A stretch of DNA of 49,279 bases from Bacteroidales bacterium (GTDB taxonomy: Bacteria > Bacteroidota > Bacteroidia > Bacteroidales > Marinilabiliaceae). The notes beneath the pieces are model-generated. The model did not search any database. It was not told the origin of the DNA and saw nothing but the letters and a program-made list of their open reading frames with translations. Position 1 is the first letter of the stretch. Each line of letters starts with the position of its first letter. The stretch lies in contig JAFPZF010000023.1 in assembly GCA_017417385.1 (NCBI GenBank), positions 1 to 49,279 of the forward strand. The letters are read 5' to 3'. Shown here in pieces: positions 1-49,279 of this stretch. Made by a program: the position numbers and the translations under genes.

Positions 1-1
1 G

Positions 2-169
2 GTGGTTGCCTCGTTCACGGTGGGCGCGGCGACTTTGGGCATTTCGGGTTTGCCGCTGGCCGCCACGACCAATAACATTCCCGTTTATCTCGGCGGACTG
101 TTCTCGGCTTACGTCGTCGGATTTATCGCCACGTGGCTTATCGGTTTCGACGACCCCGCCGAAGCGTAA
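2..169 (+). CDS. PTS sugar transporter subunit EIIC, C-terminal fragment
   Basis: An open frame enters from the left edge and ends at TAA 167-169, giving the last 55 residues of a membrane protein. The segment ATLGISGLPLA followed by a hydrophobic stretch (GGLFSAYVVGFIATWLIGF) and a short acidic tail fits the end of an EIIC permease of the glucose/GlcNAc/sucrose PTS type, which moves sugar across the inner membrane with phosphorylation by a partner EIIB. Only the last helix or two are visible, so substrate cannot be assigned and another polytopic transporter is possible. Confidence 0.5.
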   Translation: MVASFTVGAATLGISGLPLAATTNNIPVYLGGLFSAYVVGFIATWLIGFDDPAEA

Positions 170-170
170 C

Positions 171-207
171 CAATTAGGAATGAGGAATTAGGAATGAGGA
201 ATTGGAA
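171..207 (+). repeat. dispersed AATTAGGAATGAGG repeat
   Basis: Two tandem units of the motif AATTAGGAATGAGG follow the stop codon of the EIIC fragment. Variants of the same motif recur near 470-492, 1691-1725, 17829-17862 (reverse), 28611-28735 (reverse) and 48660-48860, always between genes. No coding role is seen. The remaining bases up to 501 show no gene I can support. Confidence 0.6.
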
Positions 208-501
208 TCGGTGGAGGAAACGTGGAAAAATGGACTTGTGTTGGTGGGTGGTGAATTTATTAGTAACTTAAAGTCCTTAAAAAGTGGCAATGTGACGTTT
301 GGGGACGCCGGAAGGAGTATAGTCGAGGAGGAGCAAGACGGGAAGGCACGGAGGGAGTATTGTCTATTCAAATTTCCAAACCAGTGGCTTGGAAATTCGG
401 GAGGGGAAAGGTGAGCAGTTTTTTCTTGAATCGAAGAGCAAGAGGACTAAAGAATAGGACAACAGCATTAAGCAATTAGCAATGAGGAATTGAAAGAGAC
501 T

Positions 502-1674
502 ATGGGAGAGGAAACGAATTTTGAGGGGCTTGTATCGCAGATACAAACAACGAACGAGGCGCTGCAGAACAATGCGCGGCTCGTCATAAACAGGCACGTC
601 ACGGCGAAGGCGTGGCTGACGGGATATTATATCGTCGAGTATGAACAGAAGGGGGCAGACAGGGCGAAGTATGGGGAGCAGCTTCTACAGAGTCTTGCAG
701 ACAGATTAGGGAAAGGAACAACTTATAGAACACTTCGATTATATCGCTTGTTTTTCCTTACCTATAAGTCATTAGATGAGCCTATAAAGGAATTTCTAGT
801 AAAGACAATACCAATTTGGCAATCACCGATTGCCAAATTAGAAGTGTCTGATAATCAGGATGATGAAATTAGGCAATCACTGATTGCCAAATCTGCTCAA
901 ATTGGTAAGGCAGTGACTGACCAATTGCCAGGAGTCAAGCCCGAACTGCTTTTCAACCGTCTTTCTTTTACACATCTCGCAGCTATTCTCCCGTGCAAAG
1001 ACCCGCTGAAGCGTACATTCTACGAGACGATGGCGATACGCGGCACGTGGAGTGTGAGAGAACTTCAGCGGCAGATAGACAGCAACTACTACGAGCGTAG
1101 CGGATGGAGCAAACATCCCGAGCAACTGGCTCAACTCGTTGACGCGAAGGCAGAAACAGCCACAATCCAAACCGACATCAAGTCTCCGTTTGTTTTTGAG
1201 TTCTTGGGGCTGAAGGCAAAGGACGTCATAGAGGAATCCGACCTTGAAACGGCCATCATCGACCATCTGCAAGACTTTATCCTTGAGTTGGGAATGGGTT
1301 TTTGCTTCGAGGCGCGGCAGCAGAAAATACTTATCGACGACAGATACTACAAAATCGACCTCGTGTTCTACCACAGGGTATTGAAGCGACATGTCGTCAT
1401 AGAGCTTAAGGCGCATAGATTGGATTATGCCGATGTTGCGCAACTCAACATGTATCTCGGGTATTACCGCAAGAATGTGATGCTTGCGGACGACAACGAG
1501 CCGATAGGCATACTGATGTGCACAGAGGTGGGGCACGAGATGGCGGAGTATGCCACCATCAATGTCGATCCCAACCTGTTCGTCTCGCAATATCAGCTAG
1601 AGCTCCCGAGCAGGGAAAAAATTGCAGAGTTTTTGCGCATGGAGAACGAAGGGCTTAAAGCAAGGGAGGAGTGA
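502..1674 (+). CDS. DUF1016 / YhcG-like PD-(D/E)XK nuclease family protein
   Basis: 390-residue protein with the two halves of the DUF1016 family. The N-terminal helical part (about residues 5-170) carries NARLVINRHVTAKAWLTGYY and GTTYRTLRLYRLFF. The C-terminal PD-(D/E)XK fold (about 225-385) has IDLVFYHR, then VVIELKAHR, giving the D...ExK catalytic pattern, followed by AQLNMYLGYY. The family is widespread, often near mobile or restriction genes, and its biological role is not settled; a DNA nuclease is the inference from the fold. ATG at 502 is preferred over an in-frame TTG at 490. It stands alone, with repeats on both sides. Confidence 0.85.
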   Translation: MGEETNFEGLVSQIQTTNEALQNNARLVINRHVTAKAWLTGYYIVEYEQKGADRAKYGEQLLQSLADRLGKGTTYRTLRLYRLFFLTYKSLDEPIKEFLVKTIPIWQSPIAKLEVSDNQDDEIRQSLIAKSAQIGKAVTDQLPGVKPELLFNRLSFTHLAAILPCKDPLKRTFYETMAIRGTWSVRELQRQIDSNYYERSGWSKHPEQLAQLVDAKAETATIQTDIKSPFVFEFLGLKAKDVIEESDLETAIIDHLQDFILELGMGFCFEARQQKILIDDRYYKIDLVFYHRVLKRHVVIELKAHRLDYADVAQLNMYLGYYRKNVMLADDNEPIGILMCTEVGHEMAEYATINVDPNLFVSQYQLELPSREKIAEFLRMENEGLKAREE

Positions 1675-1690
1675 ATATGAAGAGGTACGA

Positions 1691-1769
1691 AGTAATTAGC
1701 AATTAGGAATTGGGAATGAGGAATAGTCAGAGGGGTCGGAGGGGTCGGAAGGGTCGGAAGGGGAGGAGG
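1691..1769 (+). repeat. AATTAGGAAT repeat plus GGGGTCGGA tandem repeat
   Basis: A copy of the dispersed AATTAGGAAT motif (1691-1725) runs into about four imperfect tandem copies of a 9-10 base unit, GGGGTCGGA (1731-1769). A 63-codon open frame crosses it but codes for Arg/Gly low-complexity sequence and is not credited as a gene. Confidence 0.6.
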
Positions 1770-1892
1770 CGAACGGGGAGGGCGAACGGAGAGAGTTCGC
1801 TATTTGGAAAATTGGGTGTAGAAGCGAGATGGGGGAAGTTGACGAGAGAGGAGATGTTGCGAACAGCGGGGAGGAAGAGTTCGGGATTGCTT

Positions 1893-1921
1893 TTTGTGTG
1901 ACAAGATTTTACATATCTTTG
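1893..1921 (+). promoter_or_regulatory. Bacteroidota-type promoter upstream of the GH31 gene
   Basis: TATCTTTG at 1914-1921 is an exact match to the TAnnTTTG -7 box, with TTTG 17 bases upstream (1893-1896) as a slightly close -33 element. The only downstream gene is GH31 at 2340, but a foldback repeat block (1933-2267) lies between, so it would be transcribed as a long leader if this promoter is used. Confidence 0.5.
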
Positions 1922-1976
1922 CAAATGAAACATAGGGAACTGCTATAAATTGCTTTTTCTGCGTTGGCGTTGCCTT

Positions 1977-2035
1977 CATTCCTCACGCTCGGCAAATTGC
2001 AAGCAAGCTTGCTTTGCTCTCGCTTAATCGGAATG
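1977..2035 (+). repeat. foldback repeat B, unit 1
   Basis: Nested inverted structure: outer arms CATTC/GAATG, conserved single-stranded blocks CTCACGCTCGGCAA and CTCTCGCTTAATCG, and a central perfect palindrome AAGCAAGCTTGCTT. Other units at 2112, 2160 and 47345 keep the conserved blocks but have different, still complementary, arms. Confidence 0.65.
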
Positions 2036-2111
2036 TTGCATTCAACTTTGAAATCCTCATGTACTCTAGTACACTCCGGTGTTCAAAGTCTCGTGCGCCT
2101 TGGCTTCGCCT

Positions 2112-2150
2112 CATGTGCTCACGCTCGGCAATATGAGCAAGCTCATTGAC
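2112..2150 (+). repeat. foldback repeat B, partial unit 2
   Basis: Has the GCTCACGCTCGGCAA block and the hairpin ATGAGCAAGCTCAT, but lacks the CTCGCTTAATCG right half. Confidence 0.55.
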
Positions 2151-2159
2151 TAGCGTCTT

Positions 2160-2215
2160 ACTTTCTCACGCTCGGCAATTGGAACAAGTTCCATTGCACT
2201 CGCTTAATCGAAAGT
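2160..2215 (+). repeat. foldback repeat B, unit 3
   Basis: Outer arms ACTTTC/GAAAGT, blocks TCACGCTCGGCAA and CACTCGCTTAATC, and central hairpin TGGAACAAGTTCCA with an AA loop. Confidence 0.6.
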
Positions 2216-2339
2216 ATGCGCTCGCTTAATCGCACAAGTGAAAAATCTAATTTCTAGAGATTCCCTATGATGTTGTCTTTTTCGTGAGGTTTCCATGTAA
2301 CACGCATACATAAACTATCCCTATAACACACACAAACTA

Positions 2340-4778
2340 ATGAGAAAGAAAATATACGTATTGCTGACGGCGATGATGCTATCGGTGGCGGCGGCTGTCA
2401 AAGGACAGGTGGCATACGTGAACGTGAACGACGGGACCGAGGTGACGGTCAGATACTACAGCCCGACGACGGTCAGGATACAGAAGCAGAAGACGAAGCC
2501 GGCGAAGCAGCGGGGGAGTCTCGCCATCGTCGGAGAGCCAATCAAGGAGTTCAAGACGACCGAGACGCCGGCGAAGCTGAGAGTCACGACAGAGAAGATG
2601 ACAGTCGAGGTCGATAAGAAGACGGGTCTCGTCTCGATGAGATGTGGGAAGATAAACTTCGGCGAGAAGGCGTACAGCCTCGAAAAGAGAGGCGAGGGGC
2701 CGGACAAGGATGCATACATAGTCCGGACGACATTCGGGATGAGGAAGGGGGAGAAGATATACGGTCTCGGGACACTTCAGAACGGCAAGATGACGAGGAA
2801 CAACACCGAGGTCATGATCGAGCAGACGAACCTCGAGGACTTCCAGAACATACTCCAGAGCATAGACGGATGGGGCCTATACTGGGATAACTATTCGAGG
2901 ACCAAGTTCAAATCGACAGACGACGAATTTACATTCGACTCGGAGCTCGGGGACGGGGTCGATTACTACTTCATGGCGCCGGGGAAGACCGACGACGTCA
3001 TAGGAGAGATAAGGGCACTGACGGGCAGGCAGCCGATGTATCCGCTATGGACATTTGGATACTGGCAGTCGAAGGAGCGCTACGTGAGCGACAAGGAGAT
3101 AACGGACGTCGTCAGGAAGTACAGGGACACGAAGGTGCCGTTGGACGGCATAGTACAGGACTGGCAGTACTGGGGCTCGAACTACACATGGAACGCCATG
3201 GAGTTCATATCCGACAACTTCACGGAGAGCAAGAAGATGATCAGGGACATCCACGGGATGAAGGCTCACCTCATGCTCAGCATCTGGTCTGACTTCGGGC
3301 CGATGACGAAGCAGTTTAGGGAGCTCGAGAAGGAGGGGCTGCTCTTCGACTTCGAGACATGGCCACAGAGCGGGCTCTCGCCATGGCCGCCGAGGATGGA
3401 CTATCCGTCGGGCGTCAGAGTGTATGACGTATTCAGCGAGAAAGGACGGGAGATATACTGCAAGTACCTCAAGCACCTGTATGACGAAGGCATCGACGCG
3501 TGGTGGATGGACTCGACAGACCCAGACTATAAAGACCCGAAGGACAGCGACTATGACCAGAAGGCAGGCGACGGGACGTGGAGGCGATACAGAAACGCAT
3601 TCCCGCTGGAGGCAGTCAGGGGCGTATATGAGGCACAGAGGAAGTGGGGCAGCGACAAACGAGTCTTCATCATGACACGGTCAGCCTTTGCGGGGCAGCA
3701 GCGATATGCGTCTGGTCTCTGGAGTGGCGACGTCAAGGCAGGATGGGGAGTATTCAGGGCACAGATACCGCTGGGGCTGAACTACACCCTGACAGGATGT
3801 CCGAACTTCAACACAGACATAGGCGGATTCTTCGCACACGACTATGCGACGAGGGGACGCGGGACGGCGCCCAAGAACCCGCAGTATCAGGAGCTGTACG
3901 TCAGATGGATGCAGTACGGACTGTTCAACCCAGTATTCCGCTCGCACGGGACAAGCTGTGCGAAGGAAGTATGGGAGTTCGGGACGCCCGGAGAGACAAT
4001 ATATGACGCCATCGTCGAGCAGATACAGTTCAGGTACAGACTATTGCCGTACCTCTACACCCTCGCATGGGAGTCGACATCGGGCAACGGGAGCTACATG
4101 AGGCCACTCTTTGCAGACTTCGGAGCAGACAAGCGGACGCACGAGATGGGTCACGAGTTCATGTTCGGCAAGGAGATATTGGCGGCGCCAGTCGTAAAAG
4201 CCGAGTACACAGAGGAGAAGATAGACAGGAGCAAGCCCAAGGCGGAGGACAGACAGGGACTCGACGGATGGAACGCGGGCGAGGTCAAGGAGAGCACGGG
4301 CATATATCCGAAGGTAGATTTCAGCGGCGAGAGAGTCCAGGACATATACCTCCCGAAGGGCACGGACTGGTATGACTTCTGGACTGGGAAGAAATATAAA
4401 GGCGGACAGGACATCAAGGTCTCGACGCTGCTGAAGACAGTCCCGATGATGGTAAGAGTGGGCAGCATAGTGCCACTCGGGCCCGAGATGGAGTACGTCG
4501 GGCAGAAGGACTGGAAGGAACTGGAGGTCAGGGTGTACCCTGGAGCAGACGGAAGATTTGACCTCTACGAGGACGAGGGGGACAACTACAACTATGAGAA
4601 GGGCGAGTATAGCATAATCCCGATGACATGGAGCGAGAAGACGAAGACCCTGACGATAGGCGAGCGGAAAGGCAGCTACAAGGGGATGATAGAGGAGAGG
4701 ACGTTCAAGGTCGTACTCCCGGACGGGAAGACAGAGAGCGTAGAGTATAAGGGCGAGAAGAAAGCCGTCAGACTGTAG
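2340..4778 (+). CDS. secreted glycoside hydrolase family 31 (alpha-glucosidase/alpha-xylosidase type)
   Basis: 812 residues. A signal peptide (about 1-23, ending AAAVKGQ) sends it to the periplasm or surface. After an N-terminal beta domain (about 24-215) comes the TIM barrel. WWMDSTDPD places the nucleophile Asp at 391 and SGDVKAGW the acid/base Asp at 464, the spacing usual for GH31. The C-terminal beta region ends in a DUF5110-like segment (YPGADGRFDLYEDEGDNYNY, about 725-745). The enzyme should release alpha-linked glucose or xylose from the non-reducing end of oligosaccharides; the exact sugar cannot be read from these motifs. It stands alone and is followed by a terminator. Arg is mostly AGG/AGA and Ile ATA, unlike plus-strand genes further right. 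Confidence 0.9.
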   Translation: MRKKIYVLLTAMMLSVAAAVKGQVAYVNVNDGTEVTVRYYSPTTVRIQKQKTKPAKQRGSLAIVGEPIKEFKTTETPAKLRVTTEKMTVEVDKKTGLVSMRCGKINFGEKAYSLEKRGEGPDKDAYIVRTTFGMRKGEKIYGLGTLQNGKMTRNNTEVMIEQTNLEDFQNILQSIDGWGLYWDNYSRTKFKSTDDEFTFDSELGDGVDYYFMAPGKTDDVIGEIRALTGRQPMYPLWTFGYWQSKERYVSDKEITDVVRKYRDTKVPLDGIVQDWQYWGSNYTWNAMEFISDNFTESKKMIRDIHGMKAHLMLSIWSDFGPMTKQFRELEKEGLLFDFETWPQSGLSPWPPRMDYPSGVRVYDVFSEKGREIYCKYLKHLYDEGIDAWWMDSTDPDYKDPKDSDYDQKAGDGTWRRYRNAFPLEAVRGVYEAQRKWGSDKRVFIMTRSAFAGQQRYASGLWSGDVKAGWGVFRAQIPLGLNYTLTGCPNFNTDIGGFFAHDYATRGRGTAPKNPQYQELYVRWMQYGLFNPVFRSHGTSCAKEVWEFGTPGETIYDAIVEQIQFRYRLLPYLYTLAWESTSGNGSYMRPLFADFGADKRTHEMGHEFMFGKEILAAPVVKAEYTEEKIDRSKPKAEDRQGLDGWNAGEVKESTGIYPKVDFSGERVQDIYLPKGTDWYDFWTGKKYKGGQDIKVSTLLKTVPMMVRVGSIVPLGPEMEYVGQKDWKELEVRVYPGADGRFDLYEDEGDNYNYEKGEYSIIPMTWSEKTKTLTIGERKGSYKGMIEERTFKVVLPDGKTESVEYKGEKKAVRL

Positions 4779-4809
4779 TGGAGTCCTAGAAACAGCAATT
4801 ACAACATAG

Positions 4810-4847
4810 GCGATGCCATCGTTTCACACGTTGGCATCGCTAATTTT
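4810..4847 (+). terminator. rho-independent terminator after GH31
   Basis: Nine-bp stem GCGATGCCA/TGGCATCGC around a 13-base loop, followed by TAATTTTT. It lies 32 bases after the GH31 stop. Confidence 0.75.
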
Positions 4848-5032
4848 TCAGACAAAGACATTGTCGAGCTATCTGCAGACAGCTTTGGAGACCAATATCA
4901 ATGACTCCGCAAAGAGCGAAAACGGCGTCGGAGAGGGGTGGGGTGAAAACCAAACGTGCCGTTGAAACTGTCGTTTGTAGAGGTTTAGACAACTTTCGTT
5001 GAAAAAGGTGTGAGTGTTTGCGGTTGTTTTTG

Positions 5033-5040
5033 TTACTTTG
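5033..5040 (+). promoter_or_regulatory. probable -7 box for the DUF4270 gene
   Basis: TTACTTTG, followed by C, differs at one base from TAnnTTTG and lies 43 bases before the start codon. No convincing -33 element is seen at normal spacing. Confidence 0.4.
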
Positions 5041-5082
5041 CAGTCGGAAAACAGCGAAATTTTCACACTGGGAAGTAGATAG

Positions 5083-6462
5083 ATGTATTTAAAGAAGAAA
5101 AAAACGTGGGCAACTGCGGTCTTGACACTGCTGATGATGGTAGTGGCGAGCTGCACGAAGAACGAGCTATATCTAGGAGCGGGGTTCATCCCGAGCTACA
5201 CGTCGACACAGATGGACAACTCGATGCCGATAGAGCTGTCGACATTCAAGCTCGACAGTGTCGTGACGTCGAGTCAGAACAGGATATGGGTCGGGTCGGT
5301 GAACATGCCAGTCATCGGCGACATACACAGCGAGTCTTACTTCAGGCTGGATGAGCCTGTGGTGAAGGGCGTCAGGACATACAGTTGGCTGAACAAGAAG
5401 GAGGTCTATGACTCGGTGTGCATCGTACTGAGACACACAGGGGAGTATGAGGGGGACACGACGAAGTCCGTGACGCTGGACGTCAGGATGCTCGGGGAGC
5501 GCCTGGAGCGCACGAAGAGAGAGGAGGCGGCGGGGGCCTTCTTCAACAAGAGGACATTCAGGGACTCAGTCTCGATAGGTTCGTTCTCGTTCCTGCCGAT
5601 GCCGCACATACGTCCGAGGGTAAGGTACAGACTGAACGACGAGTTCGGTCATGATCTGACGTCGTTCATCCAGAAGATGGCGAGGCACGACAACGACGCA
5701 AAGTTACAGAAGCAGTACTTCGACATATTCATGCCGGGCATAAAGATATGCTCGAAGGAGGGATCTGACCCGAAGTCGATGATAGCCTTCAGGGCGGACT
5801 CGGTGATGATAGTCCTGCACAGCCACATATTGGGGTTGACGGAGAAGAAGATCGAGAGGCAATTCAAGCTGACGGAGTTGAACTACCAGTTCAACCATGT
5901 ATGGAACGAGAATGTCGATCCGGGCTTTGACAAGCTAGTCAACAAGAAAGTCCAGATCAAGGAGGCGGCGTCTGGGCTGCACTCAGTCCTGTATGAGGGA
6001 CTCGGGTATTACACACGCGTCAACATACCGAAGCCGGTGCTCGAGTCGTGGTCTCAGTACTACGGACACGTCGTCAAGGCGACGCTCAAGATATACCTCG
6101 AGAAGGGGTGCTATGACAGGCGCGAGATAAGCAAGTTCATCTCGCTCTATCCATACGCGATCAACAGATACAACGTCGTCGGGGACCCGCTGTACAATGC
6201 GGCGGGGCAGCAGGTCAGGGCGCAGTTGAACTTCAACAGCCAGTCGCTCGAGGAGTCGTATTACACGATAGACCTGACGTACTTCATCAACATGCTACTG
6301 CAGCAGCAGGAAGACATCGAGGAGGGCATGGGAATCGTCCTCATGTGGCAGGCAGGGATGAGGCCGACGAACTACAACTTTATGCTATTCAACGGGCACG
6401 GGGTCGAGAGACACAAAACGGAGCTTGAGGTGTATTATTATGACTATGACAGAGAATATTAG
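5083..6462 (+). CDS. DUF4270 family lipoprotein
   Basis: 459 residues. A lysine-rich N-terminus and hydrophobic stretch lead to the lipobox VASC, predicting lipidation at Cys24 and an envelope location. The body resembles DUF4270 proteins: an early LGAGFIPSYTSTQMDNS segment, DSVVTSSQNRIWVGSVNMPVIGDIHSES, then beta-rich sequence to a C-terminal LEVYYYDYDREY. The family is common in Bacteroidota and has no established function. The next gene begins 2 bases after its stop, so the two are very likely co-transcribed, and a kelch lipoprotein follows. Binding or scaffolding at the outer membrane is an inference only. Confidence 0.75.
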   Translation: MYLKKKKTWATAVLTLLMMVVASCTKNELYLGAGFIPSYTSTQMDNSMPIELSTFKLDSVVTSSQNRIWVGSVNMPVIGDIHSESYFRLDEPVVKGVRTYSWLNKKEVYDSVCIVLRHTGEYEGDTTKSVTLDVRMLGERLERTKREEAAGAFFNKRTFRDSVSIGSFSFLPMPHIRPRVRYRLNDEFGHDLTSFIQKMARHDNDAKLQKQYFDIFMPGIKICSKEGSDPKSMIAFRADSVMIVLHSHILGLTEKKIERQFKLTELNYQFNHVWNENVDPGFDKLVNKKVQIKEAASGLHSVLYEGLGYYTRVNIPKPVLESWSQYYGHVVKATLKIYLEKGCYDRREISKFISLYPYAINRYNVVGDPLYNAAGQQVRAQLNFNSQSLEESYYTIDLTYFINMLLQQQEDIEEGMGIVLMWQAGMRPTNYNFMLFNGHGVERHKTELEVYYYDYDREY

Positions 6463-6463
6463 G

Positions 6464-7852
6464 ATGGGGAAGATGGTCAGGAGAAGAATAGTAAGGGCGG
6501 CAGTAGCGTTGCTTGGCATAGCCTGGATGACGGCGGGAGCGACGGACACGGCAGCACAGAACAGCACAGCGTCGCCATACTCCATATATGGCGTAGGCAC
6601 GCTGATGCAGAAGGAGGATGCAACATCGACAGGCATGGGGCATGCGGGGCTGGCATTGTCGCCATCGAAGTGGCTCAACGTCAGCAATCCGGCGGGCATT
6701 GGCAACCTGGACACGTTGTCGTTCTACTTCAACTTCCAGCTAAGAGGCTTCTATGCACACAACGAGACGTGGAACGAGCAGCAGAGCGTCTATTCCGGCA
6801 ACATCGACGGCATCGCGATGGGCTTCAGGGCACGGAAGTGGCTCGGTATTGCGTTCGGATATGCGCCAGTCTCGGGCATCGGGTACAACCTGAAGGAGCT
6901 GAGGAGCGTCCAGGGGGCGAACGACGAATACTACATCAAGGCGAGCGGACAGGGCGGACTCCAGCAGGCATACCTGACAGGAGCGTTCACGCCGGTCAAG
7001 GGGCTGACGATCGGAGCGAGCCTGAGGATGCTCTGGGGCTCGATAAAGCACAAGGAGATAGCGGAGCTGTCGACGACGGGTGGCGAGGACATGGTCAACG
7101 AGCGGAAGTACACGCTGAACAACCTCGACTACGAGCTCGGCATCCAGTATGGAGCGACATTCGGGAAGAACACCGTCAGAGTCGGAGCCGTCTTCAGCGA
7201 CAAGAGATTCCTGCACCAGTCATACGACCACGACGCGAGCAACGCGATAGTCAGCAACCTCATGCATGACGACGACACGCCGCTCAGGAACGACTTCTAC
7301 ATGCCGAGGAGCTATGGCGTCGGGCTCTCGTACTCGAGGGGTAGGCTGCTCGGAGCCATCGACTACAAGAAGATGGAGTGGAGCAAGACGAAGCCGATAG
7401 TCCACGGGGAGAACATAAGCTATAAAGACTGCTACTCGATAGGCGGGGGACTGCAGTTCTCGGCGGGCAATCCTAACGACCCGTTCTACAAGAGGATACA
7501 GTACAGAGTCGGCTACTACTATGCGACGAACTACATCAAGCTTCACGAGGGGACGATCAGGATCCCGAACACGACAGACGGGACTTGGAGTAACGGGGAG
7601 TTCATCCCGAACAACGGGTCTGCCAGCTACTACTACTTCGACACAGGTCGGAGTGAGAACTACCTGGCTGAGAAGACCTTCACACTCGGGTTCTCGGTGC
7701 CAGTCGGGCGGTCGGCGAACATACTGACGTTCGCGTTCGAGCGGACGGAGCGAGGGACGGAGAAGCATGAGCTGGCGAGCGAGAAGATCAACGTCATCAA
7801 GCTGGCGTTTACAGTTCACGAGACGTGGTTTATGAAGTCGAAGTTTGACTAA
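6464..7852 (+). CDS. outer-membrane beta-barrel protein (FadL/OmpP1-like)
   Basis: 462 residues. Signal peptide MGKMVRRRIVRAAVALLGIA...TAAQ, then SPYSIYGVGTLMQKEDATSTGMGHAGLAL and WLNVSNPAGIGNLD, typical of Bacteroidota FadL/PorV-like barrels, and alternating beta strands ending in a charged C-terminal strand. ATG 6464 is chosen because it sits one base after the upstream stop and gives a clean signal peptide; starts at 6446 or 6440 are possible. It probably works with the preceding DUF4270 lipoprotein. The cargo is unknown. Confidence 0.75.
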   Translation: MGKMVRRRIVRAAVALLGIAWMTAGATDTAAQNSTASPYSIYGVGTLMQKEDATSTGMGHAGLALSPSKWLNVSNPAGIGNLDTLSFYFNFQLRGFYAHNETWNEQQSVYSGNIDGIAMGFRARKWLGIAFGYAPVSGIGYNLKELRSVQGANDEYYIKASGQGGLQQAYLTGAFTPVKGLTIGASLRMLWGSIKHKEIAELSTTGGEDMVNERKYTLNNLDYELGIQYGATFGKNTVRVGAVFSDKRFLHQSYDHDASNAIVSNLMHDDDTPLRNDFYMPRSYGVGLSYSRGRLLGAIDYKKMEWSKTKPIVHGENISYKDCYSIGGGLQFSAGNPNDPFYKRIQYRVGYYYATNYIKLHEGTIRIPNTTDGTWSNGEFIPNNGSASYYYFDTGRSENYLAEKTFTLGFSVPVGRSANILTFAFERTERGTEKHELASEKINVIKLAFTVHETWFMKSKFD

Positions 7853-7976
7853 CGGGAACTTCTATAAATTGCTTTTTCGGCGTTGCATTCAACTTTGAAA
7901 TCCTCATGTACTTCGGTACACTCCGGTGTTCAAAGTCACAAGCGCCTTGAAAAATCTAATTTCTAGAAATCCCCCT
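7852..7976 (+). repeat. palindromic element A, copy 2 (125 bp)
   Basis: The cleanest intergenic copy. Left half ACGGGAACTT, CTATAAATTGCTTTTTC, GGCGTTGCATTCA, ACTTTGAA, ATCCTCATGTAC; right half GGTACACTCCGG, TTCAAAGT, AAGCGCCTTGAAAAATC, TAATTTCTAGA, AATCCCCCT. The halves are near reverse complements, so the element can fold into one long hairpin. It begins at the last base of the upstream stop codon and ends 18 bases before the next -7 box. Confidence 0.85.
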
Positions 7977-7993
7977 AAAAAACGAAAAAACAC

Positions 7994-8001
7994 TAATTTT
8001 G
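7994..8001 (+). promoter_or_regulatory. -7 box for the kelch lipoprotein gene
   Basis: TAATTTTG matches TAnnTTTG exactly, 33 bases before the start codon. The normal -33 region falls inside palindromic element A copy 2 and shows no TTTG, so the element may contribute the upstream promoter sequence. Confidence 0.55.
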
Positions 8002-8034
8002 CAAAGGATATAAATAACACGAGAGGTAAAAAAC

Positions 8035-9192
8035 ATGGCAAAGAATAGAGTATACTCGCTGATGGCAATAGCTCTGATGGGACTCTCCGTCGGGCTCACG
8101 TCTTGTGAGGACGAGGACACGGAGCAAGTTCAGGGAAACTGGGTGAACGTCGAGAAGGACTTCCCAGGCGTCGCGAGGGCAGGTGCAGTCAGCTTCAAGA
8201 TTGGAGAGTACGTATTCATCGGGACGGGAGCAAACACGAGTAAGACAGTAGAGAGGGAGAGGTTCAGGGACTTCTTCGCAGTAAGGCTTGACGAAGGACA
8301 GTCGACGACAGACGGCACGCAGAAGCCAGTCTGGACCGTCAACTACACTCAGGAGGGGATGCCATTCAACGTGGCAGTCGCCCCGATGCCAAACGAGGCT
8401 CCGGCGAGGAATGGTGGCGTCGGCTTCTCGATCAACGGCAAGGGATATGTCGGTCTCGGCTATGACGGTACGAAGTACCTGAAGGACTTCTGGGAGTACA
8501 CGCCGGAGACCAACTCATGGAAGAGGGTAGCGGACTATCCAGGCGATTCAGTCCGCTTTGCAGTCTCGTTCGTCATAGACAACATTGCATACGTCGGACT
8601 CGGCGAGAACTTCGACAACGACTACGTGACGGACTTCTACAAGTTCGACGGCACGGAGTGGAAGCCGATGTCGTCTTACGGCAGGCAGCTTTCACAGTCA
8701 TCGGCATTTGTCGTAGATGGCAAGGGCTACGTCGTCGGAGGTCTCGGCCAGATGGGTGCATCGTACCTCATGTATCGTTACGACCCGAAGAGAGACATCT
8801 GGGAGAAGATGAACAACACGAAGGACACGGAACGTGACGACTTCGACGACGAGTACACGGGGCTCTCGAGCTACGGTCACACGGCATTCGTCCTCTACCC
8901 GAACGACATAGAGAAGGCACGCGTATATCTCGCAACTGGCGGCAGCGCACCTGGTGGACAGGCAGCATGGGAGTACTATCCGAAGTATGACTACTGGATA
9001 CAGCGTCATCCGTTCGAGGGCAACGCGAGGAAGTTCGCAGTCTCGTTCACGCTGACTGACAAGAACGGTGTAGATCACGGCTACGTCACGACAGGCGGCA
9101 CGGACGACATGACCATCACGAACAGCGGTGGCAGGTTCTATGGGGACACGTGGATGTTTAATCCGGAGGCTCCATACGAGCACAGAGACTAA
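8035..9192 (+). CDS. kelch-repeat lipoprotein
   Basis: 385 residues. Lipobox GLTSC predicts lipidation at Cys24. The body contains kelch-type blades: GVGFSINGKGYVGLGYDG...DFWEYTPETNSWKRVADYPG, then AYVGLGENFDNDYVTDFYKFDG, GKGYVVGGLGQ...YRYDPKRDIWEKM, and a final YVTTGG...DTWMFNPEAPY. This makes a surface beta-propeller probably used for binding. It follows the DUF4270 and barrel genes in the same direction but has its own -7 box. It is followed by a strong terminator. The ligand is unknown. Confidence 0.8.
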   Translation: MAKNRVYSLMAIALMGLSVGLTSCEDEDTEQVQGNWVNVEKDFPGVARAGAVSFKIGEYVFIGTGANTSKTVERERFRDFFAVRLDEGQSTTDGTQKPVWTVNYTQEGMPFNVAVAPMPNEAPARNGGVGFSINGKGYVGLGYDGTKYLKDFWEYTPETNSWKRVADYPGDSVRFAVSFVIDNIAYVGLGENFDNDYVTDFYKFDGTEWKPMSSYGRQLSQSSAFVVDGKGYVVGGLGQMGASYLMYRYDPKRDIWEKMNNTKDTERDDFDDEYTGLSSYGHTAFVLYPNDIEKARVYLATGGSAPGGQAAWEYYPKYDYWIQRHPFEGNARKFAVSFTLTDKNGVDHGYVTTGGTDDMTITNSGGRFYGDTWMFNPEAPYEHRD

Positions 9193-9248
9193 AGGGATAG
9201 ACGTGAGAAGACACAAGCCCACGAGAGGAGTGGGAAGAAGATAAACGT

Positions 9249-9294
9249 GAAAGACCACGTCAGCAACATTGTTGACGGGTCTTTCATTTTTTTT
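9249..9294 (+). terminator. rho-independent terminator
   Basis: Stem GAAAGACC/GGTCTTTC with an inner GTCA-GCAACATT-GTTGAC pairing, followed by ATTTTTTTT. It ends the surface-protein cluster and overlaps the region just before the sensor kinase gene. Confidence 0.85.
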
Positions 9295-9304
9295 ATAATC
9301 AGTC

Positions 9305-10315
9305 ATGATGCCAAGCCAGACAGAGAAACGACGGATAGTGGAGACAGCCATAATAGTAGGGTTTGCGATACTCTTCGCATGCCCGTCGCTGCTGCGTCCC
9401 GACGCGTTGTTCTTCCCGTCGCTCATCAAGACGTTGCTAGTCTGCGTCGTCGCATACTTCCTCAACTCGAAGTTCCTGCTGCCGCGTTTCCTCTTCAGGA
9501 ATCAGTACGTCGGCTACTGCGGGTGTGTCGCGGTTGTCATGATACTGACACTCGGGGGGATGATGCTGCTCTCGGCGTGGAGGGAGACGACGTCGCCCCA
9601 GGAAGGCATGAGGATACCGTTCGAGTGGCTCATACCGCTGCTCGGGATGTTCTTCGTCAGCACGCTGTATGGCTACTATCAGAAGGAGCGCAACCACCAC
9701 GACCGTGAGATGGACCTCACCCATCAGAGCATCGAGATGGAGATGAAGTTCCTCAAGAGCCAGATAAACCCCCACTTCCTCTTCAACGCCCTCAACAACA
9801 TCTACGCCCTCTCCGTCATCAAGAGCGAGAGGACGCCAGACATGATACTCAAACTCTCCGACATGTTGCGCTTCACGCTCTACGACAGCGAGAGCAAGAA
9901 AGTCAAGCTCAAGAGAGAGATAGAGTACATCAAGAACTTCATAGAGTTCCAGAAGCTCAAGGCCGACACCGACCTCAACATCAAGATGGACTCGACGAAC
10001 TGCAACGACGAGTTCATGATAGAGCCCATGCTCCTCATCCCCTTCATCGAGAACAGCTTCAAGCACGGGAACATCGACAATCCCAAGCGGGGCTGGCTGC
10101 AGGTCGATATCAAGACGCTGGGTCCCATCCTTGTATTCCAGGTCAAGAATTCTCTGCCGTCCATCGCCATCAACAAAGACGTCGTCGGCGGCATAGGAGT
10201 CGAGAACGTCAGGAAGCGTCTCGACATATTGTACCCCGGGAGGTACGAAATGAACATCGAGACAACGGAGACAGAGTTTCGTGTCTTCATGAAAATAGAT
10301 ACCTTTGTAAGCTGA
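9305..10315 (+). CDS. LytS/YehU-type sensor histidine kinase
   Basis: 336 residues. Four hydrophobic membrane segments occupy about residues 14-125. A short linker then leads to the PF06580-type kinase core with QINPHFLFNALNNIYAL, in which His157 is the phospho-acceptor, and a HATPase region (IEPMLLIPFIENSFKHG; GGIGVENVRKRLDILYPG). There is no large extracellular sensor domain, so the signal probably acts on the membrane bundle. The partner regulator starts 11 bases downstream. Base use changes within this gene: the first third is G-rich on this strand, the rest C-rich. Confidence 0.9.
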   Translation: MMPSQTEKRRIVETAIIVGFAILFACPSLLRPDALFFPSLIKTLLVCVVAYFLNSKFLLPRFLFRNQYVGYCGCVAVVMILTLGGMMLLSAWRETTSPQEGMRIPFEWLIPLLGMFFVSTLYGYYQKERNHHDREMDLTHQSIEMEMKFLKSQINPHFLFNALNNIYALSVIKSERTPDMILKLSDMLRFTLYDSESKKVKLKREIEYIKNFIEFQKLKADTDLNIKMDSTNCNDEFMIEPMLLIPFIENSFKHGNIDNPKRGWLQVDIKTLGPILVFQVKNSLPSIAINKDVVGGIGVENVRKRLDILYPGRYEMNIETTETEFRVFMKIDTFVS

Positions 10316-10325
10316 AAATCTGAAT

Positions 10326-11126
10326 ATGGAGACACAAGACAAGATACGTTGCCTCATCGTCGACGACGAATTTCCGGCTCGAATACTCCTCAAGGAGTTC
10401 ATCGAGAAGGTCCCCAACCTCGAGCTTGTAGCATCGTGCAAGTCGGGGCTCGAGGCGTTGCCGATCGTGCAGTCCGGCAGCGTCGATCTGCTGTTCCTCG
10501 ACATTCAGATGCCAGACATCACGGGTGTCAACTTCCTCAAGATGCTACCAGTCCGTCCGCTCGTCGTCTTCACGACCGCCTACTCGGACTACGCCATCGA
10601 GAGCTACCAGCTCGACGTCCTGGACTACCTCCTCAAGCCATTCTCCTTTGACCGATTCATGCAGAGCATAGGCAAGGCCATGCAGCGACTCGGCGAACGA
10701 CAGGCACGCAAGGCCACGGAGCCTGTCCAGCAGCCCGTCGAGGAGCCCGAAGACAACGAACAGGGCGACTCGAGCTCGTGCGCCAACCTGGGCGTCAATG
10801 GCAACTTCCTCATCGTCAGGGCAGACCACAAGCTCTACCGCATCAGGTTCGACTCCATCACCTACATCGAGGGGATGAAGGAGTACGTCACCATCCACTA
10901 CGCCGACGAGCAGGTGATGGCCCTCGGGAGCATGAAGGGACTCGAAGACCTGCTCCCCAAGGCCGATTTCATACGCATACACCGGTCGTTCATCGTCCGC
11001 ATCGACAAGATCGTCGGACTCAACGGCGTCCAGCTCAAGGTCGAGGGCATCAAGCAGCCACTCCCCGTCGGGCGCTCCTACAAAGACTTCATACAAGACC
11101 GCCTCTTCAGGGTCGGCGAAATATAA
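10326..11126 (+). CDS. LytTR-family response regulator
   Basis: 266 residues. Receiver domain (about 7-125) with acidic pair VDDE (13-15), phospho-acceptor Asp59 in FLDIQMPD, and Lys104 in LLKPF. A Glu/Gln/Pro-rich linker (about 130-150) joins it to a LytTR DNA-binding domain (about 155-262: YIEGMKEYVTIHY, FIRIHRSFIV, LPVGRSYKDF). It works with the kinase immediately upstream; target promoters cannot be inferred. The cell-wall enzyme gene next in line makes an envelope role plausible. Confidence 0.92.
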   Translation: METQDKIRCLIVDDEFPARILLKEFIEKVPNLELVASCKSGLEALPIVQSGSVDLLFLDIQMPDITGVNFLKMLPVRPLVVFTTAYSDYAIESYQLDVLDYLLKPFSFDRFMQSIGKAMQRLGERQARKATEPVQQPVEEPEDNEQGDSSSCANLGVNGNFLIVRADHKLYRIRFDSITYIEGMKEYVTIHYADEQVMALGSMKGLEDLLPKADFIRIHRSFIVRIDKIVGLNGVQLKVEGIKQPLPVGRSYKDFIQDRLFRVGEI

Positions 11127-11160
11127 AAACACTCGTTACAACCAGCATATCCATGCGACT

Positions 11161-12534
11161 ATGAAAAACTATAAAACCATATTCTCCAGTCTCGTCTGCC
11201 TGCCGCTTCTCGTGGGGGCTGTCGAGTCGAACGCACAGGAGGTCGTCTCGAACGACCCCAATGAGACCGAGGATACGACAGTCGAGCCGGACTCCGTCGA
11301 TTACACCTCGGGCACGAAATATCAGGTCGACAGCCTCATCATGGCATGGTATGTCAGGCCACAGCCGACAGTCAACGACCTCGTCCCAGACAGCATCGCC
11401 AAGGCTGACCCAATCATCGCTGGCGTCCCAGACAGCGTCTATGTCGAGCGCCTGCAGGCCATGATGTCTCCGATACCGATGGTCTATAACGAGCAGGTGC
11501 GTGGTTTCATCGAGTTCTACGTCGTCAGGCGCAGGGACCTCGTCCGCCGCATGCTCGCCCTCAAGGACTACTACTTCCCCATCTTCGAGCAGACGCTCGA
11601 GGCACATGGTATGCCTCTCGAGCTACGCTTCCTCCCCGTCATCGAGAGCGCCCTCAACCCTTGCGCACTCTCGAGAGCCGGAGCATCGGGTCTCTGGCAG
11701 TTCATGTACTATACCGGCAAGCGCTACGGCCTCGACGTGACAAGCTATGTCGATGACCGCCGCGACCCTGTCAAGGCATCCGAGGCTGCCGCCAGCTTCC
11801 TCCACGACCTCTACACCATGTATGGTGATTGGCATCTCGCCATCGCCGCCTACAACTGCGGACCGGGCAACGTCAATCGTGCCATAGCTCGCTCGGGCGG
11901 TCAGAAGAGCTTCTGGAAGATCTACTACAACCTCCCACGAGAGACCCGTGGCTACGTCCCAGCCTTCATCGCTGCAGCCTACGCGATGACCTACGCTCAC
12001 GAGCATCAGATCTATCCTTCGCCAGACATCAAGCCTACGCTGTCAGTTGACACCGTCCAGATATTCCAGCCCCTCCACTTCAATCAGGTGACGTCCGTTC
12101 TCGGCGTCCCTGTCGATGTCCTCCGCGACCTCAACCCGCAGTATAAGCACGACGTCGTCCCGGCGCAGGACGGCAAGGTCTATTCGCTCGTCATGCCTGT
12201 CGAGTCAACCTTCGCCTTCGCTGCCCACGAGGACTCAGTCTATGCTCGCAACCGCAAGACCTACTTCCCAGACAACAGGATTGTCAGGATCTCCGACTCG
12301 CGAGGTGTCGTCTATGGTGGCAGGACGCCAGCCGGCAAGATCAAGCTGATCTACACCGTCAAGAACGGCGACGTCCCCGGTAGCATAGCCCATCGCTTCG
12401 GCGTCCGTGTCAACGACTTGATATACTGGAACAACATTCGCCGCAACCTTATCCGCGTCGGACAAAAGATTGTCATCTACGTGCCTAAGTCTAAGGCCGA
12501 CCGCTACGCCGGTATCGCAAAAATTTCAAAATGA
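11161..12534 (+). CDS. mltD: membrane-bound lytic transglycosylase D-like protein with LysM
   Basis: 457 residues. An N-terminal signal sequence is followed by an acidic linker and a lytic transglycosylase (SLT) domain (about 140-290) with FLPVIESALNPCALSRAGASGLWQF, giving catalytic Glu162, and YGDWHLAIAAYNCGPGNVNRAI. One degenerate LysM-like segment (about 300-340) and a clear C-terminal LysM (IYTVKNGDVPGSIAHRFGV...IRVGQKIVIYVP) bind peptidoglycan. The enzyme cleaves glycan strands to 1,6-anhydro-muropeptides in the periplasm. The next gene overlaps it by 4 bases (ATGA). Confidence 0.9.
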   Translation: MKNYKTIFSSLVCLPLLVGAVESNAQEVVSNDPNETEDTTVEPDSVDYTSGTKYQVDSLIMAWYVRPQPTVNDLVPDSIAKADPIIAGVPDSVYVERLQAMMSPIPMVYNEQVRGFIEFYVVRRRDLVRRMLALKDYYFPIFEQTLEAHGMPLELRFLPVIESALNPCALSRAGASGLWQFMYYTGKRYGLDVTSYVDDRRDPVKASEAAASFLHDLYTMYGDWHLAIAAYNCGPGNVNRAIARSGGQKSFWKIYYNLPRETRGYVPAFIAAAYAMTYAHEHQIYPSPDIKPTLSVDTVQIFQPLHFNQVTSVLGVPVDVLRDLNPQYKHDVVPAQDGKVYSLVMPVESTFAFAAHEDSVYARNRKTYFPDNRIVRISDSRGVVYGGRTPAGKIKLIYTVKNGDVPGSIAHRFGVRVNDLIYWNNIRRNLIRVGQKIVIYVPKSKADRYAGIAKISK

Positions 12535-13505
12535 AGCACTTCCGCCTCTTTTCCCTCCTGGGGCTCCTGTCCCTCTGCCTGTCGCTCTCCGCACAAGTGG
12601 AGACTGACAACAACAACTATTTCTACAACCCACGCAAGGGCGACGACCACGGCAAGCACAAGATGAAACAGCTCGAGCAGAGCATCTACCTCCGCGACGA
12701 CTTCATCTGGCACGCCGAGGCTGCCAACGTGGTCTATCAGAAGGCAGGCAACGCCAGCCTCCTCTCCTCCTCTCGCTACGGACTGACCGACAGGCTCGAG
12801 CTTTCGACCTACCTCGCAGAAGACGTCCTCCGCCCCAACCTCTACGCCAAGCTGCTATGGCGCGTGTGGCACAACCGCTGGTTCTTCTCCTCGCGCTTCG
12901 ACGTCGCCAACGCCTACTCGGGCTTCAAGCTCGCTCAGAAGCTGAAGGTCGACAGGATTATCAGCCAGGATGTCGAGGAGTACCCTCTCGTCTTCGAGAT
13001 AGGTCACGAGTTCCTCCTCTCCCGTGCCTGGTATCAGGACAAGAACTGCTCCGATGGCTCCGCCTACTTCATACTGACGTTCGGCTTCGGCACCTACGGC
13101 GGCATCAACTTCACCCGAGACATCAAGGAGATTCAGCAGACTCGCTTCCACTTCCTCGCCAATCGTGGCAAGACCGTCACCGACGACGCCTTCCGCTGCA
13201 AGCTGAAGGTCTGGGCAGACGGCAAGATCAACGGCCGACTCTTCCTCCATGGTGGCCTCATGTACCACGCCGGCTCCTACATGAAACGCCATGCCGTCGA
13301 GATACAGGCCGAGGGCGAGTTCTTCTTTAACTCCCGCATCAGCGCCAAGGCTGGCTTCCTGACCAGCTTCGCCCATTATCAGAACATTGAGAAACATGCC
13401 GCTATATGGCCTATCGTGGACTTCACCTACTACTTCGGTCGTAAGAAGCTCCGCAGCAGCACGCTCTTCGAGAAGGGTGTCTATCACGGCTCTGTCGGCA
13501 TCTGA
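12531..13505 (+). CDS. predicted outer-membrane beta-barrel protein
   Basis: 324 residues with a clear signal peptide (1-22, ending LSLSAQ) and a body rich in aromatic, alternating beta strands (LTDRLELSTYLAEDV, WFFSSRFDVANAYSG, AYFILTFGFGTYGGINF, IWPIVDFTYYFGR). I do not recognise a named family. Overlap with mltD by 4 bases points to translational coupling, so it probably acts in the envelope with the transglycosylase. Confidence 0.65.
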   Translation: MKHFRLFSLLGLLSLCLSLSAQVETDNNNYFYNPRKGDDHGKHKMKQLEQSIYLRDDFIWHAEAANVVYQKAGNASLLSSSRYGLTDRLELSTYLAEDVLRPNLYAKLLWRVWHNRWFFSSRFDVANAYSGFKLAQKLKVDRIISQDVEEYPLVFEIGHEFLLSRAWYQDKNCSDGSAYFILTFGFGTYGGINFTRDIKEIQQTRFHFLANRGKTVTDDAFRCKLKVWADGKINGRLFLHGGLMYHAGSYMKRHAVEIQAEGEFFFNSRISAKAGFLTSFAHYQNIEKHAAIWPIVDFTYYFGRKKLRSSTLFEKGVYHGSVGI

Positions 13506-13555
13506 CACCTGTCATATTTCCATCCCCCATCCCGCTCTCTTGCCACGTTCCCACC

Positions 13556-15604
13556 ATGAATATCGAGACTGACAACAAGGAGTTCCAAGACGTCTGGCGC
13601 CTCGTCCAGACGACGTCCTCCTCTGTCTTTATGACGGGTCGTGCCGGGACTGGCAAGTCGACTTTCCTCCGCTATATCGTCGAGAACATCCACAAGAAGA
13701 CCATCGTCCTCGCACCGACTGGCATAGCTGCCGTCAACGCAGGCGGCGTCACCCTCCACTCTTTCTTCAAGATTCCTCTCCAGCCCTTCGCCATCGACGA
13801 CGTCAACTTCTCCTCACCCGGCAAACTGAAGGACTTCTTGAAATACAACTCGGAGAAGATTAAGCTCATCGAGGAGGTCGAACTGATCATCATCGACGAG
13901 GTCTCCATGGTCCGTGCAGACATCCTCGACTTCGTTGACCGCGTCCTTAGGACCTACAACCGACGTTACCGCAACGTCGCCTTCGGTGGCAAGCAGATGC
14001 TCCTCGTCGGCGACGCCTTCCAGCTAGAACCTGTCGTGCGCAACGAGGACTGGGACATCCTCCGACGTTTCTACCGGACGCCCTACTTCTTCGGCGCTGT
14101 CGTGTTCCAGATGTTCAGCCTCGTACAGATCGAACTTCGTAAGGTCTACCGCCAGAAGGAGGTGGACTTCCTTGCTCTCCTTGACCGAGTGCGCATCGGT
14201 CAGCCGCTGCCAGGCGACATTGTCCTCCTCAACCAGCAGGTCAACCCTGCCTTCGAACCAGCCGACGACGGCAAGATGTACGTCACTCTCACAACGACTA
14301 AGGCTGCAGCCGACGGTATCAACGACCGCCACCTCGCCGACATCGACTCGGAGGAGATTACCTACCTCGGCGAGATAACTGGCGAGTTCCCCGATTCCGC
14401 ACTACCGACTAATATGACTCTCACTTTCAAGGTCGGCGCTCAGGTGGTCTTCATCCGCAACGACGTAGAGCGTCGCTGGTACAACGGGACTATCGGCAAG
14501 GTGGTACGCCTCGAGGAAGAGGGCGTATGGGTCCAGACTGACTCCGACGAGGAGATTGACGACCCAGAGGACAACCCCTTCCTCTACTTCGTCGGACAGG
14601 AGATATGGGAGAACGTCCGCTACCGCTACAACGAACGTGAGCACAAGGTCGAGACGGAACTCCTCGGTAGCTTCAAGCAGCTGCCACTCAAACTCGCATG
14701 GGCTATCACGATCCACAAGAGTCAAGGCCTCACCTTCGACAACGTCATCATCGACATGGGGCGAGGCGCCTTCGCCTGCGGTCAGACCTACGTGGCTCTC
14801 AGTCGCTGCCGGACGCTCTCGGGCATCGTCCTTCGTCAGGCTATCCGGATGAGGGACATCATGACCAACGAGTCTGTCAAGTCGTTCGCCCTCACCGCCA
14901 ACGACGACGACCTTATCAACAACCAGATTAAGATTGCCGACGCCGACCGTCTCCTCATCGAGGCTAAGGACAAGTTCGCCCTCGGTGACTACCGCGCCGC
15001 AGTTGCCGACCTCTTCGACGGCCTCGCCTCACGCCCTGACTTGCTGTCGGACGAGACGTTCCGTCGCTTCGTCGCTCGCCACCTGCGCAAGATTAACGGT
15101 CTCCAGGAGGAGATTGACGCCCTCAACCGAGCTCGCAAGAAGGAGAAGGCCCGTCTCTTCGACTTCGCCTACGAATACTTCCTCCTCGCCAACGAATGTC
15201 GCAACAAATACGACGACCTCCGTGCCGCCAAGGCTAACCTCAACAAGGCTATCTCTCTCGTCCCAGACTACGTGGACGCTCTTCTCGCCAGGGCTGAGCT
15301 GTGTCTCCAGGAGGGCGACCCGGATGCGGCTGTGGCTGATACGACGACGGCTCTCGCCTCTCAAGACCTTCCCTCGGGCAAGGAGATTCGCCTGAAAGCT
15401 GTTCGTGCCCACGCCTTCTTCGACCTCGCTCGCTACGAGAGGGCTTACACCGACTTCGCTGCCGTCATCGAGAACTCGCTCCCGGACGCCGACGACCTCC
15501 GCTTCATGGCGGACATCTGCCACTTCCTCGGCGAGAAGGACAAGGAACAAGCCTTCCGCGACGCCGCCAACAAGAAAGAACTTCAAGACAATGACGATGA
15601 ATAA
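13556..15604 (+). CDS. PIF1/RecD-like superfamily 1 helicase with C-terminal TPR region
   Basis: 682 residues. The helicase core (about 8-430) has Walker A GRAGTGKST (28-36), Walker B IIIDEVSM (Asp114-Glu115), GGKQMLLVGDAFQLEP, and motif VI-like AWAITIHKSQGLTFDNVI...QTYVALSRCR, as in PIF1-type 5'-3' DNA helicases. The remaining 200-plus residues are helical and read as TPR repeats (ANLNKAISLVPDYVDALLARAELCLQEGD). A helicase with TPR tail should work on DNA with protein partners in the cytoplasm. The downstream TPR gene overlaps it by 14 bases. Confidence 0.87.
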   Translation: MNIETDNKEFQDVWRLVQTTSSSVFMTGRAGTGKSTFLRYIVENIHKKTIVLAPTGIAAVNAGGVTLHSFFKIPLQPFAIDDVNFSSPGKLKDFLKYNSEKIKLIEEVELIIIDEVSMVRADILDFVDRVLRTYNRRYRNVAFGGKQMLLVGDAFQLEPVVRNEDWDILRRFYRTPYFFGAVVFQMFSLVQIELRKVYRQKEVDFLALLDRVRIGQPLPGDIVLLNQQVNPAFEPADDGKMYVTLTTTKAAADGINDRHLADIDSEEITYLGEITGEFPDSALPTNMTLTFKVGAQVVFIRNDVERRWYNGTIGKVVRLEEEGVWVQTDSDEEIDDPEDNPFLYFVGQEIWENVRYRYNEREHKVETELLGSFKQLPLKLAWAITIHKSQGLTFDNVIIDMGRGAFACGQTYVALSRCRTLSGIVLRQAIRMRDIMTNESVKSFALTANDDDLINNQIKIADADRLLIEAKDKFALGDYRAAVADLFDGLASRPDLLSDETFRRFVARHLRKINGLQEEIDALNRARKKEKARLFDFAYEYFLLANECRNKYDDLRAAKANLNKAISLVPDYVDALLARAELCLQEGDPDAAVADTTTALASQDLPSGKEIRLKAVRAHAFFDLARYERAYTDFAAVIENSLPDADDLRFMADICHFLGEKDKEQAFRDAANKKELQDNDDE

Positions 15605-17663
15605 TCTGACGAAACTGCTCATCTCCTCCCTCCTCTGTCTCTTCTCCTCCCTCGCCTCCGCCCAGGTCAATACTAACCGTATGATGCAGGTGGGCCGTAA
15701 CGCCCTCTACTTCGAGGACTATGTCCTCTCTATTCAGTATTTCAATCGCGTCATAAATGTCAAGCCCTACCTCCCCGAGCCTTACTACTACCGCGCTATC
15801 GCTAAATACTACCTCGACGACCTCGACGGCTGTATCGCCGACTGCGACGTCGCCCTCGGCATCAACCCATTCCTCATCGACGCCTACAACCTTCGCGGCA
15901 TATCCAAGCTGCGTCAGGACCATGCCTCCGACGCCCGAGACGACTTTAGCACGGGGCTTAAGTACGAGCCGGACAATGTCAACCTCCTCCTCAACTGCGG
16001 TATCGCCGAGATCAACCTCAAGAACTACGACGACGCTATCGCAGCTGTCGACAAGGCTCTCAAGTACGACCGCAACAACACTGCCGCCATCCTCTACCGT
16101 GGCATCGCTATCGTCGAGCGTGGAGACACTGCTCTCGCTATGGCTGAGTTCGAGAGGGCTGCTAAGATTAACAAGTACTCCCCAGACGCCCACGCCTACA
16201 TCGGCATGCTCGCCTACCAGACTCGCGACTTCAAGCGCGCTCTCGAGGAGTTCAACACTCTCAACTCCCTCCGCCCGATGGACCCCGCCGTCCTCGTCAA
16301 CCGTGCTATCACTCGTTACAACCTCGACGACTGGCGCGGCTGTCTCGAAGACCTCAACGAGGCTCTCCGTATCGACCCTAAGAACAAGATGGCGCTCATG
16401 AACCGCGGTATGCTACGCCAGACTAGCGGAGACCTCAACAACGCCGCCGAGGACTTCTCACGACTCCTCGCCCTCGACCCCTCGGACGACATCGCACTCA
16501 TGAACCGCGCCTCTGTCTACGTCCAGACTTCCGAGTACTCGAATGCTATGCGCGACCTCAATATTATTATTGCTAAGCACCCCGACTTCGGCCCTGCCTA
16601 CGCTCAGCGAGCCCTCGTCAAGCGTGCCCTGGGCGACTCCAAGGGTGCCGAGGTGGACTATATGACGGCTATGAACTTCGAGCAGGAGCGCGTCAAGAAG
16701 GGTCTCGACAACGCTGCACGTGCCGACCGTGGTGAGAAGACTAACTCCGACGACGAAAAGATTAAGAGTCGTAGCAAGGGCGACCAGGATCTTAAGAAAT
16801 ACAACCAGCTCGTCGTCGTCAGCGACTTCGAGGACCACGACGAGAAACTTGCTCACGAGGATATGGACAAGATTCGCGGACGTGTCCAGGATCGCGACAT
16901 CGCTATCGACCTCGAACCGGTCTTCTCCCTCTCCTTCTTCGCCGCAGACACGCTCCTGCCTAACGCTCGCTACTTCCGCCAGAGCGTCCAGGACTTCAAC
17001 GCTCTTCACGTGACTCCTCAGCAACTAGTGGTGTCCAATCGCGACTTCTCGACGGCCTCTGTCTCCGCAGCTGTCTTCGACCAGATAGCCCTCGCTACAA
17101 GGGAGATCGAGAGCCGACCCTCCGACCCTAATCTCTACCTCTGGCGCGGCTCCCTCTACCAGGCTGTCATGAACTACAACCTCGCTATCGCCGACTATGG
17201 CGCAGCCCTCGACCGTGACCCTCACAACGTCAACGCCCTCCTCTGCCGTGCCGCGACGCGCTACAAGATGGTCGAGACTATCCGCGAGATGGAGTCTGTC
17301 TCGACTAGCGAGATGTCTATGCACTCTGGTCTTCAGGACGAGGTACGCATTATGGACTACGACCTCATCCGCCAAGACCTCGATGCGCTTATCAAACTTG
17401 AGCCGGACAACGAGTTCGCTCTCTACGACCTCGCCCTCGTCGACTGCGCCGTCAAGAAGTTCGACGACGCCCACGCCCTCCTCGACAAGGCGCTCGTTAT
17501 CAACCCTCTCTTCGCCGAGGCCTACTACAACCGTGGCATCATCCGCCTCCACCTCGGAGACTCCGCCGCCGGCTCTGCCGACCTTAGCAAGGCTGGCGAG
17601 CTCGGCATGTTCAAGGCCTACAACGTCCTCAAGCGCCGTCGCAACAGCTCTAAACAGGAATAA
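15591..17663 (+). CDS. secreted tetratricopeptide-repeat protein
   Basis: 690 residues from ATG 15591 (a second ATG lies at 15597). The start gives a signal peptide MTMNNLTKLLISSLLCLFSSLASAQ; longer upstream starts would run through the helicase gene. Many 34-residue TPR units follow (PYYYRAIAKYYLDDLDGCIADCDVALGINP; AILYRGIAIVERGDTALAMAEFERAAKI; AYYNRGIIRLHLGDSAAGSADLSKAGELG). A charged low-TPR segment occupies about 390-460. TPRs make protein-binding scaffolds; here in the periplasm. It overlaps the helicase gene, so they share an operon despite different predicted compartments. Confidence 0.85.
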   Translation: MTMNNLTKLLISSLLCLFSSLASAQVNTNRMMQVGRNALYFEDYVLSIQYFNRVINVKPYLPEPYYYRAIAKYYLDDLDGCIADCDVALGINPFLIDAYNLRGISKLRQDHASDARDDFSTGLKYEPDNVNLLLNCGIAEINLKNYDDAIAAVDKALKYDRNNTAAILYRGIAIVERGDTALAMAEFERAAKINKYSPDAHAYIGMLAYQTRDFKRALEEFNTLNSLRPMDPAVLVNRAITRYNLDDWRGCLEDLNEALRIDPKNKMALMNRGMLRQTSGDLNNAAEDFSRLLALDPSDDIALMNRASVYVQTSEYSNAMRDLNIIIAKHPDFGPAYAQRALVKRALGDSKGAEVDYMTAMNFEQERVKKGLDNAARADRGEKTNSDDEKIKSRSKGDQDLKKYNQLVVVSDFEDHDEKLAHEDMDKIRGRVQDRDIAIDLEPVFSLSFFAADTLLPNARYFRQSVQDFNALHVTPQQLVVSNRDFSTASVSAAVFDQIALATREIESRPSDPNLYLWRGSLYQAVMNYNLAIADYGAALDRDPHNVNALLCRAATRYKMVETIREMESVSTSEMSMHSGLQDEVRIMDYDLIRQDLDALIKLEPDNEFALYDLALVDCAVKKFDDAHALLDKALVINPLFAEAYYNRGIIRLHLGDSAAGSADLSKAGELGMFKAYNVLKRRRNSSKQE

Positions 17664-17712
17664 TCTGAAATACCGACCTTCTCCCCGCGTTCAGCGTAGG
17701 CTCCCTTTGTTC

Positions 17713-17801
17713 TTCGGGATTTGCAATCCCGAAGCCCGAGTATTAGCATTTGCAATGCGTTCTTGTTCTCTCCGCCTTGAACTCGTCCGCCCCGAAGGGG
17801 C
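17713..17801 (+). repeat. cluster of three short palindromes with 3-base loops
   Basis: TTCGGGATT-tgc-AATCCCGAA (17713-17733), GCATT-tgc-AATGC (17746-17758) and GCCCC-gaa-GGGGC (17789-17801) follow one another after the TPR gene. The first two share the same loop and design with different arms, as in Bacteroidota intergenic palindromic repeats. No gene is seen between 17664 and the tRNA. Confidence 0.6.
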
Positions 17802-17828
17802 AACTCTTCTACCAAGGGCAACGCCCGT

Positions 17829-17862
17829 TAATTTGATTCCTCATTCCTAATCCCTCATTGGT
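17829..17862 (-). repeat. dispersed AATTAGGAATGAGG repeat (reverse)
   Basis: On this strand it reads as a version of the motif also present at 171-207 and 48660-48860. Confidence 0.5.
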
Positions 17863-17870
17863 ATGCGCAC

Positions 17871-17901
17871 AAAAAAAGAGCCTCACATCTCTGTAAGGCT
17901 C
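17871..17901 (-). terminator. terminator of tRNA-Arg
   Basis: Minus-strand stem GAGCCTTA/TGAGGCTC followed by seven T residues, 3 bases beyond the tRNA 3' end. Confidence 0.8.
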
Positions 17902-17904
17902 TCG

Positions 17905-17976
17905 TGGCTTCACCCAGACTCGAACTGGAATCTAGAGTTTAGGAAACTCCTATTCTATCCCTTGAACTATGAAGCC
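17905..17976 (-). tRNA. tRNA-Arg (anticodon CCT)
   Basis: The minus strand folds as a cloverleaf: acceptor GGCTTCA/TGAAGCC, anticodon loop TTCCTAA giving CCT, and T loop TTCGAGT. The discriminator is A and CCA is not encoded. It reads AGG, which is the favoured Arg codon in genes such as GH31 here but rare in others. It has its own promoter and terminator. Confidence 0.92.
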
Positions 17977-17997
17977 ATGGCTTCGTTTAACCGAGTG

Positions 17998-18005
17998 CAA
18001 AGTTA
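17998..18005 (-). promoter_or_regulatory. -7 box for tRNA-Arg
   Basis: TAACTTTG on the minus strand is an exact TAnnTTTG match about 22 bases before the tRNA 5' end. Confidence 0.65.
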
Positions 18006-18163
18006 GACCTTTTTTATTTATCTCCAACTATTCACCTCCCATTTTTTTACGCCCCTCTAACCTCTTTCTGCCACTTTTACACTTTTTACACGTTTTTTGT
18101 GTTAAAATCATACTCCCTCTTTGATATGTTTCACCTATTCACTAAACTTGCGACCAATTATAA

Positions 18164-18195
18164 AGGGAGTTCTAGATATTCTTTTGAAGTCCCCT
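18164..18195 (+). repeat. possible end remnant of palindromic element A
   Basis: AGGGAGTTCTAGATATTC followed by TTTTGAAGTCCCCT resembles the element's paired termini (GGGA..TTCTAGA.ATT) brought together, and can form a small hairpin. The match is short, so chance is possible. Confidence 0.3.
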
Positions 18196-18209
18196 AAAGA
18201 CAAGCTACT

Positions 18210-18899
18210 ATGAGGAAAAATTTACAAAATCTAAGGCTCGCTGTGGCCATCGCTGCCGCTGCAACTACAACTTCAGCTATCGCAGCTCCAGCTCCACAGG
18301 ACAACACATCAGCAACTCTCCAGCAAGACAAGAACCAGACGGGAACAACGTCATCACTGAGTCCGTGACTCGCGATGCCGAAGGCAACATCGTCTCCAAG
18401 ACTGTCTACGAGCACGACTCCGAGACCAACGAACTTATCTCCGTGGCTGTCTTCGCTCTCGACGATAAGTCCGGCGAGCTTATCGAAGTCAAGGAGACTT
18501 ACTACGACGAGGAAGGATATGCGACCGCCGAGTTCGACTCCGCTACTGACTCCTGGAGCCTGACGTCTAAGTACGTCTACGAGCGCGACGAGCAGGACAA
18601 CATTAACCTGGAAGGCTGAGTCTCGGTCTGTCACTACGTATACCGAAGATGGCCTCGTAGAGCGTGTCGACAACTACGTCGCCACCGACGAAAGAGGTTG
18701 GACGCTCGTCTCCACGACGGTCAACACTATCATGGGGATCTCCGATGCACCGACTGTCCTCCAGTCTGTCTCCGACAACGCTTCCGCTGAAGAGGATACC
18801 CGTGTATTCGACCTCTCTGGTCGCTTCCTCGGCAACGACCTCTCCGGTCTCGCAAAGGGTGTCTACATCCGCGGCGGTAAGCTCATCATGCTGAAATAA
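18210..18899 (+). pseudogene. secreted protein gene broken by two compensating frameshifts
   Basis: ATG 18210 opens a signal peptide (MRKNLQNLRLAVAIAAAATT...AIAAPAPQ), but this frame stops at 18366-18368. The protein clearly continues one frame over (NNVITESVTRDAEGNIVSKTVYEH, stop at 18617) and then returns to the first frame (WKAESRSVTTYTEDGLVERVDN) up to TAA 18897. A one-base loss near 18333 (CCAAGAC expected, CCAGAC seen) and a one-base gain near 18607 would explain it. The middle has repeated Tyr/Asp/Glu/Gly motifs (YYDEEGYATAEF), and the end, VFDLSGRFLG...GVYIRGGKLIMLK, resembles C-terminal sorting-type tails of secreted Bacteroidales proteins. Either a real pseudogene or two sequencing errors. 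Confidence 0.7.
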
Positions 18900-18921
18900 T
18901 AGTGCGGGACTTCTAATCACC

Positions 18922-18970
18922 AGGGGGAGGGTATTGACCTACGTCACTTCCCTCCCCCCTTCTGTTTCTA
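18922..18970 (+). terminator. terminator after the frameshifted gene
   Basis: Stem AGGGGGAGGG paired with CCCTCCCCCCT, followed by TCTGTTTCT. The T tract is interrupted, so this is moderately supported. Confidence 0.55.
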
Positions 18971-19109
18971 GACTTTATCCAAAACGATGAGCGAGCCACA
19001 GAGCCTACCTGCTCCATGCCTCGCCCTTTCTATTCTATCTTCCCCCGACACTTCATGTGTCAGGACAATATGACTTCTCTCTTTCCCGAGGGGCTCTCCC
19101 CCTCCTTCT

Positions 19110-19367
19110 TTACTTCCCTATGTACTCCTTCAACGCCCTTGCTATCTGATCCGGACAAGACGTCTCCTTCATCCCGCATCTGATGCCCTCCAGCGTCCTG
19201 ACGACCTCCTCCGCCGACCGACCCTCTATCAGCCGACATACGCCCTGGAGGTTCCCATGACAGCCACCAGTCACCCGTGCCGACTCTATCAGGCCCGTCG
19301 CGTCGCTGACCTCTATCTCTATCCGCCTGCTGCATACACCGCTCGGCGTATAGTCTATCTTTCCCAT
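19110..19367 (-). CDS. TSCPD domain protein (TIGR03905 type)
   Basis: 85 residues. Contains the family's conserved cysteines: SGVCSRRIEIE, GGCHGNLQGVCRLIEGR, and CGMKETSCPDQIARAL. The TSCPD motif is present as TSCPD. Small stand-alone proteins of this family are common in anaerobes and have no defined role; the cysteine pattern suggests metal or nucleotide-related binding related to a domain in some ribonucleotide reductases. It follows rpsT on the same strand with a terminator between them. Confidence 0.85.
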   Translation of the reverse strand: MGKIDYTPSGVCSRRIEIEVSDATGLIESARVTGGCHGNLQGVCRLIEGRSAEEVVRTLEGIRCGMKETSCPDQIARALKEYIGK

Positions 19368-19403
19368 TCCGCTATCCTCCTTTTCCTAGCCCTTGCTTGA
19401 TTA

Positions 19404-19441
19404 TACGCAAAAGAAGTCTCGCAGGCTTTCGCCCGCAAGAC
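19404..19441 (-). terminator. rpsT terminator
   Basis: Minus-strand stem GTCTTGCGGGC-GAAA-GCCTGCGAGAC followed by TTCTTTT, 35 bases after rpsT. Confidence 0.85.
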
Positions 19442-19475
19442 TGCTATTGAATTTATCTGCCGACCGCAGCAGTTC

Positions 19476-19730
19476 CTATCCCAACTTGTTGACGTGCTTC
19501 GCAAGCTTGCTCTTCAAGTTCGAAGCCTTATTCTTGTGGATGATGTGTACCTTCGCCAACTTGTCAAGCAGCGATGATACCTTCGGCAGAAGCTCCGTTG
19601 CCTGTGCCTTGTCCGTCGTCAGGCGCAATGCCTTCACGGCGTTGCGCGTTGTCTTCGCGTAATACCTGTTGTGCTCCCTGCGAGCAGCTATCTGGCGCGT
19701 TCTCTTTATAGCAGACTGATGATTTGCCAT
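19476..19730 (-). CDS. rpsT: 30S ribosomal protein S20
   Basis: 84 residues beginning [21 protein letters not shown] and highly basic throughout, with a helical C-terminal half ([26 protein letters not shown]) as expected for bacterial S20, which binds 16S rRNA during small-subunit assembly. It lies 38 bases downstream of tRNA-Glu on the same strand and probably shares its promoter. Confidence 0.97.
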
Positions 19731-19768
19731 TTCCGTTTATAATTTCTTCGTTTTTTGTCTTTTAACTG

Positions 19769-19840
19769 TAGTCCGTAGGAGAGTCGAACTCCTCTTTAGA
19801 GAATGAAAATCTCTCGTCCTAACCGATAGACGAACGGACC
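19769..19840 (-). tRNA. tRNA-Glu (anticodon TTC)
   Basis: The minus strand folds with acceptor GGTCCGT/ACGGACT (including a G-U pair), D arm around TCTATCGGTTAGGA, anticodon stem AGAGA/TCTCT with loop TTTTCAT giving TTC, and T loop TTCGACT. CCA is not encoded. Confidence 0.93.
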
Positions 19841-19860
19841 GCCGTGCCTCTTAGCAGGCG

Positions 19861-19868
19861 CAAAGTTA
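19861..19868 (-). promoter_or_regulatory. -7 box for tRNA-Glu-rpsT
   Basis: TAACTTTG, exact match to TAnnTTTG, about 20 bases before the tRNA and identical to the box in front of tRNA-Arg. Confidence 0.65.
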
Positions 19869-19975
19869 CGACAAAAATATTTCATACCAAACAATTACAC
19901 GCTTTTTTGTCTCCCTACCCCCCTTTTCTATGCTTCCTAAGCCCCTAAAAACCTCGTTTTTTCTCATTATTTACA

Positions 19976-19983
19976 TACCTTTG
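19976..19983 (+). promoter_or_regulatory. -7 box for the acid phosphatase gene
   Basis: TACCTTTG matches TAnnTTTG, 48 bases before the start codon. A T-rich stretch lies at the -33 position. Confidence 0.6.
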
Positions 19984-20031
19984 CATCTATTCATCACTTA
20001 GTGTTTAATTAGACTTGTATTAGACCAGACC

Positions 20032-20796
20032 ATGAAAAAACTACTGAAATCGACTCTATTACTCCTCCTCGCCCTCTTCCCCCTCGCCGCCTCCGCTCAG
20101 CAGGACGACAAGGGTAACTTCTTCACCCAGGAGCAGATGCCAGACCTCCTCGTCTTCCTCCCTGCCCCCCCAGACACTCTAAGCCCCGCCTTCACCTACG
20201 ACATATCCCAGTACTTCTGGGGCAAGAAGATGCGCCTCGACCCGGTCCGCGCCCGCATGGCTGCCGAAGATACTGACTGGACTGCGGAATATATCCTCAA
20301 GATCCTCAGCCCCGCCTTCGGCCTCAAGATTTCTAAGGAGGACACTCCCGAGATCTGGGAACTGATGATCCGCGCTATCAACACTGCCGACGAGATTACG
20401 GCCCTCCCTAAGAAGCACTATATGCGCAAGCGACCCTTCGACCGCTTCAACGAGCCGACACTCGTCCCCTCCCACGACGCCGACCTCCGCAAGAACGGCT
20501 CCTACCCCTCCGGCCACACTGTCCGAGGCTGGAGCGGCGCCCTCCTCCTCGCCGAGATCAACCCAGACCACGCCGCTGAGATTCTCGCCCGTGGCTACGC
20601 CTACGGCCAGAGCCGCGTCATCGTCGGCGCTCACTGGCAGAGTGATGTCGACGCCGGTCGCCTCGCTGCCTCCGCCTCCGTCGCTCACCTCCACTCTCAC
20701 CCGCTCTTCCTCCTCCACCTCCAGCGCGCTAAGGACGAGTTCGCCCGCCTGACGGGCAAGACCCCAGCTCCTCATCAGAAGATACATCGCAGGTAG
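20032..20796 (+). CDS. phoN: class A non-specific acid phosphatase (PAP2 superfamily)
   Basis: 254 residues with signal peptide (1-22, ending AASAQ). The PAP2 signature is complete: KKHYMRKRP (K127-x6-R134-P135), PSGH (159-162), and SRVIVGAHWQSD (Ser194-Arg195, His201, Asp205). These make a periplasmic enzyme removing phosphate from small phosphomonoesters through a phospho-His intermediate. It has its own promoter and terminator, so it is monocistronic. Codons are strongly C-ended. Confidence 0.92.
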   Translation: MKKLLKSTLLLLLALFPLAASAQQDDKGNFFTQEQMPDLLVFLPAPPDTLSPAFTYDISQYFWGKKMRLDPVRARMAAEDTDWTAEYILKILSPAFGLKISKEDTPEIWELMIRAINTADEITALPKKHYMRKRPFDRFNEPTLVPSHDADLRKNGSYPSGHTVRGWSGALLLAEINPDHAAEILARGYAYGQSRVIVGAHWQSDVDAGRLAASASVAHLHSHPLFLLHLQRAKDEFARLTGKTPAPHQKIHRR

Positions 20797-20815
20797 TATC
20801 TTATCTATACGACGG

Positions 20816-20860
20816 GAGCCCTCCGACTTCGCCTGCCGACGAGTCAGAGGGCTCTCGCTT
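20816..20860 (+). terminator. terminator after phoN
   Basis: Stem GAGCCCTC/GAGGGCTC extended by GACT/AGTC inside, 20 bases after the stop. The following T tract is short (GCTTTAT). It lies in the gap between convergent genes. Confidence 0.6.
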
Positions 20861-20879
20861 TATCCTCTCTTTTGTTTAC

Positions 20880-22223
20880 TTACCTCTTCGCTCCCCTTCT
20901 TCTGCCTTTCACATTTTCCTCCCTCTTCTCTCTCTCTTCTCTCCCTTCCCTCAGCTTTCTCAGCCCTACGACTATGAGGACTGCCATTGCTATCAGCCCG
21001 CATCCTGCCAGCGGCTCATGCAGTATCCACCTCACTCCGAGGACGAGACTGCACACCGCCGCGCCTATGAGAGCACCGCACACTGCCCGCTGCCATACGT
21101 TCTTGCTCCCCCAGACGCCCAGCATGAGGGGCAGCCATTCGACTATCATCATCGCCACTATCATCAGGAATATGAGCACGCCGCACAACCCGTACCTGAT
21201 GTATCCTGTCGAATCTACATACTCCGCTATCATCTCTTCGGCACTCATCTCCCCCCTTACGACTTCTATCATCTTCGCCCCGTGAAAGTCCATCGCCTCA
21301 AACGTCCCGCCTCTGACTTTTGCCAATATGCTGACTGTCACCTCGCTCGGCGACTTTGTATATTCGACCTCTGCGTCTCCAATCTGCGGATTGACGGGAT
21401 CCTTGCCTATATAGACGTAGTTCCGCGGCTTGTCATAGACTGCCTTCCTCGTCGCGACTTCGCCCGCTTCGCCCCTGGTCTCATATATGCTGACTGTGTC
21501 CCCGCCGACGTGTATCCACTCTGTCTCCCATGCTCCCGTCTCGCCTCTCTCCTTCCTCGCTGTCTTAGATATTTCATCATTCAAGACTCCCCTGTGCCAC
21601 CTGTCCATCTCGATGTCGAGCCTGCCCTCCTCGTCTGCAAAGAGCTGCCCGATTATGACTTTCTGTGTGTCCGCAAGTACGTAGGCCCCTATCGTGACGA
21701 CTGGTGCGACGTCTGCCTTCCGGAACTCCTTCAGGACGTAGTTCCGCCCCGCATCCTTCCCGTGCTCCTTGACGCTCTCCTCGTCTATCTCGTCGCCAAC
21801 GCCGAGGTCCACCTCGTCTATCCCCGGCATTCTCTCGCTCTCCCACGCCTCCCCATCGACGCTGTACTCGTAATACCTCCCGAGGGCTCCCCTCCTGCTG
21901 TCTTCCTTTATCCGCCACTGCCTGTATCTCACTTTCTTGCAGACTGCTATGGCATCGACTGTCAGCCCGAGGTCGCGCTCCATTACCTGGCTCTCGGCCT
22001 TCGCTACTCCTACTGCATGCACGACTTTCCCCTCCATCGTCGGGTCTATCCTCGTTATGTCGCTCATCTCGACGACTTCCCCCTCGACTTCGTGAGCGAG
22101 TATCAGGCTCCGCTCCTCCTCCCAAATGAGGTAAGGGATCAGCGTTATCGCTGCCAATCCGACTGCTATCCCAAATGCTGTCACCCTCGACATGTTTCCG
22201 GCTATGTTTTGTCTGTCCGCCAT
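20880..22223 (-). CDS. TMEM43-family membrane protein
   Basis: 447 residues from ATG 22223. An upstream in-frame ATG (22268) is rejected because an exact -7 box lies only 3 bases before it. Architecture matches the TMEM43/DUF1625 family: one N-terminal helix (about 12-33), a large soluble domain (to about 345) with LVIWEEERS-like start, RYRQWR...YYEYSVDGEAWES and YRYVYIGKDP-like repeats, then three or four C-terminal helices and a basic tail. The human homologue sits in the inner nuclear membrane; the bacterial role is not established. Convergent with phoN. Confidence 0.75.
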   Translation of the reverse strand: MADRQNIAGNMSRVTAFGIAVGLAAITLIPYLIWEEERSLILAHEVEGEVVEMSDITRIDPTMEGKVVHAVGVAKAESQVMERDLGLTVDAIAVCKKVRYRQWRIKEDSRRGALGRYYEYSVDGEAWESERMPGIDEVDLGVGDEIDEESVKEHGKDAGRNYVLKEFRKADVAPVVTIGAYVLADTQKVIIGQLFADEEGRLDIEMDRWHRGVLNDEISKTARKERGETGAWETEWIHVGGDTVSIYETRGEAGEVATRKAVYDKPRNYVYIGKDPVNPQIGDAEVEYTKSPSEVTVSILAKVRGGTFEAMDFHGAKMIEVVRGEMSAEEMIAEYVDSTGYIRYGLCGVLIFLMIVAMMIVEWLPLMLGVWGSKNVWQRAVCGALIGAAVCSLVLGVRWILHEPLAGCGLIAMAVLIVVGLRKLREGREEREKREENVKGRRRGAKR

Positions 22224-22270
22224 ATTCTTTATGCCGTTTGCTTGTTTCCTTTTTGTTTGATTCTCCACCC

Positions 22271-22278
22271 CAAAATTA
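22271..22278 (-). promoter_or_regulatory. -7 box for the TMEM43-family gene
   Basis: TAATTTTG on the minus strand, an exact TAnnTTTG match, which fixes the transcript start near 22264 and the translation start at 22223. Confidence 0.55.
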
Positions 22279-22421
22279 CTCCTTTTCGGGATTCTTCCAC
22301 TCCTCCTCTTGACGTCTTTCCTCGCTCGGTCCGCCTCTCTCCTCGGCCTCTTCCGTCGACGCTCCGCTTCTTATGCTAAAAAACACCTCCCTTCAGAATT
22401 TCAATAACGACCATTTTTCAT

Positions 22422-22429
22422 TACTTTTG
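22422..22429 (+). promoter_or_regulatory. -7 box for the mannose-1-phosphate guanylyltransferase gene
   Basis: TACTTTTG, an exact TAnnTTTG match 72 bases before ATG 22502. It rules out the earlier in-frame start at 22373. Confidence 0.6.
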
Positions 22430-22501
22430 TATTCAGAGGTTGACTATGGGAACCTCATAAACACATTATCATTTCCGCTTTTGAATACTATTGACCTAAA
22501 T

Positions 22502-23569
22502 ATGAACGATAATATATATTGCGTCATAATGGCCGGCGGCTCCGGCTCTCGCCTCTGGCCCCTCAGCCAGGTCCGTATGCCTAAGCAGTTTGTGGACCTC
22601 GCTGGCCTCGGCAAGACTATGCTCCAGCTGACCTACGACCGATTCAGACGTATCTGCCCCCCAGACCGCATCGTCGTCGTCACTCTCGCCGACTACGCCG
22701 AGATAGCTAAAAGTCAGCTCCCCGATGTCCCCGCTGAAAACTTTCTCCTCGAACCTTTCAAGCGCAACACCTCGGCGTGCATAGCCTACGCCGCTACTTT
22801 TATCCGGCAGAAACGTCAGGACGCTATCATGATTGCTACCCCTGCCGACCACCTTATTATCAACGACGACGTCTTTATCTCTAGCGTCTCTCAGGCTTGC
22901 GACTACGCCGCCTCCAACGAGGTCCTCCTCGCTATCGGCGTCCGCGCCTTCCGCCCAGATACTGGCTTCGGCTATATCCAGGTGGGCGACGAGGTCGGCA
23001 ACGGTATCAACGCCGTCAAGACTTTCACCGAGAAACCGAATATGGAGATGGCTGTCACCTTCTACGAGTGCGGCGACTTCTGCTGGAATAGCGGCGTCTT
23101 TGTGTGGCGTCTCTCCGCTATCAACGCCGCCCTCGACGAGTTCCTCCCCGTCCTCTCCCGCCAGTTCAACTCCCTCGATACTATCCCGACTTCCCACTGG
23201 ACTCCAGACGCTATCCGTAGTGTTTACGAGGAGGTCGAGAATATCTCTATCGACTACGGCATCATGGAGAAGGCCCGCAACGTCGCCGTCTGTCTGACCG
23301 ACGCTGTCTGGAGCGATCTCGGCAGCTGGGACTCTATCTACGAGCAGGCTGGCAAGGACGCCCGCGGCAACGCTATCGTCAGCGGCAACGCTATGCTCAA
23401 GGACTCCGACGGCTGTCTTATCCACCTCGAAAGCAATAAGACCTGCATTGTCGAGGGGCTCCGTGATTATATCGTCGCCGAACGTGGCTCTCAGATTATT
23501 GTATGCCCACGCTCCAGCGGCAAGAACCTCTGGCAGTACAAGAGTGAGATTAAAGCTGAATTAGACTAG
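22502..23569 (+). CDS. manC: mannose-1-phosphate guanylyltransferase
   Basis: 355 residues, the length of single-domain GDP-mannose pyrophosphorylases. The N-terminal nucleotidyltransferase signature MAGGSGSRLWPLSQVRMPKQF is complete; the sugar-binding region has TGFGYIQVGD and FTEKP (about 180-200), and DYGIMEKA follows near residue 258. It converts mannose-1-phosphate and GTP to GDP-mannose in the cytoplasm, feeding mannose or fucose into surface glycans. Two glycosyltransferase genes lie 1.6 to 3.6 kb downstream on the other strand. The isomerase domain found in longer ManC proteins is absent. Confidence 0.93.
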   Translation: MNDNIYCVIMAGGSGSRLWPLSQVRMPKQFVDLAGLGKTMLQLTYDRFRRICPPDRIVVVTLADYAEIAKSQLPDVPAENFLLEPFKRNTSACIAYAATFIRQKRQDAIMIATPADHLIINDDVFISSVSQACDYAASNEVLLAIGVRAFRPDTGFGYIQVGDEVGNGINAVKTFTEKPNMEMAVTFYECGDFCWNSGVFVWRLSAINAALDEFLPVLSRQFNSLDTIPTSHWTPDAIRSVYEEVENISIDYGIMEKARNVAVCLTDAVWSDLGSWDSIYEQAGKDARGNAIVSGNAMLKDSDGCLIHLESNKTCIVEGLRDYIVAERGSQIIVCPRSSGKNLWQYKSEIKAELD

Positions 23570-23594
23570 TATTCCTTGCTAAACGGTATTCCCC

Positions 23595-23627
23595 CTCTCG
23601 TCTCGTTCCCTACGAGGCGAGAGTTTC
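23595..23627 (+). terminator. terminator after manC
   Basis: Stem CTCTCG-t-CTCG / CGAG-g-CGAGAG followed by TTTCTGT, 26 bases after the stop. Confidence 0.7.
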
Positions 23628-23660
23628 TGTATGCCGTCCTTCTTGGCTTTCCCTCTATAC

Positions 23661-23727
23661 TAGGGGATTTCTAGAAATTTCTTTTTTCCTTGTGCACTGG
23701 GCCTTGGATGCCGGAGTGTACCGGAGT
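23661..23727 (-). repeat. palindromic element A, half copy
   Basis: On the plus strand, TAGGGGATTTCTAGAAATT followed by TTTTTTCCTTG and CCGGAGTGTACCG matches the reverse complement of the right half of copy 2. The left half is missing. It lies directly beyond the stop codon of the histidine kinase gene. Confidence 0.65.
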
Positions 23728-23731
23728 CTTT

Positions 23732-24997
23732 TTATCGTCTCGGCAACTCTATTCTGAATGTCGTCCCTTCTCCTATCTTGCTCGCCGCGACATACACTTT
23801 CCCCTTATGATACTCTGTGATTATCCTCTTGACGAGTGCCAAGCCTATACCCCATCCTCGCGTCTTCGTCGTGTATCCGGCATCAAAGATGTGCTTGCGC
23901 GTCTTGTTGTCCATCCCCTTGCCCGTGTCTATTATGTCTACTATGACGTTCTTCTCGTCCGCACTCTGCCGTACTGTTATCGACCCCGTCCCGCTTATGG
24001 CGTCCGCCGCATTCTTGCAGATGTTCTCGACTGCCCACCGTATCAACGTCGGCTCATGCCTGACTGGCAACCCGGGTGCCGCTATGTCGAGCCCTAACGT
24101 TACACTCTTAGACAGCCTGCTCCTCAGGTAGTTATAGACGTACTGCAGGTCGTCGTCTATCGGCGTGGTAGACATGTCCGGCGTACTGCCTATCTTCGAG
24201 AATCGTTCCGCAACTGATTGTAGTCTGTCTATGTCATACGTCATCTCTGTCGCGACTTCTTCGGTCGACGTTATGAGCCCTGTCTGCAATACGTCCCTCC
24301 ACGCACCGAGTGCACTGATAGGCGTCCCGAGCTGATGCGCCGTCTCTAGCGCCAGTCCCTTCCACAGCGTGTCACGCTCTCGCCGCCTCGCCCTCGTCAA
24401 CGCCATATACACTATCGATAGGAACATCACTATCAGCATCACCTGCAACGCCGTGACGTACTTCAGTCTCGACGTCAGCAGCGTCTCTCCATAATAGATT
24501 GTCTGCCACTGCCCGTTGCCGAGGTTCACCATCAGCGTGTCCCTGTTCAACGCCTTGATCTCCTTGAACAACTTCGTCATCTCCTCATACCCCATCTCCT
24601 CGTCCGGCAGATTGCGCCAGTTCACTATCGAGTCCCTCTCGTCGACTACGAGCACCGGTACGTAGTCGTTCGCTATCATGACGTCCTGCGCCACTTCGTT
24701 ATATGTGTCGAGAGAAGTCGCCAACTGCTTGCACAACTGGACGAGCGAGTCCCGCCTCATCCGAGGTAGACGGTCTATGTCATACTCCGGCTGATCCTTC
24801 AACGCCCTCGTCGTATTACACAATATCGTGACCGACTGCGCCTCGCGCTTCCGGAACGCCTCGACATCTCCTATCAGCCGCCACGCCTGCCACAGCAACG
24901 CCCCAAAGGCACACGCTGCTATCACGAGCATCAGCGTGAGGAACTTCCGCGTGTAAATGATATTCCTGAATCCTCCTATCTTCTTCAACCTTTCCAT
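23732..24997 (-). CDS. membrane sensor histidine kinase (orphan)
   Basis: 421 residues. Two membrane helices (about 20-42 and 181-202) bracket a periplasmic sensor of about 140 residues. The kinase core has ALETAHQLGTPISAL with phospho-acceptor His221, an N box WAVENICKNAADA, and G boxes DIIDTGKGMDN and GWGIGLALVKRI. It should autophosphorylate on an envelope signal. No response regulator gene lies next to it. It follows GT2 after a 157-base gap that shows no gene. Confidence 0.9.
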   Translation of the reverse strand: MERLKKIGGFRNIIYTRKFLTLMLVIAACAFGALLWQAWRLIGDVEAFRKREAQSVTILCNTTRALKDQPEYDIDRLPRMRRDSLVQLCKQLATSLDTYNEVAQDVMIANDYVPVLVVDERDSIVNWRNLPDEEMGYEEMTKLFKEIKALNRDTLMVNLGNGQWQTIYYGETLLTSRLKYVTALQVMLIVMFLSIVYMALTRARRRERDTLWKGLALETAHQLGTPISALGAWRDVLQTGLITSTEEVATEMTYDIDRLQSVAERFSKIGSTPDMSTTPIDDDLQYVYNYLRSRLSKSVTLGLDIAAPGLPVRHEPTLIRWAVENICKNAADAISGTGSITVRQSADEKNVIVDIIDTGKGMDNKTRKHIFDAGYTTKTRGWGIGLALVKRIITEYHKGKVYVAASKIGEGTTFRIELPRR

Positions 24998-25154
24998 TCC
25001 TTTTCCCTGTTTCTTTTCTCCTCCTGTTTCTGCGTCGTGTCGATGATTCCAAGGCTTGTCGACCTCTGTTTTGATGTCCCCGGCTCTTATTTCTCCCCGT
25101 AATGCCCGTATGCCGTGAGAAGTATTACGACTACTTTTGTCTTCTCTTCCCCCT

Positions 25155-25916
25155 CTAAAACCACCCCTTAGTAATCCAGAACCAGAAGAACTTCACTGCT
25201 ATCGGTATGTGGCTCCAGACTGTCTTGACTATGCCATAATGCCCCGTCATTATCCTGAATCGCTCCTTGAGCCCCTCCGCTATGTGATGCTTCGTCATTC
25301 CCCCGTCAAGAAACCTCGACAGCGTCATCCGTGTATTAGCGACCTTCCCCGCCTTCTTCAATATCTTTACGCACCAGTCGAAGTCTGCCGAATACTTGTA
25401 TTGTGTGTCATACTCGGGACACAACTCCCGCCGTGCTACGAACGACTGATGGCTCACGAGCATCCCCCTCCTGAAACTCCTCCATGTCAGCTCCTCCGGC
25501 GGTGATAGCCGTCGCTGGCCTATCGCCCGCCCATCATCATCGACTATTAGGGTGTCGCCATACAAGACGTCTGCCCCTCGCCATCCTTTCAGCATCTTCT
25601 CGACGGTGTCCGCCTCGGCTATCTCGTCCCCGGCATTTACGAACCATACATACTCCCCCGTCGCCATCCTGAGTCCCTTGTTCATCGCGTCATATATCCC
25701 CGTGTCCCGCTCACTGACGACTCTCACCTCGACTCCCTCAAGTTTTCCCCGAGTCTCCGCATCTCGTACTATGCCTACCGTCCCGTCGCCTGACAGCCCG
25801 TCGACGACTATGTACTCTATCTCCCCCCTCGCCGTCTGACGAGAGACTGACTCTATCGTCCGCCCTATCGTCGCCTCGGCATTCCTGCATACTGTGATGA
25901 CCGAGACGCCTCTCAT
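25155..25916 (-). CDS. glycosyltransferase family 2
   Basis: 253 residues. GT-A fold signature at the N-terminus: VSVITVCRNAEATIGRTIESVSRQ, then EYIVVDGLSGDGT and a DxD-like EYVWFVNAGDEI. The C-terminal part has the YSADFDWCVKILKKAG segment seen in WcaA-type enzymes. It would add a sugar from a nucleotide donor onto a polysaccharide or lipid-linked intermediate at the cytoplasmic membrane. It overlaps the upstream GT4 gene by 4 bases, so the two are translationally coupled. Donor and acceptor are unknown. Confidence 0.9.
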   Translation of the reverse strand: MRGVSVITVCRNAEATIGRTIESVSRQTARGEIEYIVVDGLSGDGTVGIVRDAETRGKLEGVEVRVVSERDTGIYDAMNKGLRMATGEYVWFVNAGDEIAEADTVEKMLKGWRGADVLYGDTLIVDDDGRAIGQRRLSPPEELTWRSFRRGMLVSHQSFVARRELCPEYDTQYKYSADFDWCVKILKKAGKVANTRMTLSRFLDGGMTKHHIAEGLKERFRIMTGHYGIVKTVWSHIPIAVKFFWFWITKGWF

Positions 25917-27181
25917 CGCTTCAGAGCCTCCTCGTATGCCTTGACGAACTGCGGGATCACTACCTCCTCGCTGTACAGGCTCGCCGCATGCTCACTGATC
26001 TCCTGCTGGTGCGATGCCGTATGGCTCATCAGTAGCGAGCATATCCCGCCAGCCAGCGATAGCGCGTTCTTCACCTCCGCCAGGTAGCCTGTCTTCTCGT
26101 GTACGACCATCTCCGGCGCTCCGCCCGTCCGAAATCCGACGACTGGCGTCCCGCATGACATGCTCTCGACGACTGTGTTCGGCAGGTTGTCCTGCAGGCT
26201 CGGCAGTACGAAGACGTCCGCCGCATTGTATAGCTTGACGAGTGTCTCCGTCGAACTGATGAAGTCTAGATGATGGGTCTTGAAGTTATGATTGTCTTCG
26301 TTCAGCTGTCCCTTCACCCGCCCGAAGACTACCAGCTCTATCTGCTTGGCTATCATCGGGAAACTGTCGGATATGATTCTCAAGGCCTCGAGCAGGAACC
26401 GATATCCTTTTCGCGTGTCACTGACCGACGCCGCTCCGAAGAGTAGCAGCTTCTTGTCGGTCGGTAGCCCGAGCTCCTTCCGCGCCTCGTTCTTGTCCAT
26501 CGGCCGGAACACTTTCGTGTCTATCGGGTTAGGGATGGTTATGCACTTCTTCTTCCTGAGTAGCGCCGAACTTGTCGCACAAGACCCGAGCCAGTTGCTG
26601 CACGCCACCGCTGTCAGATCTACGTCGCCGTATACTTCCCTCTTCTGCAGAAATCCTTTATACGAGAGGTCGGCCTTCTCTGGCGTCCTTAGGAACGGGC
26701 AGAATCCGCAGTGCTCTGTGTACTCTAGACACGTCCCCGCATAATGACAGCCCCCCGTGAACGACCACATGTCATGCAGCGTCCAGAATATGGGCTTCCC
26801 GAGCGCGAATAGCTTGGATAGGCTCCCGAGCGACAGGAACCCCTGGTTTATCCAGTGTAGGTGGATGATGTCCGCCTCCCGTACCAGCGGATGTGTCGAG
26901 ATATCGACCCCGACGTTCGCCACCGAGAAGTTATACCTCATCCGCGACGACCGCTCCTTGGGCAACAGATACAGCCGCTCCGACACAAACCTACAGAACG
27001 CCGCCACATTGCTGAATAGGCCCCCACTAAGGCTGTCTATATGACGCCCCTTGTTCCGACTTCCCTTCTCGACAAGCATCGAAGACTCTATCCCTGCCTT
27101 CAATAGCCCCTCATGAAGTCTCCGCGCCGCAACTGCCGCTCCGCCGCCGCCTTCTGTCTTGTTTATGTGGACGACCTTCAT
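25913..27181 (-). CDS. glycosyltransferase family 4
   Basis: 422 residues with GT-B features: N-terminal MKVVHINKTEGGGGAAVAARRLHEGL, a mid region TLHDMWSFTGGCHYAGTC...CGFCPFL typical of WcaC/colanic-acid-type enzymes, and the C-terminal donor site FVLPSLQDNLPNTVVESMSCGTPVVGF. A retaining transferase for surface polysaccharide assembly is expected. It starts 10 bases after metY and overlaps the GT2 gene, forming a metY-GT4-GT2 transcription unit. Confidence 0.92.
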   Translation of the reverse strand: MKVVHINKTEGGGGAAVAARRLHEGLLKAGIESSMLVEKGSRNKGRHIDSLSGGLFSNVAAFCRFVSERLYLLPKERSSRMRYNFSVANVGVDISTHPLVREADIIHLHWINQGFLSLGSLSKLFALGKPIFWTLHDMWSFTGGCHYAGTCLEYTEHCGFCPFLRTPEKADLSYKGFLQKREVYGDVDLTAVACSNWLGSCATSSALLRKKKCITIPNPIDTKVFRPMDKNEARKELGLPTDKKLLLFGAASVSDTRKGYRFLLEALRIISDSFPMIAKQIELVVFGRVKGQLNEDNHNFKTHHLDFISSTETLVKLYNAADVFVLPSLQDNLPNTVVESMSCGTPVVGFRTGGAPEMVVHEKTGYLAEVKNALSLAGGICSLLMSHTASHQQEISEHAASLYSEEVVIPQFVKAYEEALKR

Positions 27182-27191
27182 ACTTTTCCTC

Positions 27192-28472
27192 CTATTTGTC
27201 TCCCATAGCCTGCGCTATGTCGGCTATTATGTCCGAGACGTTCTCTATCCCGACCGACAGCCTTATGAGGTCCGGCGCTATCCCCGCCTCCTTCAGCTGC
27301 TCGTCGCTTAGCTGTCTGTGCGTGTGGCTCGCCGGATGCAGGACGCATGTGCGCGCATCGGCTACGTGCGTCACGATGGCGACGAACTGTAGCTTGTCCA
27401 TGAACTTTATCGCATCCTCACGACTGCCCTTCAGCCCGAACGCTATGACGCCGCACGTCCCGTTCGGGAGATACTTCTCCGCCAACTGATGATATGGCGA
27501 GCTCTTCAATCCTGCATAGTTGACCCACGCTACTTTCGGATTCGCCTCTAGCCACTCCGCTACTTTCTGCGCGTTCTCGCAGTGTCTCTGCATCCTGAGG
27601 TGCAAGGTCTCGAGTCCGAGGTTCAAGAGGAATGAGTTCTGCGGCGCCGGTATCGACCCGAGATCCCTCATCAGCTGAGAGACGAGCTTCGTCGTGTACG
27701 CCTTCTTACCAAACGCCTTGGTGTACGTCAGGCCATGATAGCTCTCGTCTGGCTTCGTCAATCCAGGGAACTTGTCCGCCTGCTTCTCCCAGTCGAAGTT
27801 CCCACTATCGACGACGGCTCCTCCGACCTGCGTCGCATGCCCGTCCATATACTTCGTCGTCGAGTGTGTCACTATGTCCGCACCCCACTCGAACGGCCTG
27901 CAGTTGATTGGCGTGGCAAATGTGTTATCGACGATTAACGGGACGCCATGCTTGTGCGCCATCTTCGCAAACCTCTCGATGTCAAACACTGCACATCCCG
28001 GGTTCGAGATGGTCTCGCCAAAGAAGCACTTCGTGTTCGGCCTGAACGCCGCCTCTATCCGCGCGTCGTCCCACTCCGGGTCTATGAATGTGCACTCGAT
28101 TCCGAGCTTCTTCATCGTGACTCCAAAGAGGTTGAACGTTCCTCCATATATGCTGTTCGTCGTGATGAAATGGTCGCCCGCCTCGCAGATGTTGAACACT
28201 GCATAGAAGTTCGCCGCCTGTCCTGAAGACGTCAAGACGCATCCGACGCCCCCCTCCAGCGCATTTATCTTAGACGCGACTGCATCGTTCGTCGGGTTGG
28301 CAAGCCTCGTGTAGAAATAGCCCTCCTTCTTCAGGTCAAAGAGATCCGCCATGTCCTCGCTGCTGTCATACTTGAACGTAGTGCTCTGGATGATCGGCAG
28401 TACTCTGCTCTCGCCGTTCTTCGGCGCCCATCCGCCCTGTACGCATATCGTGTCTAAGTTCCTCTTCTCCAT
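27192..28472 (-). CDS. metY: O-acetylhomoserine sulfhydrylase (PLP-dependent)
   Basis: 426 residues, the usual MetY length. Cys/Met-metabolism PLP family motifs: YTRLANPTNDA, TSSGQAANFYAVFN, VDNTFATP, and HSTTKYMDGH with PLP-binding Lys207; the C-terminal HPASHTHRQLSDEQ is typical of MetY. It makes homocysteine from O-acetylhomoserine and sulfide in the cytoplasm. An exact -7 box lies 42 bases upstream, and two glycosyltransferase genes follow closely, an unusual operon mix. Confidence 0.94.
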   Translation of the reverse strand: MEKRNLDTICVQGGWAPKNGESRVLPIIQSTTFKYDSSEDMADLFDLKKEGYFYTRLANPTNDAVASKINALEGGVGCVLTSSGQAANFYAVFNICEAGDHFITTNSIYGGTFNLFGVTMKKLGIECTFIDPEWDDARIEAAFRPNTKCFFGETISNPGCAVFDIERFAKMAHKHGVPLIVDNTFATPINCRPFEWGADIVTHSTTKYMDGHATQVGGAVVDSGNFDWEKQADKFPGLTKPDESYHGLTYTKAFGKKAYTTKLVSQLMRDLGSIPAPQNSFLLNLGLETLHLRMQRHCENAQKVAEWLEANPKVAWVNYAGLKSSPYHQLAEKYLPNGTCGVIAFGLKGSREDAIKFMDKLQFVAIVTHVADARTCVLHPASHTHRQLSDEQLKEAGIAPDLIRLSVGIENVSDIIADIAQAMGDK

Positions 28473-28513
28473 ATTTCTTTAGTTATTCTTTCTTTCGTTT
28501 CGTTTCTATTCCG

Positions 28514-28521
28514 CAAATTTA
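28514..28521 (-). promoter_or_regulatory. -7 box for metY operon
   Basis: TAAATTTG on the minus strand, an exact TAnnTTTG match at normal distance from the start codon. Confidence 0.6.
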
Positions 28522-28610
28522 ATCATTTTCCCTTTGTCCTACACCTCAAATCATCTGTTACGGCAGTTTTATTCTGTCTCCGCCTTACTCCCCCTCATCC
28601 CCATTTGCTC

Positions 28611-28735
28611 TTTCCTCATTCCTGATTTGGTTAGCCCTCTATTAGACCTGTCCCCTCTTATGTTAACGTCCTCTCCCTCATTCCCCATCGCTAATCGCCC
28701 ATTGCTAATTCCTAATTGCAAAAACTATTCCCCAT
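28611..28735 (-). repeat. long dispersed repeat C (AATTAGGAAT family)
   Basis: Read on the minus strand it shares TTGCAATTAGGAATTAG, TTAACATAAGAGGGG and CTAATA...GGCTAA, in the same order, with 48660-48775. This makes a repeat of about 115 bp rather than a short motif. An open frame across it is not credited. Confidence 0.65.
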
Positions 28736-28761
28736 GATGCCTGTTTCTCACAAATTATTCC

Positions 28762-28769
28762 TAACTTTG
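28762..28769 (+). promoter_or_regulatory. -7 box for rplY
   Basis: TAACTTTG, exact TAnnTTTG match 72 bases before the start codon. Confidence 0.6.
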
Positions 28770-28841
28770 TGCCGCATTTCATACCCCATTCGGGGCTGTG
28801 TGATGGGAGATAATTTACTTAATTGAGTAACACAAAAGCAA

Positions 28842-29429
28842 ATGCAGACATTTGACATTAACGGCACAAAGCGTGAGATCGGCGGCAAGAAGCTCGCTAA
28901 GCAGCTCCGCCGCGAGGGCCTCGTCCCTTGCGTAGTCTATGGTGGTAAGGACGAAATCGTCTTCTCTGTTCCTGAGAAGGACTTCAAGGGCCTAATCTAC
29001 ACCCCTAACATCTACATCGTCAACCTCAACGTCGATGGCGCTACCAAGAAGGCTGTCCTCAAGGACATCCAGTTCCACCCAATCTCGGGCAACATCCTCC
29101 ACGTCGACTTCCAGGAGATCTTCGACGACAAACCAGTCACCATCGGTGTGCCTCTCAAGATCGTCGGTAACAGCGAAGGCGTTAAGGCCGGCGGTAAGCT
29201 CCAGGTCGAGATGCGTAAGCTCAACGTCAAGGGTCTTCCGGCTAACCTCCCTGACATCCTCGAGGTCGACATCACCAACCTCGGTCTCGGTCAGGTTATC
29301 AAGGTCGGTAGCCTCCACTACGACAACCTCGAGATCCTCAACGCTAAGAGCACTGTCGTCGCAGCTGTCAAGATGACACGTGCTGCCGTCTCCGCCGCTA
29401 AGGCTGAGGCTGCTGCCACTAAGAAGTAA
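28842..29429 (+). CDS. rplY: 50S ribosomal protein L25 (Ctc form)
   Basis: 195 residues. The N-terminal L25 domain (about 1-93; GGKKLAKQLRREGLVPCVVYGG) binds 5S rRNA. The C-terminal TL5/Ctc domain (about 95-185; HVDFQEIFDDKPVTIGVPLKIVG...LEVDITNLGLGQVIKV) is followed by an Ala/Lys-rich tail. Codons are strongly biased to C and T endings, consistent with high expression on this strand. It has its own promoter and terminator. Confidence 0.96.
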   Translation: MQTFDINGTKREIGGKKLAKQLRREGLVPCVVYGGKDEIVFSVPEKDFKGLIYTPNIYIVNLNVDGATKKAVLKDIQFHPISGNILHVDFQEIFDDKPVTIGVPLKIVGNSEGVKAGGKLQVEMRKLNVKGLPANLPDILEVDITNLGLGQVIKVGSLHYDNLEILNAKSTVVAAVKMTRAAVSAAKAEAAATKK

Positions 29430-29454
29430 TTTCCTAAGGCAATTCACAGTATCC

Positions 29455-29490
29455 GAGAAAGGGTGGCTCCGGCTTCCCTTTCTCTCTTTT
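29455..29490 (+). terminator. rplY terminator
   Basis: Stem GAGAAAGGG/CCCTTTCTC around a 12-base loop, followed by TCTTTTT. Confidence 0.8.
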
Positions 29491-29522
29491 TCTACCCCTC
29501 CTCGTCCCTCTTCCTCTCCCCC

Positions 29523-29585
29523 CTCTCCCATAAAAATAGCCATCGGCCGCGCTCCCGCATCGACCGATGGCTTTCCTTTTTATAT
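29523..29585. terminator. bidirectional terminator, direct repeat copy 1
   Basis: Stem AGCCATCGG/CCGATGGCT with T-rich flanks on both strands (TTTCCTTTTTATAT on plus, ATTTTTATGGGAG on minus). It lies between convergent rplY and the Rpn gene. A near-identical copy in the same orientation is at 34170-34234, and the two flank the nuclease and restriction-modification island. Confidence 0.8.
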
Positions 29586-29594
29586 TGACTAATC

Positions 29595-30596
29595 CTACAG
29601 TCTCTCTATCTCATCCCTTGTCAACCCACTCGCTACTTCTATCGTCTCTATCTCCACTCCCCTCTCCTTCAACACCTTCGCCATCTCCATTGCCTTCTTC
29701 TTTTCTCCATTTTTCTCTCCTTCCTCAAGGCCCTCTTTTTTCCCCTTCTCCATCCCCCTCTTCTCTCCTTCTATCAATCCCTCTCTTCTTCCTTCTATCC
29801 TTCCTTCTTCCCTTCCATCTTCCTTGTAATTTATCGCGACGTTCTGCTCCATGTCGAGGGCGTCTAGATGTCTGCGATAGACCGACTTCTCCGCAGGCGT
29901 CATCCTGTCCACTGCCAACTGATCCTTCGCCTGCACGAGTCCAGGCACCTTCGTGTCTGCCTTTATGCTGTTGTCCTTCAAAAACTTCATCCACTCGTCC
30001 ATGGCATTCCGGACGACGTTATGGAATCCGTTTATCCTTATCAGGTAGTACTTCGGGAATATATCGCTCGCCAGCTTATCTACATATTTGAACTTCCTCT
30101 TGTCCCCTCCGTTTATCTTCTCCGTCGTCAACTCTTCCCTCCTCGACAGCTTCAGTACGTCACCTTCATGCACCCCTATGAAGTCCGTCTTGGCCTCGTA
30201 GAAGTAGTCCACCCCCTTACCGAGGTCGTAATAAACTATCGAGATGGAGTACACTTGCTTGATGTCTCCATACTTCTTCCCGGCTCCCATCTGTTCCGTG
30301 ATGGCCTTCGAGACCCCATACAGAACTCTCTCAAAATAATATGTGTACCTCGTCGTCTGCACCTCGACTATGAAGTACTCCCCGTCGCTGTCCTTCGCCT
30401 TTATATCGACCCTATTAAATTTATCTTCGGCGGATTCCTGATTTCCCTCGCTCTCAAGAATCTCTGTTATCTTGCACTTCTTGCCCAGGAAGACCTCTAT
30501 GAAGCCCTCCAATATCCCGAAGTTCGCCTTGTTCCTGAGCATCTTCTTCATCGCCCAGTCGAACCTCACTAGGTCACGTCTCTCGCCTTTCTCCAT
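29595..30596 (-). CDS. Rpn-family PD-(D/E)XK nuclease (putative transposase type)
   Basis: 333 residues from ATG 30596. This start is supported by the related gene at 48928, which begins METGERRDLVRFDW and shares the upstream GGGGAAAAGTATTATC sequence with this one. The catalytic pattern is D64 in NRVDIKAKD and E78-x-Q80 in FIVEVQ. FIGVHEGD and YLIRINGFHN follow. The C-terminal third is a charged Glu/Lys/Arg/Gly repeat (about 270-315) and a short helical end (LTRDEIERL). Family members promote recombination in E. coli; the role here is inferred. It is the first gene of the island. Confidence 0.88.
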   Translation of the reverse strand: MEKGERRDLVRFDWAMKKMLRNKANFGILEGFIEVFLGKKCKITEILESEGNQESAEDKFNRVDIKAKDSDGEYFIVEVQTTRYTYYFERVLYGVSKAITEQMGAGKKYGDIKQVYSISIVYYDLGKGVDYFYEAKTDFIGVHEGDVLKLSRREELTTEKINGGDKRKFKYVDKLASDIFPKYYLIRINGFHNVVRNAMDEWMKFLKDNSIKADTKVPGLVQAKDQLAVDRMTPAEKSVYRRHLDALDMEQNVAINYKEDGREEGRIEGRREGLIEGEKRGMEKGKKEGLEEGEKNGEKKKAMEMAKVLKERGVEIETIEVASGLTRDEIERL

Positions 30597-30617
30597 ATCC
30601 TTGTCGTTTACTCGCCG

Positions 30618-30625
30618 TAAAGATA
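30618..30625 (-). promoter_or_regulatory. likely -7 box for the Rpn gene
   Basis: TATCTTTA, one base off TAnnTTTG, inside a stretch conserved with the upstream region of the paralogue at 48928. Confidence 0.45.
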
Positions 30626-30853
30626 ATACTTTTCCCCTTCCCACCACCCACGTCTCGCCTTCTACATTGTTTGTTTTGGTACAGTTCATCCTCTGTCGCC
30701 ATCCTTTTTTGAAACTCAATATCTTTTTAGATTGATTTATCATGTTAAATCACTACCTTAGCATGACAAACAAAACATAGTAACACGAAACAGACATAAC
30801 AACTTTAACTACATAGCATAGTATACTTAGCGTTTGCTATTTATTCGACACTG

Positions 30854-30998
30854 CCTTGAAACCTGAGAAATTTTAAGTAGTGAATGTCGATGAGTAAGTC
30901 AGCAAGCGTCTGCGCTTAGGCGTGGACGTGACTTATCGACATTCACGGGCAATCTCAGGGCCTCAAGGCGTGGATAAGAAATGTCCACGCCGCTTTTT
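30854..30998 (+). ncRNA. structured non-coding region ending in a terminator, upstream of the R-M operon
   Basis: Nested pairings: CCTTGA (30854-30859) with TCAAGG (30963-30968); CCTGAGA (30862-30868) with TCTCAGG (30953-30959); GTGAATGTCGAT (30880-30891) with ATCGACATTCAC (30935-30946), extended by AAGTC/GACTT; and a tip hairpin AAGCG-TCTG-CGCTT. A terminator-like stem GGCGTGGA/TCCACGCC (30967-30991) with five T residues follows. A second GGCGTGGAC at 30919-30927 could pair with the terminator's 3' arm instead. This could be a small RNA or an attenuator leader. No promoter is certain. No gene is seen between 30597 and 31052. Confidence 0.6.
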
Positions 30999-31111
30999 GT
31001 GCCTTGCCGTTGCTCGTGAGTCGTTTAAGAGCACTCGCCTAATCAGCAGAGTATGACAAACAAGAACATTCTGATGTCTCTTGTTCGTTGTCTTGCCTTA
31101 AAGCGACAACT

Positions 31112-31894
31112 ATGGCTTTAGACAGCAGACAATGGCGAGAGGCTGACATAAATGTTGATAGTCTTTGGCTAATAGGCCCGCGTGCTAAAGGCGGTAAACA
31201 CTCCAATTTCTATCACGGCAACTTCGCCCCTCAGGTGCCCAACCAGATGATTCGTCGCTATACCGACGAAGGTGACGTCTTGGCTGATCTTTTTATGGGC
31301 AGCGGTACGGCTCTTTTTGAGTGCGAGAGCCTAAACCGAAACTACATCGGCTTCGATATTAATACTGAGGTTATTGATTTTGTTAATGGCAAGATGACTG
31401 ACTCGTCTTGCATAGGCTTCTTTATTCATAATTGTGACATCACTTCTGTCGCGGCGACCTCTCTCATAGAGCAGGACCTCACTGCTCTTGGTAAGCACAA
31501 ACTTGACTTAATTATTGCGCACCCTCCATATATGGACATAATCAAGTTTACCGACCGCCCAGAGGACTTGTCTGCCATTTCCGATAAGTGTGAGTTCATC
31601 AATAAGTTCGTTGAGGCTGTCGGTCGCGTCTACTCCTTCTTGAAAAAGAAGAAGCATCTTGTTTTGGTCATAGGTGATGTCTACAAGAACGGAGAGGTAA
31701 TCCCACTTGGATTCTACCTCATGTATGCGCTTAAAAAGAACTTCAAACTTTCTCTGAAAGGTATAGTCGTCAAAGACATTGTTGGCAACAGGGCAAAGAT
31801 TGGACAGGAGGGGCTTTGGCGCTATCGCGCTCTCCGCAATGGCAATTTCCTTTTTAAACATGAGTACGTGTTTGTTTTTCGCAAGGAGGAATAG
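31112..31894 (+). CDS. DNA amino-methyltransferase (N6-adenine or N4-cytosine), permuted motif order
   Basis: 260 residues from ATG 31112; an in-frame TTG at 31088 is less likely. SAM-binding motif I is LADLFMGSGTALFECESLNRNYIGFDIN (FMGSGT at 61-66), preceded by the PNQMIRRYTDEGD segment that normally closes PF01555 enzymes. The catalytic motif IV, HPPY (137-140), comes after it, so the order is I then IV. HPPY in place of the more usual DPPY/SPPY is unusual. It probably protects host DNA from the endonuclease encoded 3 bases downstream. Base composition is more A+T-rich than the neighbours, suggesting transfer. Confidence 0.82.
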   Translation: MALDSRQWREADINVDSLWLIGPRAKGGKHSNFYHGNFAPQVPNQMIRRYTDEGDVLADLFMGSGTALFECESLNRNYIGFDINTEVIDFVNGKMTDSSCIGFFIHNCDITSVAATSLIEQDLTALGKHKLDLIIAHPPYMDIIKFTDRPEDLSAISDKCEFINKFVEAVGRVYSFLKKKKHLVLVIGDVYKNGEVIPLGFYLMYALKKNFKLSLKGIVVKDIVGNRAKIGQEGLWRYRALRNGNFLFKHEYVFVFRKEE

Positions 31895-31897
31895 GTT

Positions 31898-32572
31898 ATG
31901 AGTTTGATTGAATTGTTTCTTGAATTAGCTCAGCCAGACGAGAAAGGCGAGAGTCGCTGGGTCAATGCGACAGAATTTGTTGGCAAGTATAAGAGCCTTG
32001 CTCTTGGTAATGGGTGGAGCTGGGGCAGAAAGTCTTCTGCTCTCCAGAAGAAATACAAAGTAGAAGTACAACGTACTGGTAATAGGATTGACAGCATTCG
32101 CTTGATCGGATTCAACGACAAAGAGCATTTTAATCAGGCTATCCGTAAGGATATCCAAGATGCTATCCGTCAGCGCAAGTGTGTCATGCTTGGTGTCCGT
32201 GGCTCCTCTGAGAATACCACGATAGAAGTGGATCACAAGGACGGACGAAAAAATGACATGCGCGTCTCTGACCAGTCCACTCAAAAACCTGAAGACTTCC
32301 AGCCTCTCTGCAAGGCCGCTAACGACATTAAGCGGCAGATTTGCAAGAACTGCAAGCACACTGATAAACGTTGGGACGCACGCAACATTGAAGGTAACCC
32401 TTATTCTTTCTACGAGGGTGATGAGAACTATACTGACACATTAGGTTGCGTCGGCTGCTACCAGTATGACCCTGTTGAATACCGTATCCGTTGCGCTGTG
32501 AGGATCAGCAAGGAGTCTGTCGATTATGTGCTTGGTAAATTGTATCCCGACTATAAAAAGCGTAATTCATGA
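31898..32572 (+). CDS. HNH-type restriction endonuclease (predicted)
   Basis: 224 residues. A central HNH-like core has TIEVDHKDGRKND (Asp112-His113) and FQPLCKAANDIKRQ. Two CxxC pairs, CKNC (149/152) and CVGC (184/187), probably hold a structural zinc. The N-terminal part (SRWVNATEFVGKYKSLALGNGWSWGRKSSALQ) may contact DNA. Its place between two methyltransferase genes, 3 bases from the first and overlapping the second by 4, marks it as the cutting enzyme of a type II system. Recognition sequence is unknown. Confidence 0.8.
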   Translation: MSLIELFLELAQPDEKGESRWVNATEFVGKYKSLALGNGWSWGRKSSALQKKYKVEVQRTGNRIDSIRLIGFNDKEHFNQAIRKDIQDAIRQRKCVMLGVRGSSENTTIEVDHKDGRKNDMRVSDQSTQKPEDFQPLCKAANDIKRQICKNCKHTDKRWDARNIEGNPYSFYEGDENYTDTLGCVGCYQYDPVEYRIRCAVRISKESVDYVLGKLYPDYKKRNS

Positions 32573-33837
32573 ATGACAATAACACATACTCGCTTGCTGA
32601 GGTGGCAAGCATGCTCGGACTGACCCTGAAGGCTACTCGCCGTATGGTCGCTTCGGGCTCCATAAGCTCTATAAAGGCCAACAACACTTATCGTATTGAT
32701 AAGGCGTATTTCGATGCAAACATCGACCAGCTTCGTAATAAATCTAGGCAGGTTGAAGCCACTTTGTTCGGCGAGGAGGTTGCGAATAGGCATATCAACT
32801 ACGTCAAGAAGCAAACTGATGTTGTCAATTGGGCGGACATATTTCCTCAATGGTCTCAACCTTCTCCCTCCAACATGACTTTTGTCGACCTTTTTTGTGG
32901 AGCGGGTGGACTGAGCAAGGGCTTTGAAATGGCTGGTCTTCATGGCGTTTGTGGTCTTGACTGGTTCGAGGAGGCTGGTCAGACATACCGCCGCAACTTC
33001 AATCATCCTTTTGTGTTCGGAGACATTAAGGATGAATCCGTCAAGAAGCGCTTTTACGACACTGTGAACAAAGAACTCGCAGGTAGACGTCTGAATGTTG
33101 TTGCAGGTGGCTTCCCTTGTCAAGGGTTCAGTATGGCAGGTAATAGAATTGTTGACGACCCGCGTAACTCTCTATACCTCGAAATGCTCGAGATTGTGAA
33201 GAATCTACAACCCGATTTTGTCGTTTGCGAGAATGTCAAAGGCCTCCGTAGTATGCTCGGCGGTGCCGTCGAGCAAAAGATTATTGATGATTACAAGGAG
33301 ATCGGCTACGAAATGAACGTGACTGTCCTTTGCGCTGCCGACTATTCGACCCCTCAAAAGCGTGAGAGAGTTATCTTTATTGGCAATAGGATTGGGCTCA
33401 AGAACTATCATCCGAAACCTTTTCTCTCCCCTTCTGATTACGTGACGACGGGACAAGCGATTGGGGACTTGATGAATCACCCGGAAGACGTTCCGTTCAA
33501 CCATGTCCCGACTAAGCACACTCCCGAAATGGCTGCTCGTATGCTCGCCTTGCCTGAAGGTGCAAGTCTCTACAAGGGTTATTCTGATGCATGGAAGAAG
33601 TGTCCTTGGAATGAGGCCTCTTGTACTATAAAGGAAAACCATGGTGGTGTCAACATTCACCCTAAACTTCCTCGGGTCTTGACTGCAAGAGAAATGGCCC
33701 GTCTACAGTCTTTCCCAGATGATTTCATCTTTATGGGGACGAAAAACAAACAGCTAGTTCAGATTGGCAATGCAGTTCCGCCTCTTCTTGGAAAAGCAAT
33801 AGGTCTTGCCGTTCGCTTTTCTAACAGTGACTTTTGA
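32569..33837 (+). CDS. DNA cytosine-5 methyltransferase with N-terminal helix-turn-helix
   Basis: 422 residues. Residues 1-60 look like a helix-turn-helix of the excisionase/MerR type (YSLAEVASMLGLTLKATRRMVASGSI...YRIDKAYFDANI). The methyltransferase follows: motif I FVDLFCGAGGLSKGFEMAG (105-), catalytic FPCQGFS with Cys184, ENVKG (Glu221), QKRERVIFIG, and the closing QIGNAVPP. It places a methyl on C5 of cytosine. The fused HTH could let it act as its own transcription controller, as reported for some C5 enzymes with such extensions; that is inference. It overlaps the endonuclease gene by 4 bases. Confidence 0.9.
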   Translation: MNDNNTYSLAEVASMLGLTLKATRRMVASGSISSIKANNTYRIDKAYFDANIDQLRNKSRQVEATLFGEEVANRHINYVKKQTDVVNWADIFPQWSQPSPSNMTFVDLFCGAGGLSKGFEMAGLHGVCGLDWFEEAGQTYRRNFNHPFVFGDIKDESVKKRFYDTVNKELAGRRLNVVAGGFPCQGFSMAGNRIVDDPRNSLYLEMLEIVKNLQPDFVVCENVKGLRSMLGGAVEQKIIDDYKEIGYEMNVTVLCAADYSTPQKRERVIFIGNRIGLKNYHPKPFLSPSDYVTTGQAIGDLMNHPEDVPFNHVPTKHTPEMAARMLALPEGASLYKGYSDAWKKCPWNEASCTIKENHGGVNIHPKLPRVLTAREMARLQSFPDDFIFMGTKNKQLVQIGNAVPPLLGKAIGLAVRFSNSDF

Positions 33838-33858
33838 TGCCATTTGCAGGATTGCATG

Positions 33859-33866
33859 TATCTTTG
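33859..33866 (+). promoter_or_regulatory. -7 box before the small hypothetical gene
   Basis: TATCTTTG, exact TAnnTTTG match 20 bases before ATG 33886, which makes the upstream in-frame start at 33844 unlikely. Confidence 0.5.
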
Positions 33867-33885
33867 CAGTCCTATCATTTGGCTG

Positions 33886-34152
33886 ATGAACGTATCAATA
33901 TTAATCGACATAGATGACGAACTGTCGCTCCTGTGGAGCCGACTTTATGGCTGTATAGTCAATATCGCATCTTCAAACCTCTTGATTGGCACGCCGGTAC
34001 TGTTGGATGGCGTCTTTGTCAAGAGTGTGATTGTCTCTTCGGATGGCTGTCTTTCCTTTACGGACAATGACGGCAACACAGATATAGCTGAGCAGTTTGA
34101 CGATTGCGTCATGTACGATGCTTACAAGTGCATGACAAAAATGTTCGGATAG
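33886..34152 (+). CDS. small hypothetical protein
   Basis: 88 residues (MNVSILIDIDDELSLLWSRL...DAYKCMTKMFG). It is acidic, with alternating hydrophobic strands (VFVKSVIVSSDGCLSFTDNDG). I do not recognise a family. It follows the methyltransferase by 48 bases with its own -7 box, and is the last gene before the right direct repeat of the island. Confidence 0.55.
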   Translation: MNVSILIDIDDELSLLWSRLYGCIVNIASSNLLIGTPVLLDGVFVKSVIVSSDGCLSFTDNDGNTDIAEQFDDCVMYDAYKCMTKMFG

Positions 34153-34169
34153 GTCCTTCCTCTCCCCAC

Positions 34170-34234
34170 CTCTCCCATAAAAATAGCCATCGGCCCGCGC
34201 TTACCGCACCGACCGATGGCTTTCCTTTTTATAT
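34170..34234. terminator. bidirectional terminator, direct repeat copy 2
   Basis: Same stem AGCCATCGG/CCGATGGCT and flanks as 29523-29585. I count only a handful of differences in 65 bases, all in the loop. It again lies between convergent genes. Confidence 0.8.
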
Positions 34235-34262
34235 CGATTTGTTCCTAAAGGCTTCTCCCCCT

Positions 34263-35519
34263 TTACCAGTTCTTCTCGACCAGCTTCACTGGCTGTCTAT
34301 ACTTCTCTATCTCCTCCCGCGTCGGCTTCCACGTCATCACGCTGTTCAGCTGCGGCAACATGTCCGAGACCCTCACTATCACCGTGTCGCCGACTTCCAC
34401 CTTTTTGTACGTCTCCATCTCCTTCTTGTCAAACGTCCTGAACACGTGGGTCCTCACGTGATGCCTGTCTATCCCGACCTCGAGATACGCCCCGACCTTC
34501 GTGTCACGATACTTGTCATATACGACTCCCGTCCGCTTGTGCGACTCGTGCATATACCCCTTCTCCCTGTTCGGCAGGAAGTCGCTGCAGTCCTTCACCA
34601 CCTCATACTCCTCCATCCCCGCTATGTCCTCCTCCGTCGGCTGCCAACATACGACTCTGTTCACCTCCGTCGCGACGTCCGACACGTCCAATATCACTCT
34701 GTCACCGACCTCTATCCGCTTGTATATCTTGGCATACCGCCAGTCCGTCTCCTCGAACTCATGCCCCGTCGTATGCGCCGAGTCGACTCCGACCCTCACG
34801 ATGTGCCTGTAATACTCGTCGTCCAGCTTCTCATAGACCCTCCCGACAGCCCTGTGCGACTTCCGTAGGAGCTCCGCCGTATGTCCCTCCGTAAATGCGT
34901 TATACGGCGGCTTCGGCTGTGTCTCCCCGTCGATGAGTAGCTGGGGCACCCTGTATTTCTCGATTTCGTAATGCGGTGGCTTCACCTTCACGACGTCCAT
35001 CACCTTCGGATAGCGGACGGAACGCCGGACTATCAGCGTGTCGCCCTCCTTTATGCTACTATAGAAACTGGGCACGCAACTATGACAACCTTTCTCGTTG
35101 TCCAAATAATAATAGGAATGTCGCGATCGCTGATGCCCGCCCCGTTCTGATTCTTTTGCTCTTACCACTGCTATCTTCCACACCGACTCACTATTCAGAG
35201 ACGCCTTCTGCATATAGCGGTCTCCAGGAAGAAAAATGGCAAAAAAACGAACAGGGGCGACAACAATTAGGAGTATGTTCTCCCGGGTGCCTTCAGATGA
35301 AATTGCTAACCATACCCCCCAGAGTCCCATGGGTAGGAATAAGAAGAGCACCCGCAACCAGCTGGCTACTGTCCCGTTCTTAAAATACTCATCGATAACG
35401 AATGCGAACGCATTTCCCGCCATGCACAGCAAGATGAGCACGACCAGGACTGGCACTACTACTGCCTTGTGCCGTTTCAGGTAGTCGATAAACTTGTTCC
35501 AAATAACTCTCACTCGCAA
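34263..35519 (-). CDS. membrane protein with three tandem DUF3592-like repeats
   Basis: About 418 residues. The start is uncertain: TTG 35519 or GTG 35513, since the longer frame would run into the ABC transporter gene. Two membrane helices (about 15-40 and 50-75) precede three related segments of roughly 100 residues. The last two share SHKRTGVVYDK/SHRAVGRVYEK, VEVGDTVIVRVSD/IEVGDRVILDVSD and NSVMTWKPTREEIEKY/NRVVCWQPTEEDIAGM. The pattern resembles DUF3592-type modules of unknown function. It begins 45 bases after the ABC gene stops, so the two are probably co-transcribed. Confidence 0.7.
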   Translation of the reverse strand: MRVRVIWNKFIDYLKRHKAVVVPVLVVLILLCMAGNAFAFVIDEYFKNGTVASWLRVLFLFLPMGLWGVWLAISSEGTRENILLIVVAPVRFFAIFLPGDRYMQKASLNSESVWKIAVVRAKESERGGHQRSRHSYYYLDNEKGCHSCVPSFYSSIKEGDTLIVRRSVRYPKVMDVVKVKPPHYEIEKYRVPQLLIDGETQPKPPYNAFTEGHTAELLRKSHRAVGRVYEKLDDEYYRHIVRVGVDSAHTTGHEFEETDWRYAKIYKRIEVGDRVILDVSDVATEVNRVVCWQPTEEDIAGMEEYEVVKDCSDFLPNREKGYMHESHKRTGVVYDKYRDTKVGAYLEVGIDRHHVRTHVFRTFDKKEMETYKKVEVGDTVIVRVSDMLPQLNSVMTWKPTREEIEKYRQPVKLVEKNW

Positions 35520-35563
35520 GTTTTTTCGTTTCCCCGTCTTCCCTTCCTTCTTCCCTTCTCCCG

Positions 35564-38500
35564 CTATCGCGAACGGAGTTTCTCTATCCGCCTGTTGAGC
35601 TGTCTCTTCCTGATACCATCGATGTAGTCCAAGGCTTTCCTCAGAAGATCGAAGTACAGCGTCACGTAGAGGAGGAAGACGCTCAGCCACATCACGCAGC
35701 AGTTGAACAGCGGCGTCTCGACCTTCATGCCGAATATCTTCTTGACAGGCGCATACAGCTGTGCCCTGCCCCACTCGCTCGTCGGCTCCTGATATATCGG
35801 CTGACGGCGACGCACCATCTTGTCGTCGTAGACTGAGATGTATGTATACTGGTCTCTCCGCGTGACGAGGCTCGTCAGCGCATCGTTAGTGCTCTCATGC
35901 TTGAGTCTAGCCAGCGCCTCGACTCCGCCTAGGCGCTCCGCCATCTCGACGGAGATCTTGTCTCTCTCCTCCGTCGCCTTGTTGTACCTCGCCTGCGCCT
36001 CCGCCTTGAGCTTGCCTACTGCCCCGACGGCCTTCTCGCTGCGCGACAGGCTGACTCCGAGCTCCTCGGCGACCTTCCTCGCCTCGCTCTCCGCCAATGC
36101 CGTCCGTCCGCTCCTCTCTGCCTGCTCTATCTCCGGCAGCCACGAGTTGAGGACGTACGACGCAAGCGACCTCTCCTCCTCGACAGCGTTGAAGTTGCGC
36201 TCGTAGGCGTTGTTGCGATACTGCTCGACCGCCATCGCCTCATACGCCCACCGGCTCGTCATCATGTCGCCGATTGCCGGGACGTACTCCCTGTGCCCTA
36301 TCATCGGGTGGAGCTTGGAGTAGTCGACCATCGTCCCGCTGAAGAGGAGCTGTGGGACGAGGACGAGAGGTATCGTGATGTATATCGCGACCTGCGACTT
36401 CAGTCCGCTGCTGATGTTGAGTCCCAGCAGGACCGCCCATGCGTAGGCCGTGAACAGTATGCCCGTATGTGCGAGCCACATGCCCTCGATGCCCAGTATT
36501 CCGTGCCCGATGCTGACGAGCATCATGGTCTGGACCAGCGAGATGAACAACAGGTTCATTATCTTCGCGCCGAGATACGCCGTCCGGCTCAGCCCGAGAA
36601 AGCTCTCGCGCATCAGGAGCTGCTTGTCCCTGATTATCTCCTCCGCCGATATGTTGAGCCCCATGAAGAGGGCGACGACGACGCACATGAACAGGTACGT
36701 CGGGATGTTGTCATTGGCGGCGAGGCTGTAGATTCCGCTCTCGCCTATGTAGCGCGTCGCGAAGGCGAGCAGCAGGGCGAGGATTGGAACCTCTATCAGG
36801 TTGAGTATGACGTACTGTGTGTTGTGGAGTTTCTTGAGTCCGTCCCTGCAGATGTAGGTCCATATCTGGCTCCTCCGGCTCGGTATCTGGCAGAGGTTGT
36901 TGGGGAGCTTCTCCCTCTGGACGTTCTTGCGGCTCTTCCAGTCGAACTTCGACTCTATCTCGTCCTTGTAGCTCTTGTACCACTCCTGTGGCGTGACCTT
37001 CCTCCGCCTGATGAGCTTGCCACTCGGGTCGACCATTCGCGTCTCGATGATCCTCAGCGGCTGCTCGGTCTTGACGTTGCCACACTTGTAGCACTCTCTC
37101 TCCTCGGCATTGACGTAGTGCGCCTTCTGCTTGAAATAGACGATGGCGTTCATCGGGTTGCCGTTGTAGACGACGTATCCGCCCTGGTCTATCAGTATGA
37201 GCCTGTCGAGAAGCTTGTAGATGTCGCTGCTCGGCTGATGTATGTTGATGATGACGAGCTTTCCCTTGAGGACCTGTCGCTTCAGGAGGGTCATGACCTT
37301 CTCGCTGTCGGAACTGGAGAGACCGGACGTCGGCTCGTCGGCGAACAAGATGCTCGGCTCCCTCATCAGTTCGAGGGCTATGTTGAGTCGTTTGCGCTGT
37401 CCGCCACTGATAATCTTGTTGACTGGGCTGCCGACCCTCAGGTCGCGCGCCTCCGTCAGGTCGAAGTCTGCCAGTGCCTTCTCGACGAGGACGGCCTTCT
37501 CCTCGCGGCTCTTGCCTCGGAATATCAGCTGGGCGTTGAACCAGAGGTTCTGCTCGACGGTGAGCTCCTCGCTGAGCATGTCGTCCTGCGGGACGTAGCC
37601 TATGACTCCCTCGAACTTCTCCGGCTCGTTGTTGAGGTCGTAGCCGTTGATGACGATGCTGCCGTGCGTCGGCTTGAGTCGTCCGCACATGAGGTTCATC
37701 AGGGTCGACTTGCCGCTGCCCGAGCCGCCCATGATGCCGACGAGCTGTCCGCTCTTGCCCTCGAAGCTGAACTCGTGGACACCGACGATGTCGTCAGAGA
37801 ACTTATACTCGATGTCCTTGGCGTGATACAAGATGCGGCCGCGCTCCTCCCTCGAGATGAACTTCTCCGCTATGTGGCCGAAATACACTGGCCTGACGTG
37901 GGACGTGCCGAGGACTGCTCCCGGCTCTATCGGGTACACCTTGCCGGCGTCCATCTTATGGCCGCTCAGGTAGAGGTTGCGGTCGCCGCTGTATCTGAAA
38001 AAGAAGGAATTGGTGCACGCGACGTGGAGGACCCACAGTTCGACGCCGAAGTCGCGCGCATAGATATGTTTCGTGTCGGCGTTCTTCTTCTCTGGCGTGT
38101 TGCTGATGTAGAGGAGACGTTGCTTCTGGACGACCATCATCGGCTCGCGGATGGTGAACGTCTTGAGGTTCCAATAGTCCTGCGCTGGTATCCTGAGGCA
38201 GTCGGCGAGGCGGTCGACGAACTGCTCCTCCTCCTCGGTGTAGTCTGGACGCGCTATGTAGCCGAGCATAGACGAGAGGAGCAGCACCTTCTCTCGTGTG
38301 TCGATCTCCATGTTGATGCTCTCGCAGATGGCCCGTAGCCTGTCGAAGTTGCGCGCTGTCTGTACCTGCAGTGCGACCTCGTCGGCTCCGCTGTCGGCGA
38401 GCGCTGCGGTGTGGTATCGTGCGACGTAGGACTCGTACAAGTGAACATACTTCGTGACATAGTCCGTGTTGAACTGGAATGACAGGAACTCACCGACCTT

Positions 38501-38587
38501 ACGGGATCCCTCTGCCGCTCCAGAGTGCTTCACGTCCGTCAGCAGCGCAAATAGCTGCATCAACGCCTCCAGTAATAGCTCACTCAT
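35564..38587 (-). CDS. ABCG-type ABC transporter (fused ATPase and permease) with TerB-like N-terminus
   Basis: 1007 residues. The N-terminal helical domain (about 1-140) resembles TerB (LLSSMLGYIARPDYTEEEEQFVDRLADCL). The ATPase (about 255-480) has Walker A GGSGSGKST (near 287), Q-loop YVPQDD, signature ISGGQRKRLN (near 391), Walker B ILFADEPTSG (near 412), and IHQPSSD. A CYKCGN pair lies in the linker. A six-helix ABC2 permease (about 600-790) is followed by a coiled-coil insert (about 805-900) and a last C-terminal helix. Substrate unknown. The arrangement is shared by many large Bacteroidota ABCG-like proteins. Confidence 0.88.
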   Translation of the reverse strand: MSELLLEALMQLFALLTDVKHSGAAEGSRKVGEFLSFQFNTDYVTKYVHLYESYVARYHTAALADSGADEVALQVQTARNFDRLRAICESINMEIDTREKVLLLSSMLGYIARPDYTEEEEQFVDRLADCLRIPAQDYWNLKTFTIREPMMVVQKQRLLYISNTPEKKNADTKHIYARDFGVELWVLHVACTNSFFFRYSGDRNLYLSGHKMDAGKVYPIEPGAVLGTSHVRPVYFGHIAEKFISREERGRILYHAKDIEYKFSDDIVGVHEFSFEGKSGQLVGIMGGSGSGKSTLMNLMCGRLKPTHGSIVINGYDLNNEPEKFEGVIGYVPQDDMLSEELTVEQNLWFNAQLIFRGKSREEKAVLVEKALADFDLTEARDLRVGSPVNKIISGGQRKRLNIALELMREPSILFADEPTSGLSSSDSEKVMTLLKRQVLKGKLVIINIHQPSSDIYKLLDRLILIDQGGYVVYNGNPMNAIVYFKQKAHYVNAEERECYKCGNVKTEQPLRIIETRMVDPSGKLIRRRKVTPQEWYKSYKDEIESKFDWKSRKNVQREKLPNNLCQIPSRRSQIWTYICRDGLKKLHNTQYVILNLIEVPILALLLAFATRYIGESGIYSLAANDNIPTYLFMCVVVALFMGLNISAEEIIRDKQLLMRESFLGLSRTAYLGAKIMNLLFISLVQTMMLVSIGHGILGIEGMWLAHTGILFTAYAWAVLLGLNISSGLKSQVAIYITIPLVLVPQLLFSGTMVDYSKLHPMIGHREYVPAIGDMMTSRWAYEAMAVEQYRNNAYERNFNAVEEERSLASYVLNSWLPEIEQAERSGRTALAESEARKVAEELGVSLSRSEKAVGAVGKLKAEAQARYNKATEERDKISVEMAERLGGVEALARLKHESTNDALTSLVTRRDQYTYISVYDDKMVRRRQPIYQEPTSEWGRAQLYAPVKKIFGMKVETPLFNCCVMWLSVFLLYVTLYFDLLRKALDYIDGIRKRQLNRRIEKLRSR

Positions 38588-38687
38588 CGATTTATCTGAA
38601 TCGTCTATTATTCTTTCCCTTAAGCTTGTCTTGAAAGCACTATGACGCTATCGCCCTCACGCTGCGGCTTCATAGAACTTCCCTCTA

Positions 38688-38695
38688 CAAAAATA
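38688..38695 (-). promoter_or_regulatory. -7 box for the ABCG-type gene
   Basis: TATTTTTG on the minus strand, exact TAnnTTTG match about 100 bases before the start codon. The rest of the 38588-38892 gap holds the SpoIIE terminator and nothing else I can identify. Confidence 0.45.
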
Positions 38696-38830
38696 ATCCA
38701 TTTTTCTCAGCCTTTCCCGCCTCTAAATATTTTTAAACTCTTTTCACTTTTTGCCACATTATGCGACTTCTGCTGTCATCTCCGTCATCTTCACCACCCC
38801 TCAAAAGAGCATTTTCTGCAGAGAGGACGT

Positions 38831-38862
38831 AAAAAGAGTCCTGAGTCGTGCTGACCCAGGAC
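38831..38862 (-). terminator. terminator after the SpoIIE phosphatase gene
   Basis: Minus-strand stem GTCCTGGGTC/GACTCAGGAC followed by TCTTTTT, 30 bases past the stop. Confidence 0.8.
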
Positions 38863-38892
38863 CTATACATAATACTTTCTACGAGCGGACTG

Positions 38893-41139
38893 CTAGACCT
38901 TGATGCCGATGAAGAGGACGTCGTCGATCTGCGGGAAGTCGCCCTTCCACTGGGTGAAGAGCTCCTGGACAGTCAGTGACTGCTCGTCCATGTCGTCGTC
39001 GTGGATCTGCATGAGGAACTTCTCGATCTTGCCGTTTTTCATCTTCTCTCCGTTGAGACCGCCGAACTGGTCGGAGTACCCATCGGAGTACATATAGAAG
39101 CAGTCGCCAGGCTTCATCTGAATCGTATGAGTCTCGAAGGCGCGGGAGCGGACGCGAGGGTCTCGCTCGCCGATGCTACGCTTGCTGTCCCTGATAGTCT
39201 GGGACGTCATTGAGTTCACGATGATGACAGGACGGCGTGCGGCAGCGATCTGTAGCACGTGAGTGTCGAGGTTGAGGACGGCTATCGAGATGTCGAGACC
39301 GTCCTTAGAGTTGCCGGACTGCGACATGTTGTGAGCGAGGTTCTCTACGAGAGTCTGGTCGAGCTTCTCGAGCATCTTCGAAGGGTCTGGCTGCTCGACA
39401 GTGATACGGTCGCAGATGTCGTTGATAATCGTGACGGCCATCATCGACATGAAGGCGCCCGGGACGCCGTGGCCCGTACAGTCGGCGCAGCAGACGATAA
39501 GGTTCTCGCCCTTGCGGGTGAACCAGAAGAAGTCTCCGCTGACGACGTCGAGAGGGCTATAGAAGATGAAGGAGCCGGATATCGGGTATTCGTTGAGGGC
39601 CTCTGGAGAGGGCGACATCGAATGCTGGATATGCTCGGCGTAGGCTATGCTCTCGCTGATACGCATATTCGTCGCGCTGAGCATGGCGGTGCGTTCCTCG
39701 AGCTCCTTGAGCCTGTTGGCAAGTTCGTTGCGGAGGACGACATTCTGCTCGTCTGCCTGTGCAGCAGCCTTCTTCATCCGTCGGCGGACATAGACGAAGA
39801 CGATGACACCGACGACGATTGAGGAAATCGCCATCATGCCGTATGTCAGCAGTGCGTTCTCGCGGCTCTGCTCGATAGTGCTGCGGAGGTCGACAATCTC
39901 AGTCTCACGCTGAGCGTCCTGTTCGCGTATCGCCTCATCTCGCTGGCGGTCGGAGAAGGAGAAGATGTCGTTCTGGAGAGACTCCGAGCGGCGGCGGTCT
40001 TCGGCCATGAGGTTGTAGGCGTTCTCGTATTCGTTCATCGTTATATAGTAAGAGCGCTGGCTCTCACGTGTGACGAAGTCGTGGAACTGCGTATGGACTG
40101 CTGCTGGGGCGTAGAGGAAGAGCGACTTGTAGGCCTCGGCTGGTTTGCGAGCGAGGAGCTGTGTCTCACCCTTGAGCAGGTGATAGAGACAGCTGTCGGT
40201 CAGAGGCATCTGGAGCGTCGCCGTGTCGGCGAGGTGGAGATACTTCTCAGCCCATTCGAGCTCGCCCATTCGGCTACGAGCGAGGCCCTGGAAGATGTAG
40301 ACGTCCGTCATGTTGTGGTTCTTCCTGTTCTTGCGGACAAGCATCTCGAGCCTGTTGAGGGCCGAGGAAGCCTGCGAGTACTGGTCGAAGAGGAAGCGGA
40401 AGCGGACGAGCTGTTCGAGGTAGAAGATCTTGTTGTTGTCCTCCGCCTTGTCGTAGAGGAGGCTAGACTTGGCGAGCATACGGTCGGCCTGACGGATGTC
40501 GCAGATGTTGATAGCTATCTTGGCGCACTCGGTCAGGATACGGAGACGTCTGTCGACCGTTAGCTTGCCGTCGGCGAGGGTGTCGACAATCGACTCGACC
40601 TTGCGTAGCTGTGCGAGGGCGCCTGCCATGTTGCCTATCTCGCTGCCTATCTGTCCGAGGAGGAGAGGCACCTGAATCTGCATGTCGACCGAGCCGACCT
40701 TGCGGCTCTCGTTGAGACTCTGCTGTAGGTGGGCGAAGGAGTCCGAGATGTTGCCATCCTGATATTCTACGGCGCCGAGGACATATTCCATTGCAGCGAC
40801 CATCTCGCGGCCGATGTAGGTAGCCGAGTCCTTGTCGCGGCTGACAGCGTCGACGACGTGACGGGCGATCTCGCCGGCCTGAGTGTAGTGCCCACGGTAG
40901 AGGGCGATGCAAGCGACGAGAGCGTCGGCGTCGATATCAGGGTTGAAAATAGTCTGGTCTTCAGGGATTTGAGGCTTGCGGACCTGAGAGACGAGCCTCT
41001 TTGCGCCATCGAGGTCGAACTGCATAGCTAGATTGTAAGCACGCAGAGCCTCCGATGAATGCACGGGTTCCATCTCTGTCCTGCTACAGCCAGCCAACAT
41101 GAAAATAGTTAGCAATAATATGTACGCTATCTGACGCAC
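38893..41139 (-). CDS. lipoprotein with TPR sensor region and SpoIIE-type PP2C phosphatase
   Basis: 748 residues. Signal peptide and lipobox MLAGC (Cys18). A periplasmic TPR-like helical region (about 30-400) is followed by one membrane helix (about 431-450), a short coiled coil (NVVLRNELANRLKELEERTAMLSATN), and a SpoIIE/PP2C domain (about 500-748) with SGDFFWFT, CADCTGHGVPGAFMS, LNLDTHVLQIAAARRP and FYMYSDGYSDQFGG, retaining the metal-binding aspartates. It should dephosphorylate a serine/threonine-phosphorylated cytoplasmic partner in response to an envelope signal; no anti-sigma partner gene is adjacent. Confidence 0.88.
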   Translation of the reverse strand: MRQIAYILLLTIFMLAGCSRTEMEPVHSSEALRAYNLAMQFDLDGAKRLVSQVRKPQIPEDQTIFNPDIDADALVACIALYRGHYTQAGEIARHVVDAVSRDKDSATYIGREMVAAMEYVLGAVEYQDGNISDSFAHLQQSLNESRKVGSVDMQIQVPLLLGQIGSEIGNMAGALAQLRKVESIVDTLADGKLTVDRRLRILTECAKIAINICDIRQADRMLAKSSLLYDKAEDNNKIFYLEQLVRFRFLFDQYSQASSALNRLEMLVRKNRKNHNMTDVYIFQGLARSRMGELEWAEKYLHLADTATLQMPLTDSCLYHLLKGETQLLARKPAEAYKSLFLYAPAAVHTQFHDFVTRESQRSYYITMNEYENAYNLMAEDRRRSESLQNDIFSFSDRQRDEAIREQDAQRETEIVDLRSTIEQSRENALLTYGMMAISSIVVGVIVFVYVRRRMKKAAAQADEQNVVLRNELANRLKELEERTAMLSATNMRISESIAYAEHIQHSMSPSPEALNEYPISGSFIFYSPLDVVSGDFFWFTRKGENLIVCCADCTGHGVPGAFMSMMAVTIINDICDRITVEQPDPSKMLEKLDQTLVENLAHNMSQSGNSKDGLDISIAVLNLDTHVLQIAAARRPVIIVNSMTSQTIRDSKRSIGERDPRVRSRAFETHTIQMKPGDCFYMYSDGYSDQFGGLNGEKMKNGKIEKFLMQIHDDDMDEQSLTVQELFTQWKGDFPQIDDVLFIGIKV

Positions 41140-41164
41140 TATACTTAATTCCCTAAGAATTTCG

Positions 41165-41172
41165 CAAAGTTA
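41165..41172 (-). promoter_or_regulatory. -7 box for the SpoIIE phosphatase gene
   Basis: TAACTTTG on the minus strand, exact TAnnTTTG match 25 bases before the start codon. Between it and the opposing promoter at 41405 I see no gene. Confidence 0.6.
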
Positions 41173-41404
41173 TAAAAAATTCTTTCAACTGCACATTTCT
41201 AAAGACATTTCAGTGGTTCTCGCACCCATATTTTTCAAAAAAAATGATTGTTGAGAAGTACCAGAAATGTAGGCAGAGAGCGGTACGGGAGGGGTTTGAG
41301 GGTGTGCGTTCGTCACAAGTTAATGACGGCTCGTCATAAAAGACGGAGGGGGGAGATGTGAGAAAGAGGAAAGACCCAGTTTTTGAGAAAAAAAGGGCTG
41401 TTCT

Positions 41405-41436
41405 CTTGGTCTATTGCAAAGTAACTACTATTTTTG
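41405..41436 (+). promoter_or_regulatory. promoter of the MORN-EamA-folB operon
   Basis: CTTG/TTGG (41405-41409), then 19 bases, then TATTTTTG (41429-41436), giving both Bacteroidota promoter elements at normal spacing. Confidence 0.65.
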
Positions 41437-41468
41437 GCTCGTTTTTAAACACTTTAAGACAATTAACG

Positions 41469-42263
41469 ATGCAACCGCTGCGCTACATACTATTCATACT
41501 CGTCACACTCATAGTCGGACAGAGAGACGTCGCCAGTGCCCAGGAGGCAAAGGCAGACACCCTCATCAACCAGACCGTCAACGGCATCAGGCAGGGACGA
41601 TGGAGAATAGAGGGCAAGAACGGCAAGGTCGATGAGGGCAACTACGTCAACGGGAAGAAGCACGGCGAATGGATAACGATGACGAAGGACAGCATCAGGA
41701 AGAGCCTCGTCACATTCAACATGGGAGTTGCCGAGGGCCTCGCGATATACTATCATCCGGACGGGAAGGAGATGGAGCGCGGAATATGGAAGGTAGACCA
41801 CTGGGAGGGCGAGTATGAGCGTTTCTATGCGAACGGCAACAAGAGCTGCACATTCACATACGGCGAGGACGGCAAGCGCACGGGGACGCAGACCTATTAT
41901 CACGAGAACGGCAACAAGATGTATGAGGGAGAGTGGACGAAGGGCAAGATCAGCGGTGACCTGACCGTCTATAACGAGGAGGGGAAGAAAGTCCTCCAGC
42001 GGCACTATGACGAGAAGGGCAAGTTCCAGAGCAGCCAGCAGATGGAGACGCCGATAGCGGAGGTTCCGGCGAGCGGGAAGGAGTTCAAGAGCAGCGGCAC
42101 ATATACACTCTTCGACGCGCAGGGGAGGCTCGAATATAAAGGACAGTTCCAGAACGGAGTCCTCCAGAACGGCGAGCACTACATATACGACTCGAAGGGT
42201 AAGCTGGATAAGACAGAAATCATACGTAACGGCAAAGTACAGTCGGTCAAGAAGAAGAAATAA
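41469..42263 (+). CDS. secreted MORN-repeat (YwqK-like) protein
   Basis: 264 residues from ATG 41469, just after the promoter; the longer frame from 41358 would start before it. Signal peptide (1-25, ending DVASAQ). Repeats of the MORN/YwqK pattern follow: QGRWRIEGKNGKVDEGNYVNGKKHGEW, YYHPDGKEMERGIWKVDHWEG, YYHENGNKMYEGEWTKGKISG, and YKGQFQNGVLQNGEHYIYDSKG. Such repeats bind proteins or lipids at membranes; the usual YwqK antitoxin label is a family name, and no toxin gene is adjacent. The next gene starts on the base after its stop. Confidence 0.8.
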   Translation: MQPLRYILFILVTLIVGQRDVASAQEAKADTLINQTVNGIRQGRWRIEGKNGKVDEGNYVNGKKHGEWITMTKDSIRKSLVTFNMGVAEGLAIYYHPDGKEMERGIWKVDHWEGEYERFYANGNKSCTFTYGEDGKRTGTQTYYHENGNKMYEGEWTKGKISGDLTVYNEEGKKVLQRHYDEKGKFQSSQQMETPIAEVPASGKEFKSSGTYTLFDAQGRLEYKGQFQNGVLQNGEHYIYDSKGKLDKTEIIRNGKVQSVKKKK

Positions 42264-43166
42264 ATGCAGTGGTTCATACTCGCCCTCATCTCGGCGGTTT
42301 GTCTGGGTCTCTACGACGTCCTCAGGAAGTATTCAGTCAGAAACAATCCGGTATTGCCGGTCCTTGCAGTAAGCACGCTCAGTTCAGTCCTGCTGCTGCT
42401 CCCATTCAAGATATTATCAGCCACGGGCGGCCTTGAGCCGACGGCCGACCTCTACATCCCAGGGATAGAGGCGCACGCCCACATGCTGCTCGTCATCAAG
42501 GCGGCGATAGTCCTCTCGTCGTGGATCTTCGTATATTTCGGCATCAAGAACCTGCCGCTCTCGATAGTCGCGCCAATCAGGGCTACTGCGCCGATATGGA
42601 CGCTGATGGGGGCTCTCATCATCTTTGCGGAGCGGCCTAACTCCATACAGTGGGTGGGGCTGTGCGTGACATTCCTTTTCTTCTTCCTCTTCAGCCTTGC
42701 CGGTGCTCGGGAGGGCGTCAACTTCCGGGCCAACAAGTGGGTATGGTCAGTAATCCTCGGCACGCTCATCGGGGCGGGCTCGGCGCTGTTTGACAAGCAC
42801 ATCATAGCTGAGGCACACATCCCGAGGATGAGCGTCCTCTTCTACTATTCCATCTATCAGTTCCTGATGACCCTTCCGCTCATGAGGATCCTGTGGTACC
42901 CTGGGCGGGAGCGGGAGCCGTTCAGTTTCCACTGGAGCATGCCGCTCATCGGCATCGTCATCATAGCGGCGGACTTCTTCTACTATGGGGCGCTGGACAA
43001 TCAGGACGCGTTGATATCCCTCGTCTCGCCGATAAGGAGGAGCAACTCGATAATCTCGTTCACCCTTGCGGCGATACTCTTCCACGAGCACAACATACTG
43101 CGCAAGGGACTGTGCCTCTTCGGGATACTCGGGGGCATAGCGGTCATCATCTATGGGAGCATGTAA
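42264..43166 (+). CDS. EamA/DMT-family transporter
   Basis: 300 residues forming about ten membrane helices in two EamA halves (about 5-140 and 155-298). The first half has LCLGLYDVLRKYSVRNNPVLPV, LSIVAPIRATAPIWTLMGALI and the second LVSPIRRSNSIISFTLAAILFHEH. The family exports metabolites across the inner membrane; the substrate is unknown. It is packed between the MORN protein gene and folB with no gaps large enough for promoters. Confidence 0.88.
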   Translation: MQWFILALISAVCLGLYDVLRKYSVRNNPVLPVLAVSTLSSVLLLLPFKILSATGGLEPTADLYIPGIEAHAHMLLVIKAAIVLSSWIFVYFGIKNLPLSIVAPIRATAPIWTLMGALIIFAERPNSIQWVGLCVTFLFFFLFSLAGAREGVNFRANKWVWSVILGTLIGAGSALFDKHIIAEAHIPRMSVLFYYSIYQFLMTLPLMRILWYPGREREPFSFHWSMPLIGIVIIAADFFYYGALDNQDALISLVSPIRRSNSIISFTLAAILFHEHNILRKGLCLFGILGGIAVIIYGSM

Positions 43167-43178
43167 AAGCGGAGGACA

Positions 43179-43538
43179 ATGACAGCCACCATCGAAATAA
43201 GGAATCTCGAGATCTATGCACGCCACGGCTGCTTTGCGGAGGAGCAAGTCGTCGGGAACCAGTTCATCGTCGATGCAGACCTGCGGGTTGATGCGGCGCG
43301 GCCGGCGGAGAGCGACGACATAGCTGATGCGCTGAACTACGTCGGAGTCGTCGAGGTCGTCAGGGAGGAGATGGCGAAGCCGTCTCACCTGCTCGAGCAT
43401 GTTGTCGGGCGGATAGTCGCGAGGCTGCGTGCGGAATACGGGTCCGCGGGACTAGAGGGTGGCTGGGTCAGAGTCCGGAAGATGGCGCCGCCGGTCGGGG
43501 TACGGATGGAGTCGGTCGGGGTGAAGATGGAGATATAA
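43179..43538 (+). CDS. folB: dihydroneopterin aldolase
   Basis: 119 residues, the normal FolB length. The N-terminal IEIRNLEIYARHGCFAEEQVVGNQFIVDADL is diagnostic (GCFAEEQ with the conserved Glu, and the F-x-VD strand), followed by DALNYVGVVEVV and SHLLEHVVGRI. It cleaves dihydroneopterin in folate synthesis. It lies 12 bases after the EamA gene and ends convergent with the next gene, 16 bases away. Confidence 0.92.
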   Translation: MTATIEIRNLEIYARHGCFAEEQVVGNQFIVDADLRVDAARPAESDDIADALNYVGVVEVVREEMAKPSHLLEHVVGRIVARLRAEYGSAGLEGGWVRVRKMAPPVGVRMESVGVKMEI

Positions 43539-43554
43539 GGGGGAGAAGAGGCGA

Positions 43555-44181
43555 TTATCTCTTCTCATACTTCAAGGAGCACTTGATTGAGAACAAGGCA
43601 TCACGCCAAAGATGCTCCTCGGACAAACGATAAGACAACGTCAGCACATACTTGTCGTGACCTTCAAAGAACGTCAGCATCTGGACACTCACGTCGCCAT
43701 TCAATCCGCTTCTAACGAAGCCACAGAACAGACAGGGCTTATCCTGAAAGAACGCGACTGACATTTCAATCTTCTTGAGTTTCCACCAGCGCTCTATTTC
43801 CTCCTTCTGCGCCTGCTTGAGGTAATACATCGTCTCATCGTCTTCCCTAAGATTCCTCATTTCTTCATCAGTATAGAAGTCGTCAACGTAAACCCTTTCC
43901 AATATAACCCTGCAATACTTAGACGACGCATCGAGGTACTCTTTACGGTCTTGCGAATTCAGCCCAACAGGCTGGAATACGACCCTTTCATCGCTTAACG
44001 AAACCGCATCTGTAATCTTCGTAGCAATCTTGTTAGCCACGTTCTGATCGCCCCTCAGACTGAGACACTTAGGTACCTTCAAACTCAAGTTGTGGAAACG
44101 ATATTCGACATAAGAATCCTCAGCATTAGCAACGCCAACAAACACACATAGCGCCGCCAACAATAACAACACATTCTTCAT
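43555..44181 (-). CDS. small secreted protein of unknown function
   Basis: 208 residues with a clear signal peptide (MKNVLLLLAALCVFVGVANAE). The mature part is mixed alpha/beta (VEYRFHNLSLKVPKCLSLRG; ISYRLSEEHLWRDALFSIKCSLKYEK-like end). I recognise no family. Its promoter carries the same 25-base upstream box, at the same distance, as the promoter of the C10 peptidase operon, so it may share that operon's regulation. Confidence 0.7.
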   Translation of the reverse strand: MKNVLLLLAALCVFVGVANAEDSYVEYRFHNLSLKVPKCLSLRGDQNVANKIATKITDAVSLSDERVVFQPVGLNSQDRKEYLDASSKYCRVILERVYVDDFYTDEEMRNLREDDETMYYLKQAQKEEIERWWKLKKIEMSVAFFQDKPCLFCGFVRSGLNGDVSVQMLTFFEGHDKYVLTLSYRLSEEHLWRDALFSIKCSLKYEKR

Positions 44182-44208
44182 ATCCTTAGTGTTTTAGATT
44201 GTTATACA

Positions 44209-44256
44209 CAAAGCTAAGGAAAAGGGGGAATGGATTCATTCTTTGCAAGGCTTGCA
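44209..44256 (-). promoter_or_regulatory. promoter with 25-base palindromic box (copy a)
   Basis: The -7 box TAGCTTTG is at 44209-44216 (minus strand). Fifteen bases upstream lies the box at 44232-44256, which on the minus strand reads TGCAAGCCTTGCAAAG then AATGAATCC and contains the palindrome TTGCAAGcCTTGCAA. The box is identical to that at 47220-47244 and starts 4 bases beyond the C10 peptidase stop codon. Confidence 0.65.
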
Positions 44257-44260
44257 AGGG

Positions 44261-45967
44261 TCAGGGGAGGCGGGAGGGGCCGAGGCAGAGGCGCCAGGGG
44301 GAGCCGTGGAGGCGGGAGAAGACGGCGAGGCCGGAGGCGTTCTTGCCGAAGACGTGAGGGATCTCGTTAGTATTGAAAGTATAGCCGACGCCGTTGTTGA
44401 AGGGGAGGTCGGGGAAGTCGATATTCGAGCCGCTGAGGAGGTTGCCATCCTTGTCGGCACGGCCGATGCAGACGTCGAAGACGCCGTCGGTGCCAGTACG
44501 GTTGACGACGCTCAGATAGAACATGTCGCCCTTCTGCTCGGTGCTCTTGACAGTCAGGCGAGGCTCGTCGATAACGACATCAACGGGATGCTTGTCGGCG
44601 CCGAGCATCAGATGCCACTCGCCGGACTTGGAGACACCGACCTCGCGGCAGACGAAGAAGAGACGGTGGGAGCCAGGGGCGAGGCCAGCCTTGGCGAAGT
44701 CGGAGGGCTCGACAAAGTAGCCGCCAATGAAGAGCGAGGCGAGGCCAAACTTGCGAGCGCGGTGATAGTCAGGACTCTTGATGACCGAGAGCGAGGTGCC
44801 GGACAGCTCGGCGAGGGAGAACTCGAACTCACGGCTGCGGCCGTTATCGTTGCGGACAGTAAAGAACAGCGTGTCGCCACGTTGCTCAGACTGGCTGAGG
44901 GTGAGGGTGGGCTGCGTCGTACGCTTGCCGTCGTCGGGCATGACACCGACGAAGACGCTGAAGTTGCAGAAGACAGAGTTGTCGGCAGTCGCCTGCATCC
45001 TCATATATCCGTCGCAATGACCGCTCCAACCGAGATTAGCATGGAAGAGTCCGAAGGCGTCGCTACCGTCGCAGAGAAAGGCGTGGCCGACAGTACGTTC
45101 GTCGCCAATCGACATGAGGACAGGGCGGGAGGCGTCGAGCTCGCTATGGATAGCGTCCTCGATAGCGGCGGGCAGGAGAGGGCCGTTCATGAGACAGTGC
45201 ATATCGTCGTCGAAGCCGAAGACCGAGACGAGCGCCTCGACGCCATCGTCGGCAGCATGGGAGCCGTAGATACCATAGGACATCCTGACAGCGTTGCCGA
45301 CATAGCGATAGAGGCGAGCGACGGCAAGCTCCGAGTCGCGTGAGGAAGTCTTGTTATGAGGGTATTCAGGCTTCATCTTGGCGAAGTCGAAGCGGAGGGA
45401 AGGGAGTGCGGCGTGGAAATGCTGGTCGTCGCCAACATATTTCGGGACGGAGACAGCCTTGGTCGGGAAGCGGTAGTAGTAGAGCAGTTGGGAGATAGCG
45501 GCGGCGAGGCAACCCGTCGGGATGTCGATGCCCTCGACGCGCTCGATCTCGGAGGAGAAGGGGCGATCCTGTCCCCAGCGGGACTTAATGAGAGGCGTGA
45601 CGGGTGTGAAGTGCTTCTCGGAGGGAGGCGTGAGGACCTTAGAGTCAGCAATCTGGCGGGCGTACTCCATAGTAAAAATCTGGAAGCTCATAGAGTCGAG
45701 GGCGAACTCACCCTCGGCACGATAGGCGAGGACGGGGCGGCCACGACGGTCGGCGGCGACCATGACCCAGCCTTCGCCGTCGCCACGGTCGTAGACGTGG
45801 ATAAGACCGCCGTAGGGACGGGCAGAGAGCGAGAGAGAGGACCCCTCGCCGAAGACGGAGAGGGCTATCATCCGCGTCTCGTCGGCAGACCTCAACTGAG
45901 CGGAGGCGAGGGGGAAGAAGTAGAAGAGGAAGACGATGGAGGCGAGGAATATCGATAGTAGCTTCAT
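44261..45967 (-). CDS. C10-family cysteine peptidase (streptopain-like)
   Basis: 568 residues from ATG 45967 (a TTG 6 bases earlier is in frame). Signal peptide (1-24, PLASAQ), then a propeptide (about 25-125) like the Spi-type inhibitor pro-region. The peptidase domain has DIPTGCLAAAISQLLYYY with nucleophile Cys153, VGHAFLCDG with His295, and FHANLGWSGHCDGYMRM. C10 enzymes are secreted proteases and virulence factors in streptococci and some Bacteroides. A C-terminal beta-rich region (about 335-540) probably assists binding. It follows an uncharacterised membrane protein gene by 6 bases. Confidence 0.88.
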   Translation of the reverse strand: MKLLSIFLASIVFLFYFFPLASAQLRSADETRMIALSVFGEGSSLSLSARPYGGLIHVYDRGDGEGWVMVAADRRGRPVLAYRAEGEFALDSMSFQIFTMEYARQIADSKVLTPPSEKHFTPVTPLIKSRWGQDRPFSSEIERVEGIDIPTGCLAAAISQLLYYYRFPTKAVSVPKYVGDDQHFHAALPSLRFDFAKMKPEYPHNKTSSRDSELAVARLYRYVGNAVRMSYGIYGSHAADDGVEALVSVFGFDDDMHCLMNGPLLPAAIEDAIHSELDASRPVLMSIGDERTVGHAFLCDGSDAFGLFHANLGWSGHCDGYMRMQATADNSVFCNFSVFVGVMPDDGKRTTQPTLTLSQSEQRGDTLFFTVRNDNGRSREFEFSLAELSGTSLSVIKSPDYHRARKFGLASLFIGGYFVEPSDFAKAGLAPGSHRLFFVCREVGVSKSGEWHLMLGADKHPVDVVIDEPRLTVKSTEQKGDMFYLSVVNRTGTDGVFDVCIGRADKDGNLLSGSNIDFPDLPFNNGVGYTFNTNEIPHVFGKNASGLAVFSRLHGSPWRLCLGPSRLP

Positions 45968-45973
45968 GGACAA

Positions 45974-47134
45974 TCAGATAGATAGTTCACAAGTCAGCAA
46001 GTTGCGGTCGAGGGAGATAGACTTAGGGAGGGCGCGGGCGCCACGGACATAGTAGTTGGCGGCGATAGAGTCGTCGACGACCTTGAGGAAGGCCTCGCGG
46101 ATGCGGGCGCACTTCTCGTTGATCGAGTTGTCGGTCGGTGTCGTGAGCCTCTGGACACTCTGCTCGACCTGGATAGGGTCGTTCTCTGGAGATAGGGCGT
46201 TGTAGATCTTGAGCATCTCGTCGCGGTAGCTAGATAAGTCCTTGAAGAGGATGCCTTCAGGGTGACGGAGGAACAAAATCAATACCATTTTAGGCAGGAG
46301 CGTCATTTTAACCTCCTTCTTATAGTCCACGAGGAGGACACGGCCGTCGGTCGTTATGACGAGACGGGAGAGGGGCGGGATGACGTCGGACAGCAAGTCG
46401 TGGAGGACAATGTCGGCGAGCCCCTTAGCCTTGAGGATCTCGATGCGGTCTCGAATCTCCCTAGCAATCTCGAGCGTCTCCTCGTCGAAGTTGGCGTCGG
46501 CGTCGTAGCGGGGCGTGGGCTTCATAGGAGAGGTGTCGGGGCCGTACTTAGAATAGTCAGGAGCAGGGAGGGGGCGACGGCTGTAGCGGATATTCTCGCC
46601 GGAGGAGTTAAAGCGAGGTTCGCCACAGTCGTAGAGGAACCATTTGATACGTTGGGCGAGCGTCTCGTCGATAGCATCGAGGGAGGGCACGAGGACAGAG
46701 AAGACCTCGTCCGCCTTACGGAAAAAGAGACGTGCGCCATCATCTTTGACCTCCAATCTCGTCGTAGGGGAGAGGTAGTCGGCGATATCCAGGGCGTTGA
46801 CCCATTGGAAGCCTCGAGATGCGAGTGCGTCGGAAAGCCGTTGGGCAGTCGGGGTGTCGATAGGCGAGGGGGAGAGAATCATGATAAGAGTCGACTCCTG
46901 CTCCTCGCCATCTTGTGGAGAGAGAGGAGACGGGAGAGAGGCCTCTCGTCGGGCATCGAGGAGAGCGACTTCGTGCTGGCGGCGTTGCAGTTCCGCCTTG
47001 CGCTCGTTCTGGATACGAGCCTTTTCGTCTCGTCGTCTTTTCGCATTGCGGCGACGATATAGCATATATAACGCCAAGGCAGTCAGCGTGATAGCCGACG
47101 CCAGCAGAAATATCGAAAGCATATTGAAGTCCAT
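45974..47134 (-). CDS. membrane-anchored protein of unknown function, Bacteroidota-type C-terminal domain
   Basis: 386 residues. One N-terminal helix (about 6-25) is followed by a basic, probably coiled-coil stretch (RRRNAKRRRDEKARIQNERKAELQRR) and a soluble body. The C-terminal third (LILFLRHPEGILFKDLSSYRDEMLKIY...NSINEKCARIREAFLKVVDDSIAANYYVRG) reads like a winged-helix-type module I have seen only in Bacteroidota hypothetical proteins. It is first in a two-gene operon with the C10 peptidase. A regulatory or secretion-related partner role is a guess from position. Confidence 0.7.
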   Translation of the reverse strand: MDFNMLSIFLLASAITLTALALYMLYRRRNAKRRRDEKARIQNERKAELQRRQHEVALLDARREASLPSPLSPQDGEEQESTLIMILSPSPIDTPTAQRLSDALASRGFQWVNALDIADYLSPTTRLEVKDDGARLFFRKADEVFSVLVPSLDAIDETLAQRIKWFLYDCGEPRFNSSGENIRYSRRPLPAPDYSKYGPDTSPMKPTPRYDADANFDEETLEIAREIRDRIEILKAKGLADIVLHDLLSDVIPPLSRLVITTDGRVLLVDYKKEVKMTLLPKMVLILFLRHPEGILFKDLSSYRDEMLKIYNALSPENDPIQVEQSVQRLTTPTDNSINEKCARIREAFLKVVDDSIAANYYVRGARALPKSISLDRNLLTCELSI

Positions 47135-47196
47135 ACGTGAAATCTCCTTGAAGCGAAGATAGCTTTTTTCTCCTCATGACGAATAGCGTTTACGGG

Positions 47197-47244
47197 CAAA
47201 ATTACGGCATGGGTGAGCAGGATTCATTCTTTGCAAGGCTTGCA
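47197..47244 (-). promoter_or_regulatory. promoter with 25-base palindromic box (copy b)
   Basis: The -7 box TAATTTTG is at 47197-47204 (minus). Exactly 15 bases upstream is the box 47220-47244, identical over 25 bases to 44232-44256. This promoter drives the uncharacterised membrane protein and C10 peptidase genes. Confidence 0.65.
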
Positions 47245-47344
47245 CGCAATGAGGAATGAGGGAAGTGTTTTAAGAGCACAGAGGGCGAGTTGGCGCTCGA
47301 GGAAGTGAGAAAGAAAAGCGCATCGCAGATGCTTATACTCCATG

Positions 47345-47436
47345 GAGCGGGATTAGCTTCGCTGACCTTTCTACCGCTCTGCAATTAGAGCAAGCTCTAT
47401 TGCTCTCGCTTAAACGAAAGGGTGCAAATCCCGCTC
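47345..47436 (+). repeat. foldback repeat B, complete unit
   Basis: 92 bp with nested arms: GAGCGGGATT/AATCCCGCTC outside, ACCTTTC/GAAAGGGT next, and the hairpin TAGAGCAAGCTCTA at the centre, with the block TTGCTCTCGCTTAAACG. It lies at the very end of the AAA-ATPase gene and overlaps its stop codon region. The rest of 47135-47344 holds promoter b and AATGAGGAATGAGG fragments. Confidence 0.65.
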
Positions 47437-48595
47437 AACGGAGAGTGTTAGAGTTCTTGATAGCGCGAGAGACCTCGTTCCAGTCGGCGTCGGCGACAGC
47501 GTTCTCGAATTCGCCAGCGACCTCGGTGTTAGGAATTCGGACCATCTCGGAGTCTGGGTCGTAGGAGAGATAGCCGAGGTGGACGAGCAGAGTCAGCACG
47601 TCGTCGGCAGTCTCGACATTCTTCATATCATTGCGGAAAGAGGTGACCTTGACACGGACGCTTTCGCCGTTGAGCATACGGATGATCTTGTCACGGACGT
47701 TGTCTGCGTCGATCGTGATATAAGTCTCAATAGCCGAGAAGGCGGCAGTATTAGTCCAGTGGCTGCCATAGCGGCCGTCGGAGAGAGACATTATAACAGA
47801 GTAGGGGTTGAAAACAGAAGGTTGGTCGCCGATGATATAGCCGTCGTAGGCGTGCTTCATGAGTGCGAGGTTCATATTGTGCTGTAGGCACAGGCTCTCG
47901 ACCTCGGACTCGACGAAGCCATAGAAAGGGGCGGTCTTAGCAGGACGGACGACGCTATATTCGACGAAGTTGTTGAGTGCAGACTGGGTCTCGACCTTGA
48001 TAATCGGGAGGATGCCCGTCATGTAGACGAGTGAAAATATCTGAGCGCCGGCGTCGGACTTGAACATATTACGGAGGAAGTTGACGTAGGCCGTCTGCGT
48101 GTCGAGGTCGACGTCACGGATTAGCATATCCCATTCGTCGATGATGAGGACGAAACGCTGAGAAGTATGTTCGTATATTTCGACGAGAGCGCTGAAGAGG
48201 TCGGATTTTTGAGAGAGGAAGGGGTAGGTCTTAGCGAGGTCCTCAACAATCTCCTTCTGCGCCTTGGCGAGGATTTCAGTCTTGTCAAAACGGGAGAAGC
48301 GGTTCCAGTCGATGAAGATAGTCGGGAACTTGTTGAGATAGGTCTCGTAATCGGCGGAGCGTGAGATTTGGAGGTCGTCGAAGAGGTAGTGGGAGTCGTC
48401 GGACCTATCGTAGTAGGCATAAATCATCTTGGCAGCCATCGTCTTGCCGAAGCGACGCGGGCGAGAGACGCACACGAAGCGCTGTTCGGAATCGAGACTG
48501 TCGTTGAGAATCTCAATAACGCCGGACTTGTCGACGAAGTTCTTACGCCGGGCGTCGCGGAACAGAAGGTTGCCCCTATCGATGAAAATACCCAT
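47435..48595 (-). CDS. AAA-ATPase-like protein (PF09820 type), missing the usual C-terminal nuclease region
   Basis: 386 residues from ATG 48595, placed just after an exact promoter. The N-terminal ATPase has FVDKSGVIEILNDSL, P-loop region FVCVSRPRRFGKTMAAKMIYAYY and Walker B RFVLIIDEWDML. The mid region YMTGILPIIKVETQSALNNFVEY...FGFVESEVESLC-like sequence is typical of the family. Full-length relatives run beyond 500 residues and end in a PD-(D/E)XK (DUF1703) domain; here the protein stops at AIKNSNTLR, next to a foldback repeat. The truncation may be recent. The family is common in gut Bacteroidales, with no clear function. Confidence 0.82.
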   Translation of the reverse strand: MGIFIDRGNLLFRDARRKNFVDKSGVIEILNDSLDSEQRFVCVSRPRRFGKTMAAKMIYAYYDRSDDSHYLFDDLQISRSADYETYLNKFPTIFIDWNRFSRFDKTEILAKAQKEIVEDLAKTYPFLSQKSDLFSALVEIYEHTSQRFVLIIDEWDMLIRDVDLDTQTAYVNFLRNMFKSDAGAQIFSLVYMTGILPIIKVETQSALNNFVEYSVVRPAKTAPFYGFVESEVESLCLQHNMNLALMKHAYDGYIIGDQPSVFNPYSVIMSLSDGRYGSHWTNTAAFSAIETYITIDADNVRDKIIRMLNGESVRVKVTSFRNDMKNVETADDVLTLLVHLGYLSYDPDSEMVRIPNTEVAGEFENAVADADWNEVSRAIKNSNTLR

Positions 48596-48617
48596 GGTGT
48601 GACCACATAAAACGTAG

Positions 48618-48649
48618 CAAAGATAGACAACGCCCAGCAAGAAAACAAA
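48618..48649 (-). promoter_or_regulatory. promoter of the AAA-ATPase gene
   Basis: Minus-strand TTTG (48646-48649), 20 bases, then TATCTTTG (48618-48625): both Bacteroidota promoter elements at consensus spacing. This sets the start codon at 48595. Confidence 0.7.
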
Positions 48650-48659
48650 AAAAGGCAGA

Positions 48660-48860
48660 GAGCAATTTGCAATTAGGAATTAGGAATGGGCAATGAGCAA
48701 TGAGGAGTTAACATAAGAGGGGGAAGGGCTAATACAAGGCTAAGGCAATGAGGAATGAGGAATGAGGGAACGGGGAGTATTATAAGTCTCACACAGAGGG
48801 CACAGAGAGCACCCAATTAGTAATTATGAACGAGCAATGAACAATGGGCAATGAGGGAGA
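48660..48860 (+). repeat. long dispersed repeat C with AATGAGGAATGAGG arrays
   Basis: Contains TTGCAATTAGGAATTAGG, then TTAACATAAGAGGGG and CTAATACAAGGCTAA, matching 28611-28735 on the other strand, followed by AATGAGGAATGAGGAATGAGG units and CACAGAGGGCACAGAG. No coding capacity is apparent. Confidence 0.65.
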
Positions 48861-48927
48861 AGAAGGTGGAAATTGGACAAGAGAAGGGGAAAAGTATTAT
48901 CTTTACGGCGGTGTAAAAGAAAAGAAC

Positions 48928-49279
48928 ATGGAGACGGGCGAGAGACGAGACCTAGTGAGGTTCGACTGGGTGATGAAGAAGATGCTCAGGAACAAGGCGA
49001 ACTTCGGGATATTGGAGGGCTTCATAGAGGTCTTCCTGGGCACGAAGTGCAAGATAACGGAGATTCTTGAGAGCGAGGGGAATCAGGAATCCGCCGAAGA
49101 CAAGTATACGAGGTCATCTATAAATTGCTTATTTCCGCGTTGCACTTCACGCTTAGAATCCTCATTTACTACAGTAAACTCCGGTTCTAAGCGCTCGCGC
49201 GCCTTGAAAAATCTAATTTCTAGATACCCTCGTAATCATGTATATGTAAAGGCGAAGGATAGCGACGGGGAGTACTTCA
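48928..49279 (+). CDS. Rpn-family PD-(D/E)XK nuclease, partial, carrying an in-frame palindromic insertion
   Basis: The start METGERRDLVRFDW and the next 45 residues match the complete family member at 29595-30596 almost residue for residue up to Asp58-Lys59-Tyr60. A 126-bp palindromic element then follows in frame (42 codons, no stop; TRSSINCLFPRC...), after which the family sequence resumes as NHVYVKAKDSDGEYF, against NRVDIKAKDSDGEYF in the intact copy. The catalytic Asp64 of the intact copy is therefore Tyr here. A TATCTTTA box (48898-48905) in a conserved upstream stretch probably drives it. The gene runs off the window. Confidence 0.85.
   Translation, partial: METGERRDLVRFDWVMKKMLRNKANFGILEGFIEVFLGTKCKITEILESEGNQESAEDKYTRSSINCLFPRCTSRLESSFTTVNSGSKRSRALKNLISRYPRNHVYVKAKDSDGEYF
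49108..49233 (+). repeat. palindromic element A, copy 3 (126 bp, inside a coding gene)
   Basis: Left half ACGAGGTCAT, CTATAAATTGCTTATTT, GCGTTGCACTTCAC, GCTTAGAA, TCCTCATTTAC; right half AGTAAACTCCGG, TTCTAAGC, GCGCGCCTTGAAAAATC, TAATTTCTAGA, TACCCTCGT. Its outer arms ACGAGG/CCTCGT and centre arms GCTTAGAA/TTCTAAGC differ from copy 2 but remain complementary. Confidence 0.88.

Follow-up and report, generated by a model that had tools for sequence, protein, structure and literature searches.

The stretch analyzed here (the window; 49,279 nucleotides) is the entire contig C71 of a Bacteroidales genome of 3.6 Mb in 97 contigs, hereafter G000. At its right-hand end lies the 5' part of a nuclease gene interrupted by an insert, and an uninterrupted paralogue is found on the opposite strand of the same contig (Table 1). 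The initial annotation had described the insert as exactly 126 bp long with complementary arms, and this is what we observe: it is bounded by ACGAGG (49108-49113) and CCTCGT (49228-49233), and the interrupted protein reads DKYTR[42 aa]VYVKAKD where the paralogue has DKFNRVDIKAKD, with 48 residues between the common flanks versus 6. Also as that annotation had it, the insert is open in the frame of the gene and stopped in the other two plus-strand frames (one minus-strand frame is open as well), and the family sequence resumes in register afterwards: the flanks match the paralogue and the frame runs on, across a putative junction, to a stop codon in contig C56. The start of C56 and the end of the window share a 136-bp overlap with a single mismatch (position 49269), from which we infer that the two contigs join into one gene. 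Pfam PF12784 matches the intact paralogue and the C56 part of the interrupted gene; the window fragment alone has no Pfam match. The aspartate of the RVD motif at the insertion point, which we take to be the expected catalytic D of the PD-(D/E)XK fold, is replaced by Y in the interrupted copy (RVD to VY).

Table 1. Features of the window discussed in the text
Feature	Position	Strand	Basis
5' part of interrupted PD-(D/E)XK (PDDEXK_2/Rpn-type) nuclease gene	48928..49279	+	presumed to run on into contig C56
126-bp insert in frame (a copy of the palindromic element)	49108..49233	+	paralogue comparison; covariance model R1
Left terminal arm, CTTATTT form	49108..49134	+	end-block comparison, alignment
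Inner hairpin: stem CGCTTAGAA/TTCTAAGCG, internal loop TCCTCA/CTCCGG, apical stem TTTAC/GTAAA	49150..49193	+	alignment, covariation
Right terminal arm, complementary to left arm	49206..49233	+	end-block comparison, arm pairing
Uninterrupted nuclease paralogue (empty site)	29595..30743	-	sequence comparison, Pfam PF12784
Copy between ORFs, 331 bp, enlarged by nested palindromic modules	1935..2265	+	end blocks, R1
121-bp copy of the common short form, between ORFs	7854..7974	+	end blocks, R1
Remnant right half of a copy	23663..23730	-	right-block match

By its anatomy, the palindromic, gene-less element of which the insert is one copy is a miniature inverted-repeat transposable element (MITE). 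Model R1, whose alignment itself includes the window copy, matches it at 49109-49233 with 122 bits. The further copies that had been placed near 1933 and 7852, and a half copy at 23661, are those of Table 1, and the end blocks recur throughout the genome. With up to three mismatches, a 19-nt right block is found four times in the window and 118 times in G000; these counts exclude chance, since shuffling yields a mean of 0.01 in the window and the reversed control yields 0 in the genome. From part of the 118 right ends we extracted 107 copies, some copies seen by R1 only also falling outside this set. Ninety-three could be paired with a left end (two of these are double counts) and 14 have no partnered left end; the frame-span scan and the count of identical flanking 4-mers below use the 93, and the arm-pairing, 4-nt-window and flank-joining tests use 91.

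Elements measure from 121 bp to about 600 bp and are thus short, present in many copies and too small for a transposase gene. Their ends read as GGGAACTTC...GAACTTCCC, and the left block occurs in two forms, the common CTTTTTC and a minor CTTATTT that is one base longer. Block-to-block distances are mostly stepped (87-91, about 147-164, 224-232, 292-307 and 365-370, with others up to 574), and the longer copies contain additional palindromic modules. There are in addition minimal copies only a few dozen bases long, some of which are bordered on either side by an identical stretch of four bases. A long nested array of palindromic modules of the CTCACGCTCGGCA...CTCGCTTAATCG type lies downstream of the interrupted gene in C56 (L002 1140-1594). 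Most copies are intergenic, many starting a few bases from the stop codon of the ORF upstream. In contig C76, an Rpn-type nuclease gene stops right at the left end of an element (L078, near 2328).

The family has terminal inverted repeats. When 36 short copies, including 11 taken from other genomes, are aligned, a single long hairpin with several conserved internal loops is predicted. Pairing is found in 94.2% of cells, versus 84.9% in shuffled and at most 51.5% in slid alignments. Covariation reaches 0.255 versus 0.097 and at most 0.092, respectively, figures that are favored by the relatedness of the rows and by the prediction of the structure from those same rows. Two-sided changes occur in 18 of 36 pairs, and pairing of the outer arms rises above shuffles inside the element ends and not beyond them. 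By eye, the outer stems of some copies from other genomes are very different in sequence and still pair. Together these comparisons show that the predicted hairpin is maintained by compensatory changes.

A known Rfam RNA was considered and rejected: across four element-bearing loci, no match at an element reaches the gathering score. Related cores score 31.7 and 31.3 of the 44 bits required for sX9, a Xanthomonas sRNA (L325 1521-1572 and L315 1480-1570), and these sub-threshold matches hint that relatives of the element are perhaps transcribed. A TPP riboswitch in the sX9-scored stretch lies away from the element core.

The flanks carry the mark of an insertion, a duplication of 4 bp that is A+T-rich. 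Identical 4-mers flank 19 of the 93 pairs in G000 (mean 2.5 and highest 7 in 1000 shuffles) and 58 of 103 distinct copies in other genomes (mean 6.4 and maximum 14 after shuffling), the latter being a recount after 3 of an initial 106 copies proved to be repeats of one place. For the best 4-nt flank window, z sums to 7.1 over 91 copies in G000 and to 13.7 over the copies in other genomes. A copy nested inside another copy (L035) is, by eye, also consistent with four bases. Although present in the family, the duplication is not recognizable around the copy in the interrupted gene of the window. We read the family as mobile because it is multi-copy, has a covarying hairpin, duplicates 4 bp and is present in some genomes and absent from others.

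The element is very probably a non-autonomous palindromic transposable element, a MITE, with a patchy distribution in the order of its host. A putative DDE-type transposase supplied in trans would recognize the ends, make a 4-bp staggered cut and move the element. The loci examined contain no parent insertion sequence or autonomous copy; several unpaired ends sit at contig ends. It has also to be considered that the sequences act mainly as a functional structure in RNA or DNA (a terminator, an mRNA stabilizer or an sRNA) and were spread by recombination. The strong covariation, the frequent start of copies near a stop codon and the sub-threshold sX9 scores would all suit such a role, but target duplications, empty sites and patchy presence would not, nor would gene insertions in both orientations (L004 below versus the window copy and L023), and we hold this explanation to be decidedly unlikely.

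Which copies lie inside genes was addressed through a scan of the 93 paired copies for spanning reading frames. Four places emerged, of which L005 and L028 were judged spurious as gene insertions and L004 and L023 are real; the window copy is a third real case, missed by the scan because of the contig end. Pfam places L004 and L023 in PDDEXK_9 genes, so that all three gene copies are in genes of PD-(D/E)XK nuclease families. Uninterrupted paralogues supply the empty sites that an insertion implies, with net inserts of 42, 42 and 40 codons: the paralogues of the window nuclease lack 42 codons, five of five close paralogues of L004 lack exactly 42, and two of two paralogues of L023 lack 120 bp, or 40 codons, against an expected net 126 bp. 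The L004 copy is inserted in the orientation opposite to the other two. Targeting of nuclease neighborhoods was examined and rejected: only four of the 107 copies lie within 1.5 kb of a nuclease gene, three of them being the inserts themselves.

Apart from these three, no paired copy (of 93, with two double counts) was recognized inside a gene. When the flanks of 91 copies were joined, 29 rows of reading frames crossed the junction; with the exception of L004 we regard them, mostly after visual inspection, as intergenic or spurious. L004 is one of fourteen rows that have at least 70 codons on both sides. For ten of these fourteen, a set that excludes L110, L031 and L047, the two sides were compared separately with Pfam and have no family in common; in six of the ten neither side matches, so these are possibly coding. 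The window and L023 copies are absent from the junction rows because their right flanks are short. Within the limits of this junction test, no frame-breaking gene insertion was recognized. The copies from other genomes include one weak spanning case (L268).

Length and reading frame divide the two forms of the element. In all three gene copies the left block is CTTATTT and the distance between the ends is 122 bp, hence 126 bp with the 4-bp duplication; most copies of the common form have 121 bp, hence 125 bp, a length that breaks the frame. Of 26 short copies, five combine a length divisible by three, the 4-bp duplication counted, with an open frame. Three of the five are the gene copies, and the remaining two, L007 and L129, lie outside recognized genes, as does the CTTATTT form at L006, L178 and the C1 cluster. 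Gene insertion is a minor habit of one sub-form that also sits outside genes.

These observations are best explained by the survival of frame-compatible insertions, with no targeting of reading frames: the form longer by one base, with an expected net gain of 126 bp and one or two stop-free frames, would be readable as extra codons. One may alternatively suppose that the element is adapted for coding insertion in the manner of the Rickettsia palindromic element (RPE), its length and open frames being selected and the added peptide tolerated or useful. That the gene copies all belong to the one-base-longer form, and make up three of the five open multiples of three, would agree with such an adaptation, as would the apparent constraint on the interrupted genes and the position of the L004 insert between two recognized domains. 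Survival of compatible insertions nevertheless explains the same data. Furthermore, no open frame at all is present in 15 of the 19 short common-class copies, most open frames among the peptide matches listed are shorter than about 80 aa, which is little above the size of the element, and the other-genome copies contribute no spanning case beyond L268. We consider an adaptation for coding unlikely.

A further possibility is that the interrupted genes are decaying pseudogenes whose frames are open by luck. The loss of the aspartate at the insertion point of the window copy points in this direction, and so do branch ratios of non-synonymous to synonymous change that are somewhat above those of intact copies. 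In the nuclease part of the window gene we counted 23 synonymous and 8 non-synonymous branch changes (ratio 0.09, versus 0.03 for an intact copy), and in L004 14 and 10 (ratio 0.16, versus 0.07 and 0.11 for intact copies), ratios that include the time before the insertion. A stop-bearing paralogue at C30 has, however, a much higher ratio of 0.4, and three of three interrupted genes are open over their known length. Constraint thus appears to remain on the two genes measured, perhaps in relaxed form, and we consider their decay rather unlikely.

Copies in G000 are strikingly uniform with respect to the composition of the surrounding strand. The flanks are G-rich on the element strand in 104 of 107 copies when taken within 3 kb, and in 105 of 107 within 1.5 kb. 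This strand lock was examined as a by-product of gene direction, an explanation we rejected since the lock holds in every context of flanking ORFs (44/44, 15/16 and 14/14, and 16/16 where both neighbors are on the opposite strand); ORFs on the opposite strand carry the same skew (101/111). The window offers an illustration: GC skew changes sign at 9000-11000 and near 38000, the copies at 1935, 7854 and 49108 are on the plus strand and that at 23663 on the minus strand, and the genes supported by Pfam all run the same way between 0.5 and 17.6 kb despite the flip in skew. The G-rich skew presumably marks the leading strand in G000. In other genomes no lock is seen (56 of 103 distinct copies positive, and 16 of 35 at stronger skew).

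Strand lock and hairpin would both be explained if the element were of REP/REPIN type and a Y1 (RAYT) transposase mobilized it by way of single-stranded DNA, and the conserved mismatches of the hairpin and the orientation of 104 of 107 copies with the G-rich strand are in keeping with such an origin. We rejected this mechanism, which appears highly improbable, since PF01797 (Y1_Tnp) has no match in G000, a genome 98.6% complete, although five of 14 control genomes match. The 4-bp target duplications and the lack of a lock in other genomes also argue against it. Overall, then, the family is very probably a MITE served by a putative transposase acting in trans, its gene copies representing frame-compatible insertions that survived and not a targeting of frames.

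Beyond G000, R1 matches none of 14 other genomes in the genus. For the order, 393 genomes were sampled, with at most eight candidates scored per genome under strict filters, and 98 of them match, G000 included. In a sample of the phylum, 38 of 395 genomes match; 34 of these belong to one family of another class, and the matches are weak, at about 32-51 bits. Phage as the main vehicle was rejected: viral contigs gave no hit with one core pattern and two with a wider pattern, and one element searched against a phage collection gave no match. Against plasmids, one element gave one short, chance-like match and another gave none. Separately, an IMG/VR viral contig carries a complete element whose ends are similar in sequence (L322 4666-4812; 46.8 bits).

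A related palindromic repeat, perhaps the one called RSA, was found in Escherichia coli strain 7/2 between hemE and nfi (L325 1465-1608). MG1655 lacks it and has an empty site (L326 5781-5791), with three to five repeated bases by eye. With R1, a hemE-nfi copy reaches 34.4 bits (E = 2.1e-6 over 15 kb, R1 E-values being rough), and 59 bp of the E. coli repeat match, at 89.8%, a related element from a different genome in the phylum. Repeats of this type also occur between ucpA and cysP and in 5375 of 5426 E. coli genomes, at a median of five places per genome. They have a hairpin core in common with our element but differ in length (144-146 bp) and in their ends. A strain-variable relative at hemE-nfi would open this element family to laboratory genetics.

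On a broader and much more speculative view, which we would put forward only tentatively, these sequences may form one family of structured, palindromic mobile elements shared between phyla, its amplification in G000 coupled to replication and its orientation there fixed to the G-rich strand, with a sub-form tuned to multiples of three and open frames that adds about 42 codons to nucleases. The strand lock provides a handle on how the orientation of a MITE gets chosen. Several uninterrupted paralogues exist for each interrupted gene, which makes it testable whether the insertions are merely tolerated.

Searches of open-license literature gave no description of the element among the entries listed, which is weak evidence of novelty, subscription papers being mostly outside their scope. 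MITEs as such are already known in Bacteroidales, for example in Porphyromonas gingivalis, where the cited portions of text describe BrickBuilt as strictly intergenic and carrying a minisatellite (PMC10969869). Compared by description, our element differs in having three copies in genes. ERIC has TA as its target duplication. ERIC/RU-1, Correia and QMITE are described in the cited sections as short elements with terminal inverted repeats, many copies and no transposase gene, mostly intergenic with occasional in-frame gene copies (PMC2759123, PMC5896051). Again by description only, they are alike in MITE anatomy, but the element reported here has a 4-bp rather than a TA duplication, nested palindromic enlargements and a strand lock.

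In-frame gene insertions have been described for RPE, ERIC/RU and QMITE (PMC10969869, PMC5896051, PMC2759123, PMC3733652, as far as the cited sections go). Mobile palindromes inserted in frame are best known from Rickettsia, and we present here a case elsewhere. RPEs are palindromic sequences of about 100-150 bp that occur within genes in the reading frame (PMC10969869, PMC3733652), and the cited part of one account places nearly half of those of R. conorii in reading frames (PMC10969869). The initial annotation had likened the insert to an RPE. The likeness, drawn by description only, stands for palindromic form and in-frame entry into genes, of which we have three cases; as a general description of the element it does not, the common form being of frame-breaking length. 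With 3 of 93 paired copies in genes, versus nearly half in R. conorii, the element resembles RPE in three nuclease genes and is otherwise mainly intergenic.
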